Shown: positions 1 through 38,594 of the stretch, piece after piece
Layout: the number at the start of each line of letters is the position of its first letter
How positions within the stretch are numbered: position 1 is the stretch's first letter
IMG/VR virus record: IMGVR_UViG_3300045836_000209
Span: 1 to 38,594 of that record
Reading direction: 5' to 3' (one strand)
DNA length: 38,594 nt
DNA from: a virus
The notes under the pieces: generated by a model
The model's input: the letters and a program-made list of their open reading frames with translations, nothing else
Told to the model about the DNA's origin: nothing
Database searches by the model: none
Made by a program: the position numbers and the translations under genes

Positions 1-35
1 CCGCCACCCCCCAGCGAGCGGGGACCGGCCGCCCC

Positions 36-68
36 GGTCGGCGCGTGCCCGCCCTGCACGCGCCGACC
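36..68 (+). terminator. Hairpin upstream of the tRNA, terminator-like
   Basis: A perfect 13-bp stem (36-48 with 56-68) closes a 7-base loop. No U-run follows, so it is either a weak intrinsic terminator for a gene left of the window or an RNA-processing hairpin ahead of the tRNA. No coding sequence is seen in bases 1-73. Confidence 0.5.
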
Positions 69-73
69 ACCCA

Positions 74-145
74 GGGTCTGTAGCTCAACGGCAGAGCAGC
101 TCCCTCATAAGGAGCAAGTCGCGGGTTCGAATCCCGCCAGACCTA
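74..145 (+). tRNA. tRNA with CAU anticodon (Met or Ile2)
   Basis: A full cloverleaf can be folded by hand. The 7-bp acceptor stem is 74-80 with 138-144, its first pair being G-U. The D arm is 83-86 with 94-97, the anticodon stem 99-103 with 111-115 with loop CTCATAA (anticodon CAT at 106-108), and the T arm 121-125 with 133-137 with loop TTCGAAT. No CCA is encoded. The anticodon stem lacks the three G-C pairs typical of initiator tRNA, so this is an elongator Met tRNA, or an Ile tRNA if the C is modified to lysidine. Small D loop and isolated position are common for phage tRNAs. Confidence 0.93.
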
Positions 146-188
146 CGCCCCCTGTTTCCCGCAGCGAGATCCCGGAGCGTGATCCCCC

Positions 189-455
189 TTGCAGACCACC
201 CTCACCGCGGCCGCGCCGGTCTTCCCTCCGGCCGGGCACATCCGCATCGCCCTCGAGGCCGGGCAGCACCCGGCCACCAAGCGGCCCCTGTCCGCCGGAA
301 CGACGTGCGGCGACTGCACGCACCTGGCCGGCCGCACCACCGCCGCCGGCACGCCGCGCAGCCGCTGCGCGCTCGCGGTTTCGCGCCGGGGGGGGCCTGA
401 CGTGCACCCGACCTACCCGGGCTGCGACCAGCACCAGACCACCGCGAGCGCCTGA
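189..455 (+). CDS. Small four-cysteine zinc-binding-type protein
   Basis: An 88-residue protein with four cysteines (C40, C43, C60, C79) in a CxxC...C...C layout that would suit one structural zinc. Small proteins with this kind of layout recur in actinobacteriophages, but no activity is known to me. The TTG start at 189 is chosen because GGAG lies 11 bases upstream and no better start is in frame. It is the first gene of a five-gene operon, and its stop overlaps the next start as TGATG. A run of eight G residues (388-395) lies in its second half. Function unknown. Confidence 0.7.
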   Translation: MQTTLTAAAPVFPPAGHIRIALEAGQHPATKRPLSAGTTCGDCTHLAGRTTAAGTPRSRCALAVSRRGGPDVHPTYPGCDQHQTTASA

Positions 456-676
456 TGGAACTGGCACGCGACGGCAAGCACCTGCGGCTGACCGCCACCG
501 AGGGCGGCAACGTCATCGCGCAGCGCTTCGACGGCGACCCCGCGCTCGGCGCGCGCTATGTCGGCAGCACCGGCTTCGCCGCCAAGACGGTCGCCGAGGT
601 CACTGCGCACTACGAGCGCATGGGCTGGACCCGGACCACGACCCCTGACACCAACGAAACGAAAGCAGACTCCTGA
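455..676 (+). CDS. Small hypothetical protein
   Basis: A 73-residue protein that starts inside the stop of the preceding gene (TGATG), the usual sign of translational coupling in this genome. The sequence alternates short beta-like stretches (KHLRLTAT, GNVIAQRF) with a helix (AKTVAEVTAHYERMGW) and a polar tail, suggesting a compact alpha/beta fold. No family recognised. It also hands over to the next gene by a TGATG overlap. Confidence 0.7.
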   Translation: MELARDGKHLRLTATEGGNVIAQRFDGDPALGARYVGSTGFAAKTVAEVTAHYERMGWTRTTTPDTNETKADS

Positions 677-1155
677 TGCATATCGCCACGGCCTTCCTCT
701 GGCCGCTCTCGGCCCTCGTCCTGTTCGTCGTCGGCGGCTTCCTCGGCGCGCTGATCGCCCTGGTCAAGGGCGGCGAGCTGGCACACGAGTACGCACGCGG
801 CCTCGACCGCCTCAAGTCCAAGGACGTCGACGACGACGAAGAACAGCTGGCCGCAGAGGACGAGGAATCCCGCGTCGACGCGCTCACGATCCGCGACCTT
901 CTCCAGGCCGTCCGGCCGATCGCGAGCAACGAGGACGTGCACCAGTTGCTGCGACTCGGCGAGACCACCGCGCTGCACAAGGCCCTCTCGGCGGCCGAGG
1001 ACCGGTTCGCCGACTGGATCGAGTGGGCCGAAGGCGCCAACGCCACCGAGACCGCCCTCGATGAGGACGACGAGGACGAGGTCGACGAACTAGACGTGGA
1101 CCTCACCCAACCGCACGAGCGCCTGGCGGCCGAAGCCGCCGCGGACGGTGCCTGA
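676..1155 (+). CDS. Membrane-anchored acidic protein
   Basis: A 159-residue protein. Residues about 5-30 form one hydrophobic segment (LWPLSALVLFVVGGFLGALI), predicted as an N-terminal transmembrane anchor. The remainder is hydrophilic and strongly acidic, with DDDEEQ near residue 53 and an Asp/Glu-rich stretch near residues 134-147. The body is helix-rich and probably cytoplasmic. No enzyme motif is seen. Start and stop both overlap neighbours (TGATG). A membrane-associated early accessory role is possible but this is inference. Confidence 0.72.
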   Translation: MHIATAFLWPLSALVLFVVGGFLGALIALVKGGELAHEYARGLDRLKSKDVDDDEEQLAAEDEESRVDALTIRDLLQAVRPIASNEDVHQLLRLGETTALHKALSAAEDRFADWIEWAEGANATETALDEDDEDEVDELDVDLTQPHERLAAEAAADGA

Positions 1156-1631
1156 TGGCCACCGGACCGCAGAACTACGCCGAGGCTGAGAAGCGCCTGG
1201 CCCGCTTGCCCGACCTCAAGGCCGGCAGCGACGAGGCGATCGAAGCACTGCTCGAGGCGATCGCACGCGGCCTGCTGGCCAACGCCGCAGCGACCGCCCT
1301 GTCGGAGAACGGCGCGATGCCCGGCGTCGACTTCGACGCGTGGGCGAAGGCCGCCAGCGCCGACCCGACCCAGAGCGGTCGACCGGCGGTGTGGTGGTGG
1401 CTGGACGACGGCCATGAGAACCCCGGCGTGCCCGAGCTCTACCTCACGCAGGGCGCGGCACTCGAGGCCGGCGCTAAGCAGTTCCGCGACGCCAACTTCG
1501 ATCAGCAGGACGTTCACCTGACCTGGACCCTGTTCGAGGAAGAGAACGGCCCGGAAGCGCTCGAGCTGGTGGCCGCCGGCCGGTGCACAGGCATCATCGT
1601 GCGCCCGGTACGCCCGAAGGCGGCGCCCTGA
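1155..1631 (+). CDS. Hypothetical protein, 158 aa
   Basis: The N-terminal half is helical and alanine/leucine-rich. The centre contains a tryptophan triplet (RPAVWWWLDDGHENPG), and the C-terminal half looks like a small alpha/beta domain ending in a beta-strand (CTGIIVRPVRPK). No known catalytic motif or family recognised. It is fourth in the 189-2017 operon and overlaps both neighbours through TGATG junctions. High GC at third codon positions agrees with real coding sequence. Confidence 0.7.
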   Translation: MATGPQNYAEAEKRLARLPDLKAGSDEAIEALLEAIARGLLANAAATALSENGAMPGVDFDAWAKAASADPTQSGRPAVWWWLDDGHENPGVPELYLTQGAALEAGAKQFRDANFDQQDVHLTWTLFEEENGPEALELVAAGRCTGIIVRPVRPKAAP

Positions 1632-2017
1632 TGCGCGGCCTGCGCGGGATCCGGCGCCGCGAAGAGCCGCCGCTCGCTCCAGCCGCGCCGTCCGGAATCG
1701 CGGTCAGCGACAAGGCACTGATCGCTTCACTGCAGCGCGACGTCGCCGCGCGCGACCGGACCATCGCCCTGATGGAGAAGGAACGGGCACAGGGCCCGGC
1801 GCCCGGCGCCGGTGCCGCCGTCGACGCGCCTGCGCCACCTCGTGGCCGCACCGACGTGCCGACGGTCGAAGAAGCGCTGCGCGAGACGAACCAGCGGCTG
1901 CGCGCCCATCTGCGCGCGGCCGAGGCGATGATCGCGCTTCGCGACGGCGTCAGCGTCGACGAGCTGGCCGTCCCGTGGCCGAAGCAGACCCCCTCCCGCG
2001 CCGCAACGCGCGCCTAA
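1631..2017 (+). CDS. Helical, coiled-coil-like protein
   Basis: A 128-residue protein with two helical stretches, about residues 25-50 (DKALIASLQRDVAARDRTIA) and 75-105 (EALRETNQRLRAHLRAAEAM). They are separated by a Pro/Ala-rich linker, and the heptad-like leucines suggest a coiled coil. The ATG at 1631 overlaps the preceding stop and is preferred to an upstream in-frame ATG at 1583 that would overlap the previous gene by about 50 bases. It is the last gene before the strong terminator at 2022. Function unknown. Confidence 0.68.
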   Translation: MRGLRGIRRREEPPLAPAAPSGIAVSDKALIASLQRDVAARDRTIALMEKERAQGPAPGAGAAVDAPAPPRGRTDVPTVEEALRETNQRLRAHLRAAEAMIALRDGVSVDELAVPWPKQTPSRAATRA

Positions 2018-2021
2018 GACG

Positions 2022-2076
2022 CCCGCGGACGCGGCCGGCCCCCGATGGGCTTCCCCCTGGCCGCGTCCGCGGGTTT
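2022..2076 (+). terminator. Strong intrinsic terminator
   Basis: A perfect 15-bp GC-rich stem (2022-2036 with 2059-2073) is followed by TTT. It lies five bases after the stop of the first operon and closes it. The 2017-2125 gap holds only this hairpin and the leader of the next operon. Confidence 0.85.
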
Positions 2077-2124
2077 CCAGAACCACCACAGCACCTTTTC
2101 GACGACTACTAGAAGGAGCCGAAC

Positions 2125-2364
2125 ATGACTCCGGAGGATGGCCCAGAACAGCGGGACACCGCTGCGGCAACCACCAGCGCAGACGAGCCGATGCCCTCGT
2201 ACACGTATCCGGCCGAGCCGGACGTGAAGATCACAGAGTGCGTCGACTGCAGCCCGTGGTGGCAGTGCGCACTCGAAGCAGACGACAGCGCCGCGTACGG
2301 CTTAGCGGTGCGTGAATGGCACTCAGCCTCCTGCCCGGTCTGGACCGACCGGCCGGCGGCCTGA
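2125..2364 (+). CDS. Small Cys/His protein
   Basis: A 79-residue protein whose centre has CVDC (C39, C42), C48 and a later HSASC (H66, C70). This is a plausible zinc-binding set. The ATG at 2125 has a good Shine-Dalgarno (AGAAGGAG) a few bases upstream, supporting it as the first gene of the long operon that runs to 9802. The stop is three bases before the next start. No family assigned. Confidence 0.72.
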   Translation: MTPEDGPEQRDTAAATTSADEPMPSYTYPAEPDVKITECVDCSPWWQCALEADDSAAYGLAVREWHSASCPVWTDRPAA

Positions 2365-2367
2365 GCG

Positions 2368-3237
2368 ATGCCCTTCTTCCAGATGGACGACACGTTTCAC
2401 TCCGAGCTGAGGGTGATCCAGGCCGGAACAGCGGCGTTCGGTCTCTATGCGCGGTGTGGCGACTGGGTGGCGGAGCATCTCACGGACGGATTCGTCCCGG
2501 CGGAGATTGCGGCTCACTTCGGCACACGCGAGTGGATCGAGCGCTTGCTGGCGTCTGGCCTGTGGTTGCCCGCTGACGGGGGGTACACGATGCCGGACTA
2601 CCTGGGCAGGCATAAGAACTGGTCGGCTGAGCGCATCAAGGCCCAGCGAGCCGCCGTCGCTGAACGGCAGGCCCGGGCGCGCTCGAGAAGGCGGCAGTCT
2701 CCGAACCCTGTGTCACAGAGTGAGTCACCCCCACAGTCACGCGTGACTCACAGCGTGAGTCACGGCGTGAGTTCGCGTTCCCCATCCCATCCCCCCTTAA
2801 AAGGGGATGGGGGTGGCGCCGCCCCGCTAAGCGGGGGCGCGGCGCCGCCACCCCAAGACCACGCACCAGTCCCGAGGGACTCACCACCCGTCTGCGCCCT
2901 CCACCACGAGCCGCACCCGTGCCGCCGCTGCATCGCCGAAGGCGCAGCCGCCGCAGCAGCACACCACCCCGCACCACGCCCCCAACCCGCCACCACGGCC
3001 AAGGCACGCGCCGACCCGCCGACGCCGGCCGCAGCCCCAGACCCCGCCTACGACCACGCCCAAGCCGTCCTGCGCCGCATCCCCCTCGGCGACCTCGACC
3101 CCCTGCTGACCGAAGCCCGCGCCGACCTCGACGCCGACGGAAACCCCAACCCCACCAGCCGCGAGATCACCCTGCGCGCCGCCGACATCTGGACCCGCCA
3201 AGACCCCCAGCCCGACCCCCAAGGACCCGAACGATGA
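2368..3237 (+). CDS. Replication-initiator-like DNA-binding protein
   Basis: A 289-residue protein. Residues 1-95 form a winged-helix/HTH-type domain (DDTFHSELRVIQAGTAAFGL, then DGFVPAEIAAHFG), closely resembling the N-terminal domain of actinophage and actinobacterial replication-initiation or DnaT-like proteins. This domain is followed by a basic helix (RQARARSRRRQ), a low-complexity Ser/Pro/Gly linker (about 115-170) and an Ala/Pro-rich C-terminal part with a helical end. The linker is encoded by iteron-like repeats and hairpins, the arrangement known from lambda O, where the origin lies inside the initiator gene. Its likely role is to bind the origin and recruit a replisome. No helicase is seen in the window. 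Confidence 0.75.
   Translation: MPFFQMDDTFHSELRVIQAGTAAFGLYARCGDWVAEHLTDGFVPAEIAAHFGTREWIERLLASGLWLPADGGYTMPDYLGRHKNWSAERIKAQRAAVAERQARARSRRRQSPNPVSQSESPPQSRVTHSVSHGVSSRSPSHPPLKGDGGGAAPLSGGAAPPPQDHAPVPRDSPPVCALHHEPHPCRRCIAEGAAAAAAHHPAPRPQPATTAKARADPPTPAAAPDPAYDHAQAVLRRIPLGDLDPLLTEARADLDADGNPNPTSREITLRAADIWTRQDPQPDPQGPER
2708..2772 (+). repeat. Iteron-like repeats, candidate origin
   Basis: Six related units occur at a pitch of 11-12 bases: GTGTCAC (2710), GTGAGTCAC (2720), an inverted ACAGTCAC (2733), GTGACTCAC (2743), GTGAGTCAC (2755) and GTGAGT (2767). AGTCACGCGTGACT (2735-2748) is a perfect 14-base palindrome. They lie inside the initiator-like gene. Repeat and palindrome are seen directly; the origin role is inferred. 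Confidence 0.6.
2786..2846 (+). other. Two adjacent hairpins beside the iterons
   Basis: CCCATCCCC (2786-2794) pairs with GGGGATGGG (2803-2811) around a TTAAAA-containing loop, and CCCCTT/AAGGGG (2793-2806) is an alternative fold. A second hairpin pairs GGCGCCG (2815-2821) with CGGCGCC (2840-2846) and CCCCGC with GCGGGG around TAA. The TTAAAA core is a rare A/T patch here and could be an unwinding site. Confidence 0.6.
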
Positions 3238-3563
3238 GCGACTTCGTGAAACTCTCCCCGTCGCTACCCGGCGGCGACGCCAACGGCCTCGGCGCCCTCG
3301 CCCTGGACCTGACCCGCGACCCCACCAGCCTGCGCGTGATCATCTCGCTCGTCGACTGCGTCGAGATCACCACCAAGACCGACACCGGCATCCTCATCCC
3401 CAAGATCCGGCTGCGCCGCGCCGAAGCCCTGCTCCAGAAGGACGCGAAGACCGCGCGGCTGCTGATGCGCCGCGCCTGGGAGAACCGCACCGGCCGCGAC
3501 ACCCTCCCGATCGAGATCGAAGAAGACTTCGACCGCGCATTCGGCGAAGAAGAGCCCCGCTGA
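3234..3563 (+). CDS. Conserved-type hypothetical protein, 109 aa
   Basis: The ATG at 3234 overlaps the stop of the initiator-like gene (ATGA), so this start is preferred over a much longer upstream in-frame extension. The protein has a central beta-like segment (SLRVIISLVDCVEITTKTD) followed by a helical region (RAEALLQKDAKTARLLMRRA) and an acidic end. No family recognised. Its position directly after the initiator suggests a replication or DNA-metabolism accessory, which is inference only. Confidence 0.7.
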   Translation: MSDFVKLSPSLPGGDANGLGALALDLTRDPTSLRVIISLVDCVEITTKTDTGILIPKIRLRRAEALLQKDAKTARLLMRRAWENRTGRDTLPIEIEEDFDRAFGEEEPR

Positions 3564-3895
3564 TGGCCACCGGAGCGCACGCCCTGCGCATCTCCCAGCC
3601 CGTCTACGAGCGCCGCAAGCCATGGGGATACCAGCCCGAGATCGAATCAGACGGCCTGACCGTCGACACCCCCTCAGGCCCGGTCGATCTCGTCGCGGTC
3701 GAGCGCGTCCAGGAAGGCCGGCTCACCCCGGTCACGCTCGCCGACGTGCGCTACGCCGTCGGGCAGCTGCCCGACGGCACCGAGCGACACGTCCTACCGC
3801 TCGCCAGCGGACTCGGCATCACCAACGACGCGGTCAAACGCGCCTACGAACGCCACAAGCGCACTATCCGAACCCGGGGGGGGGCGACTGACTGA
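3563..3895 (+). CDS. Hypothetical protein with possible HTH
   Basis: A 110-residue protein. The middle forms beta-rich segments (DGLTVDTPSGPVDLVAVERV). The C-terminal third (VKRAYERHKRTIRTR, preceded by LASGLGITNDA) could be a helix-turn-helix followed by a basic tail. The 3' end contains a run of nine G residues (3876-3884) a few codons before the stop, so replication slippage there would alter only the last residues. Starts and ends in TGATG overlaps. Function unknown. Confidence 0.68.
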   Translation: MATGAHALRISQPVYERRKPWGYQPEIESDGLTVDTPSGPVDLVAVERVQEGRLTPVTLADVRYAVGQLPDGTERHVLPLASGLGITNDAVKRAYERHKRTIRTRGGATD

Positions 3896-4137
3896 TGCGC
3901 ATCGTCACGGTCGCCTACAACGGCCGCGGCCTCGAGATCCCATACCGGCCCGAGCTGCCGCTCCAGTCCCTAGCCACCGACGCGATCCGCGCCCACGGCC
4001 TCAGGTTCGCCAAGAACGCGCACCTGCACCTGCACGACCGCGGCACACCGCTCGACCACACGGCGCCGGCGAAAGCCGCTTGCCTCAAGCGCGGTACGCG
4101 GCTCACCCTCCAGCCCCTCGCAGAAAGCGCCGCATGA
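3895..4137 (+). CDS. Ubiquitin-like beta-grasp protein (predicted)
   Basis: An 80-residue protein whose predicted order of elements matches the ubiquitin fold. Residues 1-8 and 11-17 form a beta-hairpin (MRIVTVAYNGRGLEIPY), 23-35 a helix (LQSLATDAIRAHG), 43-48 a strand (HLHLHD), then a GTPLD turn at 50-54 like the GKQLED turn of ubiquitin, and a last strand at 68-74 (TRLTLQPL). It lacks a C-terminal Gly-Gly (ends ESAA), so conjugation is not indicated. No E1, E2 or JAB protease gene is seen nearby. Other beta-grasp families such as YukD-like proteins are alternatives. The fold is inferred by eye. Confidence 0.62.
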   Translation: MRIVTVAYNGRGLEIPYRPELPLQSLATDAIRAHGLRFAKNAHLHLHDRGTPLDHTAPAKAACLKRGTRLTLQPLAESAA

Positions 4138-4451
4138 TGACACAGGCCACTGACACCGACGAGCGAAGCCAGCTTTTCAGGACCGTGCGCGCCCTCGAGC
4201 TACTCGGCCAGTCCCACGAGGCATACGAGCGCGGCGACCACGAAGCCTGCGACAAGCTCAGCATGCAAGCCCGCACCGAGACCGGCACCGACACCGTCTC
4301 GTTCATCCTCGGCGGCATGCAGATCGGCGAGATCCCCAAGCCCTACGACGAAGGCTGGCGGGCCTACCTCGACCACCAGCGCGACCGCCTGGCCGCCGAG
4401 CTCAACGCCGCGACCGAGCCGGAACCGCACGTCGACGAGGCCCAGCCATGA
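4134..4451 (+). CDS. Hypothetical helical protein, 105 aa
   Basis: Starts ATGA-overlapped with the ubiquitin-like gene; a second ATG directly follows at 4137. The sequence is mostly helical and acidic, with LFRTVRALELLGQSHEAYER followed by a second helix near the C-terminus (RAYLDHQRDRLAAELNAA). No catalytic motif is visible. Tight coupling to its upstream neighbour makes it the natural first candidate for a partner of the ubiquitin-like protein. Confidence 0.68.
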   Translation: MMTQATDTDERSQLFRTVRALELLGQSHEAYERGDHEACDKLSMQARTETGTDTVSFILGGMQIGEIPKPYDEGWRAYLDHQRDRLAAELNAATEPEPHVDEAQP

Positions 4452-4993
4452 AAGCCGCCGACTACCGCCGACGCGTCACACTCGCCATGGACGAGGACGA
4501 GCTGCTGGAGAACATCCGCCAGCTCGCCCTGACCACCGGCTGGGCGATGTACCACACCCGCGACTCGCGCGGCTCAGACGCCGGCTGGCCAGACCTCGTC
4601 CTCGCCCACCGAGCCAAGCGCCGCGTGCTTTTCGTCGAACTGAAGACCGCCCGCGGCTCACTGCGCGCCGGCCAGAAGATCTGGCTCACCGTCCTGACCG
4701 CATGCGGCCTCGAAACCGCCGTCTGGCGACCCGCCCAATGGGCCGACGGCACCATCCAGGCTGTCCTCAACGGCGCGGCTGCGCGCAGCGAGCCGCGGAC
4801 CGCGCCCGAACGCGTCCGCATGAGCCCCGAGTCCATCGAACTCATCCGCAACACCCTCGGCGTCTGGGAAGACAACGCGGCAGGGTTCGGCTGCTCCCTC
4901 CCGCACCCCGCCGAGTGGTACCGCGCCCGCATCGCCGACTTCGAGCAGCTACTCGCCCTCGTCGACCCGACCGAACCCGCGGAATCATCATGA
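4448..4993 (+). CDS. VRR-NUC domain nuclease
   Basis: A 181-residue protein with a PD-(D/E)XK core of the VRR-NUC type in its first 90 residues. GWPDL carries D49, LFVELKT carries E64 and K66, and the following G-(x)n-Q (Q76) is the family signature. VRR-NUC proteins are structure-specific DNA nucleases found in many phages, with roles suggested in recombination or branched-DNA processing. The C-terminal 90 residues are an unassigned helical extension. The core motif is complete, so the enzyme is probably active. It overlaps both neighbours by four bases. Confidence 0.88.
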   Translation: MKAADYRRRVTLAMDEDELLENIRQLALTTGWAMYHTRDSRGSDAGWPDLVLAHRAKRRVLFVELKTARGSLRAGQKIWLTVLTACGLETAVWRPAQWADGTIQAVLNGAAARSEPRTAPERVRMSPESIELIRNTLGVWEDNAAGFGCSLPHPAEWYRARIADFEQLLALVDPTEPAESS

Positions 4994-5268
4994 CCGCCCG
5001 CCCGCCGCGCGACGTGCGCGAAGACGCCAAACACGTCCTGGCCAACGCGCTACGCCGGGAAGGCCACAACTCACCCGACGTCTACGCCCTCGAACTGCTG
5101 GTCGTGCTCGACGGCGCCCACATCGGCCTGACCGACACCACCCCACCCGTCGACCCGAACGCCGACCCGTGGGCACGCCCCATCGGCAGCGTGCCGCCCG
5201 TCGACTCGCTACCCGAAGACCACCCGTACAAGCTCGCCCGCGCCGCGCGCGAACGGAGCGAACCGTGA
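4990..5268 (+). CDS. Small hypothetical protein, 92 aa
   Basis: Starts in an ATGA overlap with the nuclease gene. The N-terminal half is helical (REDAKHVLANALRREG, then VYALELLVVLDGAH) and the C-terminal half is Pro-rich and charged. No family recognised. Coupled to the next gene by a GTGA overlap. Confidence 0.66.
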   Translation: MTARPPRDVREDAKHVLANALRREGHNSPDVYALELLVVLDGAHIGLTDTTPPVDPNADPWARPIGSVPPVDSLPEDHPYKLARAARERSEP

Positions 5269-5534
5269 GCCGCCGCGTCGCCGCCTGCGGCACCCGCTCC
5301 GGCTACAACCGACACCTACGCAACCACGAAACACCCTGCAACCCGTGCCGGGAAGCAAACGCCGCATACCGGCGCCAGCGAACCGCCGGCAAACCCCGCC
5401 GCACCATCCAGCACGGCACCCGCGCCGGCTACGAAAGCCACAAACGCCACCGCCAATATCCCTGCCAACCCTGCGTCGACGCCATGCGAGCCACGTGGCG
5501 CGCCCAACGCCAAGCCCGGAAAGCCAAGCGATGA
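5265..5534 (+). CDS. Tandem-repeat zinc-binding-type protein
   Basis: An 89-residue, very basic protein made of two copies of one module spaced 42 residues apart. Each copy has GTR(S/A)GY, histidines, then PC(N/Q)PC followed by an Ala/Arg-rich helix. Copy 1 has C8, H17, H21, C25 and C28; copy 2 has H50, H59, H62, C67 and C70. Each is a plausible zinc site. Single and double copies of GTRxGY...CxxC modules occur in actinobacteriophage proteins. The charge suggests nucleic-acid binding. The start is a GTG overlapping the previous stop (GTGA). Confidence 0.75.
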   Translation: MSRRVAACGTRSGYNRHLRNHETPCNPCREANAAYRRQRTAGKPRRTIQHGTRAGYESHKRHRQYPCQPCVDAMRATWRAQRQARKAKR

Positions 5535-6343
5535 CCCTCAACATCAGCGAAGCCAACGCACTCAACCAGGTCATCACGCACCTGGCAGGCATGCGCAAGA
5601 CCGACAGCGGCGAACCGATCGTCAGCCGCGCACAGGCCATCGACGCGCTCGCCCTGCTGGCGCGCGGCGCCGTCAAGGCACTGCACGCCGGCTACACCCA
5701 GACCCAGGCACACGAGCTGCTCACCGAACAATGGCGCGAAGCCGAAGAGACCTACCGCTGGGCTGAGATCACCACCAGGCGCACCGGCTGCACAATGATC
5801 CCGCTCACGGGCGTCCACGGACACGAAGCCGTCCTCGTACTCGAGGGCGACCAGTCCGGACAGCTCGCGCGGATGCTCGTCGACGACCCGATCGACGAAG
5901 CCAAGCGCGCACGCCAGCACGAAGCCGTCGCGGACATCCAGGACCTCACCGCGGAGCTCTTCCCCGAGCTGCGCCACCGGCCGCTGACCGACGAGACCTG
6001 CGGCGTCATCCCTACACCACGCGGCCGCCAGCTTGTCGACGATTACCGCGCCCACCGCACCGAGCAGCACCCCGACGAACACTTCGACGGCTGCCACCCG
6101 GAAGACGGCGAGGCACCCGGCAACCCGGAGGGATACCAGCCACAGCAAGTCGAACCGTGCTGGCACTGCGGGACGCCGACCACCGTGGGCACGTGCTTCT
6201 GCTCCCACTGCCGCGACGAAGACGACGACGACATTCCACAATCGGCGATCTACCACTGCCCGAAGTGCAAGCGTTGGTGGGCGCACATGCATCTGAGGGT
6301 CATCAAGTTCACGTTCAACAGCGACGCCGCGAGCGCTGACTGA
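5531..6343 (+). CDS. 270-aa protein with C-terminal zinc ribbons
   Basis: Start in an ATGA overlap. The N-terminal half is helical (EANALNQVITHLAGMRK, then RAQAIDALALLARGAVKAL). The C-terminal third carries a cysteine-rich zinc-ribbon segment (CWHCGTP...CFCSHC, about residues 210-227), an acidic patch and a second CPKC near residue 244. No catalytic motif is seen. Zinc ribbons of this kind usually mediate nucleic-acid or protein contacts. It is the largest gene in this part of the operon after the initiator. Confidence 0.7.
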   Translation: MTLNISEANALNQVITHLAGMRKTDSGEPIVSRAQAIDALALLARGAVKALHAGYTQTQAHELLTEQWREAEETYRWAEITTRRTGCTMIPLTGVHGHEAVLVLEGDQSGQLARMLVDDPIDEAKRARQHEAVADIQDLTAELFPELRHRPLTDETCGVIPTPRGRQLVDDYRAHRTEQHPDEHFDGCHPEDGEAPGNPEGYQPQQVEPCWHCGTPTTVGTCFCSHCRDEDDDDIPQSAIYHCPKCKRWWAHMHLRVIKFTFNSDAASAD

Positions 6344-6606
6344 TGGGCCAAGCGTTCGACCTCGCAGCCAACGCCATCGAAGACCGACTCGGACCCCGCG
6401 CACACCCCGACGTGCAATTCGTCCTCGACATCCTCCACGCCGCGCTCTACGGCCAACGCGCCCGCATCGCACGCCAACTGCGCCGCGAAGCCACCGAATT
6501 CAAACGAGACGGCACGTACTACATCCGCGGCCACGGACGCTCATCCCTCACCTACGACGGAGGCCTGCGCCGCGCCGCACGCGTCGTCGACGACTACGAC
6601 GACTGA
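6343..6606 (+). CDS. Small hypothetical protein, 87 aa
   Basis: An alpha-helical N-terminal part (FDLAANAIEDRLG, VQFVLDILHAALYGQRARIA) is followed by a short beta-like segment (TYYIRGHGRSSLTYDGG) and an acidic tail. No family recognised. Start and stop overlap neighbours (TGATG). Confidence 0.68.
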   Translation: MGQAFDLAANAIEDRLGPRAHPDVQFVLDILHAALYGQRARIARQLRREATEFKRDGTYYIRGHGRSSLTYDGGLRRAARVVDDYDD

Positions 6607-6836
6607 TGGACCGCGAATGCGAAACCTACGTCGTGCTCACCCCGGCCGACGCGACCCTCACCGCGCGCTGCTCCTGCGGATGGGCCGCCCCCCCCAGACC
6701 GGTAACAGAGATCCACCAGGTCGAATGCGACGAGATCGAGCACCTCTACCTGTTCGTCCTGAGACAAGCCACTGAAGAGAAGAGACACGATGCCCAGAGT
6801 CGGCGAGCACGCGATGACCGTGCGCCTGCCCGATAG
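6606..6836 (+). CDS. Small hypothetical protein, 76 aa
   Basis: Contains CSCGWAAP near residue 23 (a short CxC site) and a following helix (DEIEHLYLFVLRQATEE). Its last 47 bases overlap the next gene, which has its own strong ribosome site inside this gene. A run of eight C residues lies at 6688-6695. Function unknown. Confidence 0.6.
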   Translation: MDRECETYVVLTPADATLTARCSCGWAAPPRPVTEIHQVECDEIEHLYLFVLRQATEEKRHDAQSRRARDDRAPAR

Positions 6837-7011
6837 GACCGCCGAACGGCTCGCGCTCGTCGCTCGCCTAGACGAGATGACCATGACCGACGCCGTGATC
6901 GCCGCGGTAGACGAGCACATCGAGCAGCGCGCCGCCGACCCGGAGTTCCGGGCGAAGGCGCGCAACCACGTCACCGAGATCTGCGAGCTGATCGGGGAGA
7001 CCGATGGCTGA
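6790..7011 (+). CDS. Ribbon-helix-helix DNA-binding protein
   Basis: A 73-residue protein with the ribbon-helix-helix pattern: a short beta strand (HAMTVRLPD), helix A (RTAERLALVARLD) and helix B (TMTDAVIAAVDEHIEQRA). Such proteins dimerise and bind operators in the major groove, and are usual as phage or plasmid regulators and antitoxins. No toxin-like partner is adjacent. A purine-rich Shine-Dalgarno (GAAGAGAAGAG) ahead of 6790 supports this start despite the 47-base overlap with the preceding gene. Target sites are unknown. Confidence 0.78.
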   Translation: MPRVGEHAMTVRLPDRTAERLALVARLDEMTMTDAVIAAVDEHIEQRAADPEFRAKARNHVTEICELIGETDG

Positions 7012-7264
7012 CCCATTCGCGGGCGTCATGCTGCCGAACGTCGAGGTCAAGCTCGAAGACGGCTGTCTCTGCCGCGAGTGCGGCCAGCCCGTCACACGCG
7101 TCGAGATCCCGCTCGCCGTCGAGACCGGCGGCGATGTCATGCACCGCAATGAGCTCGTCGCCAAGGTCATCACCGGAACACCGGTCCAGCAGCCCTGCGG
7201 TCACCCCCCCCTGGATATCTCACCGCGCCCCGTCGCCACGATCGAAGGAGACGCAGATGTCTGA
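7004..7264 (+). CDS. Small zinc-site protein, 86 aa
   Basis: Contains CLCRECGQP (C22, C24, C27) and a later PCGH near residue 65, suggesting one zinc site. The remainder has beta-like character (VEVKLEDG, RVEIPLAVE). Overlaps the preceding gene by eight bases. No family recognised. Confidence 0.66.
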   Translation: MADPFAGVMLPNVEVKLEDGCLCRECGQPVTRVEIPLAVETGGDVMHRNELVAKVITGTPVQQPCGHPPLDISPRPVATIEGDADV

Positions 7265-7604
7265 CCGTCCGAGCCCGTCCGACATGCCCGGCGCCCCGCA
7301 GCGTGCCCGCACCCTCGACCGGATCGGCCAGCAGCTCGACCGCGCGCAGGACCGCAACAACGACCGCCGGCGCACGAACGGCGCCCGGCCCGCTCCACCA
7401 CCGGTAACCAACCAACCGCGCCCGGCCCGCGCACCCGCCGAGCCCAGGGCGAACAGCGGCCTGACCCCGGAGCAGACGATCCGGCACATCGCGCTGACGC
7501 ACACCACGCACTACTACCGCGACAGCGAGTCGCTCCCGAGCACCGACGACGTGCTGAAGACCGCGGCGCAGTTCGCCGCCTGGATCAAGAACGGCGAGGC
7601 ATGA
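7257..7604 (+). CDS. Hypothetical protein, 115 aa
   Basis: The ATG at 7257 has a good ribosome site (GAAGGAG) just upstream, so the longer in-frame reading from 7134 is rejected. The first 65 residues are Pro/Arg/Asn-rich and probably disordered. The last 45 (LTPEQTIRHIALTHTTHYYR...TAAQFAAWIKNGEA) look helical and folded. Ends in an ATGA overlap with the exoribonuclease gene. Confidence 0.68.
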   Translation: MSDRPSPSDMPGAPQRARTLDRIGQQLDRAQDRNNDRRRTNGARPAPPPVTNQPRPARAPAEPRANSGLTPEQTIRHIALTHTTHYYRDSESLPSTDDVLKTAAQFAAWIKNGEA

Positions 7605-8188
7605 CAAGACTCTTCTACGACTGTGAGTTCATCGACGACGGCCGAACCATCGACCTGATCTCGATCGGCATGGTCTCCGACACCGGCGCCGAGTACTACG
7701 CCGTCTCCAGCGAGTTCGGCTTCGCCGCGTTCGCCCGCAACCAGTGGCTCGTCGACAACGTCTGGCCCAGCCTGCCGAGGATTGGCGGCGACGCCCGCAA
7801 CCACATCCCGACCCGCACACTGCTAGGCCGGCCGCGGCCGCAGCACAAGCTCCTGCGCGACCTCTTCGACTACAGCGCCCGCGAGGTCAAGAGCCGCACC
7901 GTCATCGCCGCGCAGGTCTACGACTTCGTCGCGTCCTTCCCGCAGCCGCAGCTGTGGGCCTGGTACGGCGCCTACGACCACGTCGCCCTGGCGCAACTGT
8001 GGGGACCGATGGTCAAGCTGCCGCGCGGCGTCCCGATGTTCACCAACGACCTGAAGCAGGAGGCCGTGCGCCTCGGCAATCCGGACGTCCCGAAGCAGTT
8101 GGCCGGTGAGCACAACGCTCTCGCCGACGCCCGCCACAACCGCGTGGTCGCCCACTTCCTCGACGACCTCGCCGCGCGCCGCCCATGA
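7601..8188 (+). CDS. DEDDh 3'-5' exoribonuclease, AS type
   Basis: A 195-residue protein with all elements of a DEDDh exonuclease: motif I YDCEF (D7, E9), motif II WYGAYDH (D126) and motif III HNALADA (H171, D176, spaced H-x4-D). The YDCEF(I/L)..G...DLISIG opening matches the AS (Rv2179c-like) exoribonuclease family found in actinobacteria and phages, which trims RNA 3' ends. A role in host RNA decay or tRNA maturation is possible, and a tRNA is encoded at 74-145. Length is normal for the family. Overlaps both neighbours by four bases. Confidence 0.88.
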   Translation: MTRLFYDCEFIDDGRTIDLISIGMVSDTGAEYYAVSSEFGFAAFARNQWLVDNVWPSLPRIGGDARNHIPTRTLLGRPRPQHKLLRDLFDYSAREVKSRTVIAAQVYDFVASFPQPQLWAWYGAYDHVALAQLWGPMVKLPRGVPMFTNDLKQEAVRLGNPDVPKQLAGEHNALADARHNRVVAHFLDDLAARRP

Positions 8189-8706
8189 CCGCCGAGCTGC
8201 CACCGGTCGTCGTGGTCGCCAACGTCTGCGGCGCCCGGCGCGGCGACCCGAACCCGCTCAAGGCCACCATCTACCGCTGGGTCTGCCCCTATTGCGACGG
8301 CAGCGGCCAGTGGAACGAACAGGGCGAGCGGTGCATGAACTGCCACGGCTACGGCCTGACCAACGACACGCCCGGCTACGAAGAGCACGAACTAACTCCG
8401 GCGCCGCGGCCGCCGGCCGTCATGCGCAACCCGTGTGTCGACTGCGCCTACCGCCCCGGCTCACCCGAAGAGGACAGCACCGCCCGCCCCGGCCCAGACG
8501 TCCCGTTCTTCTGCCACCACGGCCTGCAACGCATCGGCGACGGCTACGTCTCCACCGCGCTGCTCGACGACCGCATCCCCCTCGGCGCGATGCTCTGCGC
8601 CGGCTGGTGGGCCCTGGCCACCGGCCAACCGCTGCCCGACCGCGAATTCCGCGATCCCGGAGGCTCCGACCGACACCCCGACGCACCAGAAAGCGAACCC
8701 GCATGA
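8185..8706 (+). CDS. DnaJ-type zinc-finger protein
   Basis: A 173-residue protein with a DnaJ-like cysteine module CPYCDGSGQW...RCMNCHGYG (about residues 34-57; CxxCxGxG twice), one zinc site. It has a second Cys/His cluster (CVDCAY...CHHG, about 84-113). There is no J domain, so it is not a co-chaperone by itself; stand-alone modules like this are common in phages. The C-terminal tail is polar. Starts in an ATGA overlap. Confidence 0.75.
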   Translation: MTAELPPVVVVANVCGARRGDPNPLKATIYRWVCPYCDGSGQWNEQGERCMNCHGYGLTNDTPGYEEHELTPAPRPPAVMRNPCVDCAYRPGSPEEDSTARPGPDVPFFCHHGLQRIGDGYVSTALLDDRIPLGAMLCAGWWALATGQPLPDREFRDPGGSDRHPDAPESEPA

Positions 8707-9185
8707 CTCCCGCACGGCCCGGCTTCGACCGGTTCCTCTGCCCTGTCGACAACTGCCACTGGACCCACGACCAGGAGCCCATGCAGATCCCCGACGGCGC
8801 CACCGAGCAAGACCTCACCGACCTCTCCAAGCTCCACAACGCTCAGGTCAGCGACACGCTGCAAGCGCACTACGAGACCCACGGCCTGGAGGACTGGCTG
8901 CGCACGATCTCCCGGCTCAAGCAGCTGGTCGACGCGCGTCCGCCGGTCCTGGTGTGCCTCTACTGCCACGTCGACCGGCACAACGCCCAGAAGGCCGGCC
9001 TCGAGCTGCCTGCGCTGCGCCCGGCGCAGTTGATCGTCGACGGCGCTGGAGCGTGCATCGGACACTTCAAGATCGTAGACGGTCCGGTCATGCCCGACCG
9101 CACCGAGAGCGGATTCATCCTGCCCAGCCAGCAGCTCCCGCCGATCAACGGCCAGGGCCTGATCGGCCCCAACGGAGGGAACTGA
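8703..9185 (+). CDS. Cys/His-containing hypothetical protein, 160 aa
   Basis: Start in an ATGA overlap. The N-terminus has CPVDNCHWTHD, a zinc-finger-like CxxxxC followed by His, and a second site is CLYCHVDRH near residue 81. A helical stretch lies between (ATEQDLTDLSKLHNAQVSDT). The C-terminal third is beta/loop-like with no motif. No family recognised. It belongs to the run of small Cys/His-rich proteins in this operon. Confidence 0.7.
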   Translation: MTPARPGFDRFLCPVDNCHWTHDQEPMQIPDGATEQDLTDLSKLHNAQVSDTLQAHYETHGLEDWLRTISRLKQLVDARPPVLVCLYCHVDRHNAQKAGLELPALRPAQLIVDGAGACIGHFKIVDGPVMPDRTESGFILPSQQLPPINGQGLIGPNGGN

Positions 9186-9186
9186 C

Positions 9187-9420
9187 ATGGCCGCTTCCGA
9201 ACCGGCCGGCTACCGACTGGCGAAGGAAATCCAGATCGACCGCGACGATCGCGGGGCGCCCCGCATCACCATCGACGGCGAGGTCTTCCCGTACGGGACC
9301 GCGGGCATTGTCACCCCCGCGCCGAGCCTGAACGATGCGCCCACCGTCACGATCACGCTGCTCGCTGAGAAGGTGACGATGGTCAACGACTTCCCCAAAC
9401 GTCTCGGTAGCCGGAAGTAG
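9187..9420 (+). CDS. Small beta-rich hypothetical protein, 77 aa
   Basis: Preceded by a GGAGGGAAC ribosome site. The sequence RITIDGEVFPYGTAGIVTP resembles short beta-rich phage proteins of unknown role, and it ends in another beta stretch (TVTITLLAEKVTMV). No catalytic residues stand out. Confidence 0.68.
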   Translation: MAASEPAGYRLAKEIQIDRDDRGAPRITIDGEVFPYGTAGIVTPAPSLNDAPTVTITLLAEKVTMVNDFPKRLGSRK

Positions 9421-9430
9421 CATCGCAACC

Positions 9431-9802
9431 ATGGACCAGCACCCCGAGCGGCATCTCGTCAGCTGCAAGTACTACGTCCGCACGCCAGTGACCGCCAACG
9501 GAATTCCCGTGATCGGCCCGGTCGGCGGCCAGATGTACCGGTACGAGTTCGTCGACACCAGCAAGTTCCACAACTCGTCCATGGACATCCTGACGATGCA
9601 CCCGCCGCAGGTCGGGGACCTCGTCCACTTCGAGAATGGTTTCAAGGTGGTCGAGCGGTCGTGGGAATACTCGCGGCGCGGGTCGGACAACTGGCCGGCG
9701 GATGAGCGGATGCCGATCGTGGGTCCCCACCTCACGTTGATCGTCGAGCGTTACGACGGTCCGTTCGTCAACGAGCTCGTCGATCCAGACGTCGACGAGT
9801 AG
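9431..9802 (+). CDS. Hypothetical beta-rich protein, 123 aa
   Basis: The last gene of the long 2125-9802 operon. The segment PPQVGDLVHFENGFKVVERS with the later GPHLTLIVER suggests an SH3-like or small beta-barrel domain. It is followed ten bases later by a terminator-like hairpin, marking the operon end. No family recognised. Confidence 0.68.
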   Translation: MDQHPERHLVSCKYYVRTPVTANGIPVIGPVGGQMYRYEFVDTSKFHNSSMDILTMHPPQVGDLVHFENGFKVVERSWEYSRRGSDNWPADERMPIVGPHLTLIVERYDGPFVNELVDPDVDE

Positions 9803-9812
9803 CACCGCGCGG

Positions 9813-9843
9813 GGGTACGCCGGCCAGTTCGGGCGGCGTACCC
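9813..9843 (+). terminator. Terminator-like hairpin ending the long operon
   Basis: GGGTACGCCG (9813-9822) pairs perfectly with CGGCGTACCC (9834-9843). No U-run follows, so it may work with Rho or as an incomplete terminator. It separates the 9431 gene from the next operon. Confidence 0.55.
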
Positions 9844-9860
9844 TCGATCACGACAGGCGA

Positions 9861-9876
9861 TCGAACTGGCGTGCGA
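9861..9876 (+). promoter_or_regulatory. LexA-box-like dyad
   Basis: TCGAACTGGCGTGCGA differs by one base from TCGAAC-N4-GTTCGA, the actinobacterial SOS-box consensus. It lies 14 bases before the start of the 56-aa gene and overlaps its ribosome site. No clear -10 follows, so it is the weakest of the intergenic dyads. Confidence 0.4.
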
Positions 9877-9889
9877 AGGAGCGAGCGGC

Positions 9890-10060
9890 ATGACCACGTC
9901 GAAATCCGGACACCACAAGAGCCCCGGCCCGATGCACAGCAAGGCACTCGCGAGTAAGAAGCCGTTCGCGCGTAAGTGGGCTGATGAGGTGGTCGCCGAG
10001 CGCGGGAAGAAAACAGGTTTCCACTCGCTCCCGAACCGCAAGAGCATCCGCAAACGCTGA
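9890..10060 (+). CDS. Very basic 56-aa protein
   Basis: A short ORF with the ribosome site GAAGGAG ahead of its ATG. The product (beginning MTTSKSGHHKSPGPMHSKAL and ending LPNRKSIRKR) is rich in Lys, Arg, His and Ser with almost no acidic residues, which suggests nucleic-acid binding or a virion-internal protein. No family recognised. It lies between two LexA-box-like dyads and is followed by the 10071 promoter region. Confidence 0.62.
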   Translation: MTTSKSGHHKSPGPMHSKALASKKPFARKWADEVVAERGKKTGFHSLPNRKSIRKR

Positions 10061-10070
10061 CCCACTCTGA

Positions 10071-10093
10071 TCGAACAAATGTACGAGTAGGCT
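10071..10093 (+). promoter_or_regulatory. Dyad promoter (LexA-box-like)
   Basis: TCGAACAAATGTACGA (10071-10086) has one mismatch to the SOS-box consensus. A possible actinobacterial -10 (TAGGCT, TAnnnT) sits at 10088-10093. The downstream sequence lines up with the 17398 and 24000 elements. It lies in the 72-bp gap ahead of the 10133-13537 operon. Confidence 0.55.
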
Positions 10094-10132
10094 GATCACG
10101 CCAGACCGACGAGACAAGCCTGGAGGAACACC

Positions 10133-10450
10133 GTGACCGAGCCCGTCATCGCCGCCGTAGCCACGGCGCTCACACCGGCGGCCGAGGCGCTGCTCACCGA
10201 GCTGCACGACTTCGCCGCGGCCGAACTGGCCAAGCTCGAGACCGAAGCCCCGCAGCTGCTCGACCAACTGGAGGCCAAAGTCCCCGGCGTGCTCGCGGCC
10301 GCCGGCGACGAGGCGAAGAACGTGGCCAACGCCGGCCTGGCGCGGCTGCGCAACGTCGTCGACCGCATCGAGACACACCTCGGACTGCGCGACGCGAGCG
10401 GCGTGGACCCTACGCCGGCGGCTCCGGCGCCGCACACCACCCAGTCCTGA
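10133..10450 (+). CDS. Alanine-rich helical protein, 105 aa
   Basis: The GTG start has a TGGAGGAA ribosome site. Residues 1-85 are almost entirely helical and amphipathic (AAEALLTELHDFAAAELAKL...LLDQLEAKVPGVLAAAGDEA), ending in a Pro/Ala-rich tail. It resembles small helical phage or actinobacterial proteins of unknown role. It is the first gene after the 10071 promoter and overlaps the possible CTG-started ORF at 10447. Confidence 0.7.
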   Translation: MTEPVIAAVATALTPAAEALLTELHDFAAAELAKLETEAPQLLDQLEAKVPGVLAAAGDEAKNVANAGLARLRNVVDRIETHLGLRDASGVDPTPAAPAPHTTQS

Positions 10451-10626
10451 CCCACTTCGCCGGCCTACGCGACCTGCTCGGCCTGGTCCACGCCGACCAC
10501 GCACGCGCCGCCATCGAACACAAGATCGCCGAATTCGAGCGCGACCTGATCGCGGCGCTCCACCACTGCCACCACCACGGCCAGCCTGGCACGCAGCCAG
10601 CGCGCATCGAGCTGACCGTCCACTAG
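10447..10626 (+). CDS. Possible 59-aa protein with CTG start
   Basis: An open frame fills the gap after the 10133 gene and would start at a CTG that overlaps its stop (CTGA), copying the ATGA/GTGA junctions used across this genome. No ATG, GTG or TTG exists in frame. The product is helical (LRDLLGLVHADHARAAIEHK) with a His cluster (LHHCHHHG). Alternatives are a -1 frameshift extension of the preceding gene or no translation. Codon use is like the neighbouring genes. Confidence 0.45.
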   Translation: MTHFAGLRDLLGLVHADHARAAIEHKIAEFERDLIAALHHCHHHGQPGTQPARIELTVH

Positions 10627-10687
10627 CACCACCACCAGCACCGCCCCGCTAGCACCGTGCACCGACAACCGAAAGGCAGCACCAACC

Positions 10688-10993
10688 ATGAGTGAGACCA
10701 CCAGCGCGCCGGCGGCCGTCGCCGACCCGGCACCGCAGCAGTTCCCCGTCGGCCAGCGCACCCTCACCGCCACCGTCACCAACGCCGAAGGCGCCTCGGT
10801 ACCGGACACGCTGTCCTGGAGCGCCTCCAGCGGCACGCTGACCCCGTCGGCGGACACGCTCACCGCGACGCTCGACAACGCCGCCGTCGGCACCGTCACG
10901 GTCACGGTCACCGACCCGGCCGGCCTGACGGCGTCGGTCACCTTCGACGTCGTCGACGCCACCCCCGCCGCCATCAGCCTCACCGTCGCCTAA
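10688..10993 (+). CDS. Ig-like (Big-type) domain protein
   Basis: A 101-residue protein with one immunoglobulin-like beta domain. The pattern QRTLTATVTNAEGASVPDTL ... SWSASSGTLTPSADTLTATL ... VGTVTVTVTDPAGLTASVTF is typical of bacterial Ig-like (Big_2) repeats, found in phage surface and decoration proteins. There is no signal peptide. AAAGG upstream of the ATG is a weak ribosome site. Being outside the head module, it may be a decoration protein; that is inference. Confidence 0.72.
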   Translation: MSETTSAPAAVADPAPQQFPVGQRTLTATVTNAEGASVPDTLSWSASSGTLTPSADTLTATLDNAAVGTVTVTVTDPAGLTASVTFDVVDATPAAISLTVA

Positions 10994-10996
10994 GCC

Positions 10997-11323
10997 ATGG
11001 GCGCCAAGGTCGGAACACCCGTCCTGTACACGCTCACCTCAGGTGACGCGAACGAGATCAACCGACGACGCAAGGACGCCGAGGCATTCAGGCGCAACCC
11101 GGTCAGCGACACGCCAGGCGGCGCCGGTCGCACCGGCCACCAGCTCCACGTCGGCAACAACGTCGCCGAAGGAGAGCAGTACCCGGCGGTGATCGCGCGC
11201 GTCTTCCACCCAGAGACAACGACCGCGAACCTCCAGGTCACGCTCGACGGCAACGACACCTACTGGGCCACTTCGCGCACTCTCGGCGAAGGCCCCGGCC
11301 GCTACCAGAACATCGAGGACTGA
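10997..11323 (+). CDS. Beta-rich protein, 108 aa
   Basis: Contains PAVIARVFHPETTTANLQVT followed by LDGNDTYWATS, a beta-rich pattern that recurs in altered form in the next gene, so the two may be diverged duplicates. No enzyme motif. Starts three bases after the stop of the Ig-like gene. Possibly a virion accessory. Confidence 0.7.
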   Translation: MGAKVGTPVLYTLTSGDANEINRRRKDAEAFRRNPVSDTPGGAGRTGHQLHVGNNVAEGEQYPAVIARVFHPETTTANLQVTLDGNDTYWATSRTLGEGPGRYQNIED

Positions 11324-11326
11324 TTC

Positions 11327-11644
11327 ATGGACACCAACCTCGGCAAGCAGGTCTACGTCCTCGTCGACCCGGCTACCAACAACGGCCGCAACATCGCCGC
11401 CGCGATCATCAGCCGCGTCAACGGCGAGCCGTTCACCCCGACCCCGGGCGAGACCTGGGCGCCGCTGCCCGGCGTGACACGCCAGGGCGTCAACCTGCGC
11501 GTCCTGCTCGACGGCGACACCACCCCGTCGCTCAGCTCAGTGCTGCTTTTCCAGACGCAGCTGACCTCGGACCAGCTGGCCACGCTCAGCCCGGCGAACC
11601 CGAACGGGTACAACACCGTCGCGTTCTGGACACCGGCCTCCTAG
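11327..11644 (+). CDS. Beta-rich protein, possible paralogue of 10997
   Basis: A 105-residue protein sharing with its upstream neighbour the order AAIISRV ... VNLRVLLDGD (compare AVIARVF ... ANLQVTLDGND), with similar length and adjacent position. This suggests tandem duplication and divergence. The rest is loop-rich. It ends in TAG, followed by an 88-base gap with modest hairpins (GCCGTGC 11689-11695 with GCACGGC 11706-11712). Function unknown. Confidence 0.68.
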   Translation: MDTNLGKQVYVLVDPATNNGRNIAAAIISRVNGEPFTPTPGETWAPLPGVTRQGVNLRVLLDGDTTPSLSSVLLFQTQLTSDQLATLSPANPNGYNTVAFWTPAS

Positions 11645-11732
11645 CTACCCGCGCCGTTGGCCCCGGAGATCGGCACCGGGGAGGCGACGCCGTGCCGCCT
11701 AACCCGCACGGCACCAAAACGCGGAGACCGCC

Positions 11733-11984
11733 ATGCCCCGTTACTGGCTGATCTGGTTCGTCGTCACCGTCCCGCTCGGGTTCCTGGTTCCCGAGACCGT
11801 CGCGCTCGTGCGCGGACGTCCGCAGGACACGCTGTCGGCTGCGATCTGGCGCATGGAGCAGCTCGTCCCCGGACGCGTCGAGTGGCCGTGGCAGTGGACC
11901 GCCGCGCACCTGCTTTTCACGGGAACGTTCATCCTGATCGCGGGATGGCTGATCGGGCACTTCGGATGGGGACTCTGGCGATGA
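11733..11984 (+). CDS. Small two-helix membrane protein
   Basis: An 83-residue protein with two hydrophobic segments: residues 3-27 (YWLIWFVVTVPLGFLVPETV) and about 54-80 (WTAAHLLFTGTFILIAGWLI). The linker between them is charged. Topology and size would fit a small holin or membrane accessory, but it is far from the lysis genes at the right end. GGAG lies upstream of the ATG. It overlaps the next gene by ATGA. Confidence 0.68.
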   Translation: MPRYWLIWFVVTVPLGFLVPETVALVRGRPQDTLSAAIWRMEQLVPGRVEWPWQWTAAHLLFTGTFILIAGWLIGHFGWGLWR

Positions 11985-12493
11985 GCCCTTACGAGCGCGA
12001 CGTCTACCAGCAGCTCGAAGACGCAAAGCGGATCATCGCCTACCTGATCACGTGCGACGGCAAAGACCACGCGCGTATCCCGCTCAACGCGTTCATAGGG
12101 GTCTCCAACAGCGATCAGATCGTCGTGTGGCAGGACCCGGTGAAGTTCGAGATGGTCGTCGCGTTCCGCGGCGCGTACATCGGCGAGCATGGCCCCGAGT
12201 ACTTCCCGATGCCCGGCAGGCCAGCCGCGGCCCCGCCGGCGGAGGACGAGATCGTGGACGCGGAGCTCGTCGACGAGCCCGTCGCTGGTTTTGCTCGCGG
12301 TGGCGTCGTAACGCCCGAGATGGTCAACCAGGTCCTGCAACGCTCGTGGGACGCAGCGCACGGCCAGCCCGTGCCATCGCCCCCGACGTTCCGCCACGAG
12401 CCGCATCCAGAGCTGCCTGGCGTCATGCGACCGGTGCTGGATCGGCCGGTCCGGATCGACCCGGCGACCGGCGCAGTCGAGTGGGACAACTGA
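11981..12493 (+). CDS. Hypothetical protein, 170 aa
   Basis: The ATG at 11981 overlaps the preceding stop. The N-terminal half looks folded (YERDVYQQLEDAKRIIAYLI, then NSDQIVVWQDPVKFEMVVAF). The second half is Pro-rich and includes FARGGVVTPEMVNQVLQRS. FARGG is reminiscent of the linker before C-terminal segments of tape-measure proteins, but nothing else supports that link. No family assigned. Confidence 0.68.
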   Translation: MSPYERDVYQQLEDAKRIIAYLITCDGKDHARIPLNAFIGVSNSDQIVVWQDPVKFEMVVAFRGAYIGEHGPEYFPMPGRPAAAPPAEDEIVDAELVDEPVAGFARGGVVTPEMVNQVLQRSWDAAHGQPVPSPPTFRHEPHPELPGVMRPVLDRPVRIDPATGAVEWDN

Positions 12494-12494
12494 C

Positions 12495-12941
12495 GTGGCT
12501 GAGGAGCAGACGCACGAGATCAGCATCCAGCCCGAACAGGCCAGCGACGGCAAGACCTGGTACCGGGCGGTGTGCAGCTGCGGGCAACGCATCCGGCACA
12601 TCCACGACCGGCGCGAAGGCGCCGAACGTTCTGGACGCGGCCACATCGCCATCAACACACCACCACCGCCTGGCCGATACCAACTCGACCAGGACAGCGA
12701 CGAGATTCGGCTCAGCTGTCTCGACTGCGACCAATACCTGATCGCGATCCACTGCGAGGACGACGAGACACGCGCGATCGTTCTCGCCACCGCCGCGGAG
12801 GCCCACGAGAGCCGACGGCACGCCGCCGAACCACACCAGCAGCAGCCGCAGCCGACGCCCCTCGAGCTCCTACCACCGATCCACCTCGCTCCAGACGACG
12901 ATTCGGTGCAGTGGACCGCCGTGCGGAGGCAAGAGCCGTGA
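12495..12941 (+). CDS. Cys-rich zinc-type protein, 148 aa
   Basis: Starts with GTG one base after the previous stop. The N-terminal part carries CSCGQRIRHIH (about residues 27-37) and CLDC...IHC (about 75-86), enough for one or two zinc sites. The C-terminal part is His/Gln/Pro-rich and probably disordered. Overlaps the Ntn hydrolase gene by GTGA, so the two are translationally coupled. Function unknown. Confidence 0.68.
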   Translation: MAEEQTHEISIQPEQASDGKTWYRAVCSCGQRIRHIHDRREGAERSGRGHIAINTPPPPGRYQLDQDSDEIRLSCLDCDQYLIAIHCEDDETRAIVLATAAEAHESRRHAAEPHQQQPQPTPLELLPPIHLAPDDDSVQWTAVRRQEP

Positions 12942-13537
12942 CGGTCATCGCTGCGATCCCGATCGACGGCCGCGTGCTCATGGCGGCCGACACGCTGCTA
13001 TGCCGCCGCGGCAGCCGGATCACCACCACGCACAAGATCAGCACGCTGCTCGTCGGCCCGAAGTACGAACAGCACGCGCTGCTGGCCATCGCCGGCAGTA
13101 CCGCACTCGCGCAGCTCGCGCACCACTGGTTCATCACCGAGTCCCACACCCCAGACCTCAAGGACCCTGACGAGGCCAAAGCCGATGAGTGGGCACACCG
13201 CATCGCGGTCCGGCTGTGCAAACTGGCCACCACCGCGGAGCCGCCGCTCACGGTCGACGACGGAGAAGTCGACGGCGAGGCGCTACTCGCTCTCGGCCCG
13301 TGGCTGTGGCTGCTCTCCGGCCAAGCAGCCGTACCGACCGGCCCGACTGCGATCGGCTCCGGAGCGGCGGAGGCACGCGGCGCTCTCTACGCGGCCGACG
13401 AACTCGGCTTGGCGAGGAACTACCCGCACGATGCGCTGCGCCTGGCCGTGCGGACCGCCATTGCGCTTGACTCGAACTGCGGCGGCGAGATCGACATCGA
13501 GGACACGCGGCTCGTCGACACGGCAGCGAACTCCTAG
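12938..13537 (+). CDS. Proteasome/HslV-like Ntn hydrolase (predicted peptidase)
   Basis: A 199-residue protein fitting the 20S-beta/HslV Ntn-hydrolase fold. After the initiator residue comes TVIAAIPIDGRVLMAADT. With T2 as the nucleophile Thr1, D18 becomes D17 as in proteasome beta subunits, and K33 of HKIS becomes position 32, close to catalytic Lys33. AIAGSTALAQLA (G53) matches the glycine of the substrate strand, and AIGSGAAEARGALYAADELG matches the conserved GSG-helix region. No propeptide is present. No HslU/ATPase gene is nearby. It is last in its operon, seven bases from the convergent glycan cassette. Target unknown. Confidence 0.76.
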   Translation: MTVIAAIPIDGRVLMAADTLLCRRGSRITTTHKISTLLVGPKYEQHALLAIAGSTALAQLAHHWFITESHTPDLKDPDEAKADEWAHRIAVRLCKLATTAEPPLTVDDGEVDGEALLALGPWLWLLSGQAAVPTGPTAIGSGAAEARGALYAADELGLARNYPHDALRLAVRTAIALDSNCGGEIDIEDTRLVDTAANS

Positions 13538-13544
13538 CGATCTC

Positions 13545-14186
13545 CTAATTGATCCCAGACTTGGCGTTCGCGCCCTTCCCGGCCGTGTGCCCATCCCAGA
13601 CGCGCCAGACCCACGTCTCGACGTCCAGGTGCCGGAACCTGGCGCCGGCGTCGAGCAACGCGATCAGCATCTGCTCGTCCTCGCCGCTGTAGCGGCCGCC
13701 CGGCAGCGTGCGGCCCTCGGGGAAGCCGCCGGCGCGCCGCACCGTCTCCGTGCGCGCCATGTGCGTGATCGGGATGAACGAGCCGCGGTGGCGCAGGTGG
13801 TACTCCTGCTCGCGGCCGAACGGAATGCCCCAGGGCTTGGTCCAGATCCCGCCGACGGTCACCGCGGTCGGATCGGCGCCGCCGAGCATCCGCGGCCGCG
13901 GGTACACCAGGTCGACGTCCGGTTCGTGTTCGAGCACCCGTGCCAGCGCGGCGACGTGGTTCCTAAGGAGCAGGTCGTCGTCATCGAGCCACGCCACGAG
14001 ATCCGCGGCCACCTTCGCCAAGGCGCGGTTCCTCGTCGCCGCGGCGCCCGTGCGCTCCGGATCCGCCTCAACGATGATCTCGTCGGGTAGGCGGTGCTGC
14101 GCGGTCACCGACTCGACGGCCTCGTGCAGCTGCTTCTCGCGTCCGGGAATGGTGGCGATGACCACCGCGACCGACAAGCGCCTCAC
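13545..14186 (-). CDS. Family 2-type glycosyltransferase (GT-A)
   Basis: A 213-residue protein read leftward from a GTG (14186-14184) overlapping the preceding stop (GTGA). The opening VAVVIATIPGREKQLHEAVE and ATRNRAL (about 50-56) fit the nucleotide-sugar pocket. WLDDDD (D68-D71) is the metal-binding DxD region, and later GGFPEG...GEDEQMLIALL is the acceptor-side acidic motif of GT2 enzymes. It would transfer a sugar from an activated donor. Longer in-frame reading upstream of the GTG overlaps the epimerase gene and is rejected. Last gene of the reversed cassette. Confidence 0.85.
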   Translation of the reverse strand: MRRLSVAVVIATIPGREKQLHEAVESVTAQHRLPDEIIVEADPERTGAAATRNRALAKVAADLVAWLDDDDLLLRNHVAALARVLEHEPDVDLVYPRPRMLGGADPTAVTVGGIWTKPWGIPFGREQEYHLRHRGSFIPITHMARTETVRRAGGFPEGRTLPGGRYSGEDEQMLIALLDAGARFRHLDVETWVWRVWDGHTAGKGANAKSGIN

Positions 14187-15112
14187 GCGGCCGCCAGACC
14201 CTTCTCCAAGGCCTCGCTGATCCCTTGCTCGAGCGAGATCCGCGGCTGGTAGAACCGGCGCAACCGCGCCGTGTCCGCCACCCGATAGGCGACTCCGGCC
14301 GGCGCGTGCACCAGGTGCCGGATCTGCGGCTGGTAGCCGCCGCCGCGCGCGTCGATCACCAGCTTGGCCAGCTCGTTGAACGAGGCCGGGCGCCCGGTGC
14401 CGATGTTCACCGGGCAGTTCACCTGGAAGTCGCGGTCGGCCTCGAGCAGCGCGAGCGTGGCGCCGACGACGTCGTCGATGTGCACCCAGTCGCGCACCTG
14501 CTCGCCGTCGCCCCAGATGTCGAACGGGTCGGCCAGGCGCACGGCGCGGTCGATGAACGACGGGAACGGGTAGTCGAGGGGCTGGTCTGGTCCGTAGCCG
14601 GAGAACGGCCGCACGATGATGACGCGCTTGCCCTGCCGCCGGGCGTGCCTGGCCAGCTGCTCGCCGGTCAGCTTCGCCCACCCGTAGGTGGCGTCCGGCC
14701 GGCCGATGTTCGCGGCCCGCTCGGTCCGGATGTCGTCCTCGTGTAGCGGCCGCGGCCGCGACAGGTCGTTTTGCAGGTCGACCGGGTAGGCGGCGGAGCT
14801 GGAGAAGTACACCGCTCTCGGGGTCTCGGATTGTTCGAGCCAGCGGAAGAACCACGAGTCGAGCGCGAGGTTCGTGGCCACCGCGAGCGGTGAGCCGTCG
14901 ATGCTGGCGCGGCCGCCGATGACCGCGGCGCAGTGGATCGCCAGGTCGAACGCCGGGCAGTGGACTAGATCGGCCGCGTCGCGGCGGAAGTAGTCCAGTG
15001 CGTCGCTACCGAGCTTCAGGTCCAGGCCGTAGACCTCGTCGCCGCGCTCCATGAACGCCAAGCGCAAGTGGTGGCCGACGAACCCGCAGTCGCCAGTGAT
15101 CAGTACTCGCAT
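14183..15112 (-). CDS. NAD-dependent sugar epimerase/dehydratase (extended SDR)
   Basis: A 309-residue protein of the extended short-chain dehydrogenase family. The Rossmann motif is TGDCGFVG (residues 6-13), the catalytic triad region SSS (104-106) plus YGWAK (Y143, K147), and RPFSGYGP with an NIGTG segment fit nucleotide-sugar epimerases or 4,6-dehydratases such as GalE-, RmlB- or fucose-synthase-like enzymes. It would make the sugar donor for the neighbouring glycosyltransferases. The exact substrate cannot be read. The ATG at 15112 overlaps the preceding stop and gives normal family length. Confidence 0.9.
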   Translation of the reverse strand: MRVLITGDCGFVGHHLRLAFMERGDEVYGLDLKLGSDALDYFRRDAADLVHCPAFDLAIHCAAVIGGRASIDGSPLAVATNLALDSWFFRWLEQSETPRAVYFSSSAAYPVDLQNDLSRPRPLHEDDIRTERAANIGRPDATYGWAKLTGEQLARHARRQGKRVIIVRPFSGYGPDQPLDYPFPSFIDRAVRLADPFDIWGDGEQVRDWVHIDDVVGATLALLEADRDFQVNCPVNIGTGRPASFNELAKLVIDARGGGYQPQIRHLVHAPAGVAYRVADTARLRRFYQPRISLEQGISEALEKGLAAA

Positions 15113-15660
15113 CAGCGGCACATCCAAAGCTGGAAGGTGTACGGGCTCGGGGACTTCGGCGTGAACAGCTCGCAGCGCCGGTCGCCCCAGCCGGCCTTAG
15201 CGAGCATCGAGTCCAGGTCGCCGGCGAGCCACGACCAGTAGTGCTCAGGGTTCGAATCGTCCACCTCGCCGTGCGGCGTGGTCAGTACCAGGCCGAAGCA
15301 GCGGCGCCGGATCGCCGCGAGCACCGCGTCCGGGTCCTCGACGTGCTCGAGGGTTTCGGAGCACACGAACACGTCGGTTTGTACCGCGCCGATCGCGTCC
15401 TCGAGGCGGATGCCGTACCGGCTGTAGTCCGACAGGATCCGGGAGCGCCACGGATGCTTGGAGCCGAGCACGATCGCGCCGTCGCCGCACGAGAGGTCGG
15501 CCACGGTCTCAGCGCTCATCAGGCCGGCGAGTTCGTCGAGGGCTTGCGTGGTGCGGGCGACGCGCTCGACGTGGTCGGGCCAGATCGTGTGGTCGTACGG
15601 CGCCGCGTAGAGCTGCGCGAGCTGCCCGGGCGTGTAGAACGCGCGCAGTTGGCGGCGCAT
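15112..15660 (-). CDS. SAM-dependent methyltransferase
   Basis: A 182-residue class I methyltransferase. Motif I is VADLSCGDGAIV (about 53-64), binding the methionine part of SAM, and the post-motif VFVCSETLEHVEDPDAVLAA (about 98-117) is the UbiE/Methyltransf_11-like EHV segment. The N-terminus (LRAFYTPGQLAQLYAAPYDH) resembles sugar- or lipid-methylating enzymes in glycan clusters. In this context it probably methylates a sugar residue. The ATG at 15660 overlaps the previous stop (ATGA). Confidence 0.85.
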   Translation of the reverse strand: MRRQLRAFYTPGQLAQLYAAPYDHTIWPDHVERVARTTQALDELAGLMSAETVADLSCGDGAIVLGSKHPWRSRILSDYSRYGIRLEDAIGAVQTDVFVCSETLEHVEDPDAVLAAIRRRCFGLVLTTPHGEVDDSNPEHYWSWLAGDLDSMLAKAGWGDRRCELFTPKSPSPYTFQLWMCR

Positions 15661-16373
15661 CAGCACAGCCCCGCTGTCCGCAGGTGCTGTACGGCGCCCG
15701 GCAGTCCGTCGCGCACCCAGGCCTCGAATACCGCCTTGTCCGCGGCGTCGATTTCGGGCGCGTTCGCCTCGGCATAGCCGGCATCGCGCACCGCTTTCCC
15801 GGCGGCCGGGTGCAGGTGTTCGATCACCGTGCCGGGCAGGTACCGCAGCCGGCCCATCGCGCTGCCCAGCTCGAGCCACACGTTATCGGCGTACAGGTGG
15901 ATCAGGCCGGGCGGCACCATCCAGCCGAGCGTGCGCACGATCCCGGCGGTCATGAACACGGCGGTCGGCAGCTTTTCGCCCTGGAGCAGGTCGTTGCCGT
16001 ACACGATCCCGCCGCCTAGGTCGTCGAGCGCGTCGACGACGTCGACGTCCCAGCCTTCGGTGCGCGGCAGGTGGTCGTCGCCCATGAACCCGATCACGTC
16101 CGGCTGCCAACCGGTCAGCGAGTCAGCGTGGTCCTCGAGCAGGTCGAGGGCGACGGCGTTGAGCGTCCCGCACATCCGCCGGCGCTGGCCGACCCACAGC
16201 GCGCCGAGGAACGGCAGCTCGACCGCGCGGTACTCCTCCAGGCGCGGGTCGTCCTCGTCGACGGCGACGACCAGCTGCGTGCTGACGATGCGCCGCGTGG
16301 TCCAGGCATCGGCGAGCCGGGCGATGTTCTCCGGGCGGCCGCGCGAGGGCACGATCACTACCAGGTCAGCCAC
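15660..16373 (-). CDS. GT-A-type glycosyltransferase
   Basis: A 237-residue protein. VADLVVIVPSRGRPENIARL opens a GT-A nucleotide-binding domain. The pair VAVDEDDPRL (about 37-45) and GFMGDDH (about 95-101) provide the acidic metal-binding residues, followed by TEGWD. Typical of GT2-like enzymes found in phage and mobile glycan clusters. The GTG start at 16373 overlaps the GT4 gene by eight bases; the longer in-frame reading to 16496 would run deep into that gene. Substrate unknown. Confidence 0.82.
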   Translation of the reverse strand: MADLVVIVPSRGRPENIARLADAWTTRRIVSTQLVVAVDEDDPRLEEYRAVELPFLGALWVGQRRRMCGTLNAVALDLLEDHADSLTGWQPDVIGFMGDDHLPRTEGWDVDVVDALDDLGGGIVYGNDLLQGEKLPTAVFMTAGIVRTLGWMVPPGLIHLYADNVWLELGSAMGRLRYLPGTVIEHLHPAAGKAVRDAGYAEANAPEIDAADKAVFEAWVRDGLPGAVQHLRTAGLC

Positions 16374-17388
16374 TGTAGGCCGCCTCCCACTTGTCGATGT
16401 GTCGGTCGATGACCCACTCGCTGGCCAGTTCACGCGCGCCGGCGCCCATCTCGGCGCGCAGCCTGGGCTGCTCAGCGAGCAGCTCGAGGTATTCACCCCA
16501 CTCGTGATCCCGGCGCACCAGGAACCCGGTGACCCCGTGCTGGACGAAGCCGCGGTAGGGCTCGACGTCCGACGCGATCACGACCATGCCGCGCGCGGCG
16601 TACTCCAGGGCCTTGAGGGCGCTCTTGCACCGGTTGAACTGGTTCGGCGCGAGTGGCGCGAGGCCGACCTGCCAGTCCAGGCGCCGCATGTAGGCCAGCG
16701 GGTCCTGCCAGACCGGCACCCATGGCCGCACTTCGCCCCACGGCGCGCCGACGACATGCCGGTAGTCCACGCCCATGAACGTCATCCCGGTGCCGGCGTT
16801 GCGGGCGAAGAACCGGCGCAGCGCTGAGCGCACGTATTCGAAGTCGCCGCGGTGGGTGTCGGATCCAGCCCAGCCCAGGGTCATCGGTCCGGCCTGGATG
16901 ACCCGCGGCAGGTCGAAAACTCTCGCCTCGAGGTAGTTCGGCAGCACGTGGATCGGCGCCGTGACGCCGTACTCGCGGCGGATCACGCCGGCGAGGTACG
17001 GCGTGGAGACCGAGATCGCGTCCGCCGAGCGCATGTTAGCAAGGAGCCGGGCGCGCAGCTGCGCGTCGTTGTAGAACGCCCGAGCCGCCCCAGACATGGG
17101 GTCGACGTTGAGCAGGTCGTCGTCGATCTCGAAGATGCGGCGTACCTCGCCGGCGCGCTCCAGCCACTGCTGCGAGGGGCCCTCGTTGCTCACACGCTGC
17201 CCGACCAGGACATGCGAGCGCGGCCGTTTGCCCGGGAGGATTCGCAGCGTCGTGTCGTACTCCACCGCGTGGCCGCGCCGCTCGAGGGCGTCGAGCGGCA
17301 CCTTGAGCCGGTAGTAGCCGACACCATCCCTGTCGGCGAGCCAGCCGCCGACCACCAGCCTCGAACAGGGTTCCACGCCGGAAATCAT
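16366..17388 (-). CDS. GT4-like (GT-B) glycosyltransferase
   Basis: A 340-residue GT-B enzyme. After the N-terminal half come VSTPYLAGVIRREYGV and VLPNYLE, then the donor domain with MTLGWAGSDTHRGDFEYVRS. The signature ALKALEYAARGMVVIASDVE and PYRGFVQHGVTGFLV closes the GT4 glycosyltransferase motif. Family enzymes retain configuration and use nucleotide-sugar donors. It is first in the leftward cassette. No Shine-Dalgarno is visible before its ATG (17388-17386). The start faces the terminase operon across a 46-bp divergent region. Confidence 0.88.
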   Translation of the reverse strand: MISGVEPCSRLVVGGWLADRDGVGYYRLKVPLDALERRGHAVEYDTTLRILPGKRPRSHVLVGQRVSNEGPSQQWLERAGEVRRIFEIDDDLLNVDPMSGAARAFYNDAQLRARLLANMRSADAISVSTPYLAGVIRREYGVTAPIHVLPNYLEARVFDLPRVIQAGPMTLGWAGSDTHRGDFEYVRSALRRFFARNAGTGMTFMGVDYRHVVGAPWGEVRPWVPVWQDPLAYMRRLDWQVGLAPLAPNQFNRCKSALKALEYAARGMVVIASDVEPYRGFVQHGVTGFLVRRDHEWGEYLELLAEQPRLRAEMGAGARELASEWVIDRHIDKWEAAYSG

Positions 17389-17397
17389 GCCACGGTA

Positions 17398-17428
17398 TTG
17401 AACGAATGTTCGATAAGCGCTCTATGAT
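17398..17428 (+). promoter_or_regulatory. Dyad promoter for the terminase operon, leaderless
   Basis: TTGAACGAATGTTCGA (17398-17413) is a near-perfect SOS-box dyad (one mismatch). TATGAT at 17423-17428 is an excellent -10, and only six bases separate it from the ATG at 17435, so the transcript would start at or next to the start codon. The dyad lies between two divergent genes (17388 leftward, 17435 rightward) and could control both. Confidence 0.68.
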
Positions 17429-17434
17429 CGACGC

Positions 17435-17890
17435 ATGCCGATCGAGGTCACTGAGGAGATGGTGCAGGCCGCGCGCCGGTTGCTGCCCGCGCGCTGGTCG
17501 ATGCAGGACCTGCACGACGCCATCAAGGCCGCGATCGAAGCCGCTCCCACGCCGGAACTGGTGTTCGAGCTATCACAGCTGCAATGGACTCCGGAGCAGG
17601 TCGCCGAGTTCGAGCGCGAGCTCGCCGAAGCCGCGAACGGTCCTCTTATTCGCCTGTCCTCGGCGACGCACGCCGAGACCGCGCCAGCTGCCGTGGAACT
17701 CGGCGGGGTCAGCGAGATCGCCGACCGGTACGGCGTGGCCCGCTCCACGGTGAACGGCTGGATGAAACGCGCGGAGAAGATCGGCATGCCCGCACCGCTC
17801 GCCATCCTCGCCGCAGGCCCGGTCTACAACCTCGTCGTCCTCGACCCGTGGTATCAGGCGTGGAAGGCCGACTCGGATGCCGCCGCGTAG
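17435..17890 (+). CDS. Helix-turn-helix protein before the terminase
   Basis: A 151-residue protein. Residues 88-110 (GVSEIADRYGVARSTVNGWM) form a clear helix-turn-helix. It is followed by PAPLAILAAGPVYNLVVLDP and a Trp-containing end, a pattern common in actinobacterial MerR/excisionase-like HTH proteins. The N-terminal half is helical and Glu-rich. No ribosome site is seen, in line with a leaderless start. Its place before the terminase genes suggests a packaging-related or regulatory DNA-binding role. Confidence 0.78.
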   Translation: MPIEVTEEMVQAARRLLPARWSMQDLHDAIKAAIEAAPTPELVFELSQLQWTPEQVAEFERELAEAANGPLIRLSSATHAETAPAAVELGGVSEIADRYGVARSTVNGWMKRAEKIGMPAPLAILAAGPVYNLVVLDPWYQAWKADSDAAA

Positions 17891-18368
17891 CCGCCGCACA
17901 CCGCAGCAGAACAGCGCGGTGCAGAAGCGGAACAAAGCGCAGACCGTCGAGCGCGACGCCGAGGTCTGGCGCCTACACATCCAGGGCCAGACACTGCGGC
18001 AGATCGGCCAGAAGGTCGGACTGCACCACACCACCGTCATGGACATCATCAACAAGGGCGTCGCCGAGACCCGCGATCCCCTCATCGGCGAGATCCGGAA
18101 GGTCGCCGACGAACGCGTCAACTGGATGTGGTCGAAGCTCGTGCCCGCGATCGACGCCGGCGACGTCCAGGCGATCGAGGTCGGCCGAAAGCTGATCGAG
18201 TCGTGGCGCAAGCTGCACGCCGCGGACGGCCCGGTCACCATCAACGTGAACGAGACCAGCCAAACGGACCTCGCACTCCAGGAGATGATCCGCGAGGCTG
18301 AGATGCAGGTCGCCGCACGCGAAGCCGAGATCCAGGGACGCGGCAGTGGCGACGTCGACGAAGAGTAA
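17877..18368 (+). CDS. Terminase small subunit (putative)
   Basis: A 163-residue protein with an N-terminal basic segment (PPRSRRTPQQNSAVQKRNKA) and an HTH at about residues 35-60 (LHIQGQTLRQIGQKVGLHHT, then TVMDIINKG). Helices for oligomerisation follow (VNWMWSKLVPAIDAGDVQAI) and an acidic C-terminus. Architecture and position directly before the large subunit fit the DNA-recognition subunit that selects the packaging site. Overlaps the preceding gene by 14 bases and the next by 23. Confidence 0.8.
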   Translation: MPPRSRRTPQQNSAVQKRNKAQTVERDAEVWRLHIQGQTLRQIGQKVGLHHTTVMDIINKGVAETRDPLIGEIRKVADERVNWMWSKLVPAIDAGDVQAIEVGRKLIESWRKLHAADGPVTINVNETSQTDLALQEMIREAEMQVAAREAEIQGRGSGDVDEE

Positions 18369-19956
18369 GCGCGCGCCGGCGCCTGCTGCCGCGCCCGCAA
18401 CACCCAACGCGGCCGCGGCGGCCTACCTGGCCGACGTCGACCCCGCCACCTGGTCGTGGGCCTCCTACCTGCTGCGCTACGACAAGCGGCTCCTGGCGAT
18501 CCCGAAGATGCGCCGGCGCCTGTGCCGGTTCGACCCGCTGCTGTTCGCCGTCCTCTACCTGCGCCACCACCTCGCCTCGGAGGAGACCGGCGGCGAAACC
18601 TCGGTGTCGCAGTTCCACCTCGACCTGTGCAGCGAAGCCCTCACCTGGTGCCGCAAGGACCTCGGCCCGGCCGAGTCCCGCACCGCGTGGGTCGCCCCTC
18701 GAGGCTCGGGCAAGTCGACGTGGGTGTTCCTGATCCTGCCGCTGTGGGCGATGGCGCACATGCACCGCCGCTACATCGCCGCGTTCGCCAACACCTCCAC
18801 GCAGGCCCAGCAACACCTCATGAGCCTGAAGTTCGAGCTGGACAACAACCCGCTGCTGCGCGCCGACCACCCGCACCTGTGCACCCCGGCCACGCGCCCG
18901 TCCGGCTCGACGGTCGCGGACCGTCAGGACATGTACATCTCCAAGTCCGGGGTCGCGTTCACCGCCAAAGGCATCGACTCTTCGACGCTCGGCGCGAAGG
19001 TCGGCAACCGGCGCCCCGACCTGGTGCTGCTCGACGACATCGAACCCGACGAGTCCAACTACAGCGAGCGGGAGAAGGAGAAGCGGCTCGGCACCATCCT
19101 CAACGCCGTCTTCCCGATGAACCTCAACGCGGTCGTGGTCATCGCCGGCACGACAGTCATGGCCGGATCGATCATCCACGACATCATCCTCCAGGTCTCC
19201 GATCCGGAGGCGCCGCAGTGGCCGCGCGACGAGAACATCCAGGTCAAGTACTATCCGGCGATCGTCACCGACGAGGACGGCGGCGAACGCTCACTATGGC
19301 CGCAACGCTGGACCCTCAGCTTCCTGATCAGCATCCGGCACACCGCGTCGTACGCGCTGAACTTCGACAACCAGCCCGTCTCCGTGGGCGGCTGGTGGCA
19401 GCCCGGCGACATCCGCTACGACTCCCGGCCGAAGTACGACCGGATCGTCATGGTCGTCGACGGCGCCGTAACCGCCAAGGCAAGCAGCGACGACACCGGC
19501 ATCGCGATCGTCGGCCTGTCCTACCGCGAGCGCAAGCTGTTCGTCCGCGAGGCGATCGGCATCAAGCTCACCGGCGAACCCCGCCGACGCCGCATCATCG
19601 ACCTGATCGTCGCGTTCGACGTCGACTACGTGCTCGCCGAGGCCAACCAGGGCGGCGACCTCTGGTACACCGAGCTGCACGACCTGCCCGTGAAGCTGAG
19701 CACCTTCACCCAGAAGGAACCCAAGCGCGTGCGCATCAAGCGGCTGCTCGCGGTCTACCAGCGCGCCGGCGGCGCCATCGCCCACGAGAAGCCGCTGCCG
19801 CAGCTGGAGAAACAGCAGAAGGCCTACCCGAACCTGCTGCACGAGGACGTCCTGGACGCCGAAGCCGCGGCCGTCGAGCACCTCGTCGCCATGATCTTCG
19901 CCTCCGCTGCAGCCAAGCGCGACAAGGCGCTCGTCCACCAGTTCTCCTACCGCTAG
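18346..19956 (+). CDS. Terminase large subunit
   Basis: A 536-residue packaging ATPase-nuclease. Walker A is APRGSGKST (residues 117-125) and Walker B LVLLDDIE (226-233), with a coupling motif near VVVIAGTT (263-270). The nuclease domain has acidic residues at MVVDGAVTA (D372), SSDD (D382, D383), LAEAN (E432) and DVLD (D504) in an RNase H-like order. It docks on the portal and translocates and cuts DNA. The GTG start at 18346 lies inside the small-subunit gene; length is normal. Confidence 0.95.
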   Translation: MATSTKSKRAPAPAAAPATPNAAAAAYLADVDPATWSWASYLLRYDKRLLAIPKMRRRLCRFDPLLFAVLYLRHHLASEETGGETSVSQFHLDLCSEALTWCRKDLGPAESRTAWVAPRGSGKSTWVFLILPLWAMAHMHRRYIAAFANTSTQAQQHLMSLKFELDNNPLLRADHPHLCTPATRPSGSTVADRQDMYISKSGVAFTAKGIDSSTLGAKVGNRRPDLVLLDDIEPDESNYSEREKEKRLGTILNAVFPMNLNAVVVIAGTTVMAGSIIHDIILQVSDPEAPQWPRDENIQVKYYPAIVTDEDGGERSLWPQRWTLSFLISIRHTASYALNFDNQPVSVGGWWQPGDIRYDSRPKYDRIVMVVDGAVTAKASSDDTGIAIVGLSYRERKLFVREAIGIKLTGEPRRRRIIDLIVAFDVDYVLAEANQGGDLWYTELHDLPVKLSTFTQKEPKRVRIKRLLAVYQRAGGAIAHEKPLPQLEKQQKAYPNLLHEDVLDAEAAAVEHLVAMIFASAAAKRDKALVHQFSYR

Positions 19957-19974
19957 CAGGAAGGCAGGCTCATC

Positions 19975-22119
19975 GTGCCGCTCGACGGCGAATACACACC
20001 GCTTAACGACTCCACGCTCATGGGCACGATGATCGACGATCTGCCGCGCGACGACATCGACCTCGCGCTGACCGAGATCACCGCCGCGCTGCAGGGCTAC
20101 GAGCACGCGAAAGAGTACGACGACATCAACCTGTGGGAGCAGAACATGCTCTCGCGGGAAGGCCGCACCATGCGGCAGGCCGACATCGAGTTCGACCCGA
20201 ACCTGTGCTCACCGGTGATCGACGCTGTCAACGACCGGCTGCTGGTCGCGAGCGTGACCGCGACCGCCGGCAGCGACACAGACACCAGCGCGTCCGACGC
20301 CGCCACGAAGGCCGTGGCGTTTGTGCGGGACAGCAACGAGCTGGACACCCGCTACCGGGTATGGGACCGAAACGCGCTGCGCGACGGCGACGCCTACGTG
20401 ATCGTCTGGCCTGGCGAAGCGCACCCCGCCGGCGCGCAGCCCGAGCTGTCGAACGAGGCCGACCCGACCGACGGGCTGGGCCCGATCCCGCAGAGCGTGA
20501 ACATCACCTACGCCGACCCGCGCAACGGCCGGATGTTCTACGACCCGCAGAACCCGCGCAAGAAGCGGTTCTTCGCCTGCATGTGGGAGACGCAACTGCA
20601 GGGGGAGAAGAAGCCGCGCATCCGCATGGACCTGTACTACGCGGACCGCATCGAGAAGTGGATCAGCGGCCCGGGCGACCGGCAGAAGACCGCGAAAGAG
20701 TTCCAGCCCTACCTGGACCCGGACGACAACGCCGACAACGACTACCCGGGCTCCGGCGAGGACCCGGACGACGACCCGGCGCCGGCCTCCATGTGGCCGA
20801 TGCCCAACCCCTACGGGCAGGTCCCCGTCTTCCACCTGCGCACGGACTACGAGTACGGCAAACCCGAGCATAGGAACGCGTTCGCCGACCAGGACGCTCT
20901 CTCGAAGCTCGTCGAGATGATGATGGTCACCGTAGAGTTCAACGGTTTCCCGCAGCGGTTCGCGCTGCAGGAGGCCGATTCGCTCGGCAACCAGTCCATC
21001 CGCGAAGACCCACTCGCGGACGACTCCCCGGCCACGTGGGATCACGACTACACCGAAACCGCGCTGTCGACCACCAGCGTGGTGTCGGGTGCGATCAGCA
21101 ACGAGACCGGGTCGAACTACGAGTCGAACCCCGGCGGCATGCAGATCTACAAGGGGTTCAAAGAGGTCTCCCAGTTCCAGACGGCGAACCCGTCGGTGTT
21201 CCTGGAACCGATCACCAAGTTCGCCCTCCTGATCTCCGCCAGCACGTCGACGCCGATCTGGAAGTTCCAGGGCATCGGCGGTCAGACCCCGTCCGGCGAA
21301 GCACTCAAGATCGCTGAGATGCCGCTGGTGCAGAAGGTCCTGGACCGCATGGCGATGTTCGGCGGCGCGTGGCGGGATATCTACGAGTTCGCCCTCAAGA
21401 TCCTCGGCATCGCGGCGCAGGTGCAGATCCAGTGGAAAAACCCCGCCACCTCGGATCTGATGGAGACCTGGCAGCTGGTCAAACTCATGATCGAGCTCGG
21501 TGTGCCGCGCGACGTGGCGCTGATGAAAGCGGGTGTCTCCGAAGCCGAGGCGGCGGAGTGGGCGAAGACCTACAACGACATCTTCGCCGAGGCCGCCTAC
21601 TACCAGGGCCGCGCCACCATGTACCTCGCGCAGGGCGACCTGCTCAAGCAGCAGGCGGTGGCGGCGAAAATCGCCAACGGCGTCCCGCAGCTGGTCGCGC
21701 TCACCGAGGCCGGCTACCCCGAGGACGAGGTCCAGGCGTGGCTCGCCGACGGCGAAGAGGAACGCACCCTCGAACGCAAGGTGCAGATCTTCCAGCAGAT
21801 GACCCAGGGCATGCAGTCGCTCGGCATGGCGGTCAACCTCAACGTCATCAGCCAGGAGGGCGCCAACGCCATCGTGGTCGCCCTCTTCGGCGACCTGCTC
21901 CCCGAGATCCCCTCGGCGGAGCTCGAGGTCGAGCTGGAGGACGAGCCGGACCCGGCCGCCTTCCCCACGACGCCGGGTATGCACCCCGGCCAGCCGGTCG
22001 ACGGCGAGCACGACGCGGGGCCGATGCCGCAGCACGGCGCGCCGCCGGCGATCCCCGGCGTTCCCGGTCTGCCGACCGGCACCCCCGGCGAGGTCCACAT
22101 CTTCGACCCCAACAACTAG
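19975..22119 (+). CDS. Portal protein (SPP1 gp6-like)
   Basis: A 714-residue protein, long for a portal. Recognisable are SPVIDAVNDRLLV (about 80-92), DPRNGRMFYDP (about 181-191), the wing/stem region with QDALSKLVEMMMVTVEFNGF, and PIWKFQGIGGQTPSGEALKI, typical of SPP1-type portals. The C-terminal 60 residues are Pro/Gly-rich. It forms the dodecameric ring at the head vertex. The GTG start has GGAAGGCAGG upstream. Immediately follows the terminase, as expected. Confidence 0.92.
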   Translation: MPLDGEYTPLNDSTLMGTMIDDLPRDDIDLALTEITAALQGYEHAKEYDDINLWEQNMLSREGRTMRQADIEFDPNLCSPVIDAVNDRLLVASVTATAGSDTDTSASDAATKAVAFVRDSNELDTRYRVWDRNALRDGDAYVIVWPGEAHPAGAQPELSNEADPTDGLGPIPQSVNITYADPRNGRMFYDPQNPRKKRFFACMWETQLQGEKKPRIRMDLYYADRIEKWISGPGDRQKTAKEFQPYLDPDDNADNDYPGSGEDPDDDPAPASMWPMPNPYGQVPVFHLRTDYEYGKPEHRNAFADQDALSKLVEMMMVTVEFNGFPQRFALQEADSLGNQSIREDPLADDSPATWDHDYTETALSTTSVVSGAISNETGSNYESNPGGMQIYKGFKEVSQFQTANPSVFLEPITKFALLISASTSTPIWKFQGIGGQTPSGEALKIAEMPLVQKVLDRMAMFGGAWRDIYEFALKILGIAAQVQIQWKNPATSDLMETWQLVKLMIELGVPRDVALMKAGVSEAEAAEWAKTYNDIFAEAAYYQGRATMYLAQGDLLKQQAVAAKIANGVPQLVALTEAGYPEDEVQAWLADGEEERTLERKVQIFQQMTQGMQSLGMAVNLNVISQEGANAIVVALFGDLLPEIPSAELEVELEDEPDPAAFPTTPGMHPGQPVDGEHDAGPMPQHGAPPAIPGVPGLPTGTPGEVHIFDPNN

Positions 22120-22125
22120 CCGCCC

Positions 22126-23286
22126 ATGGTGAGCGCGGCCGGCACCTTCCAGCAGTGGGACCTGGACGACAACCAGGCCCTGCAGTTCGAGCTGCGCGCC
22201 GCCGCCTCCGTCGCCGGACCGATCCGCAAGGCGGTCGCCGCCCTGACTGCGGCGCTCGTCGCGCTCGGCGCCCGCTACGCCGACCAGGACGGGCAGATCC
22301 CGCTCGACCGCAGGGCGCAGATCCGCGCGGCGCTCGACGCGGCGCTGGCCGCGCTCGCCTTCGACCTGGCGGTGCAGACCGCCCGCGCCATCGCCGGCGC
22401 CAGTGCGCTCGCCGTCCGGCAGGAGACCGCTCTGCTACGCGGTCTCGGGATCGACGCGCGCGGCCTGACCGTCAGCCTCGCCGACCCGGTGCTCGCTGAC
22501 GGCGGCGCGTCGACCAACCGGGTGCTGCAGGCCGCGATCGGCGACGCCCAGCGCTTCGCCTCAGGCGACCCGTTCGCCACCACCCAGGACCTGCAGGCCG
22601 CGATCGCCAAGGCCGGCGCGATCGCACCCCGGGTCGAGGCGAACGTCAGGTTCCTGACCAACCGGGCGATCAACGAGACCACCCGGCAGCTGGCCGCCGA
22701 AGCCACCGCGCTACGCCCACCACCAGCCGCCCCGCCGCCGCGCGTCACCATCGGCGAACCCCGCACGATCACGCCCCCCGGCGACGGCGCCAACCTCACC
22801 GGCGAACCACCCCTGTCCAGCAACGGCCGCTCGCCGCTCATCGACAACGGCCTGCGCGTCGTATGGGTCGCCGAACGCGACGCCTGCCTGGTCTGCCTCG
22901 CCCTGTCCGGGCACGTCTCCGACCCCAACCAGGGCATCGGGTTCGACGAGGACGCCACCTTCGGACCGCACCGCCCCACGCCCGTGTGGCCGCCCGGTAT
23001 GCCGCTGATGGCCCCGCCCAGGCACCCGAACTGCCGCTGCCGGCTACGCATCATCAGCGCGGACAACGTCCTGGTGCCCGAGGCGCTGCGCCGCGAAGCC
23101 GAACGCTCCGTCGCACGCGGATGGTCCGGCTACGACTCCAAGCGCGCCCGGCTGCACGCAGCCGACCGACTCATCAGCCGCGCGAACCGGTTGCCGCGCA
23201 GCGTGCAGGACCGCGCCGCCAAGGACGTGGCGCGCGGCACCTTCAGCGACCGACACAAGCCCCGGTCCCCACTTCGGGCCGGATAA
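22126..23286 (+). CDS. MuF-like head morphogenesis protein
   Basis: A 386-residue protein with the SPP1 gp7/Mu F hallmark in the second half: VVWVAERDACLVCLALSG (about 245-262) and, 40 residues later, APPRHPNCRCRLRI. The N-terminal half is alanine-rich and helical. MuF proteins associate with the portal inside the procapsid. The C-terminal part (VQDRAAKDVARGTFSD) is probably helical. No extra toxin domain is seen. A GTG three bases after the ATG is an alternative start. Confidence 0.88.
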   Translation: MVSAAGTFQQWDLDDNQALQFELRAAASVAGPIRKAVAALTAALVALGARYADQDGQIPLDRRAQIRAALDAALAALAFDLAVQTARAIAGASALAVRQETALLRGLGIDARGLTVSLADPVLADGGASTNRVLQAAIGDAQRFASGDPFATTQDLQAAIAKAGAIAPRVEANVRFLTNRAINETTRQLAAEATALRPPPAAPPPRVTIGEPRTITPPGDGANLTGEPPLSSNGRSPLIDNGLRVVWVAERDACLVCLALSGHVSDPNQGIGFDEDATFGPHRPTPVWPPGMPLMAPPRHPNCRCRLRIISADNVLVPEALRREAERSVARGWSGYDSKRARLHAADRLISRANRLPRSVQDRAAKDVARGTFSDRHKPRSPLRAG

Positions 23287-23307
23287 CCCAGCGGAGGAGA
23301 ACACCAG

Positions 23308-23964
23308 ATGGCAGAGGACCCGAACAACCCCGGCGTGGCCGGCGACGAGCCGAGCGGCGACGAACTGGAGGAGCCCACCGGCGCGCCCGAGGACGGCGAC
23401 GAAGGCGACGGCGACGAGAGCGAGTGGACGCCGCCGACCCGCGAGGAGTACGAGCGGCAGCAGGCCGAGCACAAGGCCGCCCTCGAGGCCGAGCGGGCGA
23501 AGCTCGCGCGCGCCCGCAGGCAGGCCGAGCGGCTGCGCAAAGGCGGCACACCCGCGGCCGGCGACGGCACACCGGCGGGCGAGGGCGGCCAGGGCGGCCA
23601 GGAAGGCGTCGTCGACTGGCGCGGCCGCGCGGTGCGCGCCTCCGCGCGGGCCGAGCTGCTCGACCGCGGTGCCGACTCCGACATGGTGGGCCTGATGCTC
23701 GCGGCGTTGAGGCCCGAGCGCATCGAATTCGACGACAACGGCGACCCCGAACTGGACGACTACCTCGACGACATGGAGGAGCGCTACCCCAAGCTGTTCG
23801 CCAAGACCCCTGCGGCCCCCGCGGAGCCGGCGCGGCCGCGGCCCGGGCGCGTCGACCAGGGAGCGGCGTCCGGCGCACGCCCGGTGCGCCCGAAACTGGG
23901 CATCGGCCAGCAGATCATCGCCAACTCGCAGGCTGCCACACGCGCCGGTCGCCGCGGCATCTAG
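23308..23964 (+). CDS. Scaffolding protein
   Basis: A 218-residue, strongly acidic N-terminus (GDEPSGDELEEPTG...DGDEGDGDESE) leads into a long charged helix (REEYERQQAEHKAALEAERA). The C-terminal end is basic and Arg-rich. Composition, coiled coil and position directly before the major capsid gene are those of phage scaffolds. GGAGGAG lies upstream of the ATG. No capsid protease is encoded in this head module. Confidence 0.85.
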   Translation: MAEDPNNPGVAGDEPSGDELEEPTGAPEDGDEGDGDESEWTPPTREEYERQQAEHKAALEAERAKLARARRQAERLRKGGTPAAGDGTPAGEGGQGGQEGVVDWRGRAVRASARAELLDRGADSDMVGLMLAALRPERIEFDDNGDPELDDYLDDMEERYPKLFAKTPAAPAEPARPRPGRVDQGAASGARPVRPKLGIGQQIIANSQAATRAGRRGI

Positions 23965-23965
23965 A

Positions 23966-23981
23966 CAGAACTAGAGTTCGA
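23966..23981 (+). promoter_or_regulatory. Upstream dyad of the capsid promoter region
   Basis: CAGAACTAGAGTTCGA contains a perfect GAAC-N4-GTTC core. It begins right after the scaffold stop and is 34 bases from the next dyad, so a dimeric regulator could bind both. Confidence 0.5.
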
Positions 23982-23999
23982 CACCCTGGCGCGACGATC

Positions 24000-24028
24000 T
24001 CGCACGAAAGTTCGATAAGGCGTATCAT
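24000..24028 (+). promoter_or_regulatory. Dyad promoter for the major capsid gene
   Basis: TCGCACGAAAGTTCGA (24000-24015) has one mismatch to the SOS box. GATAAG follows as in the 17398 element, and TATCAT at 24023-24028 is a good -10. A 9-bp inverted repeat, CGACGATCT (23992-24000) and AGATCGTCG (24035-24043), flanks the element. Confidence 0.6.
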
Positions 24029-24034
24029 CCGCGT

Positions 24035-24201
24035 AGATCGTCGTGCCAGAGCGCCAACGATCCCTGGGGTCAGAGCGCCCCGCCCACAACTTCATGCACC
24101 ACAACCGTGCGCTTGGCAGAGACCGGCCGGTTCCAGAAGCTCCTGGACCCGGCCGTCGCCGTTCCAGGAGGCCGAAAACTTCCTGAAACGGACGCAGCAG
24201 C
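24035..24201 (+). other. Long structured leader of the capsid gene
   Basis: About 167 bases separate the predicted start of transcription from the capsid ATG. It holds small hairpins such as TCCAG/CTGGA (24132-24147). AGGAGG occurs about 30 bases before the ATG, too far to serve as the ribosome site, and only a weak GGAC lies close. A 30-codon ORF (24094-24186) is not convincing. A leader that controls or boosts capsid expression is possible. Confidence 0.4.
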
Positions 24202-25140
24202 ATGGCATCACGGGACTTTTCTGCCTGGACGCCGATTATCTGGGATGACCAGGTCATCCAGCGTGAGGTCCAGGCCAGCGCGATCTACGACACCGCGCGC
24301 CAGATGAACATGGTCAGCAACACCTACGAGATCCCGCGCTTCACCAACGCGAACGTCGGCGGTGGCTCGCAGCTGACCGAGGACACCAACAACGGCGACA
24401 CCATCGCCATGTACTCCTACCAGTACAACGGCAAGGAAACCCTCGACGAGGCACAGATCGAGGACTCCCCGGCCGACGAGGTCGCCGCGGTCACGTTCGA
24501 GTGGATGAACTCCTTCCACATGGCGTACGACAACGCGTGCATGGGGGTGTCGGCCGCGCGATCGAGCGTCGCGACGAACTACCAGCCGTACAACTCGATC
24601 TACTACACGGTGCGGCACGCCGACTCGGACGTGAACTACACCGCCGACACCAACTACACCAAGACCGGCAGCGGCGGCCTGACCTACGACTTCGCTAACA
24701 CCGGGCTCGGCAAGGTCGAGAACACCAAGTTCTGGAACAACGTCAACGGCGTCGCGCTGATCCACCCGTCGCTCAAGCAGTCCATCCGCGGCATCAAGGA
24801 CGGCAACAACCGCCCCATCTTCGTCGAGTCGACCACCGGGTTCCCCGGCGGCGGCGTGCAGCCGCGCTACGAGCTGTTCGGCGTCCCCGCGTACTTCACC
24901 TTCGGCGCCGTGGTCTCCAACGACTTCAGCTCGTTCAACGCCGGCACCTACGGCAACCCGCTGATCATCTTCGCGAACCGTCGGCACATGGTGCGCGGCG
25001 ACCGCATCCCGCCGCAGGCGCAGTTCATCAACGCCAACATCAACATCAACGCCCTCGAGCACACCGTGCAGTTCCGTGCCCGCCAGGGCTTCGCGGCCAC
25101 CGTCCCGCAGGCCTTCAGCGTGGTCGAGGTCGGCGCCTGA
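24202..25140 (+). CDS. Major capsid protein (HK97 fold)
   Basis: A 312-residue protein with the features of an uncleaved HK97-type major capsid protein. The N-terminal segment SAWTPIIWDDQVIQREVQAS is followed by the extended loop with ETLDEAQIEDSPADEV, and the late part has GNPLIIFANRRHMVRGD and ALEHTVQFRARQGFAATVPQ. No N-terminal delta domain is seen, and a separate scaffold is present. Stops in all frames fix the ATG at 24202. Expressed from its own dyad promoter and followed by a hairpin terminator. Confidence 0.9.
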   Translation: MASRDFSAWTPIIWDDQVIQREVQASAIYDTARQMNMVSNTYEIPRFTNANVGGGSQLTEDTNNGDTIAMYSYQYNGKETLDEAQIEDSPADEVAAVTFEWMNSFHMAYDNACMGVSAARSSVATNYQPYNSIYYTVRHADSDVNYTADTNYTKTGSGGLTYDFANTGLGKVENTKFWNNVNGVALIHPSLKQSIRGIKDGNNRPIFVESTTGFPGGGVQPRYELFGVPAYFTFGAVVSNDFSSFNAGTYGNPLIIFANRRHMVRGDRIPPQAQFINANININALEHTVQFRARQGFAATVPQAFSVVEVGA

Positions 25141-25160
25141 TCCCACGGGATCGCTGTTCT

Positions 25161-25195
25161 CCCGGTCGGCGGCGCCTCCGCGGCCGCCGACCGGG
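25161..25195 (+). terminator. Hairpin after the capsid gene
   Basis: CCCGGTCGGCGGC (25161-25173) pairs perfectly over 13 bp with GCCGCCGACCGGG (25183-25195). No long U-run follows, so it is probably a partial terminator that lowers expression of downstream genes relative to capsid. Confidence 0.65.
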
Positions 25196-25231
25196 ACCCG
25201 CCTTATCGCGCGACATGGGAGGTGACCTGGG

Positions 25232-27364
25232 ATGACCGCGACGACCGTCAACGGCAAGCTGCTGAGCCCCGCAGCCGGGCAGCCGGCCAGCGCCCAGGTC
25301 ACCATCACCCTCGTTGACTACGACGACACCCCCGTCGTCGGGTTCAACACGGTCGACGACACGGAGATCCTCGCCACCGACACGATCGTGCCCACCCCGG
25401 CCGGGCTGTGGACCGTGCAGCTCGTGCCGAACGCGGACATCCAGCTCACCAACGGCAGCGCGCAGACCGCCTACCGGATCGTCGAATCCGGCGCCGGGCA
25501 GACGTTCACCTACTGGATCATCGTCGCCGCCTCCGTCAACCCGGTGTGGGCCGGATCGATCCGCACCACTCTGATCGGCAACACGGGCGGCACCACGCCG
25601 AACGGGTACGCGATCCAGGGCGCGCTGACCGTCGGCGGCAAGAGCACCCTGAGCGGCGGCCTGCAGCTGCCGACCGGCGCCGCCTCCGGCGACGTGCTGA
25701 CCTCCGATGCATCCGGCAACGGCGCCTGGAAGCCGACGCCCGGTATCCAGCCCTCCGGGGACTCGACCGGGGCCGCCGACACCACGGCGATTGCCGCGGC
25801 GATCACCGCGGCGTCCAACGCAGGCGGGGGAAAGGTCATCCTCGCCGCGGGCGTGTTCACCACGACGCTGATCACGCTTCCGGCCAACGTCGTCCTCGAG
25901 GGCGCCGGCAGCGGAGCGACCACGCTCATGCTCGCCGCGGGCCAGAACACCGACCTGGTTCAGACGACCAATTTCGCAACGCTGACCGGTACGGACACAT
26001 CAGTCACCCCGTACGGCTTCCAGGTGCGAAAGATCACCCTGGATGGCAACAAGAGCCACCAGACGTCGGGTTCCGGGAACTGCCTGAGCATCTACGGGTA
26101 CGGCTTCGTCCTCGAGGACGTGATCGCACGCAACGCCATGGGCTACGGCATCTGGTCCGAGTGGGGCAGCGCGTCGGCGTTCAACACGCCGAACGGCATG
26201 GAGTCCTACGCCGGCCACATCAAGTGCCACGACAACAACGGCGGGACACTGAACTTCATCGGGCCGCACGACTCGCAGTGGTCCGACATGATCCTCGTTG
26301 GGAACGTGAGCTACTCGGCCGGAAAGGTCGCGTTCCAGGTCCCGACCGACGGGCGTGCCAACGGCTCGATCTTCCGCGGCGTGCACGTCTACGGCGGCGC
26401 CTACGACTACGGCGTGCTGGTCGCCTCGGCCGGTGTCACCTTCGAAGGCTGCCAGTTCGAAGGTGCCCTCGTAGCCCAGATGCTGGTCAAGGCGAGCCAG
26501 GTCATCGCCTCGGACTGCCGCTGGTTCTGGGGCTCGTCCGGCGCGAACACGGCCAAGGGCATCGTGCTCGGCGACGCGTCGCACACGAACCTCAACGGCC
26601 TTCGATTGACGGGAAAGATCGAGAACTGTAGTGGTGGTGCGATCGACCTGACCTACGCCACGGGCGGCTCGAATCTGTATGACCTGCTCGCCGTGTACGT
26701 CAACCCGTTCACAGTCCCGTCCCCGGCCGTCGTCTCCGCGCCCGGCAGCAACGACACCGCGACGATCACCGTCACCAACAACAACGGTGTCGCCACCTCG
26801 GACACCCAGCTGCAGACACCGGGAGCAGCGAAGGTCGGCAGCCTGTCCGTCGGCGGCGTGGCTGTGCCGAGCATCACCGATACCGACCCGCTCGGCTTCG
26901 GGTATGCCACCACGCACCCGTGGGCTGCCACGGCGAACGGCGCCGCGGCCCTCTTCGCCGCGGGCGCCGCCTTGTATCAGCAGCTGGTCGGCTACGGCAT
27001 GTCCACGAACCAATTGCGGCTGTTCGTGGGCACCAGCAGCGGCAACATCAGCGCGGGCCTGTACAACAACGGGGGTCAGGCAGGCTCGGCGCGGCTGCCC
27101 AACGCGCGGCAGGCCACCACCGGCGCGATCCCGTGCCCAGCGAGCGGCATGGGCACCGTGACCCTGACCACCACAGTGACGGTAGGCCGGTCTTGGTACG
27201 CCGCGTTGAGCTGCGACAACACCAGCGCCACGTTCCAGCGCAGCGCGCCGCAGAGCAACATCTCCTCCGGCGTCGCCGCCAACCAGGGCAGCGCGCACCC
27301 GTTGCCCGCGACCGCCGGCGCCGCGAACGGCGGCGGAACTGTCCTCTGGATGGCGACAGCATGA
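25232..27364 (+). CDS. Beta-helix fiber/spike-like protein
   Basis: A 710-residue protein. Residues 1-115 form an Ig/FN-like adaptor (TIVPTPAGLWTVQLVPNADI ... FTYWIIVAASVNPVWAGSIR). Then come a linker (ALTVGGKSTLSGGLQLP) and a pectate-lyase-like right-handed beta-helix (DTTAIAAAITAASNAGGGKV, FVLEDVIARNAMGYGIW, VTFEGCQFEG; about 180-480). The last 200 residues are another beta-rich domain with Ser/Thr-rich loops. Such proteins bind or cut polysaccharides as trimers. It lies between capsid and connector genes, so it may be a head-attached fiber (as in phi29) rather than a tailspike. GGGAGG precedes the ATG. Confidence 0.75.
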   Translation: MTATTVNGKLLSPAAGQPASAQVTITLVDYDDTPVVGFNTVDDTEILATDTIVPTPAGLWTVQLVPNADIQLTNGSAQTAYRIVESGAGQTFTYWIIVAASVNPVWAGSIRTTLIGNTGGTTPNGYAIQGALTVGGKSTLSGGLQLPTGAASGDVLTSDASGNGAWKPTPGIQPSGDSTGAADTTAIAAAITAASNAGGGKVILAAGVFTTTLITLPANVVLEGAGSGATTLMLAAGQNTDLVQTTNFATLTGTDTSVTPYGFQVRKITLDGNKSHQTSGSGNCLSIYGYGFVLEDVIARNAMGYGIWSEWGSASAFNTPNGMESYAGHIKCHDNNGGTLNFIGPHDSQWSDMILVGNVSYSAGKVAFQVPTDGRANGSIFRGVHVYGGAYDYGVLVASAGVTFEGCQFEGALVAQMLVKASQVIASDCRWFWGSSGANTAKGIVLGDASHTNLNGLRLTGKIENCSGGAIDLTYATGGSNLYDLLAVYVNPFTVPSPAVVSAPGSNDTATITVTNNNGVATSDTQLQTPGAAKVGSLSVGGVAVPSITDTDPLGFGYATTHPWAATANGAAALFAAGAALYQQLVGYGMSTNQLRLFVGTSSGNISAGLYNNGGQAGSARLPNARQATTGAIPCPASGMGTVTLTTTVTVGRSWYAALSCDNTSATFQRSAPQSNISSGVAANQGSAHPLPATAGAANGGGTVLWMATA

Positions 27365-27657
27365 CCTTCACCCAGCACATCGAGGCATGCGCCGACGAGG
27401 CCCACGGCGAGTGCACCGTCATCTCGTGCGACACCGACGAGGACCTGCTCGACCCGGATACCGGCGGCGTCGACCATCCCGCGGGCACGATCCTGTGGCG
27501 CATGCACCAGCACGCCGCAGTCCACGCCGAGCACCGCATCAACCGCGACTACCCAGCCCTGGACCACCGCGGCGACGGCGCCCCGACAGCTGTGTCCTAC
27601 AGCGAGCCGTGCGCTGGCTGCGCCCCGTACTTCCCCGACCGAGGGGACCCGCGATGA
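27361..27657 (+). CDS. Small Cys/His protein, 98 aa
   Basis: The ATG overlaps the stop of the fiber-like gene (ATGA). The product is acidic with several Cys and His residues (CADEAHGECTVISCD ... CAGCAPYFP), which may bind a metal. No family recognised. It is coupled to the connector gene through another ATGA overlap. Confidence 0.65.
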   Translation: MTFTQHIEACADEAHGECTVISCDTDEDLLDPDTGGVDHPAGTILWRMHQHAAVHAEHRINRDYPALDHRGDGAPTAVSYSEPCAGCAPYFPDRGDPR

Positions 27658-28358
27658 CGACCTACCTACCCGGCACCGGCGCCACCTTCGAGGCGATCTT
27701 CACCGGCGACGCCAACCCCGTCACCGTCGCCGTGTACGACTCCGCCGGCGCCGCGCTGCTCGCCCCGACGCCGTACGGGATCGCGCACATCGGCGTCGGC
27801 CAGTACCTGTTCACCTGGCCGATCCCCGCGGACCAGGGCCAGGACACCCTCAGCGTCGTGTGGGCCGCGACCGTCAGCGGCACGGCCGAGTCCTCGCAAG
27901 AGTTCTTCGACGTCTCACCCTCGGGCGGCGCCGGGGCCTGGTGCTCGGTCGCGGACGTCCTCGCGTTCACCGGAGGCACCGTCGAGCAGATCGACGTCAC
28001 GGTTGCCCAGCAGCTGATGGAGGCCCTGGTGCGCCGCGTGTGGCGGCCGGCCGACTCCACCAAGCGCGACTTCTACTGGCTGACCCGCGCGACCGCGTGG
28101 CAGGCCTTGTATGTGAATGCGCACCCTGAGCTGAAGACGATGATGGACGTGCAGTCGATCAGCCAGGACGGCCTGTCGATCACCTTCCGGGGCTCGACCC
28201 AGTCGGTGGCGATCTACTCGCCGATCGCGATGCGGTTCCTGAGCAACCTGTTCCGCGGCAGCAACGGGACCATCCGCTTCAACAGCGCGTTCCAGAAGAA
28301 CCGGCTCACCAAGGTCGGCGTCACCGCCGGCTCCTCCGTGCCCTGGAACAACCTATGA
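27654..28358 (+). CDS. Head-tail connector (adaptor) protein
   Basis: A 234-residue protein in two parts. Residues 1-90 are an Ig-like beta domain (TFEAIFTGDANPVTVAVYDS). Residues 95-234 begin with WCSVADVLAFTGGTVEQIDV and continue with TVAQQLMEALVRRVWRPA, the helical start typical of gp6/gp15-like adaptors that sit beneath the portal. The ATG at 27654 overlaps the preceding stop. Position right of the capsid supports the call. Confidence 0.78.
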   Translation: MTTYLPGTGATFEAIFTGDANPVTVAVYDSAGAALLAPTPYGIAHIGVGQYLFTWPIPADQGQDTLSVVWAATVSGTAESSQEFFDVSPSGGAGAWCSVADVLAFTGGTVEQIDVTVAQQLMEALVRRVWRPADSTKRDFYWLTRATAWQALYVNAHPELKTMMDVQSISQDGLSITFRGSTQSVAIYSPIAMRFLSNLFRGSNGTIRFNSAFQKNRLTKVGVTAGSSVPWNNL

Positions 28359-28687
28359 TCGCCACCCCCACCACGACCGTGGACGTGCTGCGCGGCACCA
28401 CGACCAACGCGTACGGCGACGAGATCGACGCCGACACCGTCGTGCCCGGCATGACCGGGCTGCCCGCGTCGATCATCGAGCAGCGCCAGCGGCCGCATCA
28501 GCCCAAGGACAGCGAAGACCGCATCGTGCGCTATTTCAAGGGCCGGATGAACCGGGGCCTGGACGTGCGCAAGGGGGACCGGCTGCGCGACGCCACGGGG
28601 ACGGTCTACATCGTCGAGAACCTGTATCAGCAGGCTAACCCGTTCTGGTCGCAGGACCTTTCCTTCGACCTGTCCCTGACCACCTGA
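28355..28687 (+). CDS. Head completion/stopper protein (putative)
   Basis: A 110-residue beta-rich protein. TTTVDVLRGTTTNAYGDEID opens it, and RVRKGDRLRDATGTVYIVEN-like text (residues about 67-90) is typical of small head-closure (stopper) proteins of the SPP1 gp16 / lambda FII kind. Starts in an ATGA overlap with the adaptor gene. Confidence 0.72.
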   Translation: MIATPTTTVDVLRGTTTNAYGDEIDADTVVPGMTGLPASIIEQRQRPHQPKDSEDRIVRYFKGRMNRGLDVRKGDRLRDATGTVYIVENLYQQANPFWSQDLSFDLSLTT

Positions 28688-28707
28688 GCACGAGAGGAGT
28701 GATCACC

Positions 28708-28977
28708 GTGGCCGCGAAATCGAACCGGTCGAAGCTGTCGGCGGCGACCAACGCCAAGCGCAACACGAAGAAGGGCCGAGCGCAGATGCCCGCGTCCGAC
28801 TTCGGCCTGCCGGCGCAGAAGAAATACCGCATCGACGACCCGGCGCACGCCCGCAACGCCCTGTCCCGGGCCGCGCAGAACGCGACACCCGCGCAGCAGG
28901 ACCAGATCAAGCGCCGCGTCGCCGCGAAGTTCCCCTCGATCGGCAAAGGCGCCAAACCGAACCGCAAGAGCGTCTAG
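28708..28977 (+). CDS. Basic conserved phage protein, 89 aa
   Basis: Start corrected to GTG 28708, because GAGGAG (28694-28699) lies eight bases upstream, whereas a GTG at 28699 sits inside it. The basic N-terminus (AAKSNRSKLSAATNAKRNTK) precedes a conserved block DFGLPAQKKYRIDDPAHARN, then ALSRAAQNATPAQQDQIKRR. This is a module seen in several phage and bacterial proteins of unknown role, where it often lies in head or capsid-associated proteins. Confidence 0.75.
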   Translation: MAAKSNRSKLSAATNAKRNTKKGRAQMPASDFGLPAQKKYRIDDPAHARNALSRAAQNATPAQQDQIKRRVAAKFPSIGKGAKPNRKSV

Positions 28978-29074
28978 CAGTACCACCCGCACCACTGCGG
29001 CGCCTTATGGCCGGGCAGACCAGCCAGCCGCACCAGCGCACCACCACCGAGCCGCAGAGGCAGGAGGCAGCACG

Positions 29075-29137
29075 ATGCACACGACCACGCGCGCCGTCAC
29101 GCGCCGCCGCGGCCCCGCGATCGGGGGCCGGCGATGA
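29075..29137 (+). CDS. 20-aa leader-like micro-ORF
   Basis: A perfect AGGAGG lies seven bases before an ATG at 29075, and the ORF ends in an ATGA overlap with the tail-terminator gene. The product, MHTTTRAVTRRRGPAIGGRR, is short and basic. The next gene has no better ribosome site of its own, so this ORF may load ribosomes for it. The 98-base gap before it holds nothing else obvious. Confidence 0.5.
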   Translation: MHTTTRAVTRRRGPAIGGRR

Positions 29138-29589
29138 GCGCGACACTGCTGCTTCCCAACAACGAACTGGTCGCCTCCGCGTGGATCCAAACGGTCCTGA
29201 ACCAGGTCGGCGGCGTCGGCTCCAAGCTGCCCGGCGACCAGTCCAGCTGGAAAGACACCGGATTCGTTCAGATCACCGTCGTCGGCGGCTCCTCCAGCCC
29301 TTACATGCCGCTCAAGTCCCCGGTCATCGGCTGCAAGTGCACCGCGGTCAACCCCGGCGGCCGGTTCCCGCCGTGGGACCAGGCCAACCAGCTCGCCGAA
29401 CGCATCCGCGGCGCCTGCTTCACCGCCCAGCAAGCCCCGCAGCTGGTCGCGCTCCCGTCCGGTTATGAGCACGCCGCGGTGCGCTCGGTCTACCTGCTCA
29501 ACGATCCGAAGCGGCTCGGCGGCGACGACAGCGCATACGCCCGCTACCAGTTCGACCTGCAGATGCACTGGACCGGGGTGGCGCTGTGA
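29134..29589 (+). CDS. Tail terminator-like protein
   Basis: A 151-residue protein. LPNNELVASAWIQTVLNQVG and YARYQFDLQMHWTG at the end, with a central VIGCKCTAVNPG, fit small alpha/beta neck proteins of the tail-terminator type (lambda gpU-like). It overlaps the micro-ORF before it and the gp10-like gene after it (GTGA). Position between connector and major tail genes supports the call. Sequence similarity is weak, so the name is by context. Confidence 0.65.
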   Translation: MSATLLLPNNELVASAWIQTVLNQVGGVGSKLPGDQSSWKDTGFVQITVVGGSSSPYMPLKSPVIGCKCTAVNPGGRFPPWDQANQLAERIRGACFTAQQAPQLVALPSGYEHAAVRSVYLLNDPKRLGGDDSAYARYQFDLQMHWTGVAL

Positions 29590-29990
29590 GCACCGTCGTA
29601 CGCGTCGAGATGGAAGACGGCTGGCAGGGACACCTGCGCGAAGCCGAGGCCGTGTTCTTCGACGTTCAGCTCGGCCCGGACATGGTCGAGGACGCCCGAC
29701 GGTACGTGCCGATCGACACCAGCCGGCTGCACGACTCGCTCGACCACGAGGTCAACTACCGCGACGGCGCCCCGCCCGAGCTACAGGTCGGCTCCTTCCC
29801 CGACGAGGACGGCGACGTCGAGTACGCCGCCGCGGTCGAGCTCGGCTTCCACGGCGAGGAAATCGTCACCGAGCACGAGCGGCGCACCCCGTCCGGCGGC
29901 ACCACGACCGTGCGCGAACACATCCGCCACGCCAACCAACCCGAAGAGCCGTACCTTCGGCCCGCCCTCTACCAGGAGCGTTACCAATGA
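29586..29990 (+). CDS. HK97 gp10-like neck protein
   Basis: A 134-residue protein. The segment DARRYVPIDTSRLHDSLDHE, then LQVGSFPDEDGDVEYAAAVE with LGFHG, and the ending QPEEPYLRPALYQERYQ, match HK97 gp10-like head-tail joining proteins. It starts with GTG in a GTGA overlap and ends in an ATGA overlap. Confidence is high from the order of elements and the neck-gene context. Confidence 0.85.
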   Translation: MSTVVRVEMEDGWQGHLREAEAVFFDVQLGPDMVEDARRYVPIDTSRLHDSLDHEVNYRDGAPPELQVGSFPDEDGDVEYAAAVELGFHGEEIVTEHERRTPSGGTTTVREHIRHANQPEEPYLRPALYQERYQ

Positions 29991-30247
29991 CCCAGAAGAT
30001 CAGGCACGTCTTCCAGCCCCGCGACCTAGTCGAGGTCTCCGACCAGGAGGCACAGGTCCTCGACGCGCAGGGCCTGCTGTGGAAGGGCAGCGAGCAGGAC
30101 CTGCAGGAGCTGCTCGACTCCGACCCCATCGGCCCGCTGGACCCACCGCGCATCACCACCCCGTCGACGGCCGCGGCGCCTGCGGCCAAGCCCACCGCGC
30201 CCACCACCCCGCCGGCGACGCCCGCTGCCGGGGCGAAGGAGAGCTGA
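29987..30247 (+). CDS. Small hypothetical protein, 86 aa
   Basis: The N-terminal half looks folded (IRHVFQPRDLVEVSDQEAQV) and resembles small phage proteins of the neck region. The last 35 residues are Pro/Ala/Thr-rich and probably disordered. Overlaps the previous gene by ATGA. Confidence 0.7.
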   Translation: MTQKIRHVFQPRDLVEVSDQEAQVLDAQGLLWKGSEQDLQELLDSDPIGPLDPPRITTPSTAAAPAAKPTAPTTPPATPAAGAKES

Positions 30248-30250
30248 CAC

Positions 30251-30607
30251 GTGGCCCGCCAACCCCTGACCCCCGTCCAGTTCAGCAAAGCAGTGCTGCT
30301 GAACCCCACCTACGCGGCGCTGACCGGTTTCACCGGCGTCTCCTGGCAGAACACCGGCCGCGAGGTCCTAGCGATCATCAACGGCGCCACCGCGAGCAAC
30401 TACACCGTCAACGTCGGCACCACGGTGGGCGGCCACGCGGTCGCCTCCGACGGCCCGACCGCGCTGCCCGTGTCGAACACGACCCCGCAGTTCCTCGGCC
30501 CGTTCGACCGCTACTACAACGACGCCTCCGGCAACCTCAACATCGACTTCAGCAGCGTGGCCACCGTCACCGCCGTGCTGCTCCAACTCCCGGGAGTGGT
30601 GTTCTGA
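30251..30607 (+). CDS. Beta-rich structural-region protein, 118 aa
   Basis: GTG start with GAAGGAGAG upstream. The sequence is beta/loop-rich (SKAVLLNPTYAALTGFTGVS, then REVLAIINGATASNYTVNVG, DRYYNDASGNLNIDF), a pattern seen in small virion proteins. It is directly before the major tail protein gene and may be a neck or decoration protein. No family assigned with certainty. Confidence 0.7.
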   Translation: MARQPLTPVQFSKAVLLNPTYAALTGFTGVSWQNTGREVLAIINGATASNYTVNVGTTVGGHAVASDGPTALPVSNTTPQFLGPFDRYYNDASGNLNIDFSSVATVTAVLLQLPGVVF

Positions 30608-30608
30608 C

Positions 30609-31196
30609 ATGACCGCCGCCATCAACCCCAACAACGCGATCATGGGGCCGTTCAACGCCTGGGCCGGCGCGTTCGGCGTGACCGAACCCGCCCAGACCAA
30701 CGCCGCGCTGATCGCCGACCCCGGCGCCGGCTGGACCTTCCAGGGCGGCAGCCAGGGCGGCATCTCGTGGGAGATCGACCACACGATCACCGACCTGTCC
30801 ATGGACCAGGTCATCGACCCGGTCGGCGGCCGCGTCACCGGACGCAGCGGTGTCGTGGTCTTCAACGCAGCCGAACCGACCCTGGCTCTGATGGCGATCG
30901 CGCTGAACAACATCGGCACGACCACCGTCGGCACCGGCATCACGACCTACACCGCGGGACAGCCGAACGCGGCCACGCCGCTGACCTACAACGCGATCCT
31001 GCTCGACGGCTGGGCGCCGCTGCTCAGCTCGGGCGCGGCCGCCAGGCGCCGGGTGATCTTCCGTAAAATCCTCAACCAGCCGAAGATGGTCAACAACGGC
31101 GACCCGACCAAGCAGCTGGTCTGGGGCCTGAGCTGCAAGATGTACTACGTGTCGAACAGCATCGACCCGTGGATCAGCATGGACCAGACCGCATGA
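30609..31196 (+). CDS. Major tail protein
   Basis: A 195-residue protein in the major tail tube position, directly before the chaperone frameshift pair. Features include GNA-like tail-tube text such as GGISWEIDHTITDLSMDQVI, GGRVTGRSGVVVFNAAEPTL and VIFRKILNQPKMVNNGDPTK. The beta-rich core and length are normal for siphovirus tail tubes. Confidence 0.85.
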   Translation: MTAAINPNNAIMGPFNAWAGAFGVTEPAQTNAALIADPGAGWTFQGGSQGGISWEIDHTITDLSMDQVIDPVGGRVTGRSGVVVFNAAEPTLALMAIALNNIGTTTVGTGITTYTAGQPNAATPLTYNAILLDGWAPLLSSGAAARRRVIFRKILNQPKMVNNGDPTKQLVWGLSCKMYYVSNSIDPWISMDQTA

Positions 31197-31564
31197 GCGC
31201 CGCCCGGTCCAACCCCGCCAGGTCGAAGAGCAGCAAGCCGAAGTCGACCGCTCCGGTGCAGCTCAAGAAGCGGTCGGCGGTGGCGCCGCGCGAGGCGCTG
31301 TTCAGCGTCGACGACGTCGAATACACGATGCCGGCGAGCGTCCCGCTCGGGGACGCGCTGACGCTCACGACGCTGCTGCGCGTGCAACCGGACGAAGACG
31401 CCAAGCGGATGCTGCTGGTGCGAGAGCTGTGCGGCTCGCACGCCCTGCACGCGCTGCTCGGCGACGCAACGATGACCCGCGCCGAATGGGACACCATCGG
31501 CAAGATCCTCACCGAGAAGGTGTTCGGGCCGCTCGAGGCGGAGGTCGACGGCGAGGGAAACTGA
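31193..31564 (+). CDS. Tail assembly chaperone, short form (gpG-like)
   Basis: A 123-residue protein starting in an ATGA overlap with the tail-tube gene. A basic Ser/Lys-rich N-terminus precedes LFSVDDVEYTMPASVPLGDA and helices ending in EWDTIGKILTEKVFG. It is the short product of the chaperone pair that coats the tape measure during tail assembly. The last codons, GGA AAC TGA, form the slippery site for the long form. Confidence 0.88.
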   Translation: MSAARSNPARSKSSKPKSTAPVQLKKRSAVAPREALFSVDDVEYTMPASVPLGDALTLTTLLRVQPDEDAKRMLLVRELCGSHALHALLGDATMTRAEWDTIGKILTEKVFGPLEAEVDGEGN

Positions 31565-31893
31565 CGCGGCGGCTCCGGCAGGTCCTGTGGGTGGACTACT
31601 ACCTGGAGGACCTGCGCTCGGACTTCTCAGCGATCCATCACATCCCGGTCGACGAGATCGAGCGCATGCCGGCGCCGCGCGCCTTCGCCCTCGCGCACCG
31701 CATCGGCGCCTACCAGGGCGTCATGCAGGTGCGTTTCCGCGCCCAGCACGCGAAGAAGACCAGCGCCGCGGCATCCGGGCCGCAGGAGATGAAAGCCGGC
31801 CAGTGGCTCGCCCAGAACCCCCGCGCCGTCGCCGGGATCGCGCGCACCAAGTTCGACCTGACTAGGAGGCCCGATGGCGTTCAAGATCGCTAG
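31193..31893 (+). CDS. Tail assembly chaperone, long form by -1 frameshift
   Basis: The join of 31193-31561 and 31561-31893, about 233 residues. Ribosomes slipping back one base on GGGAAAC (31555-31561) leave the short frame just before its TGA and continue as LTRRLRQVLWVDYYLEDLRS, with a helical C-terminal domain (RAFALAHRIGAYQGVMQV) that contacts the tape measure. No independent start is needed. This matches the lambda G/GT arrangement. The stop at 31893 overlaps the tape measure start by 20 bases. Confidence 0.85.
31555..31561 (+). promoter_or_regulatory. -1 frameshift slippery site GGGAAAC
   Basis: Read in frame as G GGA AAC, followed immediately by TGA. X XXY YYZ with X=G, Y=A, Z=C is a canonical slippery heptamer. 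A GC-rich stretch follows that may fold, but no strong hairpin is obvious. Confidence 0.88.
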
Positions 31894-34474
31894 CGCCTAT
31901 GTGGCCGTCACCCCCGAGGACGACGGCTTCGAGATCGGGCTGCGCCGCATCGTCGACGAGGCCGCGGCCAAGGTCGAGGCGCAAGTCGGCGTCGGCGTGC
32001 GCAACGAGGGCCCTGAAGAGCTGCGCGGCGACCTGGACGCGGCGATCGCCCTGGCCACCGAGCACCTGACCGCCGATGTCGGCATGGGCCTGCGCAACGA
32101 CGCGGTCGAGGAACTGGACGCTGATGTGAAAGCCGGCGTCGACCTCGTCGAAGAGAACAACAAGATCAAGGTCAAGGTCGACGCGAAGGCCGCGCAGGAC
32201 TCGTTCGGCGGCCTCTCGCCTCTGCTGCTCGGCGCGTTCGCCGGCGCCGCTACGGCCGGCCCGGGCCTGGTGCTGGCCGCGGTCGCCACCGCCGTGGTCG
32301 CGGCCGGCGCGCTGGTGCAGAAGAACAACGCGGAGCTGACCAGCAACTACACCAAACTCGCAGGTGACGCGTCTAGCGCGATCCGTCAGGCCACTGCTCC
32401 GCTCGTGCCGGCGCTGGCGGAGTCGATCGACATCCTCGACCGGGGGGTAGAGAAGACCAAGCCCGAGTTGCGGGACCTGTTCGCCGCGGTGGCTCCCGAG
32501 GCGACGCAGATGGCCAGTGGGGTCACGCAGCTGGTCGAGAACGCACTGCCGGGCCTGGTCACCGGGCTTCGTGAGGCCGTGCCGTTCTCCGGGGTGCTCG
32601 CGCAGGACTTCGGCAAGCTCGGCACCGGCGTCTCAGAGTTCTTCTCCGGGCTCGGCTCCGGCGCTCTGGGCGGCGCGACCGGCCTGGACGCCCTGATCAC
32701 CGTGGTGGAGCATCTGCTCGGCGACGTCGGGCAGATCACCGGTTCCCTGTCCAACGGGCTCGGCCCCGCCCTACATGACATCGAGACCGTCGCGGTGCCC
32801 GTCGCGGACGGGCTCACCAGCGTGGTCAAGGCGTTTCCGCCCGGAGACATCCGGGTGGCGGCTGACGCCGCGGTGGCGCTGTTCGCCGCGTTCAAGATCG
32901 CTTCCCTGGCGGGGATCGTCGCCGAAGGGACCAGCTTCGTCGAGTTCCTCAAGCAGGCCGCGGCCGGCGAGATCGCCCTGACCGGTGAGACCGGCGTCCT
33001 CGCGACCGCGATGGAGGGGCTCGGCACGGCCGCCGACGTCGCCGCGGGACCGGTGGGGCTGCTCGCCCTGGGCGTGGCCGCCTCTGCGACCCAGACGGCG
33101 AACTGGACGGACCTGACGCCTGCCGCGAACAGCCACACGCTTGAGCTCGGCAAGAGCGTCGACACGCTGACGAAAAGCCTCGAGCAGGCCGCGTCCGGGA
33201 ACAAAGACGTGCAAACCCAGCTCGATCACACCGCCCAGCTCATGCACCAGCTCAAGGACGACGGCGCGGTGGCCAGCGGCGCGTTCGACCAGCTCGACCA
33301 AGCACTGGTCAACGTCTACAAAAGCGACCCGAGCGCGGCGACCAAGGAATACACGGACCTGACCAAGCAGCTCGGGCTCAGCGCCGACGAGGCAGCGCAG
33401 AAACTGCCGAAATTCGCCGCCGCGGCGGACCTCGTGAAGACCTCCACCACCTCGGCGGCGGGCGCCACCGCGGACTACGCCGACGAAACGGCAAACGCGC
33501 TGAGCGAGACGGACGTCCTGACCCAGGCGATCGTCACCCAGCAGGAGAAACTCACCGCGCAGGCCAACACTCTCGGCAGCAACGTCGTGGCCGCGCTCTC
33601 GTTCATCGAGACCCAGCAGTCCCTCAACGACCGGATCAGCGAGGCCGTCGGCGACTACAGCCTGGCGACCGGAGCCGCGAACGCGTTCAAGCAGGCCGAG
33701 GACGCGCTCTACGGCAAATACGCCAGCTACTCCCAAGCACAGGCGACCTTCACCGAGCAGGTCTCTAACGCCGCCAAGGAGCTCACCCACGGCAAGAACG
33801 CGATCGACCTGAACACCGAGGCCGGGGCGAAGAACTTCACGCTGCTCAACCAGCTGGCCACCGCCAACGAGAACGTCGCCGAAGCTTTGATCAAGCAAGG
33901 CGGCAGCTCGGATGAGGCGACCGCGTCGCTGCAAAAAGGCGCGCAGGCGATCGACGACCTGGCGAAGAAGTCCGGGTTCAGCGACAAACAGATCCAGCAG
34001 CTCAACATGGATCTCTACGGCGTGCCGACGGTCAAGCAGATCACGTTCACCGCGAACACCAGCCCAGCGCTACAGGCCCTCAACGGGCTGATCCAGAGGA
34101 TCGACTCCTCCAGCGGCACCGTGCAGATCTACGGCGTCGGCGGCGGCCGCGCGCTGGGCGCCAACGCCGAGGGCGGAGACGTACAGGCCGGGGAGTACTC
34201 GCTCGTCGGCGAGAAGGGCCCTGAGATCGTGCAGTTCGCGCGCGCCGGCACGGTCATCCCGAACAACGAGATCCGGCGGGTCGGCGGCGACGCGACGAGC
34301 GTGCGCTCGCCGGCGGGCAGCGTGACAATCCAGAACCTGACGATCCCGATCACAGGCATCGTCGACCTGACCGACCCCAACAGCATGTCGATCGCGGCGC
34401 GGCGCATGGTCCTGAACCTGAAGGACGCGCTCAACCAGGTCGAGCGGGGCCTGACCGGAACGAGCCTGAGGTAA
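31874..34474 (+). CDS. Tape measure protein
   Basis: An 866-residue protein, the largest in the window. It is long and helical with a hydrophobic segment at about residues 113-148 (LLLGAFAGAATAGPGLVLAA) and repeated Ala/Gln/Leu-rich coiled regions. The C-terminal EGGDVQAGEYSLVGEKGPEI then VQFARAGTVIPNN is typical of tape measures. It sets tail length and is ejected during infection. Residues 1-115 are an unusual charged domain with repeated DAxxEL-type segments. Follows the chaperones as expected. Confidence 0.92.
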   Translation: MAFKIASAYVAVTPEDDGFEIGLRRIVDEAAAKVEAQVGVGVRNEGPEELRGDLDAAIALATEHLTADVGMGLRNDAVEELDADVKAGVDLVEENNKIKVKVDAKAAQDSFGGLSPLLLGAFAGAATAGPGLVLAAVATAVVAAGALVQKNNAELTSNYTKLAGDASSAIRQATAPLVPALAESIDILDRGVEKTKPELRDLFAAVAPEATQMASGVTQLVENALPGLVTGLREAVPFSGVLAQDFGKLGTGVSEFFSGLGSGALGGATGLDALITVVEHLLGDVGQITGSLSNGLGPALHDIETVAVPVADGLTSVVKAFPPGDIRVAADAAVALFAAFKIASLAGIVAEGTSFVEFLKQAAAGEIALTGETGVLATAMEGLGTAADVAAGPVGLLALGVAASATQTANWTDLTPAANSHTLELGKSVDTLTKSLEQAASGNKDVQTQLDHTAQLMHQLKDDGAVASGAFDQLDQALVNVYKSDPSAATKEYTDLTKQLGLSADEAAQKLPKFAAAADLVKTSTTSAAGATADYADETANALSETDVLTQAIVTQQEKLTAQANTLGSNVVAALSFIETQQSLNDRISEAVGDYSLATGAANAFKQAEDALYGKYASYSQAQATFTEQVSNAAKELTHGKNAIDLNTEAGAKNFTLLNQLATANENVAEALIKQGGSSDEATASLQKGAQAIDDLAKKSGFSDKQIQQLNMDLYGVPTVKQITFTANTSPALQALNGLIQRIDSSSGTVQIYGVGGGRALGANAEGGDVQAGEYSLVGEKGPEIVQFARAGTVIPNNEIRRVGGDATSVRSPAGSVTIQNLTIPITGIVDLTDPNSMSIAARRMVLNLKDALNQVERGLTGTSLR

Positions 34475-34479
34475 CCGCG

Positions 34480-35736
34480 ATGTCCTTCTCTACCGTGCAA
34501 CTCGGGCGGCTGCTGCTCACCGAGCTGCCCCAGAATCCGGCCGTCGACCAGTCCAGCGTCCCGACCCTGTCCTACAGCGGGCGGCTGTTGCACGTCGTCG
34601 GGCAGGAGGCCTATCCGCTGTCCACCAGCGCTCAGATGGCAGCGCTGCACGACGACCTGCAGGGCATGGTGGGCGGCCAGTACCTGATCCCGGTGGTGTT
34701 CGGCGACAAGTCCGACCGCAACGGCTACTACAGCGTCTACGGCGCGCAGGACACGCTGCAGAACTGGAACGGCGAGGTCATCACCAACGACTGGCAGGTC
34801 GACCTGCAGCGTGTCGGGGCGGACCTCGAGGTGGACTTCGAGTCCCGCCTGACCGGGCCGAGCACGGTCAACACGACGCTCGCGCTGACCGGGTCGCAAT
34901 GGAACAGCCCCCCGGGCGGCCACTACGCGTTCTACGGGCTCGGCACGCCCACGGTCCCATCGGTTAACCGGCCGTGCTCGGACGGCACCAACCAGCGCGT
35001 GTGGGTGCCCGGGAACCTGGGCTCGACACCGCCGACCACCGCCCGGTGGGGCTGCGCCGTCGGGAGATACGGCAACGGCCGCTGCCGGTTCCTGGACTCC
35101 TCAGGCCTGGAACGCTCCGGGATCAACTTCGCGGTCAGCAGCGTCACGAGCTGGACGCTGACCAACGGCGTGACACAGGTGACGCCCGGCACCGGCGGCA
35201 ACATCCTGGACGTGAACGTGTGGACCGGCGGCGCGTGGCGCGTCAAACACTGGGACATCAACTACGGCGGCTCGCTCATCGGCGCCCCGTGGTCGTCGGT
35301 GAACGTGCTGCGCAACGACTACGAGACCGTCATCGTGCGCCTGGTGGCCGACTCGGGCGGCACACGGGTGCTGGTCGACCTGACCCTGCGCCGCGGATCC
35401 CGGTTCGTCGAGTTCTACGTGAACGCCGCCGCATCCAACACGATCCAGATCGTGCGCCACGACTCGGAGGCCGGCACCGTCGGCAGCGGCTCGTCCGCGG
35501 GCACCGTGACCGCGACGACGACCGACTCCGACGGCAACATGTTCACGATCGGCTCGGCGCACACCGCAACGGCGTCGACGAACCCGGCCGGCCTGTCCGT
35601 GACCGCCGCGACGATGGACGCCTACGTCGGGTCGGTAGCCGGCGGCGCGGGCGCCAACGCCCTGGACACCGCCAGCGCGCTGATGGCGCAGTATCTGGGG
35701 CGGCGCGGCGAGACCGTGTACGCGGTGCGAAGGTAG
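34480..35736 (+). CDS. Distal tail / minor tail protein
   Basis: A 418-residue protein in the distal-tail position after the tape measure. The N-terminal part (GRLLLTELPQNPAVDQSSVP ... QYLIPVVFGDKSDRNGYY) fits the distal-tail (Dit-like) core. The rest is beta-rich with lectin-like sandwich text (RFVEFYVNAAASNTIQIVRH), suggesting a carbohydrate-binding insertion. The family is inferred from position and overall pattern. Confidence 0.78.
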   Translation: MSFSTVQLGRLLLTELPQNPAVDQSSVPTLSYSGRLLHVVGQEAYPLSTSAQMAALHDDLQGMVGGQYLIPVVFGDKSDRNGYYSVYGAQDTLQNWNGEVITNDWQVDLQRVGADLEVDFESRLTGPSTVNTTLALTGSQWNSPPGGHYAFYGLGTPTVPSVNRPCSDGTNQRVWVPGNLGSTPPTTARWGCAVGRYGNGRCRFLDSSGLERSGINFAVSSVTSWTLTNGVTQVTPGTGGNILDVNVWTGGAWRVKHWDINYGGSLIGAPWSSVNVLRNDYETVIVRLVADSGGTRVLVDLTLRRGSRFVEFYVNAAASNTIQIVRHDSEAGTVGSGSSAGTVTATTTDSDGNMFTIGSAHTATASTNPAGLSVTAATMDAYVGSVAGGAGANALDTASALMAQYLGRRGETVYAVRR

Positions 35737-35743
35737 GCCCGGC

Positions 35744-36883
35744 GTGGCTGTGACAGAGGTCTCCATGGCGCTGGGGCAGTGGTCGGTGCAGCTGCGCCCC
35801 GACACCCCGCGCTACATCCTCGACGCGATCGGATACTTCGGGCACGTCGCGATCACCGCCGGACGCGTCAACCCGGCCCTGGAGGGAGACGGCCTGCTCA
35901 AACCGGCACGCTATGTCGGCGTCCTGACGGGCATCACCAGGACCGACCGCACGATGCCGGTGAAACTGTCCGGGTTCGGGATGGGGTTCTGGCTGGGGGA
36001 CTCGCAGGACAAGGGCAGCGTGTTCGAGACCGCGCTGTCGCTGTCGGCCGCGAGCTTCCACAGCGCGGTCACCTCCGCGCTGCCGTCGTCCGGAGCGGTG
36101 ACCGCGGGGTTCATCTCCAGCGCGGTGCCCGGCACACTGACCCAGTCGTATCAGTGGGTTTCCCCGCGCACCGTCCTCAACAGCGTGTGCTCGCTGATGG
36201 GGGGCACCGGTACCGCGGCCGCGGAGTGGCGCGTGAACGGCGACGCCACTTTGGATGCCGGCCTCGTCTCCGAGCTGTACGTCACCTCGCCGGTGGCGGC
36301 GATCGTGCGCCGCTACTCGGGCCCTGACATCGCGCTACGGGCGATGAAGGGCACCTTCCAGAACGCCGCCGATGTCATCGACTACACCACGCGCAGCATC
36401 GTTCTGGCCGGATCGACGCCGACCGCGGGTTCGGCGAACGCCGCCTCGGTGCCGTACAAGGACCTGCACGGCAACACCGTCAAGCTCACGAGGGTCGCCA
36501 CCCAGCTGAACACCGCGGCGGCGAACGCGGGCGCGGCGGCCGCCGCGCAGCTGGCGCTCTACAACTCGCCCCGCAACCAGCTGCAGCTGTCCACCGACGA
36601 GTACGACGTGAAGGGCACCATCGCGGTAGGGGACTACGTGTGGGTGCAGGATCCAGACTCAGGCCTGGTCGACCTCACCCAGGAGGTGAGGCTGCGAGGC
36701 GAGGTCTTCAACCCGATCCTGCTGCGCTGCGTCGAGCTGGACTGGCCCGTCGCCGCCGGCTCCGGGATCAACTACCGGGACATCAACGGCAACTGGACCG
36801 ACCTGTCCAGCTACCTGATCCCCGAGACCGGGCCCACCACCGTCGTGGTGGGTGCGACCACGCGGCCGCTGACCATCTCATGA
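35744..36883 (+). CDS. Tail hub / baseplate-type minor tail protein
   Basis: A 379-residue protein. WSVQLRPDTPRYILDAIGYF opens it. The middle contains NVCSLMGG-like text (VLNSVCSLMGGTGTAAAEWR), and the later segment YDVKGTIAVGDYVWVQDPDS with LVDLTQEVRLRGEVFNPILL fits hub (Tal/gp27-like) proteins that close the tail. GTG start, eight bases after the previous stop. It is followed by lysis-region genes, so no separate long tail fiber lies here. Confidence 0.78.
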   Translation: MAVTEVSMALGQWSVQLRPDTPRYILDAIGYFGHVAITAGRVNPALEGDGLLKPARYVGVLTGITRTDRTMPVKLSGFGMGFWLGDSQDKGSVFETALSLSAASFHSAVTSALPSSGAVTAGFISSAVPGTLTQSYQWVSPRTVLNSVCSLMGGTGTAAAEWRVNGDATLDAGLVSELYVTSPVAAIVRRYSGPDIALRAMKGTFQNAADVIDYTTRSIVLAGSTPTAGSANAASVPYKDLHGNTVKLTRVATQLNTAAANAGAAAAAQLALYNSPRNQLQLSTDEYDVKGTIAVGDYVWVQDPDSGLVDLTQEVRLRGEVFNPILLRCVELDWPVAAGSGINYRDINGNWTDLSSYLIPETGPTTVVVGATTRPLTIS

Positions 36884-36969
36884 CCCGCACACTCGCGCCC
36901 GCGCCCTCTCGTCGGGCACCATGGTGTCCGAACTGGTGTTCGAAGACAGGAGGTGGTGCGCGGTGCTGA
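36880..36969 (+). CDS. Possible 29-aa coupled micro-ORF
   Basis: An ATG overlapping the hub gene's stop (ATGA) opens a 29-codon frame that ends at 36969, four bases past the GTG start of the next gene. The product (MTRTLAPAPSRRAPWCPNWC...) has no recognisable features. Translating it would carry ribosomes to the AGGAGG and GTG of the next gene. It may be only a coupling device or not translated. Confidence 0.35.
   Translation: MTRTLAPAPSRRAPWCPNWCSKTGGGARC
36928..36943 (+). promoter_or_regulatory. Doubtful LexA-box-like dyad before lysis genes
   Basis: CCGAACTGGTGTTCGA has one mismatch to the SOS box and sits 20 bases before the lysis-region start. The same core occurs in coding sequence at 17555 (Glu-Leu-Val-Phe-Glu codons), so chance is a real possibility. 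No clear -10 follows. Confidence 0.25.
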
Positions 36970-37268
36970 ACGGACTGCTGCACGTCCTCGGCGTCGACGA
37001 CGTCTCCGGACGCTGGTACGGGTTCTGGTCCGGCGTCGGCGGCGACCTGGCGCTGCTCGCGACCCCGGTCACCCTGCTGCGTAAGCACAACTGCCACACC
37101 AAACGCTGCTGGCGCATCGGACGCCACCCGGTCGAAGGCACCACCTGGACCGTGTGCCGCAGACACCACCCCGACGACCACCCCAGCGCGGTCGACGTCG
37201 CGAATGCCGCGTCACCGGCAGCCGCCACGCATCAGCCGGCGCAACCGGCAGAAGGAGCGAGCCGATGA
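36963..37268 (+). CDS. Conserved phage membrane-associated protein
   Basis: A 101-residue protein. The start is set at GTG 36963 because AGGAGG (36949-36954) lies eight bases upstream; an ATG at 36921 lacks a ribosome site. FWSGVGGDLALLATPVTLLR is a moderately hydrophobic segment. It is followed by the conserved Cys/His block KHNCHTKRCWRIGRHPVEGT with CRRHHPDDH, a pattern found in many phages just before the lysin. It may be a holin-like or metal-binding accessory of lysis; the role is not proven. Confidence 0.78.
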   Translation: MLNGLLHVLGVDDVSGRWYGFWSGVGGDLALLATPVTLLRKHNCHTKRCWRIGRHPVEGTTWTVCRRHHPDDHPSAVDVANAASPAAATHQPAQPAEGASR

Positions 37269-38101
37269 CGAATCCGACGCTCGGCGGCTACGACGCCGCA
37301 TGGGCACCCGGCAGCCCTCCGTCCGGTGATCAGGTGGTGATGGGCTACGGCGGGGGCGACACTCCGAACGTGTGGTCGCTGGCCGACTGGAACGGGCAGC
37401 ACGCGCGGTTCCGGATCCCCATCTGGACCCGGGACAACCCGGCCGGCCGCGACGGCGCCGCGGAAGCACGCGAGTTCCTGGCTTACCTGGACTCGGTGGG
37501 CGCGCCGCACGGCATCCTCGTCGTACTCGATTATGAGATGGCGGTCGACGCCAAGTTCGTGACCGACTTCGACGGCGTGATGGTCGCGGCAGGCAACAAG
37601 GTCGCCCTCTACGGCAGCAAGAGCACGCTGTTTCAGAACCCCAAGCCCAGCGGCGGCTACTTCCCTGCCGACCTGACCGGCTCGGCACACCTGTACCCCG
37701 GCACGCTGCTCACCCAGTGGGCTTTCGAGCAGAACTGGGACGACGACACGGTCTCAGCCGCAGCAGTGCTGTGGGACACCCAAGCGGCCGCGGACCCGCC
37801 GGCCAAGGCCACCAGGAGGAACAATATGCACGTCGATCTGCCGTACAACAAGCCGGTGGTCTTCACTAACCCCGCGGCCGCGCTCGGCGGGACGTCCACG
37901 ATGCTGCTCGCCAGCGACTTCGGCGATGCCACGGTGCGCGTAGCCATCTACAGCTTCAAGGCCGGCGCCTGGACGGTCACCGAGCACACGGTCAGCGCCA
38001 AGGGTGGCGCGGTGAGCATCTCGATGCCGCCCGACACCAACAAGGTCTCGCTCATTTTGCAGACCGACGGCGTGCCGGTCGGCCTCGACGTGCTGGCGTG
38101 A
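37265..38101 (+). CDS. Glycoside-hydrolase-like lysin (putative endolysin)
   Basis: A 278-residue protein. Residues 1-180 resemble the GH25-like/DUF1906 barrel: GYDAAWAPGSPPSGDQVVMG at the start, FRIPIWTR, and GILVVLDYEM (about residues 82-91) with Asp and Glu in the position of the catalytic acids. KVALYGSK follows, then the C-terminal TQWAFEQNWDDD. The last 80 residues (HVDLPYNKPVVFTNPAAALG ...) are a beta-rich, probably cell-wall-binding domain. It would degrade peptidoglycan at the end of infection. Start in an ATGA overlap. Confidence 0.75.
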   Translation: MTNPTLGGYDAAWAPGSPPSGDQVVMGYGGGDTPNVWSLADWNGQHARFRIPIWTRDNPAGRDGAAEAREFLAYLDSVGAPHGILVVLDYEMAVDAKFVTDFDGVMVAAGNKVALYGSKSTLFQNPKPSGGYFPADLTGSAHLYPGTLLTQWAFEQNWDDDTVSAAAVLWDTQAAADPPAKATRRNNMHVDLPYNKPVVFTNPAAALGGTSTMLLASDFGDATVRVAIYSFKAGAWTVTEHTVSAKGGAVSISMPPDTNKVSLILQTDGVPVGLDVLA

Positions 38102-38105
38102 GCTC

Positions 38106-38396
38106 ATGACTATGCCGATCCCAGAGGGCTCGGTCGTCATCACGCCGATCCAGGTCTACCAAAAGGTCGAAGATACGCATCACGCAGTTCAGCAGCTGAT
38201 CGGCAAGATCGACACGTTCACCGGCACGCAGACAGACCACGAGGTCCGGCTGCGCAAGCTGGAAAACGACATGCCGGACAACGCCGAAAGCCGGCTGCGC
38301 AAGCTCGAAGACCGGATCGCGATGTACGCCGGCGCCTCCGCGGTCCTCGGCGTGACAGCCGGGTGGCTCGCGAATTGGGCGATTTACCATCACTGA
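38106..38396 (+). CDS. Holin-like protein (DUF2746 type)
   Basis: A 96-residue protein. About residues 15-70 form a heptad-rich coiled coil (YQKVEDTHHAVQQLIGKIDT, then VRLRKLENDMPDNAESRLRK). About 73-94 form one membrane helix (MYAGASAVLGVTAGWLANWA). A single C-terminal membrane helix after a coiled coil is the layout of DUF2746-like putative holins found next to actinophage lysins. It is the last gene before the terminator at 38437. Confidence 0.8.
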   Translation: MTMPIPEGSVVITPIQVYQKVEDTHHAVQQLIGKIDTFTGTQTDHEVRLRKLENDMPDNAESRLRKLEDRIAMYAGASAVLGVTAGWLANWAIYHH

Positions 38397-38436
38397 TCTT
38401 CGTTTCGCGTTACCGTGGATGCGAGTTGCTACACCG

Positions 38437-38467
38437 GGCCCCCGCCAGTCCCCTACTGGCGGGGGCC
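38437..38467 (+). terminator. Strong terminator after the lysis cassette
   Basis: GGCCCCCGCCAGT (38437-38449) pairs perfectly with ACTGGCGGGGGCC (38455-38467) around CCCCT, followed by TGTTGCT. It closes the 21-kb structural-lysis unit. Confidence 0.85.
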
Positions 38468-38514
38468 TGTTGCTGTCACGGTTCGACGATCCACCTGACG
38501 CGCGGCGCACGGCG

Positions 38515-38594
38515 ATGTACCTTGCGCAGTACAAGGTTTCTCAGGGGTGGGAGTCAGAGAAGGACGAATCCGAGCAGGGCACTGCCACAGCAGC
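38515..38594 (+). CDS. Possible partial gene at the right edge
   Basis: An open frame runs from an ATG at 38515 (or a TTG near 38470) to the window end. It reads MYLAQYKVSQGWESEKDESE and stays open. CCTTG/CAAGG (38520-38536) is a short inverted repeat within it. Too short to name; it could also be noncoding. Confidence 0.3.
   Translation, partial: MYLAQYKVSQGWESEKDESEQGTATA

Follow-up and report, generated by a model that had tools for sequence, protein, structure and literature searches.

The replication-initiator gene and its surroundings

The window, the whole 38,594-nucleotide stretch of viral DNA analysed here (IMG/VR record IMGVR_UViG_3300045836_000209), carries on its + strand a replication-initiator gene encoding 289 amino acids (positions 2368-3237). 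This assignment, already made in the original prediction, is borne out by a profile search, in which PHROG 2447 ("replication initiation protein") matches residues 1-217 with an E-value of 1.3e-31, and by tblastn, in which the protein matched 546 phage records, all bearing the names of actinobacterial hosts. The N-terminal part (2368-2700, + strand) is predicted to form a winged-helix-like DNA-binding domain: the structure model of the first 111 residues has a mean pLDDT of 90.7, and its structural matches in BFVD include phage HTH proteins, replisome organizers and one DUF1376 protein. A fold search of the PDB with the initiator returned nothing at E ≤ 0.001, and Pfam recognized no domain in the window's initiator and none confidently in the ten relatives tried.

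The C-terminal part (2850-3237, + strand) contains a CxxH...CxxC pattern and is variable among relatives. These parts are unlike even between close relatives, for example between the window (2850-3237) and its closest relative, L001 (3060-3463). The switch falls right at the putative origin described below, as if the origin resembled a recombination joint.

Elsewhere in the window, a tRNA-Met gene lying at its beginning (74-146) could mark an attachment site or represent a phage-borne tRNA, and a VRR-NUC nuclease gene (4448-4993) lies downstream of the initiator. When the first 24 kb were compared with known phages by megablast, the sole match was a DnaQ-like gene of Gordonia phages (7856-8137 of the window). 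A profile scan covering part of the genes that follow the initiator identified no helicase-loading partner among them.

Repeats, C-run tract and hairpins within the gene

Six related 9-base units at a pitch of about 12 bases, as originally described, are present at 2708-2775. They start at positions 2708, 2720, 2732, 2743, 2755 and 2767 (pitch 12, 12, 11, 12 and 12). Three of them (2720-2728, 2743-2751 and 2755-2763) read exactly GTGASTCAC, and the remaining three are 2-3 bases off. These are the only three exact copies in the whole 38.6-kb window, and no synonymous shuffle of the gene, out of 3000, reached that number. When the units are counted loosely (≤2 mismatches), the four sites found are equalled by 495 of 2000 synonymous shuffles and are not significant. 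The perfect 14-bp palindrome that had been reported, AGTCACGCGTGACT, was found at 2735-2748, inside a block of identical bases common to the window and L001. Palindromes of at least 14 bp also occur in 65 of 2000 synonymous shuffles, and the longest stem is matched in 74 of 2000, so that each is seen in about 3-4% of shuffles. From the window sequence alone, the case for an origin is moderate.

The iterons are followed on the + strand by a degenerate C-run array, CCCCATCCCATCCCCCC (2780-2796), which is absent from the original description; it is a chain of three runs, G-rich on the - strand, and a four-run version occurs in L001. In the window this array merges into two hairpins. Hairpin 1 (2786-2811) has a 9-bp stem with TTAAAA in its loop, whereas hairpin 2 (2812-2849) is GC-rich, with 16 pairs, a bulge and a TAA loop; a TTAAAA core had been ascribed to both and is thus correct for the first hairpin only. 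As single-stranded DNA, the pair has a predicted folding energy of -30.6 kcal/mol (z -5.1 relative to dinucleotide shuffles). No A+T-rich element of about 40 bp, of the kind found in lambda, follows position 2775, where the DNA is GC-rich except for TTAAAA at 2797-2802. The sign of the GC skew along the window does not change at 2708-2849, a point against an origin there from a measure that proved uninformative.

C-run arrays in related initiator genes

For comparison, 152 related initiator genes (137 distinct) were grouped into 98 clusters (N-terminal identity ≤80%, at least 150 codons). Their loci were searched for with the N-terminal domain only, except in a first whole-protein scan and in the tblastn with the entire protein by which the first seven phage records of the set were picked; the search of IMG/VR with the full-length initiator yielded one relative. 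Immediately 3' of the iterons, most relatives carry a tandem of CCC runs. Under a strict definition (CCC present four or more times on the coding strand, with 2-3 nt between successive runs), the array is present in 68 of the 98 relatives, compared with a mean of 9.5 and a maximum of 17 in 200 rounds of synonymous shuffling. The 752 neighbouring ORFs that served as a control include 4 with the C form and 2 with the G form, and no G-run form was found on the coding strand of the 98 PHROG 2447-type relatives. Linker chains of three or more runs are present in 80 of 98 relatives against 26 expected, and 13 of the 98 genes, that of the window included, have a chain of exactly three.

In 67 of the arrays (that of L135 was omitted as atypical), the spacers are 2 nt long 192 times and 3 nt long 65 times. 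Their letters vary (GA, GT, AT, TT, CT, TCA, GTA) while CCC is constant, and the arrays start in all three reading frames (37, 15 and 15 relatives). The repeats that precede the array differ by lineage and, read by eye, include GTGASTCAC, GTTCGGGCGAAC, GTTACTAAC, GAAGCAAAC and others; in the 34 codons before the array, repeats exceed the synonymous expectation (p ≤ 0.05) in 39 of 68 relatives, with 829 seen against 169 expected. The hairpin that follows the array reaches p ≤ 0.05 in just 18 of 68 relatives, a point against the origin model set out below. Such hairpins, seen in L111, L044, L061, L152 and others, often have TACG, TAAC or TAAA-type loops and a pyrimidine-rich 5' arm. Downstream of the array, mean GC content in 67 relatives drops no lower than 0.52 over 20 nt and then recovers to 0.60-0.68.

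The G-rich strand of the relatives' array fits a G-quadruplex: an RNA quadruplex energy model, which is a rough guide for DNA, predicts one in the G-rich strands of 65 of 68 relatives. For the window the same model predicts the hairpins and no quadruplex, which counts against a quadruplex there, and its chain comprises three runs, where a quadruplex-forming array has at least four G-runs in a single strand, joined by short loops.

Several further observations weigh against that model. The strict form is missing from 30 of the 98 relatives; by eye, neither iterons nor an array can be made out in the linkers of L004, L005, L082 and L116; and repeats are lacking at the linker position in several Streptomyces lineages, of phages as well as prophages. 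A CCCGW array was also found in 28 of 298 host genomes, with 2 of the 30 loci examined there belonging to the window's initiator family; by itself the array is not specific in host genomes, where CCCGW arrays are mostly unrelated simple repeats.

Conservation at the DNA level

The original prediction held that the palindromes need constraint at the DNA level, and the synonymous comparison among relatives shows such constraint for the stretch. At conserved residues of 26 independent pairs, codon identity reaches 0.814 for the iterons and 0.789 for the array; the N-terminal and C-terminal parts of the same pairs score 0.607 and 0.611, and the codons of iterons and array are better kept than the flanking parts in 21 of the 26 (p = 0.0025). 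Between the window and L001, all 14 comparable codons of iterons and array are identical (10 of 10 in the iterons), whereas the N- and C-terminal parts together agree in 69 of 96. When all 262 pairs are taken, which are not independent and often distant, iteron codons (0.566) are no better kept than those of the N-terminal part (0.559), but the array, at 0.688, is better kept. The iteron effect appears in pairs that are 60-90% alike, and its absence over all pairs is probably due to turnover of the iteron sequence between distant relatives.

In addition, nine initiators end after 108-124 residues, with their iterons and C-runs in the noncoding DNA between the stop and the next ORF. The eight short ORFs among the 137 distinct genes supply six of the nine, the DNA scan described below two more, and Propionibacterium phage Anatole the last; of the other two short ORFs, L014 is cut by the contig end and has its array in frame, and L149 has no array within 400 nt. 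Eight of the nine loci contain at least four consecutive runs, and in L021 the array is split. The nine proteins are 31-71% alike and therefore do not reflect one recent stop mutation. Iterons of the window's own GTGASTCAC type are also found in noncoding DNA, in L188 and L099.

Synonymous conservation, the noncoding copies and the use of all three frames together show that DNA rather than protein is conserved at the iterons and array. Relatives that keep the protein linker and lose the repeats, a pattern that would have spoken against the prediction, were not seen; the DNA plan is kept while peptide and coding status change.

Arrays in other initiator families

A scan of IMG/VR for five C-runs, made with DNA only, found at least 120 stretches, of which 80 were classified: 13 lie inside genes of the window's initiator family (the one in L220 being a homopolymer of C where its contig ends), 2 immediately 3' of such a gene, 4 in loci with a weak match elsewhere, and 61, many of them C homopolymers, in loci with none. 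Among the remaining stretches were other kinds of initiators, with the array on the opposite strand. These MARIRTIKP-type (PHROG 1408, 16167 and 2149) and DUF1376 initiators resemble the window's family in having repeats and then a G-run array within or just after the gene, whereas their N-terminal domain has no detected sequence kinship to that of the window's family, and their G-runs are on the coding strand rather than on the template strand.

The strict G form is present in 10 of 39 clusters of the MARIRTIKP family (shuffles: mean 0.3, maximum 2), a fraction biased upward because the query was drawn from array-bearing members and its own contig is among the 39. The C form occurs in none of the 39 clusters, and neither form in any of 174 control ORFs. 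A scan of viral contigs for (GGGAA)4GGG is free of that bias: among the 120 matches listed, 100 fall within initiator genes, invariably with the G-runs on the coding strand, and 5 more are 64-165 nt after a short initiator ORF. The permuted pentamer GGAGA, which has the same composition and no GGG, forms 46 stretches in the whole collection, compared with at least 120 for GGGAA, and 17 of the 46 are in initiators as opposed to 100 of the 120 GGGAA matches listed (p = 1.9e-8). In 73 dereplicated G-run genes, the three frames are used 31, 29 and 13 times, and significant repeats precede the array in 59. The hexamer repeat GGGACA of Pseudomonas phages is read in different frames, as GTGTG in phi297 and as QGQGQ in CF3a and D14L. 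In phi297, D14L and Pickles13, a gene for a helicase or loader comes after that of the initiator.

CCCGW arrays in four further loci (L171, L230, L370 and L378) adjoin another actinobacterial gene family on the opposite strand, possibly a further type of initiator; a ATCCAGATCCT-like box follows the array in L171, L370 and L378. In another locus (L213, 5470-6672), an HNH endonuclease domain lies between the initiator domain and the repeat and array part of a single gene.

A putative origin and alternative explanations

Homology of the initiator, the iterons, the conservation at the DNA level and the association of arrays with initiator genes make it likely that 2708-2849 functions as an origin. 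We consider it probable that this is a lambda-like origin within its own initiator gene, in which the opening element is a G-run array instead of A+T-rich DNA. The N-terminal domain of the initiator would bind the iterons at their 12-bp pitch, and the resulting strain on the duplex would open the DNA just downstream, at the C-run tract, which would thus take the place of the A+T-rich opening element of lambda. The opened G-rich strand might then fold, into a quadruplex or, in the window, into hairpins, and so leave its partner strand single for helicase loading. Because the window has three runs and two hairpins, folding after opening is extended to it by analogy.

The array could instead be a row of sites for a second protein (an initiator subunit, a loader or a host factor, acting on single- or double-stranded DNA) and form no quadruplex, an alternative to which we would give about one chance in three. 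The predominance of a 5-bp spacing (2-nt spacers in 192 of 257 cases) is what such sites would predict, and the 13 genes with exactly three runs have too few for a simple quadruplex; against this, spacer length and letters vary while CCC stays, and the polarity is reversed in other initiator families. That the arrays are functionless products of slippage, growing in weakly constrained sequence, is improbable: host genomes do contain similar arrays, as simple repeats, at numerous other sites, yet those of the initiators are interrupted, have mixed spacers and keep a constant position immediately after the iterons, and GGAGA, of the same composition, is both scarcer and less often in initiators.

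A role in the mRNA is about as improbable as slippage. The C-rich, rut-like RNA followed by a hairpin would then act as an attenuator or terminator inside the initiator transcript, and in several relatives C-rich RNA does precede a hairpin, whose loop is frequently TNCG or TAAC. However, in other families, where the array likewise comes after repeats, the RNA would be rich in G and A; the window has no T-run beyond hairpin 2 (after 2849), unlike an intrinsic terminator; and termination there would remove the rest of the initiator gene. The opposite polarity of the array in other families argues against a role at the level of RNA or of peptide alike. Least credible, with hardly any probability left to it, is low complexity of the protein only, that is, a disordered Pro/Ser linker with repeated codons. 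The 12-bp pitch does equal four codons, and loosely matched units are no commoner than in synonymous shuffles; as the sole explanation, protein repetition is ruled out by codon conservation and the noncoding copies, and the use of three frames and the different peptides made from the GGGACA repeat in phi297 and in CF3a and D14L also speak against it.

Origins are usually recognized by A+T-rich opening elements. We propose tentatively, as a generalization somewhat short of an even chance, that the G-run array is a quadruplex-based opener replacing A+T-rich DNA in many iteron origins of temperate phages, in at least three initiator families with no detected sequence kinship, on a strand that depends on the family, and moving freely between coding and noncoding DNA. 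The comparisons made here point to the repeated G- or C-run as a so far undescribed part of phage replication starts. If this is true, the element would account for the opening of origins in GC-rich phages, would make origins predictable from sequence alone in thousands of prophages, and would permit a clean test of a contribution by quadruplexes to replication initiation in bacteria.

Comparison with known systems

The mycobacteriophage Miko provides an actinobacterial comparison, although its RepA belongs to another initiator family than that of the window. The published account reports that repA with 171 bp of upstream DNA is able to support replication; the authors suggest that the origin lies either in the gene or upstream of it, and state that they identified no repeated motifs in the DNA they searched (PMC7157519). 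We found no array in the Miko repA gene. The DNA upstream of the gene nevertheless contains several CTCGAATCCTCGAGGACT-like repeats (locus L396, 1183-1427, read on the - strand). The literature search, in the portions of the sources that it covered, returned no report of, or experiment on, G-run arrays in phage initiator genes, and absence from print is unproven.

The PHROG 2447 initiators of actinophages share the N-terminal domain of the window's protein, and most have iterons and array; the array of the window differs from theirs in being degenerate and fused with hairpins, and L001 differs in its C-terminal part.

The parallel with lambda that had been drawn from the sequence is upheld, since the iterons of the window are inside the initiator gene and after the part encoding the DNA-binding domain. 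In lambda O, too, the DNA-binding domain is encoded before the iterons; the origin is in gene O, with repeats inside the initiator gene and the opening element directly after them. As described in PMC5043065, O bound to the iterons opens an adjacent 40-bp A+T-rich region, which leads to helicase loading. This tract is also purine-rich (GC 0.22 and purine 0.75 in the lambda record). The iteron sequence and the protein family of lambda are other than those of the window, and where lambda has its A+T-rich tract, the window and its relatives carry a C/G-run array or a hairpin.

Follow-up and report, generated by a model that had tools for sequence, protein, structure and literature searches.

Proteasome-like hydrolases are already an established family in phages. 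Fuchs, Alva and Lupas (2021) added 22 proteasome homologues to those known, among them the phage-borne PPH and AAH (PMC8665760). PPH is about 140 aa long, lacks helix H2 and is present in phages and their hosts, while AAH belongs to group I, has two helix pairs and no propeptide, and is distributed among phages and bacteria, including actinobacteria; no actinobacterial phage carrying AAH was found (PMC8665760). These authors found neither an associated AAA+ partner nor a functional context, and the family also extends to connectase, a monomeric ligase (PMC8665760). A BPH (betaproteobacterial proteasome homologue) has additionally been annotated in a Citromicrobium phage paper (PMC8953757).

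The window analyzed here is the whole 38,594-nucleotide stretch of viral DNA in IMG/VR record IMGVR_UViG_3300045836_000209. It encodes a protein that we consider likely to be a compact proteasome-like Ntn hydrolase from the HslV/BPH (group I) side of the family, a predicted threonine peptidase that would stand alone and serve a conditional accessory role. The original prediction implied that such a hydrolase was novel in a phage, which is not the case: the phage family has been described (PMC8665760), has its own PHROG (phrog_1040), and is abundant: of 50,697 phage records, tblastn matched 336 with a PPH-like phage homologue as the query and 209 with an AAH-like one. Within this family the window protein is a divergent addition.

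The Gene and Its Predicted Fold

The gene for the HslV/BPH-like Ntn hydrolase lies at 12938..13537 on the + strand, exactly where it had been placed originally, and is assigned from its translation, phrog_1040, AlphaFold (AF2) and Foldseek results and a profile search of the PDB. Its 199 codons and stop begin with GTG, specifying an initiator Met followed by Thr. That the open reading frame is a genuine gene is evident from a ribosome-binding site (GGAGG, 12925..12929, + strand) separated from the GTG by an 8-nt spacer, from the overlap (GTGA) between its start and the stop codon that ends the preceding gene (12495-12941), and from its codon bias: GC contents of 0.70/0.51/0.865 at the three codon positions of 12938-13537 are as expected of a coding frame within 69% GC DNA. 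Where Thr follows the initiator Met, removal of the Met is expected to leave an N-terminal Thr, and the translation confirms that, counting this Thr as residue 1, Asp is found at 17 and Lys at 32.

Residues 1-190 of the protein matched the phrog_1040 'peptidase HslV family' profile at E = 7.2e-17; judged from sequence, the HslV-like resemblance exceeds chance. Proteasome matches in Pfam and NCBIfam were sub-threshold only (0.068 for Pfam PF00227 on its own), and a PDB search with the single sequence returned only PurE, a match judged spurious. When a 26-sequence profile was compared with the PDB, the best match among solved structures was BPH (PDB 5ovs/5ovt/5ovu; 8.5e-18), followed by HslV (about 1e-16). 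An AF2 model built from an alignment of 26 sequences (the window protein and 25 phage relatives) had a mean pLDDT of 88.5 and a pTM of 0.85, and displayed the strand and helix order of an Ntn alpha-beta-beta-alpha sandwich with H1-H4 present, helix pairs 55-67/79-99 and 143-155/163-177 flanking the strands. Foldseek searches with this model matched 996 PDB chains at E<=0.001, the best being HslV (5.5e-9), 20S beta and BPH (TM about 0.70). The claim that this is a proteasome/HslV-like Ntn hydrolase is thereby supported for the fold and the likely chemistry, with no sign of a non-Ntn fold.

Several described systems were compared with the protein, and PPH proper, HslV with HslU and a 20S beta subunit were set aside. 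PPH proper does not fit a protein of 199 aa, as against about 140, in whose model helix 79-99 (H2) is present. HslV (ClpQ) resembles the window protein in fold and in Thr1/Asp17/Lys33/GSG; however, it lies apart in the phylogenetic tree, and no hslU-type gene (AAA_2) was detected on the contig, which is possibly a fragment. A beta subunit of the 20S type (PrcB) was rejected because Thr directly follows Met, leaving no propeptide, and no second proteasome-like open reading frame was found in the window. BPH retains Asp17, Lys33 and an N-terminal Thr in its mature form, but is a bacterial gene with about 21% identity to the window protein. AAH, to which the window protein may belong, shares with it the presence of H1-H4 (in the model) and the lack of a propeptide.

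The Foldseek match to 20S beta could also mean that the protein is a surrogate beta subunit that inserts into, or competes with, the 20S proteasome of an actinobacterial host and re-targets it, and many actinobacteria do possess 20S proteasomes and Mpa/ARC. Nevertheless, BPH and HslV are nearer than proteasome beta in both sequence and fold, the propeptide is absent, and homologues are found in phages of E. coli, Klebsiella and Caulobacter, hosts that have no 20S proteasome, making such a role very unlikely in our estimation.

Predicted Active-Site Residues

Conservation was counted over 78 sequences aligned by the local-pair method, two BPHs and E. coli HslV among them; the HslV sequence used matches annotated HslV genes at 97%. 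The codons for Thr2 (12941..12943, + strand), the predicted nucleophile Thr1 after removal of Met, for Asp18 (12989..12991, +; Asp17 in proteasome beta numbering) and for Lys33 (13034..13036, +; Lys33 of proteasome beta, 32 from Thr) specify residues conserved in 78/78 sequences each, although Thr2 and Asp18, but not Lys33, had been imposed on most of these sequences by the pattern searches. Ten of the 78 are phage homologues obtained by tblastn without any MT motif being imposed, and all ten possess Thr2, as does every other aligned relative. In the MAFFT alignments A3 and A4 the Lys33 of the window protein was shifted three columns by a gap, a placement that the local-pair alignment resolved. 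Gly53 (13094..13096, +), equivalent to the oxyanion-hole Gly47, is conserved in 76 of the 78 sequences, and in the GSG motif Gly140-Ser141-Gly142 (13355..13363, +) Ser141, the Ser129 equivalent, is found in 63/78, while both glycines are invariant in the MAFFT alignments.

The catalytic geometry is predicted from the alignment alone. A C-terminal D-x-x-[S/C]-G element (D178..C181-G182) was overlooked in the original prediction. D178-S-N-C181-G182-G183 (13469..13486, +) corresponds to Asp166..Ser169-Gly170-Gly171 of proteasome beta, in contrast to CIYT in E. coli HslV, and its Asp is present in 54/78 sequences. Position 181, the Ser169 equivalent, is occupied by T in 44, C in 17, S in 11 and V in 6 of the 78; the residue is Cys in the window protein, in the metagenomic relatives L032 and L048 and in the Gordonia phage proteins, Ser in the metagenomic relative L125, and mostly Thr elsewhere. 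Variability at this position would be compatible with a catalytically dead Ntn-fold scaffold akin to proteasome alpha subunits, but with every primary catalytic position intact and Thr placed directly after the initiator Met this is the least credible of the alternatives that we considered. The Cys at the Ser169 position, together with the precedent of connectase and the fact that no assay of this protein group was found in the literature, can likewise be read in favor of a non-degradative reaction (a connectase-like ligase or transpeptidase, or an amidase) instead of proteolysis. However, both H1 and H2, the helix pair missing from connectase, are present in the model, a two-helix S3-S4 insertion of the connectase type is not evident, connectase itself was rejected, and BPH and HslV are the nearest neighbors among solved structures; a non-degradative enzyme therefore appears unlikely.

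Relatives and Phylogenetic Position

Direct searches with the window protein recovered no relatives: tblastn found nothing relevant in the 50,697 phage records at E thresholds of 0.01 and 10, nor in 72,556 plasmids, and scanning viral contigs and genome contigs for peptide words was likewise fruitless. An initial alignment (A1) was too divergent for use in scanning. About 85 relatives were recovered by scanning viral contigs with degenerate N-terminal-motif patterns. The phage proteins of phrog_1040 (PPH and AAH-like) share with the window protein an N-terminal MT, the D, K and GSG residues, and a stand-alone gene in tailed phages, whereas no individual phage record was matched by the window protein with tblastn at E = 0.01.

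In the tree the window protein grouped with L125, L048 and L032 (support 0.64), and at the next node with proteins of the Gordonia phages Bantam, SpeedDemon and Daredevil (0.993). Vibrio and Moorella phage proteins, which we take to be AAH-like, and other AAH-like proteins join in a wider clade with support of 0.977. Five Gordonia phages carry the gene (Bantam, SpeedDemon, DatBoi, Daredevil, and Mollymur), annotated in three of them as 'protease', and the Daredevil protein was the best viral structural match in BFVD (E 5e-11). These Bantamvirus-type proteins share the Cys at the Ser169 position but are 207-216 aa long and only about 24% identical to the window protein; their genes adjoin those for RusA and a Holliday-junction resolvase, whereas the window gene adjoins a glycosyltransferase cassette. 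The pattern of relationships suggests that the window protein is a divergent member of an actinophage branch adjoining AAH-like sequences.

The virus probably infects actinobacteria, as inferred from the affinity of its TerL, which is closest to those of Streptomyces and Microbacterium phages, and from one match in the window each to phrog_12112 (WhiB-like) and to the Rv2179c-like Pfam family. No host emerged when genome contigs were scanned with TerL.

Two observations on other family members are worth recording. In the Moorella phage MTATph1 (L168:3986-4555), the HslV-family CDS WPA89675.1 is annotated from an internal Met downstream of a TTG-Thr; its start has probably been mis-called, because the annotated one would drop the catalytic Thr. 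The order PhoH gene, small open reading frame, HslV-like gene recurs in the Klebsiella phages KP13-26 and 05F01 (L021 and L024) and in Vibrio phage 166E36-1 (L022), which carry two different Ntn subfamilies; this could be a coincidence or a functional link.

Genomic Context

The upstream gene at 12495..12941 (+ strand) encodes a 148-aa protein with two cysteine pairs (CSCG and CLDC), a possible zinc ribbon that may serve as a zinc-binding partner, and is probably co-translated with the Ntn gene. It matched no PHROG or Pfam family. On its other side, the Ntn gene ends 8 bp from a convergent cassette (13545..17388, − strand) that bounds it 3', in which Pfam and PHROGs identified glycosyltransferases, a nucleotide-sugar epimerase and a methyltransferase. 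The cassette sits between an early block and the terminase genes, and related cassettes are found in the phages L003-L007.

Four phages have TerL proteins with 66-70% identity to that of the window and also have its portal and scaffold genes in common, with the capsid gene in view in three. The partner gene has no homologue in any of the four, no phrog_1040 match was found in their whole records, and the 26-sequence profile matched nothing in their fetched flanks. In L004 the convergent cassette comes immediately after a homologue of the gene that ends at 12493, and in L005 the site is occupied by genes for an integrase-like recombinase and an endonuclease VII-like protein. Since the TerL relatives have other genes or nothing at this site, the site seems to be variable and 12495-13537 to be an accessory insertion of two genes.

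These comparisons bear on whether the Ntn gene might encode a prohead (capsid) maturation protease displaced from the head module. No dedicated maturation protease was found in a Pfam scan of the window, aside from a weak phrog_595 match in a MuF-like protein, and in the closest relative, L032 (5165-9689), the Ntn gene is flanked by TerL and by a gene with a weak portal match, which it abuts. In the window the gene is outside the head module, as was originally pointed out, and its absence from all four TerL relatives, which also share the portal gene, makes a required role in head maturation unlikely. Furthermore, in most relatives the neighbors are replication genes, the annotation of Microbacterium phage LeeroyJenkins lists a distinct capsid maturation protease in addition to an Ntn protease of this kind, and a maturation protease is missing entirely from some actinophages (PMC7302621). 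On balance, we regard a displaced maturation protease as highly improbable. Elsewhere in the window, a 710-aa open reading frame (25232-27364) directly follows the capsid gene; its first ~115 aa alone match L003 and L007, where the next head gene follows immediately, and it looks like a small head protein with a large C-terminal extension.

Across about 30 related genes, the 115 same-strand neighbors belong mainly to replication and recombination, with primase/helicase, metallophosphoesterase, endonuclease VII, RusA and WhiB the commonest matches, and no unfoldase family is among the 25 families listed for them. The earlier statement that no ATPase partner is seen was upheld, in that the contig, which is linear and possibly incomplete, yielded no HslU/Mpa-type or other AAA+ unfoldase: searches with AAA_2 and AAA gave no match in the window, and a Pfam scan found no AAA family among its proteins. 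AAA_2 was also absent from the records of the five nearest relatives, and weak AAA matches below the cut-off were seen in two Gordonia records. An ATPase gene could lie outside the contig.

Proposed Function

Host methionine aminopeptidase would remove the initiator Met to expose Thr1, a step that should suffice because there is no propeptide. Assisted by Lys33 and Asp17, Thr1 would then cleave peptide bonds through an acyl-enzyme. Oligomerization into rings of the HslV or BPH type is probable; these would shut the active sites inside and may admit small or unfolded proteins. Given that no unfoldase from the phage was detected, the enzyme may need no ATP or may rely on a factor supplied by the host. 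The original suggestion was that it may act on host proteins or together with a host ATPase. A conditional role, such as clearing regulatory or defence proteins of either host or phage, or peptide recycling, is likely, and virion assembly is not, as the Ntn gene and its Cys-rich partner make up an accessory unit of two genes. It is doubtful, to about the same degree as a non-degradative reaction, that the gene defines an actinophage-specific proteasome-homologue subfamily, with a W-A motif in the second helix and a Cys replacing Ser169 of the catalytic network as its hallmarks, whose members are accessory proteins that degrade specific host proteins without an ATPase and with a Cys-rich partner selecting the substrates.

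Conclusion

Hydrolases of the proteasome-like type are common in phages and have conserved active sites, yet no paper was found that gives a substrate for any of them, and no report was found on activity, processing, oligomer or target for the branch to which the window protein belongs. To this family the present analysis adds a divergent branch, probably on the AAH side, a Cys at the Ser169 position and the context of an accessory insertion. This branch is carried by actinophages, in which Fuchs et al. (2021) found no AAH, and because isolated Gordonia phages of the same clade are available (host G. terrae 3612), its function is directly testable.
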